Positions 1-32,075 of a stretch of 32,075 nt of DNA are shown here, piece after piece. Numbering within the stretch: the first letter of the stretch is position 1; each line of letters starts with the position of its first letter. A program made the position numbers and the translations under genes. Under the pieces are notes generated by a model that saw only the letters and a list, made by a program, of their open reading frames with translations, searched no databases and was not told the origin of the DNA. The stretch covers positions 5,660 to 37,734 of the IMG/VR virus record IMGVR_UViG_3300030116_000252, one strand, 5' to 3'. Origin of the DNA: a virus.

Positions 1-204
1 AAGTCTTGTTGGTCTTCCCTTTGAGTCCCTTTCCGGTCCTCGCATTCCCCCCATCCTTGCTAGAAAGCTTGCTCTTCTTGGGTTGTCCCCTGACTTTACT
101 GGAGCTTTTAGAGTTCCTCCCTTGTAGCTTGCTCGACCTTTTGCGTTCAAGCCGCCCTTCGGATTCTTCCCTTCTTTCCTTGTCCAAGCTGGAGTTTTCG
201 GCAT
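1..204 (-). CDS. DUF6321-like basic protein, C-terminus cut by window edge
   Basis: The gene reads leftward off the window at base 1, so 68 residues are visible and the C-terminus is missing. It begins MPKTPAWTRKEGKNPKGG and continues through an SGDNPRR motif (residues 38-44) and MGGMRGPE (51-58). From memory this matches the DUF6321 family, small Lys/Arg-rich proteins common in marine phages and of unknown function. The start at 204 has a good ribosome-binding site (AAGGAG, 7 bases upstream). It lies downstream of terS on the same strand, in what would be the packaging operon if the genome is circular. Another frame is also open across this stretch (from 283), but it has no family resemblance that I recognise. 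Family assignment is recall and has not been searched. Confidence 0.75.
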   Translation of the reverse strand, partial: MPKTPAWTRKEGKNPKGGLNAKGRASYKGGTLKAPVKSGDNPRRASFLARMGGMRGPERDSKGRPTRL

Positions 205-396
205 TTTTTCTCCTTCTCAATATATTAGACATTAACACAGCAACACGCATAATCAATCCCTTAAAATTAGTAAATATTTTCATCGAGCTTTTTTCTCCAT
301 AAATGTTAGTGAACTATCCCTTGCTCGTGCCAAACACCAGTTTTTGACCCCCCCTGTGTTTGTCACAGCTCTAGTTCAGCAGACTGCCCTAGCTTT

Positions 397-774
397 TCAC
401 GTGAGGTCTATGCTAACTTTGATGTTTCCTGCCACACTATGCATGACCTTATCTACTGCTTTGTATCCAGCCCTATCCAGTAAATCTTTACTTGCTTCCA
501 ATTGCACATACTCTGATTTAGCATTGCTACTTAGCTTTACTATACTTTGTAGTGCTTTCGTAGCATTCAGTCCTATATTCTCAGCTATCGTACTCATCAT
601 ATACTGTTGCACATGTGGTAGCTTCAAAGTCTTGCTAGCAGTAACTCTGCCAGCTTCACCTTCACTATATCCAGCATCTTTACTTGCATCTTTTATACTA
701 CATCCTTTTGCTACTAACGTATCAACTAGCTTCTTCTGCTTTGCAGTTAGCTTGTTACCTGTAAGTTCACTCAT
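397..774 (-). CDS. terS: Terminase small subunit
   Basis: The 125-residue protein has the layout of phage small terminase subunits, which recognise the packaging site on phage DNA and recruit the large subunit. An N-terminal helix-turn-helix region (about residues 10-45, LTAKQKKLVDTLVAKG followed by DASKDAGYSEG) resembles the terminase small-subunit DNA-binding domain. The C-terminal half has the QLEASKDLLDRAGY pattern often seen in these proteins. The start at 774 follows AGGAAAGGCA. The large subunit lies at 30163-31689 on the same strand at the other end of the window, so the pair is contiguous only if the genome is circular. It is the first gene of the minus-strand arm and faces the divergent regulatory region. 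Confidence 0.8.
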   Translation of the reverse strand: MSELTGNKLTAKQKKLVDTLVAKGCSIKDASKDAGYSEGEAGRVTASKTLKLPHVQQYMMSTIAENIGLNATKALQSIVKLSSNAKSEYVQLEASKDLLDRAGYKAVDKVMHSVAGNIKVSIDLT

Positions 775-793
775 TGCCTTTCCTTTCCTTGTA

Positions 794-824
794 ATTCTAT
801 GCTTACTTTCGTAAGCATTGTCAA
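794..824 (-). promoter_or_regulatory. Candidate terS promoter with palindrome in the spacer
   Basis: On the minus strand a perfect -35 hexamer TTGACA (824-819) is followed after 19 bp by TAGAAT (799-794), a 5/6 match to the -10 consensus. The spacing is 2 bp longer than ideal; a hexamer at the ideal 17 bp would be only CATAGA. The spacer is filled by the perfect inverted repeat ATGCTTAC-GAAA-GTAAGCAT (818-799). It may be an operator within the promoter or, if transcription starts further upstream, a GAAA-capped hairpin in the terS leader. terS starts at 774. This is a sequence prediction only. Confidence 0.5.
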
Positions 825-836
825 TATCTTAATTTC

Positions 837-868
837 ACTAACTGACACTACTAACTCTACTAACTAAC
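837..868. repeat. Three ACTAACT direct repeats
   Basis: The heptamer ACTAACT occurs at 837-843, 850-856 and 859-865, and the last copy runs on as ACTAACTAAC. Start-to-start spacings are 13 and 9 bp. It lies upstream of the candidate terS promoter. Short iterons like these can be protein-binding sites, but the spacing is irregular and no function can be assigned. Confidence 0.45.
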
Positions 869-959
869 GATAGTTCCGACACTTCTTGTAGTGTATTTGC
901 CTTATCTTCTTTCTGTTTTGTGCAAAATGCTAGTCATAATTGCATTGCCGTTCAAAGAT

Positions 960-1046
960 ATACCCTTTGGCAAATACTAATTTCCCCTTGCCTGTCGGCA
1001 ATTCCTCGCGCATCAAATTAGCATTTGTATCTTTGCCCTATGGCAA
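960..1046. promoter_or_regulatory. Array of TTGCC-N4-GGCAA palindromes, likely operators
   Basis: Two perfect 5-bp inverted repeats with identical 4-bp spacers are present: TTGCC-TGTC-GGCAA at 988-1001 and TTGCC-CTAT-GGCAA at 1033-1046. A degenerate third copy, ATACC-CTTT-GGCAA, lies at 960-973, and half-sites TTGCC occur at 897-901 and 945-949. All lie within about 200 bp upstream of the first plus-strand gene. Identical arm sequence and spacing with different centres are typical of sites for a dimeric repressor or activator. The three small HTH proteins of the plus arm are candidate ligands, which is inference. Confidence 0.6.
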
Positions 1047-1092
1047 TGCCCTTCTGCCGTCACATTTTAGCAAAAACAGAAAGGAATATAAA

Positions 1093-1509
1093 ATGTCAAA
1101 TACTAAACTACAAGAAGCTTACGGAACAATCATTGATTTCTACAAAGATACATATCAAAGAGAATACGTAGCGAACAAACTACTTGAAAATGTCAACTAC
1201 TCTATAACCAAGACAAAAGAAAACTTGGACAAGAAACAAACAGAATGGTTGAACGAGTATGAGAATTGTGAACATACAGGACAATCAACTGAAAAGCTTG
1301 GACAACTAGAAAGAGTTTGTCATCAGTACATACCTCAAAACCTTGAGAATCTTACTGATACAAAGACTGCTATTGAAAAAGCAATGGCATCTCTTGGCAT
1401 CAACCAAAAGGTCACAAAGACTCTTGATAATCATATCGACCCAAGAAAGCTTATCAATCAGCGACCTGACACAGCAAACAAGCAGAAGTCAACAAAGGTT
1501 GTCGTTTAG
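1093..1509 (+). CDS. First early gene, helical/coiled-coil protein of unknown function
   Basis: This encodes 138 residues starting MSNTKLQEAYG. The start at 1093 is chosen because GAAAGGAATATAAA stands directly upstream; longer in-frame starts would run through the palindromic operator array. The protein is charged and probably all-helical, with long amphipathic stretches (about residues 15-60 and 75-110), and shows no signal peptide, membrane segment or motif that I recognise. It stands alone between the operator array and a rho-independent terminator at 1570-1604, so it is probably its own transcription unit. First-position, separately regulated phage genes often encode takeover or regulatory factors, but nothing in the sequence proves that here. 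Confidence 0.75.
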   Translation: MSNTKLQEAYGTIIDFYKDTYQREYVANKLLENVNYSITKTKENLDKKQTEWLNEYENCEHTGQSTEKLGQLERVCHQYIPQNLENLTDTKTAIEKAMASLGINQKVTKTLDNHIDPRKLINQRPDTANKQKSTKVVV

Positions 1510-1569
1510 ACAGCCTTACTTCCTGAGCATGAAGTAAAACTGCTCAACTAGCTGCGCCAAAAAACAAAC

Positions 1570-1604
1570 GCTGGCATACACTTTGTGCCAGCTTATTATT
1601 TTTT
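1570..1604 (+). terminator. Rho-independent terminator after the first early gene
   Basis: A perfect 7-bp stem, GCTGGCA (1570-1576) with TGCCAGC (1586-1592), encloses a 9-base loop and is followed by TTATTATTTTTT. This is the clearest intrinsic terminator in the window. It separates the 1093-1509 gene from the rest of the plus arm, so the downstream genes need their own promoter or antitermination. Confidence 0.85.
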
Positions 1605-1819
1605 GGCGGTTATCTGCGTGCTAGTCGCACGTAAATTTGCTTGTTTAACTAGTTTGCTACGCAAACGAATACATACTTGGTCAAGCTGCACAACGTCACA
1701 AACCCTTCAAGGTGGGGGGGGAATGACGAGAGAGTGGAGTTCAAGTTTGGAACTACGTGGCTGTAACTTGCAGAAGTTTTTGTACAGATTCAGTCGCTAC
1801 AAATTTAATGGAGAACACA
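1605..1819. other. Intergenic stretch, small hairpins and a G8 tract, no clear gene
   Basis: No convincing gene lies between the terminator and the first small membrane-protein gene. It contains two short perfect hairpins, CGTGC-TAGTC-GCACG around 1617-1631 and GTTTGC-TAC-GCAAAC at 1652-1666, and an 8-base G run at 1714-1721, striking in so AT-rich a genome. AGTTC-N7-GAACT around 1739-1755 is another small inverted repeat. Transcription of the downstream genes probably begins here, but no strong -35/-10 pair stands out. I looked for a tRNA and saw no acceptable cloverleaf. Confidence 0.5.
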
Positions 1820-1906
1820 ATGATTTTTGAATTAACAATTGGATTTATTCTAGCTTACGCAGTTGGAATGATTTTCTTTCAATGGATACTGTGGAGGAAT
1901 CAATGA
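1820..1906 (+). CDS. 28-residue single-span membrane protein
   Basis: The 28 codons read MIFELTIGFILAYAVGMIFF followed by QWILWRNQ. Nearly the whole peptide is one hydrophobic span (residues 5-24) with a positively charged C-terminal end. The start follows a Shine-Dalgarno-like TGGAGAACACA. Its stop overlaps the start of the next tiny gene in an ATGA arrangement, which implies translational coupling and supports both as real genes. The function is unknown. One-span peptides of this kind are frequent in marine phage early regions. Confidence 0.65.
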   Translation: MIFELTIGFILAYAVGMIFFQWILWRNQ

Positions 1907-1977
1907 ACACGTTAGAAGACATTGTTGGAGTAGTATTTATATTCGCAGGTTTAACTGTATTACTAATGATAACATAG
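1903..1977 (+). CDS. 24-residue membrane peptide
   Basis: The 24 codons read MNTLEDIVGVVFIFAGLTVL followed by LMIT, with a hydrophobic span from about residue 7 to the end and an acidic N-terminus. The start overlaps the previous stop (ATGA), and GTGGAGGAATCA upstream gives a strong ribosome-binding site. Its stop lies just before the AGGAGAAAG leader of the next gene, so the tiny genes are packed as in an operon. No family is assigned. It is probably an inner-membrane peptide. Confidence 0.65.
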   Translation: MNTLEDIVGVVFIFAGLTVLLMIT

Positions 1978-1986
1978 GAGAAAGTA

Positions 1987-2265
1987 ATGGAACAGAATCA
2001 AGTATTCAAATTGAATGATGATGAAGTGTTTATCTTAGATAGAAGTCAAAGCAAACGTATTGCACAGCTAAAGATAGACAGAAACATAGAGATATATTCA
2101 GCAGTCAAAGGCAAGTACAAAGTTGTAGAATGGGAACATCAGTATTGTAATCGAAAATACTTTGATAGTCTATCTGATGCTATTCAATACTGCATGGATA
2201 TCAAAAGAATTTATGACAGAACCAAACTAAAGTACAGTCATAAATATGGTGGAGTAAGTATGTAG
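1987..2265 (+). CDS. Conserved-looking small protein, unknown function
   Basis: The 92-residue soluble protein begins MEQNQVFKLNDDEVFILDRS. The first half looks like short beta strands (FKLNDDEVFIL, QLKIDRNIEIYSA) and the second half has aromatic and basic residues with two cysteines (in HQYCNRKYF and AIQYCMDI). No known motif is visible. GGAGAAAGTA sits directly before the ATG and belongs to a leader type shared with several other early genes. The stop codon overlaps a 10-bp perfect hairpin stem. The function is unknown. Confidence 0.75.
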   Translation: MEQNQVFKLNDDEVFILDRSQSKRIAQLKIDRNIEIYSAVKGKYKVVEWEHQYCNRKYFDSLSDAIQYCMDIKRIYDRTKLKYSHKYGGVSM

Positions 2266-2294
2266 GTAAATAACTAGTGTATTAATTTACCTAC
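2262..2294 (+). other. 10-bp perfect stem-loop over a stop codon
   Basis: GTAGGTAAAT (2262-2271) and ATTTACCTAC (2285-2294) form a perfect 10-bp stem with a 13-base loop. The stem includes the TAG stop of the upstream gene. No U-tract follows on either strand, so it is not a standard terminator. It may protect the 3' end of the upstream message, act as a processing site, or be a palindromic DNA site. Confidence 0.6.
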
Positions 2295-2343
2295 GAGTTG
2301 CAGAGCATAATAATTTATAGTAAACTAAACATGGAGAAAGCAA

Positions 2344-2634
2344 ATGTTCGGAAGACAATATCCTATTTGGAATAAAGTTACAGCTTGTATCTACAAGAGT
2401 AGTAAGAGCTATGGCGTAAAGAATACTGGTGAAGTTAATGTTCTCGTTGGCACATCGAGAAGCAACAGTCATCACTTCGTTACACATGTAACAACAGTTC
2501 GCAATCATAGTAATGGTGACAAAGAGTTTCGATTTTATTTGAATCGTCAACTGTTGAAGTGTGCAATCCTTCCCAAAGATAAGTATGAGTTAGAGTTTAG
2601 GGAAGTTCAATCAATCCAAGATAATTATATATAA
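2344..2634 (+). CDS. Small early protein of unknown function
   Basis: The 96 residues start MFGRQYPIWNKVTACIYKSS. The sequence is rich in beta-type segments (EVNVLVGTS, HHFVTHVTTVRNH, EFRFYLNRQLLKCAILP) and ends with acidic residues. No catalytic motif is visible and I do not recognise a family. It starts after GGAGAAAGCAA, one of the recurrent early leaders, and this leader is complementary at 10 of 11 positions to the loop of the RNA element at 7287-7381. The next gene starts 10 bases after its stop. Confidence 0.7.
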   Translation: MFGRQYPIWNKVTACIYKSSKSYGVKNTGEVNVLVGTSRSNSHHFVTHVTTVRNHSNGDKEFRFYLNRQLLKCAILPKDKYELEFREVQSIQDNYI

Positions 2635-2644
2635 GGAGTAAATC

Positions 2645-3031
2645 ATGGAACTAAAATCAGGTATATCATCTATCAATGATAGATTCAGTAGTCAACAAGA
2701 CAAGATTATTGAACATCTTCAACGCTTCGGCAGCATCTCACCTAAAGAAGCACTCAAGTATTATGGGTCTATGCGACTCTCTGCTCATATCTTCAACCTT
2801 AAACAAAATGGTTGGAACATTGTAACTACAATGAAACAAAGTGGCAATATGACCTGGGCAGAGTATTGGCTAGAAGAAAGATTCAGGAGAGAACATAAAC
2901 TAACTACTGACTTCAACCTAGCTAACAGCGGTGCAGAGTTGCCGCTACCAAAAGCTTTCTTCAAACAAGAAAGAGAACACTATGAAAATATCAGTAACGA
3001 CCCACACGAATGGGCAGAGGAGGGACACTAA
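2645..3031 (+). CDS. Helix-turn-helix domain protein (HTH_39-like)
   Basis: The 128-residue protein carries an N-terminal winged-helix segment at about residues 15-62 with the pattern QQDKIIEHLQRFGSISPKEA, then YYGSMRLSAHIFNLKQNGW. This pattern (one helix, 'SI(S/T)P.EA', then 'MRL.A.I..L...G') is characteristic of the HTH_39 type seen in many phage proteins. The C-terminal half is charged and unassigned. It probably binds DNA and may act in early gene control. An AAGGAG site precedes the start, and the next gene begins within a strong GAGGAGGGA site at this gene's end. No target can be deduced. Confidence 0.7.
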   Translation: MELKSGISSINDRFSSQQDKIIEHLQRFGSISPKEALKYYGSMRLSAHIFNLKQNGWNIVTTMKQSGNMTWAEYWLEERFRREHKLTTDFNLANSGAELPLPKAFFKQEREHYENISNDPHEWAEEGH

Positions 3032-3032
3032 C

Positions 3033-3374
3033 ATGACCAATGAAATCAAGAATGATTACACAGCAGTAAACGGAAGAGTCGCAAGACTTGAAGATGTATT
3101 ACGCAAAGACTATGAACGCTACCGCGACATGGCAAAAGATGAAGCACGATTCCCAGTCTTTATGAATCGACAAAAGTTTCAGAACGTAGCTGATGCTATT
3201 GAACGTATTGTAGATTGTTTTGATTTTGTAGATGATGTTCGTAATGAAGAGAATCTACCAGATGTAAATGTATCTAAACTAAATGGTAAACATTATTCGG
3301 AACAAGGTGAACCAATTGATGTAAATAGTATGCGAACAATTTATTATGGAGATAATAATGGTAGTAAAGATTAG
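3033..3374 (+). CDS. Acidic helical protein, unknown function
   Basis: The 113 residues start MTNEIKNDYTAVNGRVARLE. The start at 3033 is chosen for the strong GAGGAGGGA site 9 bases upstream; an in-frame start at 2931 would overlap the previous gene by 101 bases. The middle (about residues 15-75) looks helical, with an acidic run DCFDFVDDVRNEENLPDVN. There is no recognisable motif. The 3' end overlaps the next gene by 17 bases. Confidence 0.7.
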   Translation: MTNEIKNDYTAVNGRVARLEDVLRKDYERYRDMAKDEARFPVFMNRQKFQNVADAIERIVDCFDFVDDVRNEENLPDVNVSKLNGKHYSEQGEPIDVNSMRTIYYGDNNGSKD

Positions 3375-3603
3375 ATATCAAGATTTACCAGAACGTTTGA
3401 AACAAGAAAAGAGGTGGAATGTAAGAATGAGTAATGCAATCAATGACAGAATCAAAGATACTATCAACGATAAACTAGACGACATGAAAGTATCTGAGTT
3501 ACAATCAATGGTTGAAACATTAGGAATGAACTCAATAGTTCTTGATGATTTCTTGCGAGATGTAGCACAACAAATGTATGAGAAGTTAGAAACTCATATC
3601 TAA
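3358..3603 (+). CDS. Small helical protein, unknown function
   Basis: The 81 residues start at ATG 3358, with GGAG six bases upstream. A second in-frame start at about 3427 (MSNAINDRIKDTIND) is possible and would give a 58-residue protein without overlap. The protein is predicted mostly helical, with LDDMKVSELQSMVETLGM and LDDFLRDVAQQMYEKLE amphipathic. No family is recognised. A GC-rich stem-loop follows immediately at 3611-3631, and the next gene is in another frame after 49 bases. Confidence 0.65.
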   Translation: MVVKIRYQDLPERLKQEKRWNVRMSNAINDRIKDTINDKLDDMKVSELQSMVETLGMNSIVLDDFLRDVAQQMYEKLETHI

Positions 3604-3610
3604 AAAAAAT

Positions 3611-3631
3611 GGGTGGCTCAAAAGGCCACCC
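3611..3631 (-). terminator. Stem-loop oriented as a minus-strand terminator inside the plus arm
   Basis: GGGTGGC (3611-3617) pairs with GCCACCC (3625-3631) around a 7-base loop. Read on the minus strand the hairpin is followed by ATTTTTTTT, the layout of an intrinsic terminator for leftward transcription. On the plus strand it has no downstream U-tract. No minus-strand gene lies here, so it could stop antisense transcripts or act as a message-stabilising hairpin for the plus-strand gene ending at 3603. Confidence 0.55.
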
Positions 3632-3652
3632 AGTTACCATAAGGAATATAAT

Positions 3653-4042
3653 ATGATTACTAAAAACCAGATAAGAATATTATCAGGATTATACTTTTTA
3701 ATAAAGCAAAAAGAACAGAGGATAGTTTTATCCCATCACTTGCAAAAACAAATGCCTGATATGAAACAAGGTACATTGTCGACAACCTTGCAAGCACTCG
3801 AGCATAAACTAGGATTGATAATATCAATGCCTTGTGATGCTGTATTGGTAAGCTTGTATGGAAAAAACAAATCACCTAGTACAACAAGAAGATATTACAT
3901 TACCGCAAGTGGGAAAAGATTAGTCAATATGTATTTGCAAATCGTAAAACGAGATGGTAATAATGTTGATTATGAAAAGTTATCTTCAGCAGCTTACGCA
4001 GTTATCAGAACACCAGAACGTAGACTTACGCAAGGCTTTTAG
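3653..4042 (+). CDS. Winged-helix (MarR/PadR-like) DNA-binding protein
   Basis: The 129-residue protein reads MITKNQIRILSGLYFLIKQK at the start, followed by LSHHLQKQMPDMKQGTLSTT and LQALEHKLGLI. This is the recognition-helix layout of winged-helix regulators (about residues 5-60), followed by a 'wing' ending in RRYYITASGKRLVN (about 79-92), a pattern common in MarR and PadR type proteins. It probably acts as a transcription regulator. AAGGAATATAAT precedes the start, a leader also found before the 1093 gene. The 3' end overlaps the next HTH gene by 71 bases, unusually long for this compact genome. Confidence 0.6.
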   Translation: MITKNQIRILSGLYFLIKQKEQRIVLSHHLQKQMPDMKQGTLSTTLQALEHKLGLIISMPCDAVLVSLYGKNKSPSTTRRYYITASGKRLVNMYLQIVKRDGNNVDYEKLSSAAYAVIRTPERRLTQGF

Positions 4043-4163
4043 TTGGGCTGGATTATCAAAGACAACATACTATAGACAGCTAAAGGGAACGGAGTTAAGA
4101 TTTGAAACTGCTATCAAAATTGAAAAGGCTATTGAACAACTTGCCACGCTTCAAAAAAAATAA
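3972..4163 (+). CDS. Cro/XRE-like helix-turn-helix protein
   Basis: The 63 residues start MKSYLQQLTQLSEHQNVDLR, followed by KAFSWAGLSKTTYYRQLKGT and ELRFETAIKIEKAIEQLATL. The segment from residue 18 to 55 matches the Cro/CI-type fold: helix, turn 'AGLSKTTYYR' as recognition helix, then 'ELR..TA.KI..AI'. Its length is that of a minimal Cro-type repressor. The start at 3972 lies inside the previous gene and has no strong ribosome-binding site, so coupling is possible; a start at 3954 is also open. It is the best single candidate for binding the palindromes upstream of 1093, but that is inference. Confidence 0.6.
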   Translation: MKSYLQQLTQLSEHQNVDLRKAFSWAGLSKTTYYRQLKGTELRFETAIKIEKAIEQLATLQKK

Positions 4164-4332
4164 AGGTTTCGAACAAAGAGCATCAGTGATTTGTGATGCA
4201 TGCAATAAAGAAGCGCAATACTTCGTTGTATCCCTCTATAAAAGCACAAAGATATGTATGACATGCTATGAGGAGGACACATGGTTAGCAAAAGTAAAGC
4301 AAAAGGAAGCTATCACGAAAGGTGGTTTCTAA
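4102..4332 (+). CDS. Small zinc-finger-like protein (two CxxC), uncertain start
   Basis: Two CxxC pairs, CDAC (about residues 32-35) and CMTC (about 52-55), suggest a single zinc ribbon. The whole frame gives 76 residues if translation starts at TTG 4102, which has GGAG seven bases upstream but overlaps the previous gene by 62 bases. A GTG at 4186 would give 48 residues, avoid that overlap and keep both CxxC pairs. Zinc ribbons of this size serve in nucleic-acid or protein contacts. The function is unknown. The stop overlaps the next gene by 52 bases, so this part of the arm is unusually overlapped. Confidence 0.5.
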   Translation: MKLLSKLKRLLNNLPRFKKNKGFEQRASVICDACNKEAQYFVVSLYKSTKICMTCYEEDTWLAKVKQKEAITKGGF

Positions 4333-4622
4333 AATTATTTAATAGTTTAGGTATACGTACAAAGAAACAACCACTATCGGGCAGTTTAGGTGGTGAGTAC
4401 AGAGGGGATTTGACTGTTAATGTAGCTGGTCAAGACTTAATTGTTGAGGTCAAATACAGAGATACCAGTCAATTCCCTAATGTATTTAATTTACTAGAAG
4501 ACAAAGATATTGCTGTATGTAAACGCAAGAAAGGTTCACCCAGATACTGCGTCATTATAAAAGATGAAGTATGGGAAAATGTTTTTGCGTATCTCATACG
4601 GCATGAAAACAACATTGATTAA
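4281..4622 (+). CDS. PDDEXK-fold nuclease, Holliday-junction-resolvase-like
   Basis: The 113-residue protein has the order of acidic residues of small PDDEXK endonucleases: an early Glu (E13, in GSYHERWF), the segment PLSGSLGGEYRGDL with D43, and IVEVKYR with E56 and K58. The layout resembles Hjc/Hje-type and phage resolvases, which cut branched DNA during recombination or before packaging. It starts after GAGGAGGACAC. Its position ahead of the exonuclease, annealing and SSB genes suits a recombination-dependent replication role. VRR-NUC-type or other structure-specific nucleases are alternatives; the substrate is inference. Confidence 0.65.
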   Translation: MVSKSKAKGSYHERWFLKLFNSLGIRTKKQPLSGSLGGEYRGDLTVNVAGQDLIVEVKYRDTSQFPNVFNLLEDKDIAVCKRKKGSPRYCVIIKDEVWENVFAYLIRHENNID

Positions 4623-4637
4623 CAACAGGAGTTCAAT

Positions 4638-5069
4638 ATGACAAACGTAACACAACAACTTATTTCTTACATTCAAATGATAAACGAACATCGAGAGCTC
4701 ACGAAAGAGCAATCAAAGTTTATGTTTGGTGTTATGAGTACATCAAATACAACACCAGTTTGTACTGGTAAACAGCTATGGTTTATGCAAGACCAAGCTA
4801 ACAAGGCATGGTATGGATTCATCAAAGCTAATCACATAGCAGAACACTCAGGGTTTGATATTACTATTGTTGATAATCTCAAACAAATACTTCAGCTATC
4901 TTGTGATATAAAAATGCCTATCCCTAAAAAGGAAGCACAAAAAATAATTGAACGGCTGCTTGAGTTCAATGAAACACGATTACCGGAGTTGATGAAACTT
5001 ATCGAGCAACACATACAACTAAAACTAAAGGAGTACGCAGAGCATGACAAAAAATCAGCCAAAAAATAA
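4638..5069 (+). CDS. Early protein of unknown function
   Basis: The 143-residue protein starts after AGGAGTTCAAT. A central segment, LTKEQSKFMFGVMSTSNTTP followed by VCTGKQLWFMQDQANKAW (residues 21-58), has the look of a compact helical motif with conserved aromatics. The C-terminal third is strongly helical and charged (EAQKIIERLLEFNETRLPEL). I do not recognise the family. It overlaps the next gene by 26 bases in the operon leading to the recombination module. Confidence 0.65.
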   Translation: MTNVTQQLISYIQMINEHRELTKEQSKFMFGVMSTSNTTPVCTGKQLWFMQDQANKAWYGFIKANHIAEHSGFDITIVDNLKQILQLSCDIKMPIPKKEAQKIIERLLEFNETRLPELMKLIEQHIQLKLKEYAEHDKKSAKK

Positions 5070-5553
5070 TATTGTATCTATCGACAACCAAGAAGCTGCA
5101 CGAACAAATCTTCTTGCATTCGCATCACCAGTCAGAGCAAACCTCAGGCTGGTGTGGGAACTTGATGAACTTGGATTCAGATTCAAAGGACGTTTGATTG
5201 ATAATCTATTAGAGATACCTCGACCTACTTTACAAGAATCATTGGAAGTAGTTGATAGGTATATGATTCCAATGCGTTCAGATGATATCAAGAATCGTCT
5301 TGAGAAATGGAAGTATCTTTTCCACAAGCCATTTGATTCCAAGATGGAGGAGGTTCAACTGAAAACAAATGCGTATGAAGATATGCTATGCAAGATACCA
5401 GCAGATTGTACGCACTATGCTTTGAATACTGCGATGCGAAAGTTCAAAATATTCCCAGCATACTTCGAGTTGTACTCGCTTATAAAAGAGCAGTATGAAA
5501 TCCGATTACACTACCAAGAAACTATTGAAAATAAACTTCTAAATAGTAGTTGA
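5044..5553 (+). CDS. Unknown protein, possible helicase-loader-like replication factor
   Basis: The 169-residue protein begins MTKNQPKNNIVSIDNQEAAR and is mostly helical. Near the C-terminus, ALNTAMRKFKIFPAYFEL (about 126-143) resembles the 'W/A..R.(N/F)K.FP....(E/L)' pattern found near the end of some phage helicase-loader or replication-organiser proteins such as those positioned like lambda P. This is a weak similarity by eye only. The start overlaps the previous gene by 26 bases, and an AGGAGTACGCAGAGC site lies upstream. The gene is followed by a promoter candidate, and the recombination genes come next. Confidence 0.55.
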   Translation: MTKNQPKNNIVSIDNQEAARTNLLAFASPVRANLRLVWELDELGFRFKGRLIDNLLEIPRPTLQESLEVVDRYMIPMRSDDIKNRLEKWKYLFHKPFDSKMEEVQLKTNAYEDMLCKIPADCTHYALNTAMRKFKIFPAYFELYSLIKEQYEIRLHYQETIENKLLNSS

Positions 5554-5578
5554 CTGGTTGCACAGTCGGAACTAGAAT
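5550..5578 (+). promoter_or_regulatory. Sigma-70-type promoter candidate before the exonuclease gene
   Basis: TTGACT (5550-5555) is followed after exactly 17 bp by TAGAAT (5573-5578): 5/6 and 5/6 matches at ideal spacing. A 5-bp inverted repeat GACTG-N6-CAGTC (5552-5567) overlaps the -35 element and the spacer, so an operator is possible. The -10 hexamer is identical to that of the terS promoter candidate. The exonuclease gene starts 26 bases downstream, so the recombination module probably has its own host-recognised promoter. Confidence 0.6.
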
Positions 5579-5603
5579 GTCCATATAAATAAGGAGAAAG
5601 CAC

Positions 5604-6494
5604 ATGGATAGAACTACATTCATTGGCGGTAGTGATGCCGTCAGATTAGTAAATGGTGATTGGGAAAATCTCTACCTCGAGAAGATTGGAGAGAAACAAC
5701 CTGATGACTTATCAGATAATTTACAAGTACAGATTGGTATTGCTACAGAGCAACTCAATGTTGAATGGTTTGTAAAGAATCACAGCAATAATCTTGATAT
5801 GAATATGATTGAGAGAAACAAAAGTCTTGGAGTCTATATGATAGACCATGTTCCTTGCGCTGCAAATCTTGATGGCTTGATTACACAGCATCAAGATAAG
5901 AGAGAATGGATTCTTGAATGCAAACACACCAATCCATTTACATCTATCAAAGATGTTATTGAAAGGTACATGCCACAAGTACAATTCTACATGCACTTGC
6001 ACAGACACAGAATGAAAATGATTCCAATACGGAATAGATATAACTGCTGCGGTGCATTCATATCAATCATTCAAGGCAATGGTAGCAAGTATCATCAGTC
6101 CCATATTGAGTACGATGAATTGTATGCAGAAAAGATTATGTCCCTGGTCAAAAAGTTTTGGCTCAACCATGTAGTACCAAAAGTAAAACCTACTAACGAT
6201 GGGATTGAAGACCCACCAGAGGTCAACTCAATCCCAATCGACAGAAAGGTTCAGCGTTGTATGAGTTCAAGTAATGAGTTTACCAATGATACACATGATT
6301 ACATCAAGACAATGGAAGTAGCACACAAGCATGAAGAAGCTAAGAAGAGATTGCTTAGTCATGTTACTGATGATGTGTACGAGATGTTCAATGACTATCT
6401 TGTCATATCAGTATCGAAGACTGGTAGACGTACAATCAAACTTAGGAAAGCAATTCAGCTTGCCTATGATATAATGAGTGGAGAAAAGAAATGA
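5604..6494 (+). CDS. YqaJ-family viral recombinase / 5'-3' exonuclease
   Basis: The 296-residue protein carries the YqaJ (lambda-exonuclease-like) signatures in order: FIGGSDA (6-12), GIATEQ with E49, AANLDGLI with D90, ILECKHT with E105 and K107, and YMPQVQFYM (122-130). These are the metal-binding and catalytic positions of this PDDEXK family, which resects double-strand ends to give 3' single strands for annealing. A C-terminal tail of about 100 residues is unassigned. It forms a two-component recombinase with the ERF protein that overlaps its stop by 4 bases. The start follows GGAGAAAGCAC directly, an 11-base leader that is exactly complementary to 7296-7306. Confidence 0.85.
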   Translation: MDRTTFIGGSDAVRLVNGDWENLYLEKIGEKQPDDLSDNLQVQIGIATEQLNVEWFVKNHSNNLDMNMIERNKSLGVYMIDHVPCAANLDGLITQHQDKREWILECKHTNPFTSIKDVIERYMPQVQFYMHLHRHRMKMIPIRNRYNCCGAFISIIQGNGSKYHQSHIEYDELYAEKIMSLVKKFWLNHVVPKVKPTNDGIEDPPEVNSIPIDRKVQRCMSSSNEFTNDTHDYIKTMEVAHKHEEAKKRLLSHVTDDVYEMFNDYLVISVSKTGRRTIKLRKAIQLAYDIMSGEKK

Positions 6495-6934
6495 CAAAAG
6501 AAACTATATACACAGCACTTATGAAGTGTGAGTTCAAGAAAGTAAAAGTTGAGGGTAACAATGCAATGTTCAATGCCAAGTATATGAAGGTAAAGGACAT
6601 CATACCTATGATTGAAGTAGAGTTGCAAAAGCAAAACATCATTTGCATTGGTACTATGAAAGTGAATGAACACAATTCACCGATACTCAATATACAGTTG
6701 CGACACATACCAAGCGATACATTCATCGAGAGTGAGTGTACTTGCTTAGACGATACTAAGAAAGGCAGTCAACAAATTGGTAGTGGCATTACCTACATGA
6801 CACGATACATTTTACAAAGGCTGCTTAACTTAGTGCCAGATGAAAGCACAGATGATGACGGCAATGAATCTAGCAAGTCTGGCACATTTCAGAAACCAAG
6901 AAAAGTAATTAGAAAGGATAACTATGGAATATGA
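6491..6934 (+). CDS. ERF-family single-strand annealing protein
   Basis: The 147-residue protein has the ERF signature QQIGSGITYMTRYILQRLLN (residues 94-113) followed by the acidic DESTDDDG (117-124), matching the family's 'GSa.TYarRY.L..l' and 'D.DDDG' motifs. ERF proteins anneal complementary single strands and partner an exonuclease. It is shorter than typical ERF proteins of 200 or more residues, and looks like a compact version. It overlaps the exonuclease stop by 4 bases (ATGA) and the SSB gene by 11, so the three are translationally coupled. The C-terminal 25 residues are basic and could contact DNA. Confidence 0.8.
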   Translation: MTKETIYTALMKCEFKKVKVEGNNAMFNAKYMKVKDIIPMIEVELQKQNIICIGTMKVNEHNSPILNIQLRHIPSDTFIESECTCLDDTKKGSQQIGSGITYMTRYILQRLLNLVPDESTDDDGNESSKSGTFQKPRKVIRKDNYGI

Positions 6935-7292
6935 TAACACAAATACTGGTGCAGTTTTTCAACCGAATGGTGAAGAGCTAAGTGGTACTGGAACACTTAA
7001 TGACAAGGGCAATGAGAACAGAATTGCTGTTGTCAAAGCATCATCAAAAGATGGTTCTACTGTCAGAGATATCTACTTGAAGATTGGTAGAATGTGGGAG
7101 AACGATAGCCAGAATGGTATGGCACCACAGTTTACTGGTCAGATTGATTTACCATCTGACAATAGTCGAGTTGCTGCTTGGGTCAAGCAAGGCTCATACG
7201 GCACTATGCTATCTCTTAAGCTATCACCAAAGCTTGAACAAGAACAATCATCTGTTGACAATGAACTTGAATCAGATGATATTCCATTTTAG
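6924..7292 (+). CDS. SSB-like single-stranded DNA-binding protein
   Basis: The 122-residue protein has a beta-rich core (about residues 30-102: NRIAVVKASS, VRDIYLKIGRMW, FTGQIDLPS, SYGTMLSLKLS) and ends in an acidic tail closing with DDIPF. That is the classic C-terminal partner-binding peptide of bacterial and phage SSBs. A DUF736-type relative is an alternative for the core. It sits last in the exonuclease-annealer-SSB set, as expected for a recombination or replication module. Its stop codon lies inside the first stem of the structured RNA element at 7287-7381. Confidence 0.7.
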   Translation: MEYDNTNTGAVFQPNGEELSGTGTLNDKGNENRIAVVKASSKDGSTVRDIYLKIGRMWENDSQNGMAPQFTGQIDLPSDNSRVAAWVKQGSYGTMLSLKLSPKLEQEQSSVDNELESDDIPF

Positions 7293-7381
7293 GACGTGCT
7301 TTCTCCAAAGAAGTCCTAAAACATGCTAGGGGGTCTAATACTGCTCTGCTTGCCTGACCTCCTAGCAGATAAAGAAAGCAC
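7287..7381 (+). ncRNA. Structured RNA element with pseudoknot potential, unknown family
   Basis: Three pairings fill the gap between the SSB-like gene and the next gene. Stem 1: TTTTAGGAC (7287-7295) with GTCCTAAAA (7313-7321), 9 bp. Stem 2: TGCTAGGGGGTC (7324-7335) with GACCTCCTAGCA (7356-7367), 12 bp with one G-U and a 20-base loop. Stem 3: GTGCTTTCT (7296-7304, loop of stem 1) with AGAAAGCAC (7373-7381), 9 bp. Stem 3 shares no bases with the others, so a pseudoknot is possible, or stems 1 and 3 may alternate. Stem 3 covers the only Shine-Dalgarno-like bases of the gene at 7387. No U-tract follows, so it is not a terminator. It matches no riboswitch or ribozyme that I recognise. Confidence 0.65.
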
Positions 7382-7386
7382 AGAAT

Positions 7387-7599
7387 ATGATTACAAAAAT
7401 GACACACACAGTTATTCTCATGCTTACAATCGACCTCGAGTCAGCAAGAGAATGCCAACGACTCAGCGAAAAAGTATACAATGAGAATAGATGCTTTGAA
7501 GCTTACAATATCTACAGCACAATACCACCTCGCAAACCAGATAACTTTGACGATATCATTGCTTTATATATAGAAAGGAAGAAGCTATGGGAGAGATAA
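7387..7599 (+). CDS. Small protein of unknown function downstream of the RNA element
   Basis: The 70 residues start MITKMTHTVILMLTIDLESA. A short hydrophobic stretch (VILMLTIDL) is followed by a charged helical segment and IPPRKPDNFDD. A second in-frame ATG lies four codons in. The leader is weak (AAAGAAAGCACAGAAT) and would be hidden by stem 3 of the RNA element, so translation may be controlled by that structure. It overlaps the next gene by 13 bases. No family is recognised. Confidence 0.6.
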   Translation: MITKMTHTVILMLTIDLESARECQRLSEKVYNENRCFEAYNIYSTIPPRKPDNFDDIIALYIERKKLWER

Positions 7600-7736
7600 A
7601 ATATAATTATGTAATTTGGGTTGGTGCTACACCTGACTATTATGTTGAATATAAAGATGCCTTAAGAGCATACAACGAATGGTTAGATAAAGGTTATGAT
7701 GATGTTCAATTTTTTGGGTGGACAAGACTAAGGTAA
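7587..7736 (+). CDS. 49-residue small protein with 'GYDDV' motif
   Basis: The 49 codons start MGEIKYNYVIWVGATPDYYV and continue with LDKGYDDVQFFGWTRLR. The pattern (beta strand 'VIWVGA', helix 'YKDALRAYNEWLDKG', then 'YDDV') resembles a class of tiny conserved proteins in cyanophages and other marine phages. It has AAAGGAAGAAGCT just upstream. It is the last plus-strand gene, and its end meets the convergent minus-strand arm. The function is unknown. Confidence 0.65.
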   Translation: MGEIKYNYVIWVGATPDYYVEYKDALRAYNEWLDKGYDDVQFFGWTRLR

Positions 7737-7841
7737 GACTGTTGTTTCCCATAAATGCAGTAGCCACAACTCTGGCGGCCCATCGTAATCATCAAAGTCA
7801 AAAGCCAACTGATTAGGTGTGCAATTGGAAGTGAGGACCAT
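7728..7841 (-). CDS. Possible 37-residue ORF at the end of the late arm
   Basis: The frame encodes 37 residues starting MVLTSNCTPNQLAFDFDDYD and ending PPELWLLHLWETTVLP. It overlaps the end of the endolysin gene and, by 9 bases, the last plus-strand gene. The acidic FDFDDYDG segment looks protein-like, and the frame fills the otherwise empty gap between the convergent arms. There is no clear ribosome-binding site and no family match, so it is a weak candidate. Confidence 0.3.
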   Translation of the reverse strand: MVLTSNCTPNQLAFDFDDYDGPPELWLLHLWETTVLP

Positions 7842-8280
7842 CGATGAAGGGACGTCTTGATTCTTTTCGTCTTGTGTCAATATAGTCATTCATTAAATCC
7901 TCTGCACTATCTGGTGACATGGTTAGTAACTTATGCCAAGCTGCACCCCAAACCAAATCAACTCCAACTTCTTTTGCAGCTTTTCGCATAGCATCAGCTA
8001 TATTATCATAATCCACAATATCCCAAGATGGATTACTGCCATCATAAGCCATAAGGTCAACAGCGTGTGCATATCCATCATCTTGTATCAAATGTTTACT
8101 AGCCATAGTCTGTGATTTGCCAGACTCATACAATTTCTTTTGAGTTTCCAAATCTCGAACACCATAGATAACCCCAAAGTCTACATCCGTATACTCAATC
8201 GCTTTCTTAACAACCTCAACAAGCTGAGGGTGTACTCCATCCAATCTATCCAGCGACCTTTGTGATAATTTAAATGCCAT
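7813..8280 (-). CDS. M15-family peptidase endolysin (L-alanyl-D-glutamate endopeptidase type)
   Basis: From the ATG at 8280, preceded by TTAGGAGAAAAGAT, the protein is 155 residues, close to the size of small phage M15 peptidases. It shows FGVIYGVRDLETQ (35-47), S61-K62-H63 and AHAVDL with D75, a WGAAWHK segment (111-117), and DGPHFQL with D147 and H150. H63, D75 and H150 are the probable zinc ligands. The enzyme cuts peptidoglycan stem peptides to lyse the host. Between H63 and D75 there are about five extra residues (IQDDGYA) compared with the usual 'SxHxxGxAxD'. A longer in-frame start at 8376 exists but would overlap the holin gene and lacks as good a site. Confidence 0.85.
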   Translation of the reverse strand: MAFKLSQRSLDRLDGVHPQLVEVVKKAIEYTDVDFGVIYGVRDLETQKKLYESGKSQTMASKHLIQDDGYAHAVDLMAYDGSNPSWDIVDYDNIADAMRKAAKEVGVDLVWGAAWHKLLTMSPDSAEDLMNDYIDTRRKESRRPFIDGPHFQLHT

Positions 8281-8350
8281 ATCTTTTCTCCTAAAGTTTC
8301 TAATATCCCAATCCCTATGTATGCGAAGATTCTCACGACGTTTATCCCAA

Positions 8351-8716
8351 TTACTTCCCATTCTTTCGTAACCCAAAGAATTTGGTCACAGAACGTACAC
8401 CAAAACTTGCAGCCACAATACACCCAAGTGTCACCTGATACCATTCAGGCATCATTTCTAAGGCTCTGAAGCCCTGTTCTACTATATCTCTCCCCCACGA
8501 ACCACAAAAGCAGAGGATAAGAGGAATGCTAAACAAAATTACCAGATATTCATCTTTCCAGCTAGACTGCGAGCCCTTCATAGCTTCTAAATCCCAGTCA
8601 ATATCACCAGTCAACTGCTTCTTTTTTATCTCAAGATTAAGTTTTTGTGATTCTGCTTTGGATTCTATCCATGTAGATGCCATGCCACCTACCATTTGTA
8701 ATGCTTTGAATAACAT
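8351..8716 (-). CDS. GTA-type 3-TM holin
   Basis: The 121-residue protein has an N-terminal charged helical part and hydrophobic spans at about 58-75 (LVILFSIPLILCFCGSW) and 95-110. The motifs SSWKDEYLVILFSIP and CIVAASFGVRSVTKFFG match the 'holin of 3TMs' family first described for gene transfer agents and common in alphaproteobacterial phages. It would permeabilise the inner membrane to release the M15 peptidase. Its start overlaps the upstream gene's stop by one base (TAATG). The peptidase start lies 71 bases beyond its stop. Confidence 0.75.
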   Translation of the reverse strand: MLFKALQMVGGMASTWIESKAESQKLNLEIKKKQLTGDIDWDLEAMKGSQSSWKDEYLVILFSIPLILCFCGSWGRDIVEQGFRALEMMPEWYQVTLGCIVAASFGVRSVTKFFGLRKNGK

Positions 8717-9120
8717 TATGTACCTTTAGACTTGAGTCTACCTTTTATTAATTTCCATAAAGCGTCTTTTTCTTCTTTAGGTGTAGGCATTGACATAAAC
8801 CCTGGCATTTTTTCTGCACCGATATCATGTTCAATTAACATTTTTTTATCTCGTTTAAATGATTCACTATGTAAATTTTGCGTAACTCTATTTTGAAAAG
8901 CCTTCATAGTTCTTTGACTCATGGTATCAGTCTTCGGACTTTTCTTTAGTTTTCTTATCATTGCATTTTGATTACGTCTTTGAGAGGTAAGAAATAATTC
9001 GTTAGCTCTTATAGAGTTATTTACAAGTGGCAGCTTTTTCATAACTCCACCTATATTATATTCTCTATAACTTCTAAAATGCTCTCCACCTTTTTTAAGA
9101 TTCTTATATTCTTCAGCCAT
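8716..9120 (-). CDS. Basic protein of unknown function in the lysis cluster
   Basis: The 134 residues start MAEEYKNLKKGGEHFRSYRE and are strongly basic, with many Arg/Lys-rich stretches (RRNQNAMIRKLKKSPKTD). No membrane span or motif is visible. It sits between two membrane-protein genes and overlaps both slightly (1 and 8 bases). A virion-associated or DNA-binding role would fit its charge but cannot be shown. Confidence 0.6.
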   Translation of the reverse strand: MAEEYKNLKKGGEHFRSYREYNIGGVMKKLPLVNNSIRANELFLTSQRRNQNAMIRKLKKSPKTDTMSQRTMKAFQNRVTQNLHSESFKRDKKMLIEHDIGAEKMPGFMSMPTPKEEKDALWKLIKGRLKSKGT

Positions 9121-9313
9121 TAGATTCCTTTCCTAACCAGATAGCAAATGCACCAGTCATTGCACCAGTTACAACAGACACTAAGCCAGCTTGTTGAGTG
9201 GTTAAATCAGGCTGGCTCAATGCCCACTCGATACACCTAACGTAAACACAGGTCATAGCTAGCATCATCAAGCGTGGGAGGATACGCCACTTGTCTAATG
9301 TTTCTGGTGTCAT
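9113..9313 (-). CDS. Small two-span membrane protein, holin-like
   Basis: The 66-residue protein has two hydrophobic spans, at about residues 11-32 (LPRLMMLAMTCVYVRCIEW) and 42-60 (GLVSVVTGAMTGAFAIWLG), joined by a polar turn. The N-terminus MTPETLDKWRILPRLMM resembles small holin-like proteins of marine phages. With the 3-TM holin nearby this could be a second holin or an antiholin. It joins its neighbours with overlaps of 8 bases and 1 base. Confidence 0.6.
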   Translation of the reverse strand: MTPETLDKWRILPRLMMLAMTCVYVRCIEWALSQPDLTTQQAGLVSVVTGAMTGAFAIWLGKESNG

Positions 9314-9810
9314 TAACCTATGTTCCCTCTATCGAGTTGTACTAATCCATATACAAAAGCTAACAAAATACCCATACCAACAATCACTACTAAGAATACA
9401 ACGATAACTGTAATTATCTTTTGTCGCAATACTTGTTTATCATATATCTCTTTTTGCCTACGCTTGCGTATATCACCTTCCATTTTAAGAAGTTCATTCC
9501 ATGCATTAACACCATGCCTAAACTTAATAAACTGTTGTAGCTCATATCTCTGTGCTTCAAGCTGTTTCTTTGCAGTTAATGCTTCAACAGCTTCTTGTTC
9601 GATACTACCTCTGCGTGTAAGTTTAGTAATGAAGGAAGGATTCTTAGCTCTCTTCTGTGCGTTTTCGATATCTGATGCGGCACTCATCCATTTGGATAAG
9701 TCCTGACCCATACTCTGAATATCTTTGCCAACCTGAAAGGCACGCTTCAACCCATTAAATGCCGTGTTAGCTGTTGCAACGGCGGCACTAATTGTTAATG
9801 GGTCAAGCAT
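9313..9810 (-). CDS. Conserved marine-phage protein with C-terminal membrane anchor
   Basis: The ATG at 9810 (after TAGGATTA) gives 165 residues starting MLDPLTISAAVATANTAFNG. A longer frame starts inside the fibre gene and is less likely. The protein has a helical N-terminal half (LKRAFQVGKDIQSM, DLSKWMSAASDIENAQKRAK), a charged coil (IEQEAVEALTAKKQLEAQRY) and a single membrane span at about 131-156. It resembles a protein found beside lysis genes in many marine podoviruses and of no known role. It could be a spanin-like or membrane scaffold protein. Confidence 0.65.
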   Translation of the reverse strand: MLDPLTISAAVATANTAFNGLKRAFQVGKDIQSMGQDLSKWMSAASDIENAQKRAKNPSFITKLTRRGSIEQEAVEALTAKKQLEAQRYELQQFIKFRHGVNAWNELLKMEGDIRKRRQKEIYDKQVLRQKIITVIVVFLVVIVGMGILLAFVYGLVQLDRGNIG

Positions 9811-9815
9811 TAATC

Positions 9816-10661
9816 CTATGCAGTTACGTAACAAACACCTATAAACACATGGTCATAAGAGCCATTGTTTGATGATTGTCTTAGATTTCTATTACTTATT
9901 GCAACGTTTTCATTACCTACCGCATTATTGAAATATTCTGTACTTGTTGAGCTAGTTGTAAATATATCAAAAGCGTTTCCATATATTCTAATTCTGCTTT
10001 CGTTATTTGCTATAACTACGTTTGTTGTTGTAGCTCCACGAAAAGATACTGTACCCCAGCCTTGTACGCTTCCAGAATTTCTTGAAGTAAAAGGCAATCC
10101 ATTTATAAAAAACTGACTGTCATTTGCACTTGTTCTGCTACTAAATTTTGCGTGACCAATAGCAACACAAACATTTCCAACTTTATGATATTTACCTTCT
10201 GTGCCACTAAATCCACCATTAGATGCAGAAGGTGTCCAGTTGCCAGAAGTATTTGTAACAGCACTAACATGCTGGGTAACTGCACTAGATGGAACTCGCG
10301 CATTTGGTATTGAACCAGATGTTAAGTTAGACGCATTAAGATTAGAAAGGTCTACATGCTGTGTTATATTTGATGCGGCAAAAAGAGCATCAGCAAATGT
10401 ACCAGATGTAATTTTAGATGTAGCTAAGTTAGGAATATCACTAGCTGACAATGACAATCGTGCAGATGGTACAGTACCAGACGTAAGATTATCTGCTGAT
10501 AACGCAGTCAAATCTACATGCTGAGTAACAGAACTAGAAGAGAGTCTAGCATCAGCGAATGTACCAGACGTTATCTTCGATGCTGGTAATGCTGGTATAA
10601 CATTAGCATTGAGTGTGCCAGACCCACTAATTACATTTGCTAAATCTCTTGCCTTTGTCAT
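9816..10661 (-). CDS. Short tail fibre paralogue 1
   Basis: The 281-residue protein has an N-terminal repeat half (about 1-135) of the type 'ASKITSGTFADARLSSSSVTQHVDL', 'NLTSGTVPSARLS', common in phage fibre stalks, then a distinct C-terminal half (about 136-281) rich in Gly, Ser and aromatics, expected to form the receptor-binding tip. The stalk is nearly the same as that of the fibre at 11032-11739 while the tips share only the fold-like core 'GKYHKVGNVCVAIGHAKF'. The two look like paralogues with diverged tips. The start MTKARDLANVISGSG is typical of such fibres. Confidence 0.7.
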   Translation of the reverse strand: MTKARDLANVISGSGTLNANVIPALPASKITSGTFADARLSSSSVTQHVDLTALSADNLTSGTVPSARLSLSASDIPNLATSKITSGTFADALFAASNITQHVDLSNLNASNLTSGSIPNARVPSSAVTQHVSAVTNTSGNWTPSASNGGFSGTEGKYHKVGNVCVAIGHAKFSSRTSANDSQFFINGLPFTSRNSGSVQGWGTVSFRGATTTNVVIANNESRIRIYGNAFDIFTTSSTSTEYFNNAVGNENVAISNRNLRQSSNNGSYDHVFIGVCYVTA

Positions 10662-11018
10662 TTATCCACCTTTTGATTTTTGGTCTGCTAAGTAATCTGC
10701 TTTTCGTTGTGAAGTAAAATAGTTTTCTAGCTCTGTCTTTACAGTTGCATCTACCTCGCCGAACACTCGGTTAAGCTCATCATCCCAGTTGTAGTCTTCT
10801 TGAACCCAGCCACGCCCAGCAGTTTTTACATCACCAAAGTTTTTACCCTCTGGCAAAGTATCTGCTTCTCTGATAGTTACTCCATCAACAACTTCAGCAT
10901 CGTGATATAAATCATCTGGTTCATGCCAAACATTCGAACACATAAATCCACACGAATGATTATCACTATCTCGCATAACGTCTATTGAAAACTCATTTTT
11001 TGTAATCGTGTAACTCAT
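10662..11018 (-). CDS. Small acidic protein between two fibre genes
   Basis: The 118 residues start MSYTITKNEFSIDVMRDSDN. The protein is acidic, with a central DTLPEGKNFGDVKTAGRGW and a C-terminal charged helix (YFTSQRKADYLADQKSKGG). Its place between two fibre genes, and the C-terminal 'Q.KADYLA' character, recall small fibre-associated or fibre-assembly proteins, but there is no clear family. It abuts fibre paralogue 1 with no gap. Confidence 0.55.
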   Translation of the reverse strand: MSYTITKNEFSIDVMRDSDNHSCGFMCSNVWHEPDDLYHDAEVVDGVTIREADTLPEGKNFGDVKTAGRGWVQEDYNWDDELNRVFGEVDATVKTELENYFTSQRKADYLADQKSKGG

Positions 11019-11031
11019 TTATCTTCTCCTG

Positions 11032-11739
11032 TTAACTGTTAGTTATGTATGTGGCTTCCCAATAAATATGTCTGTAATTTGTATTCATACTATTAACCGC
11101 TGGGTAGGCAGAATACCACTTACTCATTCTTCCTCTATTGCCATAAGTAGTTCTGCTGGCAAATTCACTACCACTGGTCAAAGTTAAGTACGCTCTTGTT
11201 GAATTTGCATCTATTTGTATCATTACAGGACCCCAGCTTGGATACAAACCCATACCGCCACCAACGTGATGCCCTCCGTTCCAAGATGTAAAAGGTAATC
11301 CAGTAAAATAAAACGGATTGCTTTCTGGTGTGCCACTACTATAGCTGTTAAATTTTCCCCTATAGGTAACATGACACACTCTGCCGACTTTTACATACTT
11401 CGCTTGGCTATGAGTAAAACTATGGTCACTCGTTCCGGGTGACCAACTCCCACGAGCATCAGCTACCGCAGTTACGTGTTGAGTAACAGAGCCACTCGAT
11501 ATTCTTGCATTATCAAAAGTTCCAGAAGTAATCTTTGATGTTGCCAAGCTGGGAATATCAGATTCACCTAGAGATAATCTTGCAGATGGAACTGTTCCAG
11601 ATGTTAAGTTATCAGCAGAGAGTGATGTTAAATCTACATGCTGTGTAACTGACCCACTCGATAATCTAGCGTTTGCAAATGTACCAGACGTAATCGCTGA
11701 CGCTGGAAACGCATATCTATTTGCTTCGTATGTACTCAT
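11032..11739 (-). CDS. Short tail fibre paralogue 2
   Basis: The 235-residue protein repeats the stalk pattern 'ASAITSGTFANARLSSGSVTQ', 'SADNLTSGTVPSARLSLGES' (about 14-90), then switches to a different tip (about 100-235) with VGRVCHVTYRGKF and a Gly-rich GGHHVGGGMGLYPSWG. The stalk is nearly identical to paralogue 1 at 9816-10661. Repeat-mediated recombination between the two stalks could exchange tips. The gene follows the main T7-type fibre at its stop. Confidence 0.7.
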   Translation of the reverse strand: MSTYEANRYAFPASAITSGTFANARLSSGSVTQHVDLTSLSADNLTSGTVPSARLSLGESDIPSLATSKITSGTFDNARISSGSVTQHVTAVADARGSWSPGTSDHSFTHSQAKYVKVGRVCHVTYRGKFNSYSSGTPESNPFYFTGLPFTSWNGGHHVGGGMGLYPSWGPVMIQIDANSTRAYLTLTSGSEFASRTTYGNRGRMSKWYSAYPAVNSMNTNYRHIYWEATYITNS

Positions 11740-11740
11740 A

Positions 11741-14212
11741 TTATTTCTCCATTAATAACCAACCCTGAGTATCCCCTGAGAATACCAGAGCAAATCCAGC
11801 TCGTTCTGTAGCAACTGTCATATCACTTGCATCGCCTTGTATCTTTTTGCCATTACGAGCAACAGTTAAATTAGCAGTATCAAATGTTGCACTCAAGTCA
11901 ATAAATCTAACAGTATCACCAGCAGTAGGGCTGGCTGGTAGCGTTGCTGTTACAGCTCCACTCGAGGTATCAACAAAGTATCCTCGACTTGCCGCTACAT
12001 TAAATGCAGATGTTTTTGTTTCCCAAGTAAAATCTGTTTCAACAGTCACTGAACCACCCAAAGCAATAGCAGAACCATTGATTGTTATAGAAGAGTTAGC
12101 TAATGCTGAGTTTGGAACTGATGACAATCTAGCATTGGGTAATGTTCCAGAACTTATATTTGATGCGTCTATAGATGCAACATTAAATGTACCGAAACCA
12201 ACTATGTCTACTACATCGCCATTAGCAAGAGCAGAAGCAAACACAACAGATGAACCACTCGTTACAGTTACATCTGTACCATTAACTTGTTTTACACCAT
12301 TAAGATAAACGTCAACAAAACCAGCGTCATAAGCAAGAGTATTACCATTGGCATCACTCCCAGTTACAGTTGTTGGTGTACCAGATATATTATAAGTAAA
12401 TCGAGCAGACGTTCCATTTACTGTAGAACCAGCTGCTGCCCAACCAGATGACTTATATACCTTCAGCTCATTTGCAGTTGTATCAAAAAATAAATCACCA
12501 ACATCTAATGTATTATTCGCAAGAGCATTTCTTTCTGAAGTTGTACCAACTTTATAAACATTTCCAAATGATGTTACTTGACCTATGTTTGCAGCAACTG
12601 TATTTACATTTGCTATCGAACCACCTACATTATTTACGTTTGTTATTGCACCAGCAACTGCTGAGATATTTGAGTTTGCACCAGCAACAGTAGTAACATC
12701 AGAAGATATGCCAGCAACTGTTGTAACATTAGCTTGTATGCCAGCAACTGTATTTATATTTGTTAGACCGCCACCAACTGTATTTACATTTGCAATCGAA
12801 CCAGCAACCAAAGATATATTACTATCCTTGACTGTGATTGTATTACCCATACCATTGCCATGAACATAGCAGTAGTATCTCAATCCAGATGATGGTGCTG
12901 TTGTTGCAACTTCTATCTGTATCTTTCTATCGCCAGAGCTTCGACCAGCATTAAAGGTTGTAGTGTTTACATAGTTTGATTGTGTGGTTGCAGAACCATT
13001 TAAAAAGTAAGTAACACCAACTTCGTATGCAGAGCTACCATTTTTAAATACTAATGGGTGTCCATCATTAGTCGCATCATTCTGATTAAAAATATATGTA
13101 TTACCTCTAAACACCTCAATAGCTGGTGCATTAGAGCTATCGAGAACAAACACATTACCAGAACCAGGATTTGCAACAGTAACTGTGTATGTTTTCTCAA
13201 GAGAATTAGCTAGCGATGTTATATCACCAGAGATTGCTGCCAAAGTGTTGAGGTCAGATACTGCGTCAGATGTACCAAGAAGAGCAACATTAGAAGCAAC
13301 ACCAGATACATTTGATAAATGCGTTGTATTTATGCCAGCAACTGTACTCACATTCGATGCTATGCCAGCTACACTTGTTACGTCTGATGCTATACCAGCA
13401 ACAGTAGTAACATTAGCTTTAATATTTTCAACAGCAGCAACATCACTTGAGATACCAGCAACAGCTGTAACATCACTTGCAATTCCAGCAACTGTACCAA
13501 TATTTGTAATTACTCCTGATGCATTGAGAGCTGCAATATTCGCATTCGCATTAGCAACTGTTGTAACATTTCCTGAAATTCCAGCAACTGTTGTAACATT
13601 ACTCGATATACCAGCTACAGTCGTTACATCTGCACTTATACCAGCTACAGTAGTTACATTTGCACTTATACCAGCAACAGTATTTATATTAGCTGACTGC
13701 GTTGCTACAGTCGTTACAGAAGATATGCTTGGTCCAGCTTCAACAGCACCAGTTGTAGCATTAAAAGCCATTACTGTACCTACTCTTGATGCTTTAAGAG
13801 GTAGCTCCATAGATGCAGAAGCATCAGAATCTTGCAATCTTATTGAACGACTTATTGTATCATCTACATCAGCATCTATAGCTACTAATTTATCTAGCTC
13901 AGTATTCAGAGAAGAAATATTAAATGCACCAGAAACTGGAAAGTCTGTTGTTCTTTCTAGGGCTATATCTCTTGTTATTACTACAGTTGACCCACCACTT
14001 GCTCCTGTCACACTCATCGTGACTGTTCCTGTTGAACCATTGCCACCTGATACTGTGTAGTGAGTAGTGATTGTTTTTAGCGTATTATCTACAAATACTT
14101 TTAGGTCTGCTGCTGCAAAAAACTCAAAGTTTACTGTAAAAGAGGTCTGTGTTTGCCCTTGAGCAACCGAATATGACACTCTTGGTGTATTATTTGATAC
14201 TGATATGGTCAT
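11741..14212 (-). CDS. T7-type tail fibre with repeat stalk and cupredoxin-like insert
   Basis: The 823-residue protein starts with a domain like the N-terminus of T7 gp17 (about residues 1-150: VSYSVAQGQTQTSFTVNFEF, then DIALERTTDFPVSG), which attaches fibres to the tail. A stalk of decapeptide-like repeats follows ('NVTTVAGISADVTTVAGISS', about 165-340 and 467-545), interrupted at about 341-465 by a beta-rich domain with H385, C448, H451 and M455 arranged as in type-1 copper proteins. A C-terminal part (about 550-823) carries TSGTLPNARLS-type sequence and a beta-rich tip. It is the longest fibre and follows the internal virion proteins, as in T7. Confidence 0.8.
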   Translation of the reverse strand: MTISVSNNTPRVSYSVAQGQTQTSFTVNFEFFAAADLKVFVDNTLKTITTHYTVSGGNGSTGTVTMSVTGASGGSTVVITRDIALERTTDFPVSGAFNISSLNTELDKLVAIDADVDDTISRSIRLQDSDASASMELPLKASRVGTVMAFNATTGAVEAGPSISSVTTVATQSANINTVAGISANVTTVAGISADVTTVAGISSNVTTVAGISGNVTTVANANANIAALNASGVITNIGTVAGIASDVTAVAGISSDVAAVENIKANVTTVAGIASDVTSVAGIASNVSTVAGINTTHLSNVSGVASNVALLGTSDAVSDLNTLAAISGDITSLANSLEKTYTVTVANPGSGNVFVLDSSNAPAIEVFRGNTYIFNQNDATNDGHPLVFKNGSSAYEVGVTYFLNGSATTQSNYVNTTTFNAGRSSGDRKIQIEVATTAPSSGLRYYCYVHGNGMGNTITVKDSNISLVAGSIANVNTVGGGLTNINTVAGIQANVTTVAGISSDVTTVAGANSNISAVAGAITNVNNVGGSIANVNTVAANIGQVTSFGNVYKVGTTSERNALANNTLDVGDLFFDTTANELKVYKSSGWAAAGSTVNGTSARFTYNISGTPTTVTGSDANGNTLAYDAGFVDVYLNGVKQVNGTDVTVTSGSSVVFASALANGDVVDIVGFGTFNVASIDASNISSGTLPNARLSSVPNSALANSSITINGSAIALGGSVTVETDFTWETKTSAFNVAASRGYFVDTSSGAVTATLPASPTAGDTVRFIDLSATFDTANLTVARNGKKIQGDASDMTVATERAGFALVFSGDTQGWLLMEK
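12578..13720 (-). repeat. Repeats encoding 'V.TVAGI' stalk units
   Basis: Two blocks of short tandem repeats code for units of the form NVTTVAGI(S/A)xx. One runs at about 13193-13720 (residues 165-340) and the other at about 12578-12814 (residues 467-545). They are separated by the non-repetitive cupredoxin-like segment at 12818-13192. The plus strand reads them as runs of 'ccagcaactgttgtaacatt'-like units, which explains the long open frames on the opposite strand. Such repeats can expand or contract by slippage and change stalk length. Confidence 0.75.
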
Positions 14213-14239
14213 AACGAAACTCTACTTTCTTTTTTATGT

Positions 14240-17200
14240 TTAATCAAGTCGTTCATCTATTGCTGCTCCTAAGTCCCTAACATGAGATTTAACGTAAGGT
14301 AGTGAAAGAAAAGGTAATATCTTCATCAAATCACTAGCTCCATGACCAAAATCACCATTTAACATTTCCATAATTGCTTTTCCCATATCAAATGTATGAC
14401 TTGGACCAGCTCCAAATAAACCAACTAATGAATCAGTAGCAGTATCTTGATACTTCGGACTTATAAATCCACCAGTTATATTCTCCCCTCGAACAGCTAA
14501 TATTGTATGTAATGATTCATAGAATAAATCCATATAAATTGCTGCAACTCCAGAGTATTCAAAAGATTGCAACATCTTATCTTGCATACTCATCTCATCC
14601 CAAACATAATCAGGCTTTCTCAAGCTTAAAGACCAGTAAGCTAATCCTACTCCAATAAGAGGTGCCATAACTCTGCTCTTCAAAGCACCTTGAGTGAGTG
14701 ATGCTGTCACTTTATTCACAGCAGCAAAAGAATAAGAAAAAAATTGGAAAGGCATACCAAGTAAAGGTACATCAAATTTTACATAGCCGGGGTAATCTAC
14801 ACTTTCTTTAAACAAACCACCCAATCCAGCTTTATTTACTGTAGAGGTACGCAAAAAAACAATACCATCAACAAGCTTTGGCTTATCTGCTGGTGTACCC
14901 ATAAGAATTGTATTCAAAACACCACTTGCAACACTTGCTCTAAAATCATCTCTAAAAGAAATATCTTTCCAATTGTCAGTATTTGCTAACCAAAGACCAC
15001 TAGCATCATCTCTAGACTTTGTAATTGTTCCATCATCAACAAGACCTTCAATCTTCTTAGCTTCTTTCTTCCCAATATTATATCTCAAAAGATATTCAAC
15101 CTCGAACTGGCTTGCCTTGCCATACTTCTTTGGATTCGACACTTTCAGAGCAGAGTTAATATAATGGTCTATTCTTAATACACCATCTAATCTTTTTAAT
15201 GCTGTGGTAACTACAGTTAAACCATTAAGAATATAAAAAGCATTCTTTGACTTATCAAATAGATGGTCACTCATAGAGTTAAATGACATTTCATTTACAA
15301 ATCTTTGATGACTTGTGCCTAATGTAAGGTCGATTGCTTCACCAGCTTTTGCCACTTCTTTAATTGCTGCTCTCACTCGTGGATTAAAAAATGCTTCAAA
15401 CAAACCAAACATTGTTTTACCTACACCATGATTCATCATGATTACAGAAGGTTCAGCCATAGTTGAGAAAACAACACCACCTAGATAACTAAGCTGTGCA
15501 AAAGTTCGAGAAAGATTTACAAGATACTTATCCCATCTATATGGGTTATCATGCAATCTATTCGTAACAACCCTATCATACATATACCTTACTTGAAGAA
15601 AATGTTTCTCTGCATCCGCAACATCTAATCCTTTATCAAAAGCTTCCTCAAAGATATCATCTTGAATATCATCTATAGTTTTGAATGTTCCAAACTCTCT
15701 CTTAAATTCAACCATACCAGCAGTTTGCTGGACATATTTTTTATAAACTGAAAATGGGTCAGTATGTATAAACTTAATTAATCTACTATTTGGTATATCA
15801 AGAACCCTACTCTTTAAATGCTTTGATATGCCAGCGCCTACAAATATTTCTTCAACTCTATCTTCTTGCTCGAGCAATATTTTCTGAGTTGTTTCTTTTG
15901 CTAGTTTACTAGCATCATCTCTTGTTAATGTGCCTGATGTTCTTTTCCCATCATCTGTTACTCGATATGTCGTTTTCATCAATTCAGTAGTGAGAAGTTC
16001 TTCAAACTCTTCTCTGTTTGCTCGAATCATATCTATGTTAAAGTTTCTTGGAAAAAAGTTTTCATCAAAATAGTTTTCTCCAGATTTTTGTATATTTTTT
16101 ATATCATCTAATCTAGCAAGAACTTCATTAAGATTATCTGTTTTTAATTTTATTGTTTTAGCATAGCTTTCATCCCACCTCTTTCTGCGTTTGATATGGA
16201 ACTCTTGTTTAGCTCTTCCTTCCTTTGTGTATTTTATTTGTTTTCCATCTTTCTCAAAGAAACCTCTTTTTAAATCAGCTTCCATTTGTTTTATTTTTTC
16301 TAAGTTTTCATTCTTTTTTGCAACTCTTGCTTCAATATCCTGTCGTAATCTAAATGGTTTACCTCTTTCAAAGTTAGCTCCACCCAGTAAACCTACTGCT
16401 TCTTTTTCTATCTTTTCCTTTTTAAAAGTTTTAATCATATACTGTATGGCTGCGTTTTCCATATCAGTATCACCAGCTTCACCTGTTATGTATCTAACAG
16501 TTATATCATGAAAAAACTCTCTTTCTGTTTTCTGGACACCACCAGCCATTAATCTTCTTGGTGTTTGATAGAGCTTTTGCCATTCAACTTGTTCCATAGA
16601 AAATAAATTTTGAGAAGAACGTAATGGTGACATACCAACTGATTCTAAATAAAAACTTCTCATCTTAATTGTAAAGTCATAAAGCTTTGCCATGTGCTTT
16701 GCTTTATTCTGATGAACACTATTACCTAACTTAAATCCACGCTTTATAAGTTCTAGATTCAATCCGCTATCAAAACCAAGCTTAAGAATATAATACTTAG
16801 ATATTGCTGTTGCTGTGCTATCAGTAAGTAAATCTTTTATAGGATTAAAAATAAACTGAAACAAAGGACTCTTAATATAGATATTTTCAGCAAACTTGAA
16901 TCCTTCATTAAATTTATCTAAAGACTTTCTTCTGAAACGAATAGCTTTTTTGTTATCAGTAGCTCTCATTTCTAATTCTGATATTCTATTTTCAATTGCT
17001 GATTGAGCATCTTCAAGCTCAACAAGTCTTCTACCAGTCTTATCTCTTTTCGCATATCCACGTAACTGTTCAACATGAATAGCATCAGAAGGATTATACT
17101 TTTCGTTTTTATTTACACCAAACTTCTCTACTTTGTTTGTGTTAGGATTAAAGACTCCTTCTTCTTTTAACTTATCTAAAAACTGTCTAAACTCAGGTGT

Positions 17201-18532
17201 ATTTAACTTTGCTATTTCTTTACCTATTTTTGCTGCTTCTTGTTCAAGAATAGGAATCTGTTTGTCATAAGCATTTTTATTGCTTATAAGCTGGTCGCGG
17301 TCTGCAAGAGCTTCAATCTTTTTTGTATCATATACCTCATCACCAACCTTGAATTGTTTTATCTTACCTTCAGCTAATCTTTTAGAATCTTTGAATATCT
17401 TTGATTGTTGAGTTTGTTTATTTTCAGCAGCTTGTACTTGTAAATACTCTACTTCTTTTGTTACTCGAGCTGCATAATCATCAACAGTATCACCGACTTG
17501 TGATGCAAGTTTAGAAAGAGCATTCTTATCTTTTAAAACTTTTTGTCTTAACTTAATACCAGTAAGTATTTCAGCTCCCTCTGAAATCACATCATCAACT
17601 TGTGCTTTTGAATATGGCACTAATACATCTTCAATAAATCTATCAGAAGTTGGTTTGATATTTGTTCTACCAGTACTTCTTATCTGTGCTTCTTTAATAG
17701 AATGCGTTGCTTCATCTGTATGCTTATTATTAAAGGCAACAGATTTAGAAAAGTTATCAGAATTATTTCTTAGTCTTCTTGCTGCTACTGTTGCTGGTAA
17801 ACCAAGAACACCTCCAAGTATACCACCAAACACAGTTGCTGCACCAATACTCATTCCAACTTCACCAGGGGTTGCAAGAGGGTCAAACGGATATCGAGTC
17901 ATTTCTTGAGCAGCTACAATAACTCCAGTTCCAGCACCAACTCTCACAGCAGACCGAGCAAGACCAACAGTTGGGCCGCCAAAAGGTAATGCAATAAAAT
18001 TAATAGGGTCTAAGAATGCTGCTCCTAAATTCTGCCAGAAACCACCCATTCTAATTACTTCTCGTCTTGCTATATTTTCATCAAGAACTCTTTTCTTAAA
18101 TTCAAAATGGTCAAGATTCTTTGAGTCAGCAAAATATAATGCATGTTCTTCATAGCCACGAATAAGCTCTTTATCAAAAGGATTAAAGTTTGGGTCAAAC
18201 TGTACCTCTTCTTTATCTTTATATTCTTGAAGTTGTTTGAATGTATCAATATCTTGTTCATCAGCTCCAATATTTAACATCCCTCCATACTGAGTTCTGT
18301 TTTGACCAATCAAACCCATGTAATACATAAAAGGTCTAGCATACCCTTTTGTATTAAACTCTAAATCTTCTCTAAATGCTTCGTATTGTGAATCATAATT
18401 ATGACCAAACATTGCTTGAGTTGATTCCCAAAATGTAGGACGTAATTGTTCAGTAGGTAAAAATCCCTCAATATCAACCATACCAGATGGCAAATAACTA
18501 TTGTCTATTAGAAAATCAGTTTTCTCAGTCAT
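14240..18532 (-). CDS. Large internal virion protein (gp16-like position)
   Basis: The 1430-residue protein lies where T7 encodes gp16, the DNA-ejection protein that enters the host envelope. It begins MTEKTDFLIDNSYLPSGMVD. A hydrophobic, Gly/Ala-rich stretch (about 163-250, with LGAAFLDPINFIALPFGGPT and GAATVFGGILGGVLGLPATV) could insert in a membrane. A long charged, coiled-coil-like section follows (about 300-560 and 720-820). I see no lytic transglycosylase motif, unlike T7 gp16. The start overlaps the upstream gene by 8 bases. Assignment rests on position, size and membrane character, not on a motif. Confidence 0.65.
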   Translation of the reverse strand: MTEKTDFLIDNSYLPSGMVDIEGFLPTEQLRPTFWESTQAMFGHNYDSQYEAFREDLEFNTKGYARPFMYYMGLIGQNRTQYGGMLNIGADEQDIDTFKQLQEYKDKEEVQFDPNFNPFDKELIRGYEEHALYFADSKNLDHFEFKKRVLDENIARREVIRMGGFWQNLGAAFLDPINFIALPFGGPTVGLARSAVRVGAGTGVIVAAQEMTRYPFDPLATPGEVGMSIGAATVFGGILGGVLGLPATVAARRLRNNSDNFSKSVAFNNKHTDEATHSIKEAQIRSTGRTNIKPTSDRFIEDVLVPYSKAQVDDVISEGAEILTGIKLRQKVLKDKNALSKLASQVGDTVDDYAARVTKEVEYLQVQAAENKQTQQSKIFKDSKRLAEGKIKQFKVGDEVYDTKKIEALADRDQLISNKNAYDKQIPILEQEAAKIGKEIAKLNTPEFRQFLDKLKEEGVFNPNTNKVEKFGVNKNEKYNPSDAIHVEQLRGYAKRDKTGRRLVELEDAQSAIENRISELEMRATDNKKAIRFRRKSLDKFNEGFKFAENIYIKSPLFQFIFNPIKDLLTDSTATAISKYYILKLGFDSGLNLELIKRGFKLGNSVHQNKAKHMAKLYDFTIKMRSFYLESVGMSPLRSSQNLFSMEQVEWQKLYQTPRRLMAGGVQKTEREFFHDITVRYITGEAGDTDMENAAIQYMIKTFKKEKIEKEAVGLLGGANFERGKPFRLRQDIEARVAKKNENLEKIKQMEADLKRGFFEKDGKQIKYTKEGRAKQEFHIKRRKRWDESYAKTIKLKTDNLNEVLARLDDIKNIQKSGENYFDENFFPRNFNIDMIRANREEFEELLTTELMKTTYRVTDDGKRTSGTLTRDDASKLAKETTQKILLEQEDRVEEIFVGAGISKHLKSRVLDIPNSRLIKFIHTDPFSVYKKYVQQTAGMVEFKREFGTFKTIDDIQDDIFEEAFDKGLDVADAEKHFLQVRYMYDRVVTNRLHDNPYRWDKYLVNLSRTFAQLSYLGGVVFSTMAEPSVIMMNHGVGKTMFGLFEAFFNPRVRAAIKEVAKAGEAIDLTLGTSHQRFVNEMSFNSMSDHLFDKSKNAFYILNGLTVVTTALKRLDGVLRIDHYINSALKVSNPKKYGKASQFEVEYLLRYNIGKKEAKKIEGLVDDGTITKSRDDASGLWLANTDNWKDISFRDDFRASVASGVLNTILMGTPADKPKLVDGIVFLRTSTVNKAGLGGLFKESVDYPGYVKFDVPLLGMPFQFFSYSFAAVNKVTASLTQGALKSRVMAPLIGVGLAYWSLSLRKPDYVWDEMSMQDKMLQSFEYSGVAAIYMDLFYESLHTILAVRGENITGGFISPKYQDTATDSLVGLFGAGPSHTFDMGKAIMEMLNGDFGHGASDLMKILPFLSLPYVKSHVRDLGAAIDERLD

Positions 18533-21500
18533 TCATTACTTCTTGTCTTCTATCAACTCCTGATTGAATTTTATTTCTAAATATCTCTTCGTACACACCA
18601 TCTTTATCAAAAGCAGCAGAAAGACTTCCAAGAGAAAATACAAATGGTATTGTATCTCCTTTTGTGTTTGTAACCATTACTGGTGCAAGACTTTCATTCT
18701 TAGTAACTCTCATTGCTTGATAAATTATTTCATTTGCCATAGCAGTTTCATAAGCAACAAGAACAACTTTACCTATACCTTTTTCTTTCAAATCTTCTGC
18801 TAATCTTCTTTTAAATATTTCTTGGCTTATATCTTGTCCAGACTTCAATTCACCAGCAAATTCAGAAGCAAGTCTATCGCCCTCCATGTAGTATGCTAAG
18901 TTAGGGTCTTTTTCCATACCAGAATATATTTCATCAGTCGGAATATTCTGCCTTGAGAATTGAAACTTTTTTAAGAAAGTATCTGTTTGTGTAGCATCAA
19001 AATCAAAATACAAATCATCAGGTAATCTATCATTCACATAGTCAACAAGAGCATAGTATCTTTCTTCTCCTAAATGTAAGGCTGGATGCAATCTTGTATG
19101 TGTTGTTGAGAGGGTGTGCATATTTGTAAAGTCTAATACATTACCTTTGCTTTCAACGTAGTTTGTTTCCATATATTCTGTAAGTAATTCTTTGTACTGA
19201 TTATAGTATTGCTTCAGTCCTTTCTTATCATTTCGCAATTGTGAATCCATCATTGCAGTCACAAAAAAGTTTTCTGTTATATCCATAATTTCTTGAGGTG
19301 GTTGAAATAAAGATAATGCATTTTTGTTATCACTTGCTGGACCAAATATCTCTGTACTGTTAATTAAATCTTTTACTATTATCTCTCTATTTGCATTGCT
19401 AGGTTCATATAAAGTTTTTATCTTTAGCTGCTTCATTAATATTCCTAATGCATCATTAATATCGTCATTACTTATTTGACTATAACCATTAAGAATATCC
19501 GAATAAGGAAAATCAGTTGGAACTTCTACTGCTGTTTCTTCAAGTGGATGTCCTGTATTTGCATTATCAATAAGACCAAATGCCTGTTGATTACCACCAG
19601 CTCTAAATTTAAGAATAGCATTTATAGAAGCTAACTCTCTAAATGAATCATTAATAGATTTAAAACCATAGTTACCAGCAAACTTATTTGTACCTTTGTA
19701 CCCTATTACAGAAAGTTTTCTGCCATCTGGACCGGGCTGATTCATTAAGTTCATTCTATGAGTATCTAATACTTTTAATGTTTTCTCATCTGCTCCACCC
19801 ATCATATTATACAAATCAACAAATTGATGTGGTAAGTATCCTTGTTTTATAAAGCCATACATAAGCTGTCTAACTGGATTGAGCTCAAGACTTTCTTCAG
19901 ATGAATAGAAGTCTTTCATGTTTTCTTGAATGGTTTTATTCTTATCAATTAAACCTAAATTATTTTCTTCACTATATATTTTAAGTTCATTAAAGAGTAA
20001 ATCATCAACCATCTTTGAAGCTTTTTCATCTCTCTTTGCTGAATGTCTTAACACAGCATTAGCATCATTTTGGTAATTTAATATTTCTTGTTTATTAGAT
20101 TGTTCATTTACAGCTAGTGCTAGTATCTGTGATATACCAGTTGTGAGGTTAGTTCGTACATCATCAAGCTGGATATCATCTCTATTATAATATTTATCAT
20201 ATTCAGCTAAATATTTTTCATTTATCTTTTCTCTTAATTTATCTGCTGGGTTGCGAATAAAGTTAAGAAACTGTTTTAGGTCATCTAGTTTTTCACTATT
20301 TAATACAGCCAAACCTTGTTCTGTTTTTACATTAGGTTCAAGAGCAACAAGTTGTGCAACATTTGATGTAATTATTTGATTGATTCTCTGTCCTAATACT
20401 TTTTCTAATGCACCCTTATCACTTATAACTATTTGTCCAACATTTTTGCCACCACTTTTTGTAGCCCAGCTTGAGAACCTATCTATAAAATTATTTATAT
20501 CTTTTACTGCTTGCTCTACATCTTCTTCACTTTTTACATTTCTTGTAATGTTATCTTTTATGCTTTCCATCTCATAAGAATAATCAAGAAGCTCTTCTCG
20601 TTTCTCTTGTAGCTCTAATTCATTTGCTTTCTTATCAATGTTTCTTTGTATTGTTGCTTCAATATTAGTTTTATTTTGAAGATAAGATGATACTCTTCTG
20701 TTTATTACTTGCTTTCTTGCAGAATCAAGAATGTCAGTACTGTCCATTTGTTTCTTAAAATTGATAATTGCTTTCTTTGTAGCTAAATCAAATGGAACTT
20801 CTTCTCCTTTTATATTAGGATAAAAGTTCAAATTATCTTCTCTACCATCATCAAGATATCCAAGTATTTTACGCCATGCACCAGAGGGCAATGCATTTCC
20901 TTCTGCATCAGATATTTGTAGAATTTCATCACCTAATCTCACCACAGCAGCAGCAGCAAGTTGTGCTTTCTTTGACCTCATTTTTTCATCAGGAAAAGCT
21001 TTTGGATTATCTACACTTTGTTTTTCAAACTTTTTTGAAAGTGCATTTATTTTTTCAGCAGAAAAAGGTGTTTTCTTTGTGTCTTCAATATCTTGATTTA
21101 CTACACTAAGAACATTGTTCTTTTCTAAGAATGAAGATGCAGTAGTAGTATCCGAACTTGTAAGTATATTTTTGGTAAGTTCTTTATATTTTGTAGAAAG
21201 CTTAAACAAACTTTCCATTTGCCAGCCTTCTGTTCCATTTAAAATCTCTCTTACATCTTGCAGTTTTTCAGGATTATTACGCAACTTATCTGATATGTAA
21301 GCTCCACTAGATTGAAAAAAAGCATTAATACCATCCACATCTTCTTTATCTAATCCATCTTCACTAAAGATATTTGCAAGATTTGTATTCAAATCAAGAT
21401 TATCTATACGTCTTTGATACTTTTCTGTGAGTCCTAGCTCTCTTGCTTTTGAAAATGTATTCTCTAAAAGTTGAGAGGATTGAACTACATTTTCCATTTG

Positions 21501-22139
21501 CAATCTAATTGATGCTTGTAGCTCTGGGTCGCCAGCAGCTTTTGCATATTTAGAAGCAAGGTCTACCATTTCCTCTTCAATCATACGCATACTAGCTATG
21601 TTTGAAGATGTTCTCAAATTAGCTTGGATATTTGTCTTACCAAGTTGAAGTGTATCTATTCCATCATTTCGAATGATATCTTTAAATTCTGCTGGAGAGT
21701 TATCTACTAATGTATCAATATATTGACCAAATACATTTGCATACAGCTCATCTCCACCAACAGTATCTTTATATTTTAACGCTAGTTCTTTATGCTTTAT
21801 CTCCATATCTTTTTGAATACTTCGCATAAACTTTTTGTTTGCTAATGTTTTAAATGCTCTTTGTGCATTTGTTCCTAAATCTTGAAACTCTTTTGTATCG
21901 TATGCTTCAAAATCCCCATCAGCATTTAGTGTATAGAACTTTTCCATAGGCATTGTTCTTGCAGCTTTTTCACCAGCTTCAGTTGATGCTAGCTTCATTT
22001 CTTGCAATGCTATATTACTTAGCTTTTCAGCTTCTGCTGCTACACCAAGAAGTGATTGCTCAACAGCATTAGTACGTTGAATAACTCCTATGGGTTTATT
22101 ATTAAATGTAAGTTTTTGTTGTTTTAAATTTATAACCAT
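18525..22139 (-). CDS. Large internal virion protein (gp15-like position)
   Basis: The 1204-residue protein begins MVINLKQQKLTFNNKPIGVI and is predicted almost entirely helical and charged, with many Lys/Glu-rich stretches typical of internal core proteins. Its position between a gp14-like gene and the larger 14240-18532 gene fits T7 gp15 (ejectosome). No lysozyme, nuclease or protease motif stands out. The start overlaps the previous stop by one base (TAATG). In T7 three such proteins form the channel that carries DNA across the envelope. The function here is inferred from order and size. Confidence 0.65.
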   Translation of the reverse strand: MVINLKQQKLTFNNKPIGVIQRTNAVEQSLLGVAAEAEKLSNIALQEMKLASTEAGEKAARTMPMEKFYTLNADGDFEAYDTKEFQDLGTNAQRAFKTLANKKFMRSIQKDMEIKHKELALKYKDTVGGDELYANVFGQYIDTLVDNSPAEFKDIIRNDGIDTLQLGKTNIQANLRTSSNIASMRMIEEEMVDLASKYAKAAGDPELQASIRLQMENVVQSSQLLENTFSKARELGLTEKYQRRIDNLDLNTNLANIFSEDGLDKEDVDGINAFFQSSGAYISDKLRNNPEKLQDVREILNGTEGWQMESLFKLSTKYKELTKNILTSSDTTTASSFLEKNNVLSVVNQDIEDTKKTPFSAEKINALSKKFEKQSVDNPKAFPDEKMRSKKAQLAAAAVVRLGDEILQISDAEGNALPSGAWRKILGYLDDGREDNLNFYPNIKGEEVPFDLATKKAIINFKKQMDSTDILDSARKQVINRRVSSYLQNKTNIEATIQRNIDKKANELELQEKREELLDYSYEMESIKDNITRNVKSEEDVEQAVKDINNFIDRFSSWATKSGGKNVGQIVISDKGALEKVLGQRINQIITSNVAQLVALEPNVKTEQGLAVLNSEKLDDLKQFLNFIRNPADKLREKINEKYLAEYDKYYNRDDIQLDDVRTNLTTGISQILALAVNEQSNKQEILNYQNDANAVLRHSAKRDEKASKMVDDLLFNELKIYSEENNLGLIDKNKTIQENMKDFYSSEESLELNPVRQLMYGFIKQGYLPHQFVDLYNMMGGADEKTLKVLDTHRMNLMNQPGPDGRKLSVIGYKGTNKFAGNYGFKSINDSFRELASINAILKFRAGGNQQAFGLIDNANTGHPLEETAVEVPTDFPYSDILNGYSQISNDDINDALGILMKQLKIKTLYEPSNANREIIVKDLINSTEIFGPASDNKNALSLFQPPQEIMDITENFFVTAMMDSQLRNDKKGLKQYYNQYKELLTEYMETNYVESKGNVLDFTNMHTLSTTHTRLHPALHLGEERYYALVDYVNDRLPDDLYFDFDATQTDTFLKKFQFSRQNIPTDEIYSGMEKDPNLAYYMEGDRLASEFAGELKSGQDISQEIFKRRLAEDLKEKGIGKVVLVAYETAMANEIIYQAMRVTKNESLAPVMVTNTKGDTIPFVFSLGSLSAAFDKDGVYEEIFRNKIQSGVDRRQEVMND

Positions 22140-22588
22140 TATGCTTTATATGTTGCAAAATCATGAAATGCTTTAATACCAGATGACACAGCTCGTAGAT
22201 ATAAATAATTTGCTTTTGCATCACCCTCTATTCTAACTTGCTCTGCTTGTCTTCTATATTTATCATCAGTAAATAAAGCTTGTCTATCAAGTCTAACAAT
22301 ATCTTTACCTATAGTTTTTTCTTGTTTCTTTTGGAATGCTCTAAAGCTTCTGTCAAGACCAATATCTCTACCAGTTGCACCACCTAACAAAGCTTCATTC
22401 TTATTTACATCATCAAAATAAGCATCCATCCTATCATTATGCTTTTGTAAATACATAATCTCATTACGTTTTTTATCTTCTTCAATCTCTCTTGCTCTAG
22501 AATCTGCTTGTTGTTTTGCTGCATTTGCTGCCGACGCAGTTGCCGCAACACTTACTAAAGAAGCTGCTAATTGTAAAAACTGAATCAT
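22139..22588 (-). CDS. Small internal virion protein (gp14-like)
   Basis: The 149-residue protein starts with a hydrophobic, Ala-rich segment (MIQFLQLAASLVSVAATASA, residues 1-20) that could insert in the membrane, then a helical charged body with 'LLGGATGRDIGLDRSFRAFQ' (66-85). The layout resembles T7 gp14 and its marine-phage relatives, small ejectosome proteins that form the outer-membrane pore. It overlaps neighbouring genes by one base on each side. Confidence 0.65.
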   Translation of the reverse strand: MIQFLQLAASLVSVAATASAANAAKQQADSRAREIEEDKKRNEIMYLQKHNDRMDAYFDDVNKNEALLGGATGRDIGLDRSFRAFQKKQEKTIGKDIVRLDRQALFTDDKYRRQAEQVRIEGDAKANYLYLRAVSSGIKAFHDFATYKA

Positions 22589-24852
22589 TAAAACGCTACC
22601 TCCGCTACTATTGAATTAATCTGTAATGCCAATGGTGCATTCTGCGTAATAGTTATTTGTGGGTCACGACCGAATCCCAATAATCTAAATTCTTTCTTAC
22701 CAGTAATTGCATTTCTTGGCTGGCTCATATCATCAGTTACCTGACGTATAATTAAATTAGTATTATTTACAGTAACGGAAAGAGTATTGTTCAAATCAAG
22801 AACAACTCGTTGTACTGTCCTAAACTCTCCAGTTAAAGGTCCATCTGCAACTACTGCATCTATTGGATTTGTTTTTAAAGTAACATCAAACTTAAAACCT
22901 ATCTCTGCTGAAGATATAGAAGAGTCTACTGACGAAACGTCCACATTACCACCAGACACAGTAAAACTCCCAAGATAAAAAGTCCCATTGACCACATCAA
23001 CCACAGCTCCGTTTGCGAAATCGGAACTAACGCTGAAGACCCCATTAGTACCAGAATAAGTTTTAGCCAAATCAGTATTAAAGCTATTGCTAAACTCGCA
23101 AAGAAAATATTTGTTAGTGCCGTCACCTTTATCAAATTTAACAACTGCATAAACACGAGTATCAATTACACAGACTGAATGAAATGAACCTTGACTTGTA
23201 AATTGTGTCCATCCAGCTCTTTGCTCCACTCTATTAGAATTAAACACAGCTATACTACCATCAGCATCAACAATAAATAAATAGTTTTCTGCACGACCTA
23301 TTGCACCAGAAAGCATAGCCATTTGTATTGGTGTGTTTATTAAATGACTTGATAAGGTTGATATAGGTTGACCAGTATATCCTTTCACAGCATCAGAAAA
23401 TATAAACTCTCGTACCATAGAACCTGATGAATCTACAAATACTGTTGCTCCATCATATAAGTAAGGTCGAAGAAAAGAAGAACCAAATGATGTCTGTCTT
23501 TCTATTGATGCATTAGTTGGTGTAGTAACTGCACCTTGTAATGCTGGAACTATAAACTCATCTGTTGATGTAAATACATGTAAATCTTTATTTGATATTA
23601 TGTGACGAATAGTATTGATATCACCAATACTTGCTGTCAAATCAAGTGCATCATTATCTGCTGCTTCTCCTACATCAAAATTAAAAAACGTCCCAGTCTT
23701 ACTTCCCCACAATCCATCAGGTTGTCCAAGTGTACCACCATACCATAAACGATTCTGATGAAAGGCTACTGCTGCTGGAAAACCACGCAATGCAGAGTAT
23801 GACTGCTCAGACCATTCTGTAACTGGTGCATGTGTTTCTAATGTAGGTGTACCACCACCAGCAGCAGCCGATGTTGCATTTGCACCAGCAGTAAATGTAA
23901 ATGTATTATCATCTATAACTTCAGAAACTGTTCTTGCACCATTTAGATTTGACCTTGCTATGCCACCAACAGCAGAAGCATTATCAACTGTAAATGCTGC
24001 GTTTGCTGCCAAACCATGATTGAGTAATGTAACTTCTACAGTACCAACACCTTCACTTGTTCTGAATGAATCTACCTTTAATCTTCTTTTTAAATTACCA
24101 AATACTGTACCAGTTGCTTGTGTCGCAGATTGCACAGAGGTTATTTGGAACTCTGAATCATTGTATCTAAAATTTATTCCTATATGTTTTGAATCAGGAT
24201 AATTACCACCTTGCTGTGAGCCAGTTGTATCCCAGTAAGCAGAACTTGTAGTAAAGGTAACACCACTACCACTTGTTGCACTTGGGTCAAGAGTTACACC
24301 AGGGGTTTGAAAACTAAAGTAAGGTTGATGCACAATTGTATTTGCTGAGTTTTGGTCAAATGTATATGTTTCAACAGCAAAAGAAGTAAGCCCTGTTCGT
24401 ACAAGTTTTCTTACCATAAATGTTTGGTGAGCAATAAACATTGTATCACCTGACTGTGCATAAGTAACCTCATGAATATTATCGTGTGTAAATGGTAATG
24501 CTGCGTTACTACTATCTTGTGTAAGAGTTGTAGCAAGTGTTACATTAAAAGATGTATCTACTCTAAATACTCTTATTTTTAAGTTTTCAAGAGAGATAAT
24601 ATATCGTTCATCATCAGAAAATATATAAGGTATTATTCTATGCTGTTGAGTTTTAGAAGTATCAACAGTTGTATCAAACTCATATATATTACTAAGACCA
24701 GCTCGTTTTATAACTCCACCTTCAGCTCTAAGAAAAAAGTTCTCTACCTTTTGTGCAGAGCTTGAATATACTTTTGAATCTGTTCTCGATATAAGTGACG
24801 GACTAACTTCACCAAACTGAAAGTTGGATAAAGGAACTCTTAGCTTTCTCAT
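22588..24852 (-). CDS. Tail tubular protein B (nozzle)
   Basis: The 754-residue protein matches the tail tubular protein B / nozzle family by size, position after tail tubular A, and N-terminal sequence (RVPLSNFQFGEVSPSLISRT at residues 5-24, then KVENFFLRAEGGVIKRAG at 35-52). That N-terminal pattern ('F..G.vSp.l..R.D...Y....'.. 'n......GG...R.G') is typical of podovirus nozzle proteins. It forms the lower tail tube. The 3-base gap to the tail tubular A gene and the overlap with gp14-like show tight coupling. Confidence 0.8.
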   Translation of the reverse strand: MRKLRVPLSNFQFGEVSPSLISRTDSKVYSSSAQKVENFFLRAEGGVIKRAGLSNIYEFDTTVDTSKTQQHRIIPYIFSDDERYIISLENLKIRVFRVDTSFNVTLATTLTQDSSNAALPFTHDNIHEVTYAQSGDTMFIAHQTFMVRKLVRTGLTSFAVETYTFDQNSANTIVHQPYFSFQTPGVTLDPSATSGSGVTFTTSSAYWDTTGSQQGGNYPDSKHIGINFRYNDSEFQITSVQSATQATGTVFGNLKRRLKVDSFRTSEGVGTVEVTLLNHGLAANAAFTVDNASAVGGIARSNLNGARTVSEVIDDNTFTFTAGANATSAAAGGGTPTLETHAPVTEWSEQSYSALRGFPAAVAFHQNRLWYGGTLGQPDGLWGSKTGTFFNFDVGEAADNDALDLTASIGDINTIRHIISNKDLHVFTSTDEFIVPALQGAVTTPTNASIERQTSFGSSFLRPYLYDGATVFVDSSGSMVREFIFSDAVKGYTGQPISTLSSHLINTPIQMAMLSGAIGRAENYLFIVDADGSIAVFNSNRVEQRAGWTQFTSQGSFHSVCVIDTRVYAVVKFDKGDGTNKYFLCEFSNSFNTDLAKTYSGTNGVFSVSSDFANGAVVDVVNGTFYLGSFTVSGGNVDVSSVDSSISSAEIGFKFDVTLKTNPIDAVVADGPLTGEFRTVQRVVLDLNNTLSVTVNNTNLIIRQVTDDMSQPRNAITGKKEFRLLGFGRDPQITITQNAPLALQINSIVAEVAF

Positions 24853-24854
24853 TC

Positions 24855-25445
24855 CTATCTCCTATTCTGAACAAAACGACCAGTTATAAGTTTTCTTGAT
24901 GTTTGTTGTTGTGAGTCTACACTTCTTGCTTTTCTCATAGCAGCATCAGCTAATGTTGCCATTGTTTGAGTAAGAGAGCCATCTCTTGCTATTGATGTTG
25001 CAAACACTTGTGCCAATCCATAAGCGACTGCCATTACAAAATAACTTGGGAAAAATTGCTCTTGTTGTCTAAATGTATAATCTGCGACTACTGTATCTGT
25101 TGTAGTAGTATCTGCATAAATCATATCACCATATATTTGATACTCTATTGGATTATCATTAACTGTTATTGCATGAATAATTAATGTATCATTTGGTTGC
25201 TGATATGCTAAATCAAATCGTGCTGTTGGTGCATCTGTTAATCTATTCAAAGCTTCTTGATTTGTTGCAAATCTCCATCGAGCATTTGTTAAAGATGTCT
25301 GAACTACATCTTCATAAATATTTGCAGCAACTCTTGCTTCAGTTGTTCCATCATCGAAAGATGTAATTGGTTCTGCTCCAATAAAGATTAAACCTCTATT
25401 GCAAATGTCTATTGCTGTATCTGATTTGGTACTGACTACTGCCAT
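24855..25445 (-). CDS. Tail tubular protein A (gatekeeper)
   Basis: The 196-residue protein has the size and layout of T7 gp11-type adaptor proteins. It begins MAVVSTKSDTAIDICNRGLI, followed by FIGAEPITSF, then NIYEDVVQTSLTNARWRFAT at 42-61. The 'A.D.cN..L...GaepI.sf.d....a......y......L....W.fA' pattern is typical of marine podovirus tail tubular A proteins, which dock under the portal. Translation starts about 20 bases after a GAAA-capped hairpin (25453-25472), and a normal ribosome-binding site is not obvious. Confidence 0.8.
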   Translation of the reverse strand: MAVVSTKSDTAIDICNRGLIFIGAEPITSFDDGTTEARVAANIYEDVVQTSLTNARWRFATNQEALNRLTDAPTARFDLAYQQPNDTLIIHAITVNDNPIEYQIYGDMIYADTTTTDTVVADYTFRQQEQFFPSYFVMAVAYGLAQVFATSIARDGSLTQTMATLADAAMRKARSVDSQQQTSRKLITGRFVQNRR

Positions 25446-25452
25446 ATTAGAG

Positions 25453-25472
25453 TAGGGGGATTTCTCCCCCTA
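25453..25472 (-). other. GC-rich hairpin with GAAA tetraloop between capsid and tail genes
   Basis: TAGGGGGA and TCCCCCTA form a perfect 8-bp stem with a 4-base loop that reads GAAA on the minus strand, a stable GNRA tetraloop. It stands after the small capsid-associated gene and before tail tubular A. No U-tract follows on the minus strand, so it is not a complete intrinsic terminator. It could pause transcription, protect the capsid message, or affect translation of tail tubular A. Confidence 0.65.
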
Positions 25473-25475
25473 TCC

Positions 25476-25781
25476 TTAATCACTATCAGCACTACTAATT
25501 GTAGTACCATCACCTAAGTCAATAGCAGTAGCAGATACTTCTTTTACAACAGTAATAGAAGCATCCTTATGTGTTGAGTTTGAATCAACCAATACCACAA
25601 TGTCCCCAGCGTTCATCATGCCAAGAGCAGATTGACCATTCATTTCACCACCAGTAGCATCAGGAGTTGAAAAATAGTTTGCTGCTCTCACAACAGATAA
25701 AGCGTCATTGGATGCATAATACCACATATTCACACCACTACCTCCACCGATGCGAATGAGTTTACTCATATCTAAAGCCAT
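25476..25781 (-). CDS. Small virion protein, possible capsid decoration or stabilising protein
   Basis: The 101-residue protein begins MALDMSKLIRIGGGSGVNMW. It is beta-rich, with AGDIVVLVDS, ASITVVKEVS and AIDLGDGTTISS, and has no charged helix. It lies immediately downstream of the major capsid gene and upstream of tail tubular A, where marine podoviruses often carry a small structural gene. The role is not proven; a head-decoration or head-completion protein is the best reading. Confidence 0.6.
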   Translation of the reverse strand: MALDMSKLIRIGGGSGVNMWYYASNDALSVVRAANYFSTPDATGGEMNGQSALGMMNAGDIVVLVDSNSTHKDASITVVKEVSATAIDLGDGTTISSADSD

Positions 25782-25790
25782 GATTACCCC

Positions 25791-26606
25791 CTATGTGTTA
25801 TTATCTAAGACTTCATAGATACCATTGTCATCAATAACAACAGCACCCATTGACATCATAGATGTTGCAAGATGAGATGCTTTTTCAGGGATATAGTTTA
25901 TCTCTGTAGAAACATCAGAGTTCACGCCTAATCCTACAGCAGTAGTATGATAAGCCATATTCTTACCAGCAGTAATTGCAGAGGTAGAGAATATGTTGAA
26001 GCCTAAAAACTGCTTCATTGTCATACCACCAGCGAATGGTAGATTCTGCTCACCAACAAAGTCAGATGATGCAAACTCATTAATTAAAAATAAGTCTGCA
26101 AATCCCTTTGGGTGCATAGCAAGATAACGACCACCATCCTCAGGAATGTTTGCAGAACCAAAAGTTTCAAATAATGTAAGTAGGTCTGCTTTTTCAACAG
26201 CACCATTTGTATCATGTATTTGAGTTGAGTTAGCTCCAGCATCCATTGCTGTATACAGGATATCGTCAGTTTTTCGACCAAGAGCAGCCGCAGCACTTTG
26301 TGCTACTGCTTGTCTTTCATCGATATTAGTTTTAAGTTCATCTAGTTTGTCGATATATTCGGCAGCATAGAAATCATTCATGGTTGCTTCCACAGTTGTA
26401 TGTGTTAGCTCCATAGGTGTTACCATACCATTTCTCGATTTAGTAGATGCAGTACCAGTTCCAATCTTTTGAAAACGAACTACGTTTCCAGCTACATTGC
26501 CAACAGTACGCACAGTATTCCGTAGTTTAGAACCCATACGCTGATATGCCATGTGAACATCAGACTCGAACTGTTTAATAAAGGCTACGTCAATTGTATT
26601 TGCCAT
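25791..26606 (-). CDS. Major capsid protein
   Basis: The 271-residue protein lies between the scaffold region and the tail genes. It begins MANTIDVAFIKQFESDVHMA, with 'QRMGSKLRNTVRTVGNVAGN' (22-41) and 'MNDFYAAEYIDKLDELKTNI' (76-95). Such 'F...f......YQ..GSkLR.tVr......g....f.k.G.G' and 'a.dyID.LD..k..ID.R' patterns match major capsid proteins of marine podoviruses with an HK97-type fold. It is short for a major capsid protein but within range for small phages. The leader contains two copies of a 9-base direct repeat. Confidence 0.8.
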   Translation of the reverse strand: MANTIDVAFIKQFESDVHMAYQRMGSKLRNTVRTVGNVAGNVVRFQKIGTGTASTKSRNGMVTPMELTHTTVEATMNDFYAAEYIDKLDELKTNIDERQAVAQSAAAALGRKTDDILYTAMDAGANSTQIHDTNGAVEKADLLTLFETFGSANIPEDGGRYLAMHPKGFADLFLINEFASSDFVGEQNLPFAGGMTMKQFLGFNIFSTSAITAGKNMAYHTTAVGLGVNSDVSTEINYIPEKASHLATSMMSMGAVVIDDNGIYEVLDNNT

Positions 26607-26687
26607 TATTCAGCTCCATTGTTAAGTTTCAATTACGTCGCTGATTGTCCGTTTTGCACCTCAACATGATTGTCCACAAGGGGTCAC
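26607..26687. promoter_or_regulatory. Capsid gene leader with 9-bp direct repeats
   Basis: The 81-bp gap before the capsid gene is the longest gap inside the late arm between about 10 and 31 kb. Read on the minus strand it has GGACAATCA twice (plus-strand TGATTGTCC at 26642-26650 and 26667-26675), 25 bp apart. TGGAGCTGAATA precedes the start codon. TTGTGG and TTGAGG could serve as weak -35 elements, but no good -10 is seen. It may hold an extra promoter or a processing site for strong capsid expression. Confidence 0.4.
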
Positions 26688-27209
26688 TTAGTGCATAGTG
26701 GGTCTTGACTTACTAATTCTTTGCTCAAAATTATCTAAATTGCAATAGAAAAGTTTAATGAAGGGAGTAGAATTAAAGTAATATGGGTCATTTTCTTTAG
26801 AAAATCCCATAGATTCTAACCATTTTATTGTTTTTATTTGGTCTTGTGGCACATAGTTTTCTACAAAATCATAGTCTATTTTAAGAAAAGACAATATAAG
26901 TTTGCTGTGTTTGAAGATAAATAACCAATGTTTATCTATCATATCTGTTCCCAAAAACCATATTTTACCCACATGCATCATCTCATCAAGAGGTGTTACA
27001 CCGCACATTGCAATAGGTTTTCCCTTATGTGTAATAGTGAAACCTTTAGCACCTTCTTCCAAGAAAGGAACAGCAAGTGCCATCTCTGGAGATGCACCAA
27101 CTAATGCACATTCTCGAACATCAGAAAGTCTTAATTTATCAACAAGATGGTCTACATCAGAAAGTTTACATGGTCTGAACTCAAACTGTCCTTTCTGAAT
27201 GTATGTCAT
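26688..27209 (-). CDS. T7 gp13-like acetyltransferase-fold protein
   Basis: The 173-residue protein has a GNAT-like layout: FEFRPCKLSDVDHLVDKLR at 9-27, a central strand pair with GKPIAMCGVTPLDEMMHVGK (63-82), and a C-terminal DYDFVENYVPQDQIKTIKW followed by LESMGFSKE (112-139), which matches the family's '(v/n).....i..l..lGF' end. It is of the kind found in T7 gp13 and many podoviruses. The role in virion assembly or host modification is unknown. In T7 the gp13 gene follows the tail tube genes, whereas here the gene lies between scaffold and capsid. It overlaps the scaffold gene by 4 bases. Confidence 0.65.
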   Translation of the reverse strand: MTYIQKGQFEFRPCKLSDVDHLVDKLRLSDVRECALVGASPEMALAVPFLEEGAKGFTITHKGKPIAMCGVTPLDEMMHVGKIWFLGTDMIDKHWLFIFKHSKLILSFLKIDYDFVENYVPQDQIKTIKWLESMGFSKENDPYYFNSTPFIKLFYCNLDNFEQRISKSRPTMH

Positions 27210-28003
27210 TTGTTATATAGTTTTTGGAAACCTTCTTCTACTTGACGAACATAGTTTGGGTCACGCTTTGTCATGCTCCAATATCTTTCATCTTTCATCA
27301 TCTCTCTTAATCCAGCTTCATTTTGTTGACCAGTAGGTTCAGCGTTACCAATAGACTGGCTACCTTTCAAAGCATTAATAACAGTTTCCATAGCCTTAAC
27401 ACCTTCGGCTGTTGAACATAGTGTTGCAATCTCAGCATGTTGTTCTGGTGTAAAAAACTTATTTGACCATAATTCTACTGCTTGTACTCTTTCTTTTGCA
27501 TTATCACCAAGTGTTTTCATTTCTGCTTCTGGGTCAGTTGAGCCAATATTCATTGCCTTTTTATACATCTCAATGCCTTCAGCAAACTCTTCTTGGCTAT
27601 ATCCATTTTCAAATGACTGGTCAGCCCACCACTCTAACAACTCATTACTTCTTGCTAACTCATCATCAATACCCTCTGGCAATATGTAATCACCTTTCTT
27701 CTCAGGTCTGTCTTTATATGCTTCTACTTCCAAGTCTTTCATTACCTGTGACTTTATATCTTCTTCTTTCTGGCTAAGTTTGCCCTCAAGTTGAGAGTAA
27801 GAGTTTGCCATATCTTCTGCTGACTTGAACTTCTCAGGCAACCAAGCTGGTCTTTCTCCCATAGATTCAACACTCTGCTCCTCTGTTGGTGCTGATTCAC
27901 TTGTAGTAGTTGTAGGGGTTGTAGGGGTATTATTTGTTTCTATTTGTTGTCCAACTGTTGTTTCACGTGAAACATTTTCTTCTGTTGTTTGGTCTTCACT
28001 CAT
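27206..28003 (-). CDS. Capsid assembly scaffolding protein
   Basis: The 265-residue acidic protein has a low-complexity Thr/Glu-rich N-terminus (about 1-50) followed by RPAWLPEKFKSAEDMANSYS (51-70), a phrase typical of T7-like scaffolding proteins ('(r)P.WLPeKF...Ed.a..Y..LE'). Helical charged parts follow, with a C-terminal basic helix 'KRDPNYVRQVEEGFQKLYNK' that would contact the coat. It guides procapsid assembly and is removed before packaging. It lies between portal and capsid genes as expected. Confidence 0.8.
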   Translation of the reverse strand: MSEDQTTEENVSRETTVGQQIETNNTPTTPTTTTSESAPTEEQSVESMGERPAWLPEKFKSAEDMANSYSQLEGKLSQKEEDIKSQVMKDLEVEAYKDRPEKKGDYILPEGIDDELARSNELLEWWADQSFENGYSQEEFAEGIEMYKKAMNIGSTDPEAEMKTLGDNAKERVQAVELWSNKFFTPEQHAEIATLCSTAEGVKAMETVINALKGSQSIGNAEPTGQQNEAGLREMMKDERYWSMTKRDPNYVRQVEEGFQKLYNK

Positions 28004-28004
28004 T

Positions 28005-28289
28005 TCAATCCTCTCTTGCTACTTTATCACCATGTGCTATCCGTCTTTCAATAACACCTACAATAAACCTCGAACCCTCTGCATGCCTTAGTACTTCATC
28101 TGTTACTGCTGAACCATGAACTGCTTCAATAGTTATACTGCGCAAATATTTCAGTACCTCTTTACCAACTGGTGAGTTAAATAAAGCATGCATGTTAAGG
28201 CTTATAGTATCCTCATCATCTTTGCTTCTTGGAAATCCATCAAACCTACTTGAGATTGCTTTTGTTTCATTCTGCAGCGATTTGTTCAT
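28005..28289 (-). CDS. Small helical protein between portal and scaffold, unknown function
   Basis: The ATG at 28289 follows GGAGGAAGCACCAA and gives 94 residues starting MNKSLQNETKAISSRFDGFP. It overlaps the end of the portal gene by 23 bases. A longer frame extending to 28370 lies inside the portal gene and is rejected. The protein has 'MHALFNSPVGKEVLKYLRSI' (33-52), a compact helical pattern that recurs in small marine-phage proteins next to portal genes. The function is unknown. Confidence 0.65.
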   Translation of the reverse strand: MNKSLQNETKAISSRFDGFPRSKDDEDTISLNMHALFNSPVGKEVLKYLRSITIEAVHGSAVTDEVLRHAEGSRFIVGVIERRIAHGDKVARED

Positions 28290-29865
28290 TTGGTGCTTCC
28301 TCCATTCCTTGACCCATAGCTTGTTGTGGTTGTTGCATTTGTTGTTGTGCCATCTGTTGAGCAGCAGCAACTATCTGTTGTCGTTCAGCAACATCTCTTA
28401 TTAGCGTGTCAGGAACACCAAACTTCTTAGCTAAATGTGCAGCAGTCTGTTCGCTATTAACCAAAAGATTAACTACTTGTGGACCAAATGCTCCTCCAAC
28501 TAATTCTAACCATCTTGCTATAGCAGATATATCTGAGTTTGCTTGTGCCTGTGCTAATGGTGATATTGATTTAACTTTTATTTGTCTGCCATTTAATGTC
28601 GGCAATTCTATACGACCTTGTTTCTTTAATATATGTACTACACGTGCTAGTACTGGCTGTACCATTTCAGCTTGTAATCTTCCAAAAGCAGAACCCATAC
28701 GTCTACTTAAATCTGCCATTCTTTCTGCAACTTCAGTTGCACTTGCTGGTGTTCTATCTGGATTACCAAGCATATCATTATACAATGCTTTCTTAATGTT
28801 ATTACGCATGTCACTCAGAATAAAATTTGTAAAGTTTAAATCACCAGCTTGTCGAATAGGTTGTAGTCCTTGTGAGTTTGGTGCTTTTGGTATTACAGTC
28901 CCTGGCACAAGATTGATTGTATCTGGATTGATAACACCATCATCATCCATTTGATATATACCAGCAATTGCCATAGCAGCATTCTCAAGAATATCTTTTA
29001 CTGTAAGATTTGTAGTCTTAATTGCACTAAGTGCATTGAATAATGGACCTCTTCCATATACCTCACCAGAACATGTATTCCATCTAAAACATATGTATGG
29101 ATTACTACCAGTACCACTTAATGCTTCTGATTTAAGAACTGTCTTTGTTGCTGTTTCAATACATACATATAAAAAAGCATCTTCATTTAACTTTGAATAA
29201 TCTTTACAAACAACTTCTAATAGTTTTGTTTTTTGGTCTGGACTAGCTATCATTGAGTTTTGCAACTCTTGTGGCAACTCAATATCAGGAAACAAAATAT
29301 GCAAATCAGAATACCGAACACTTCTCTCTCTATATACATGGTCAATATTATCATTCGGACCAACATCAAGAACTACATGCGGTAATGGTATAGCAGAAAA
29401 AGTAATTGGATTAACAGCATCCCCTTCAGAAACATAAAGCACACCAGTACCAACAGCCAAATCCATAAATGATTCATGAACCTCTTGTGCAAAGTTTGAG
29501 TTCTGTAGTATTTCAAAAACAAACTCAGTTATTTCTTCAAGCTGATTGTTGATTGCATCTCGTTCTGATTCTGGGATTTCTGAGCCAGCAGTAAAATCAG
29601 CCCAACGAGCAAAGTTGGGGACAAGTCCTTGTTGAAGTCTTGATGCAAATTCTTGTACTCCAACGACAGCAGTTTCATCAAATATCTTTTCATCTCTACG
29701 TTCTCCTATGGTCTTAGATTTAAATGTTTCTCGCATAGGCATTGTATACTCATAACAATCATCATAGACATCTTCAAAGTGTTGACGAATAGCTTTCGCC
29801 TTTTCAAACTTTTCCATATAATATTGAGCTAATGCTTTTGGTTCTGTTGGCATACCAATATGCAT
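28267..29865 (-). CDS. Portal protein (head-tail connector)
   Basis: The 532-residue protein has the length and signatures of T7-like portals: KAIRQHFEDVYDDCYEYTMP (25-44), VGVQEFASRLQQGLVPNFAR (68-87), and a Gln-rich C-terminus (QQMAQQQMQQPQQAMGQ). It forms the dodecameric ring through which DNA enters and leaves, and it binds the large terminase and tail tubular A. It follows terL and a small Gly-rich gene and precedes scaffold and capsid, the T7-type order. Confidence 0.85.
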   Translation of the reverse strand: MHIGMPTEPKALAQYYMEKFEKAKAIRQHFEDVYDDCYEYTMPMRETFKSKTIGERRDEKIFDETAVVGVQEFASRLQQGLVPNFARWADFTAGSEIPESERDAINNQLEEITEFVFEILQNSNFAQEVHESFMDLAVGTGVLYVSEGDAVNPITFSAIPLPHVVLDVGPNDNIDHVYRERSVRYSDLHILFPDIELPQELQNSMIASPDQKTKLLEVVCKDYSKLNEDAFLYVCIETATKTVLKSEALSGTGSNPYICFRWNTCSGEVYGRGPLFNALSAIKTTNLTVKDILENAAMAIAGIYQMDDDGVINPDTINLVPGTVIPKAPNSQGLQPIRQAGDLNFTNFILSDMRNNIKKALYNDMLGNPDRTPASATEVAERMADLSRRMGSAFGRLQAEMVQPVLARVVHILKKQGRIELPTLNGRQIKVKSISPLAQAQANSDISAIARWLELVGGAFGPQVVNLLVNSEQTAAHLAKKFGVPDTLIRDVAERQQIVAAAQQMAQQQMQQPQQAMGQGMEEAPNEQIAAE

Positions 29866-29866
29866 A

Positions 29867-30160
29867 TTAGTACCTTCTCAATCCTGTAGGTGTTTGCTCT
29901 CTACCCTGTGAAAGAAAACCAGACCCCCCTGGGCTGCTTGTAAATAATGAACCTCGACCAACTCTTCTTCTGAAGATTGTTCCTCCAGTATCATAGAATA
30001 AACTTGTTTTGACTGGTGCAGACGTTTCCACTTCTTTTTCAAGAGCTTCTTGTCTGTTTTTTATTTTTACTTCTTCTTCTTCTTTTTTTGCTTGTCTTGT
30101 TTCTTCCTTAACCTCTTGTCTAGGCTCAGGAGTAGGACTTCCACCACCACCAAAACACAT
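29867..30160 (-). CDS. Small Gly-rich, charged protein next to terL
   Basis: The 97 residues start MCFGGGGSPTPEPRQEVKEE. There is a Lys/Glu-rich helix (about 13-45), followed by a basic, Gly-rich tail with FRRRVGRGSLFTSSPGGSGF. Short proteins with an 'MCFGGG' start lie beside portal genes in several marine podoviruses, so it is likely a minor structural or assembly factor. The function is unknown. It fits tightly between terL (gap 2) and portal (gap 1). Confidence 0.65.
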   Translation of the reverse strand: MCFGGGGSPTPEPRQEVKEETRQAKKEEEEVKIKNRQEALEKEVETSAPVKTSLFYDTGGTIFRRRVGRGSLFTSSPGGSGFLSQGREQTPTGLRRY

Positions 30161-30162
30161 CT

Positions 30163-31689
30163 TTACCTCCTTAAATCATTTCCAAAAAAGGTTCTAGTTC
30201 TACTAATACTAGGTCTTTTAAATAAATCAAAGCCTTTTCTTGCATTGAAAGATGTGACTGGCTTCTGTCCAGACATCAAACTTCGTCCTTCTCCAGCACC
30301 TAACATCAAGTATTGCAAAGCATCATGTATGTGAGAATACATATTTTTCTCAGGTTTATCTTCATATCTTTCTCCAGATACTTGCATTCTTCTATAGCAG
30401 TAGCCACCTTGAAATCCTTTTATAATCTGAGGGCATCTTCTATCTATCAACAATCCAGATTTACCATCTACCATCTTAGTAAGTTGTGAAGAAACAGATT
30501 CAAGTCTTAAGTCTATGCTGTTGCTAGGAGCTGGCGTTGCTTTTAATCCAGCACCTCGCAATATTCCAAATGGTGTTGTTTCATCTGTCTGCGCTCTAAA
30601 ATCACCAGCTGGGTCGCCATAAATATACACATCAAGATTATTAAATCGTGTAGCAATCTCTTGTCTAAGAAGTTCAGCAAAACGAACTATACCCATATCA
30701 ATAGCTACAATCTCTGACTGTAATAACCACCGACCTCGAACTTTCTGTCCAAACACAGCAGAAGGAGTAAGACCAAAATCAATTCCAATATAAAGAGGTA
30801 CACCAGCAGCAACAGGTATTTCCTCTTCTGCAATGTGTGTATCACTTACAAAGTCTGGATAAACTGGTTTACCATCTTGAATCATGCCGAGCCTATTCAT
30901 AACATACACATCTATCCAACTTTTTGTTTTACCTCTTACAATATTTGGATAATACGTTTGTAATATGTTCTTACTATTTTCTGCTTTGGAGGTTGGGGAA
31001 TAGGATAATACTTCGCCCTTTTCTCCTAGGTTTTCTTTCATTGCTGCTGGTTGTGTATAGAAAGTCCAGTTATCAGGTTTGATTAACATGGTCGCTTGCT
31101 CTCTAGGTATGTGGTCAGGTATAGGAACTTCTCCTGACATGATAGCCCACCAATGGTCTTCTTCTGGTGCGTTGGTATCACAGATAACACCTGACCAACT
31201 TGACCCACCCTCTCTCATACTTGGATATCGACCAACACGCATAGTACACGCATCAATAATACTTTTAGGAATCTCTCTCGCTTCGTTCACCCAGATACCA
31301 GTAAGTTCCAATGACAATAACTTCTTCACATCTTCTGGTCTATCCAAAGCCAAAAAAATTACTTCAAGGTCTAAATCATTCATCTGTATGTGATGTGTGT
31401 AAGGAACAGACCAATGAAACTTTCCCCACTCATTCTCTGGAAACCAATCCAGCCAAGTCTTTATAGTTGTTGTTCTAAGTTGTGGATTTGTATTTCGTAT
31501 AATAGCCCAACGAGATTTACGAATCCCCTCATGATTTTGATTCTGCTCGAGAGCCCTTCTGAATACCTCAACACAACACGCAACTGATTTGCCAGAACCA
31601 ACTGGACCTCTGATACCACGAAAAAAATTATTGTCCTTCATAAATTGCTTAAGGACTTCTCCGTCTGGCTTGTAATTAAAGTTTATCAA
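30163..31689 (-). CDS. terL: Terminase large subunit (ATPase and nuclease)
   Basis: The 508-residue protein has a Walker A motif GPVGSGKS (28-35), a Walker B-like LTGIWVNEAREI with E136 as the catalytic acid, and a C-terminal RNase H-type nuclease: GIDFG with D304, YGDPAGD with D359, and HIHDALQY with D456. It translocates DNA into the procapsid using ATP and cuts concatemers. The small subunit is far away at 397-774 on the same strand; joining the window's ends would bring them together. A 14-base overlap with the small gene upstream indicates coupling. Confidence 0.9.
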   Translation of the reverse strand: MINFNYKPDGEVLKQFMKDNNFFRGIRGPVGSGKSVACCVEVFRRALEQNQNHEGIRKSRWAIIRNTNPQLRTTTIKTWLDWFPENEWGKFHWSVPYTHHIQMNDLDLEVIFLALDRPEDVKKLLSLELTGIWVNEAREIPKSIIDACTMRVGRYPSMREGGSSWSGVICDTNAPEEDHWWAIMSGEVPIPDHIPREQATMLIKPDNWTFYTQPAAMKENLGEKGEVLSYSPTSKAENSKNILQTYYPNIVRGKTKSWIDVYVMNRLGMIQDGKPVYPDFVSDTHIAEEEIPVAAGVPLYIGIDFGLTPSAVFGQKVRGRWLLQSEIVAIDMGIVRFAELLRQEIATRFNNLDVYIYGDPAGDFRAQTDETTPFGILRGAGLKATPAPSNSIDLRLESVSSQLTKMVDGKSGLLIDRRCPQIIKGFQGGYCYRRMQVSGERYEDKPEKNMYSHIHDALQYLMLGAGEGRSLMSGQKPVTSFNARKGFDLFKRPSISRTRTFFGNDLRR

Positions 31690-31870
31690 TGTTGTAGTTT
31701 CTTCCGACTTCTTTGAGTTTTTCTAGGGTGTGGGGAAGCATGGAAGCTATACGTTTATCTGCTTCGTAATCGGTTATAAATTCTTTTGGAAAATGTTTAA
31801 GATGAACTTGCTTAATAACAATACGCAGTAAGTTCCTTGTTTCTTTATCTAGTTTATGTTCGTGATACAT
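31676..31870 (-). CDS. Small conserved protein next to terL
   Basis: The 64 residues begin MYHEHKLDKETRNLLRIVIK, followed by QVHLKHFPKEFITDYEADKR and IASMLPHTLEKLKEVG. This pattern ('M.HE.kL....r......iKqvH...FP...iTDYEAD..I') is familiar from small genes upstream of terL in marine podoviruses. No function is known. It overlaps terL by 14 bases and shares one base with the stop of the DUF5872-like gene upstream (TGATG). Confidence 0.7.
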   Translation of the reverse strand: MYHEHKLDKETRNLLRIVIKQVHLKHFPKEFITDYEADKRIASMLPHTLEKLKEVGRNYNIDKL

Positions 31871-32075
31871 CAGCTAAACTTTCTATGTGATGCTGTCTTC
31901 TTTGCAATCTTCTTTGGTTGTTTGGAAACTTGTTTGCCTTTACGCATGGCTGCTCTTTTCTTTCTGGTGGTTGCTCGATACTCTTCATCAGATAAAGCTT
32001 TTATTGCTGACTCTGGTAAATACCTCTCCCCAGTTTTGAGAGAGGGTTTACCAGACTTGGTTCGCCACTTCTGTC
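31870..32075 (-). CDS. DUF5872-like protein, N-terminus cut by window edge
   Basis: The 67 visible residues are the C-terminal part of a small basic protein: KWRTKSGKPSLKTGERYLPE (2-21), SAIKALSDEEYRATT (22-36) and KGKQVSKQPKKIAKKTASHR (45-64). The pattern 'W.TkSGKPS.(..)GERYLP..Ai..Ls..EY..TT..KR....kGkQ..kQPk.IAkKt' is what I recall of the DUF5872 domain, of unknown function and found in phages and large DNA viruses. Typical members have about 50-60 more residues at the N-terminus, here beyond the window. Family assignment is recall. Confidence 0.75.
   Translation of the reverse strand, partial: QKWRTKSGKPSLKTGERYLPESAIKALSDEEYRATTRKKRAAMRKGKQVSKQPKKIAKKTASHRKFS

Follow-up and report, generated by a model that had tools for sequence, protein, structure and literature searches.

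What is controlled by the structured gap between an ssb-like gene and the small orphan gene behind it in this phage genome, and what does the loop of its first hairpin pair with? The locus lies in a 32,075-nt stretch of viral DNA, here termed the window. To our knowledge, little is known about the regulatory RNAs of ocean phages, most of which have never been grown. The phage has a G+C content of 36%, and its nearest isolate by capsid comparison is Pelagibacter phage Hodr (53% identity). Upstream of the gap, on the + strand and opposite to the virion genes, lie three overlapping genes that look like a single transcription unit. They encode a YqaJ/RecE-type exonuclease (exo, 5604-6494; Pfam PF09588, 8.7e-9; PHROG 434), an ERF annealing protein (erf, 6491-6934) and the SSB-like protein (6924-7292; PHROG 18154, 3.1e-8), which ends in DDIPF and whose gene holds a promoter-like box and the 5' arm of the first hairpin.

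The gene behind the gap, ORF70 (7387-7599, + strand), encodes an orphan protein of 70 aa detected in 74-77 IMG/VR loci at 74-96% identity, and is a candidate cis target of the element. At the sensitivity used, it was not found in phage isolates or bacterial genomes. It mapped to no Pfam or PHROGs family at useful scores and to no metabolic family, and its predicted structure (pLDDT 60) was too poor for use. Synonymous constraint at the start of ORF70, a sign of further RNA structure, was looked for and not seen. ORF70 is better conserved than the SSB preceding it, which diverges down to 24% identity, and the tree of the SSBs conflicts with that of ORF70, suggesting recombination close to the ssb-ORF70 junction. 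Elsewhere in the window, a strong hairpin resembling an intrinsic terminator (TGGGTGGCCTTTTGAGCCACCCA, with eight T behind it) lies on the - strand of the early region at 3610-3632, and several neighbouring tail-fibre-like ORFs at 9816-14212, also on the - strand, have common repeats of the type SKITSGTFADARLSSGSVTQHVDL, suggestive of duplication.

Direct reading of the gap located all three pairings described in the initial annotation, which have no bases in common. The first hairpin (P1, 7287-7321) is formed by TTTTAGGAC (7287-7295) and GTCCTAAAA (7313-7321), with 9/9 positions paired, and contains the ssb stop codon (TAG, 7290-7292), as had been noted. The second (P2, 7324-7367) joins TGCTAGGGGGTC (7324-7335) to GACCTCCTAGCA (7356-7367) through 12 pairs, including one G-U. 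The third pairing links the P1 loop strand GTGCTTTCT (7296-7304) to the segment AGAAAGCAC of the ORF70 leader (7373-7381), again at 9/9 positions. The fold of the 111-nt strand presented a z-score of -3.3, with one of 200 shuffles equally stable, and a 9-bp Watson-Crick match between loop and leader arose in 5/5000 dinucleotide shuffles and at 10/9134 window positions of the same geometry. Nested energies were computed at about -30 to -33 kcal/mol for P1 with P2 and at -31.4 kcal/mol for the loop-leader stem with P2. In this model the two are near-isoenergetic alternatives, and their near-equal energies make a bistable ORF70 leader plausible. The earlier remark that no known RNA family could be recognized agrees with Rfam (release 15), in which neither the window nor six relatives scored above a gathering threshold; at E-values up to 10, the sole match was a chance snoRNA match on the other strand. 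Two further candidate roles were discarded: pairing of the loop with a P2 arm as an antiterminator, judged by eye, is not conserved, and the reading frame of a putative peptide running through the loop differs between clades.

IMG/VR searches with the SSB and ORF70 returned 63 and then 74-77 loci, from which 38 distinct junctions could be parsed between the ssb stop and the ORF70 start. MAFFT alignments displaced the 5' arm of P1, and pairs were instead counted with a script that took the ssb stop as its reference point. A P1 hairpin starting at this stop and followed by a second hairpin was present in 38/38 junctions. The P1 loop UUUCUCCAAA was unchanged, with the 10-mer TTTCTCCAAA (7300-7309 in the window) identical in all of them, and remained constant even though the preceding SSBs diverge to 24% identity. 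The covariation that had been put forward as a check on the first stem is evident: TTTTAG/CTAAAA changes to TTCTAG/CTAGAA, with pair 3 changing from T-A to C-G and pair 8 occurring as G-C, G-U or A-U. The loop is missing from SSB relatives without ORF70 behind them (L054-L056, L058, L059 and L061), and collection scans for the loop with P1 outside the ssb-ORF70 locus yielded chance or coding matches only. Ten loci (L119, L122-L125, L127 and L129-L132) encode a longer SSB-like protein of 166 aa, about 24% identical, and keep the same P1 loop and ORF70, with P2 replaced by an unrelated terminator hairpin.

When the loop was scanned against the whole window, the RBS of exo ranked first, with 11 perfect pairs and -19.6 kcal/mol; the second-ranked partner was the loop's own complementary strand. 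The seed GTGCTTTCTCC (7296-7306) is the exact complement of GGAGAAAGCAC (5593-5603, + strand), which adjoins the exo ATG at 5604 and lies 1.7 kb upstream of the element. Judged by complementarity, the best partner of the loop is hence the exo RBS rather than the ORF70 leader, a candidate that the initial annotation overlooked. Pairing between loop and exo RBS was identified in every clade, spanning 9-13 contiguous bp with compensatory changes and becoming imperfect beyond 9 bp in some loci (L306, L337). In particular, the 5' extension of the loop tracks the exo RBS, reading GTGC/GCAC in the window, ATAGTT/AACTAT in L298 and L264, TAGC/GCTA in L288 and TGC/GCA in L317 and L290. Swapping loops and exo RBSs among nine representatives gave p = 0.007, in a permutation test that, like the one on the ORF70 leader below, ignores relatedness and draws on about 6-7 clades only. 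In this respect the element resembles a base-pairing regulatory sRNA: it has a conserved seed, predicted to be unpaired, that is complementary to target RBSs and covaries with its target. The segment 5582-5603 before exo (ATATAAATAAGGAGAAAGC) is nearly unchanged between clades beyond the RBS proper, and may harbour a promoter or some other regulatory site.

Pairing between the loop and the ORF70 leader varies across clades. It is longest in the L028 clade, at 12-13 bp, where it extends over the Shine-Dalgarno sequence and AUG of ORF70; the window clade has 9-10 bp, L104 has 10 bp and the L024 clade 8 bp. Cognate loops and leaders pair more strongly than swapped ones (p = 0.0003, 14 representatives, relatedness ignored). 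The pairing is lost in the L105/L113/L117 and L119/L122-type clades (-2 to -3 kcal/mol), both of which retain the invariant loop, there combined with a P2 followed by 6-8 U. Covariation in this third helix, also suggested as a check, is therefore compensated in most clades and absent from these two. Of the earlier proposal of a structured RNA hiding the ORF70 RBS, the structure and the pairing stand; the missing pairing in two loop-keeping clades limits the rest. Since the loop is kept where the leader pairing is gone, sequestration of the ORF70 RBS cannot explain its invariance. The exo pairing is stronger than the ORF70 pairing in every clade and persists where the latter is lost, and the best reading of these patterns is that the ORF70 leader would be a secondary, cis target of the loop.

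A collection scan for distant exo relatives gathered the further loci L382-L386. In L382-L384 the exo RBS reads differently (GGGAGATTACTATG) and the DNA examined contains no loop of this kind; in L383 the next gene follows directly after ssb. The exo RBS of L385 and L386 (exo 33% identical), TGGGAGATAAACATG, also differs from the window type, and just past their ssb lies a terminator-like hairpin, AGCCAGCTTCAT-ATCTCCCA-ATGAAGCTGGCT-TCTTTTT, whose loop ATCTCCCA is antisense to the exo RBS of these same loci, TGGGAGATAA. In front of this hairpin, the ssb stop falls within a possible CTAGG...CCTAG stem around TATCTCC, although this part is paired differently in the computed minimum-energy fold. 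These loci hence present two anti-RBS loops, and the gene behind the hairpin is not ORF70. We regard this case, in which another sequence stands in the same place and matches its own exo RBS in the same way, as the strongest single piece of evidence for the exo pairing; it is one comparison, found by deliberate search.

These observations bear on the reading closest to the initial annotation, in which the ORF70 RBS is hidden by a pseudoknot formed in cis between ssb and ORF70, and ribosomes that terminate on ssb unfold P1 and occupy its loop, coupling the two genes. The preference for cognate loop-leader pairs and the coverage of the start site in the L028 clade are in keeping with it, as are the location of the ssb stop inside P1 in all clades and the presence of ORF70 downstream in 38/38 junctions. 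The two clades that keep the loop without the pairing, the stronger exo pairing throughout and the comparable antisense hairpin of L385/L386, found without ORF70, argue against it, and we regard it as an unlikely account of the element. Translational coupling from ssb to ORF70 is possible as a side function of an antisense RNA directed at early-gene RBSs.

Additional predicted targets of such an RNA were identified among the early genes of the window, all on the + strand. The RBS GGAGAAAGC (2333-2341) of ORF 2344-2634 is the second predicted target, with 10 bp, and GGAGAAAGTA (1977-1986), the RBS of ORF 1987-2265, pairs over 10 bp including G-U. The erf RBS GGAGAAAA (6480-6487) is a weaker predicted target; it pairs over 7 bp in the window, and other clades reach up to 10. 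At a threshold of 9 bp, four + strand RBSs in the window pair with the loop (exo, 11; ORFs 1987 and 2344, 10 each; ORF70, 9), and among the late genes only the portal RBS does (10 bp with G-U). Because the seed includes an anti-Shine-Dalgarno core, some of its match to any RBS is generic; shuffles of the seed flanks that retained CTCC matched the observed pairing numbers in 17/2000 cases. Across the 63 junction-bearing loci, GGAGAAA[G/A]C precedes the ATG of an ORF of at least 50 aa 157 times in the 312 kb of upstream early strand. The 159 kb of downstream late strand and the opposite strand of the upstream part have 0 such sites each; none of these counts is independent of ancestry. The predicted targets correspond to 152 distinct proteins in 16 clusters, the exo cluster being the largest, and include genes 3-6 kb upstream of the element; the first 5.7 kb of the genome contain no further GGAGAAA..ATG site. 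Among phages without the element, GGAGAAA[G/A]C was counted 0 times in the whole Hodr genome and was not seen in the stretch examined of the HTVC106P ssb region.

A candidate promoter was identified within ssb. TTGACA (7255-7260, + strand; promoter scan match 10 of 12), a putative -35 box, is the only copy on the + strand of the early region, and is invariant at a fixed distance in 32/32 distinct upstream sequences, 27 nt before the P1 start (7287). The use of GAC for 28% of Asp codons in the window's early genes, together with the free variation of ssb codons near the box, indicates that TTGACA is likely to be under constraint at the DNA level. A weak candidate -10 box, GATATT (7278-7283, + strand; 4 of 6), follows after a 17-nt spacer in most clades, with TGAAAT/GAAATA instead in the L028-type clade. 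The predicted transcription start is at about 7290-7291, and the stem of the L119/L122-type clade, which starts at the A of the stop codon, fits this prediction. At the other end, P2 carries 6-8 U and resembles an intrinsic terminator in several clades, and hairpins with a U-run are present in L105, L113, L117, the L119/L122 type, L041/L051 and L385. The window and L024 clades have no U-run after P2, and a discrete 3' end is therefore unsupported there; the window-clade RNA may be processed, or may stay within a longer transcript whose loop can also occlude the ORF70 RBS.

The same features weigh on a long-range cis mechanism, in which the hairpin would pair with the exo RBS 1.7 kb upstream within one exo-erf-ssb mRNA, with no free sRNA. 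The apparent single transcription unit, the window-clade P2 without U-run and the standing of exo as the most constant target fit this reading. The predicted targets 3-6 kb upstream, as well as the promoter-like box and the U-runs of other clades, favour a free RNA, which would act in trans; the long-range mechanism appears even less likely than the cis pseudoknot. A ligand-binding riboswitch in the ORF70 leader, with terminator or RBS sequestration as its expression platform, had been conceived by analogy with SAM-II and preQ1 types, and a conserved loop joined to either device does resemble an aptamer with interchangeable platforms. This idea is very improbable, given that no class model or Rfam family matched, that the element was found in a single genomic context, that ORF70 belongs to no metabolic family and that complementarity to early RBSs accounts for the invariant bases. 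Equally improbable is a DNA-level site, with GGAGAAAGC and its inverted copy bound by a phage DNA-binding protein and no RNA-RNA pairing. In its favour, the motif is enriched over chance (3 exact copies in the window against 0.12 expected) and confined to the early strand. Against it, the motif has a fixed position immediately ahead of start codons, where it can be read as a Shine-Dalgarno sequence, and its inverse copy lies in hairpin loops with compensating stems and changes with the target in L385/L386.

The data hence favour, with a probability of roughly two in three, a phage antisense regulatory RNA that pairs with early-gene RBSs, that of exo first. It is probably an sRNA of about 80 nt, with its own promoter inside ssb, that represses early-gene translation. 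On this reading, the transcript would begin where ssb ends, with TTGACA-17-GATATT as its probable promoter, and fold into P1 and P2, with P1 presenting the loop UUUCUCC and its clade-specific 5' extension. The loop would pair with the Shine-Dalgarno region of early genes, and in some clades with the start codon, targeting the recombination exonuclease first and then other early genes, including erf. Ribosome loading would be blocked, and early synthesis reduced, as soon as transcription has reached the operon's end. The RNA would end at P2 where a U-run is present, and on read-through the same loop may close the ORF70 RBS in cis. Its position at the end of exo-erf-ssb would suit feedback or an early-to-late switch. 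Sequence comparison alone has here delivered a candidate RNA, its seed, its target set and their coevolution, and leads to the prediction that a change in loop or RBS would lose repression and that a matching change of both would restore it.

Several known systems present partial parallels to this putative RNA. The autoregulatory pseudoknot of T4 lies upstream of gene 32 and binds gp32 (PMC3014915, PMC535899). It likewise ties an RNA structure to a phage ssb gene and to RBS control, whereas the element described here lies downstream of ssb, a position unlike that of a T4-type gene 32 operator, and is predicted to pair with RNA. STAXI motifs, tandemly repeated pseudoknots near ssb and other DNA-handling genes (PMC2864571), also place a pseudoknot-type RNA near ssb, but no STAXI match was returned here by the Rfam searches. 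OppZ and CarZ are 3'-UTR sRNAs of Vibrio cholerae that are cut out by RNase E and repress their own operons (PMC7398697). They pair with an upstream translation start within the operon whose 3' end they come from and inhibit translation, as is proposed for the phage RNA; those RNAs are bacterial and RNase E-cut, whereas this one is phage-encoded, with its own promoter-like box and many predicted early targets reached via a common RBS code. The alpha-r14 or cuckoo sRNAs of Alphaproteobacteria, such as NfeR1, carry the motif CCUCCUCCC in three hairpins (PMC10746234), and share with the element an ultraconserved anti-Shine-Dalgarno motif in loops with variable stems, and many mRNA targets (here predicted). 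The phage element differs from them in its single UUUCUCCAAA loop (two anti-RBS loops in L385/L386), its predicted phage targets and the absence of an Rfam match; membership in this family was rejected because CCUCCUCCC does not occur in the loop. Finally, T4 RegA is a phage protein that represses translation of many phage mRNAs (PMC3014915), a parallel in outcome only, with a repressor protein in T4 and, as proposed, an RNA here. Extending the antisense reading, we tentatively suggest, at somewhat less than even odds, an RNA counterpart of RegA: one phage sRNA from the ssb-internal promoter would shut off the GGAGAAA[G/A]C early genes as infection proceeds, its loop being reused in cis so that ORF70 opens when early mRNAs occupy the loop. 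If so, a phage could set the timing of its early genes through one antisense RNA and a common RBS code.
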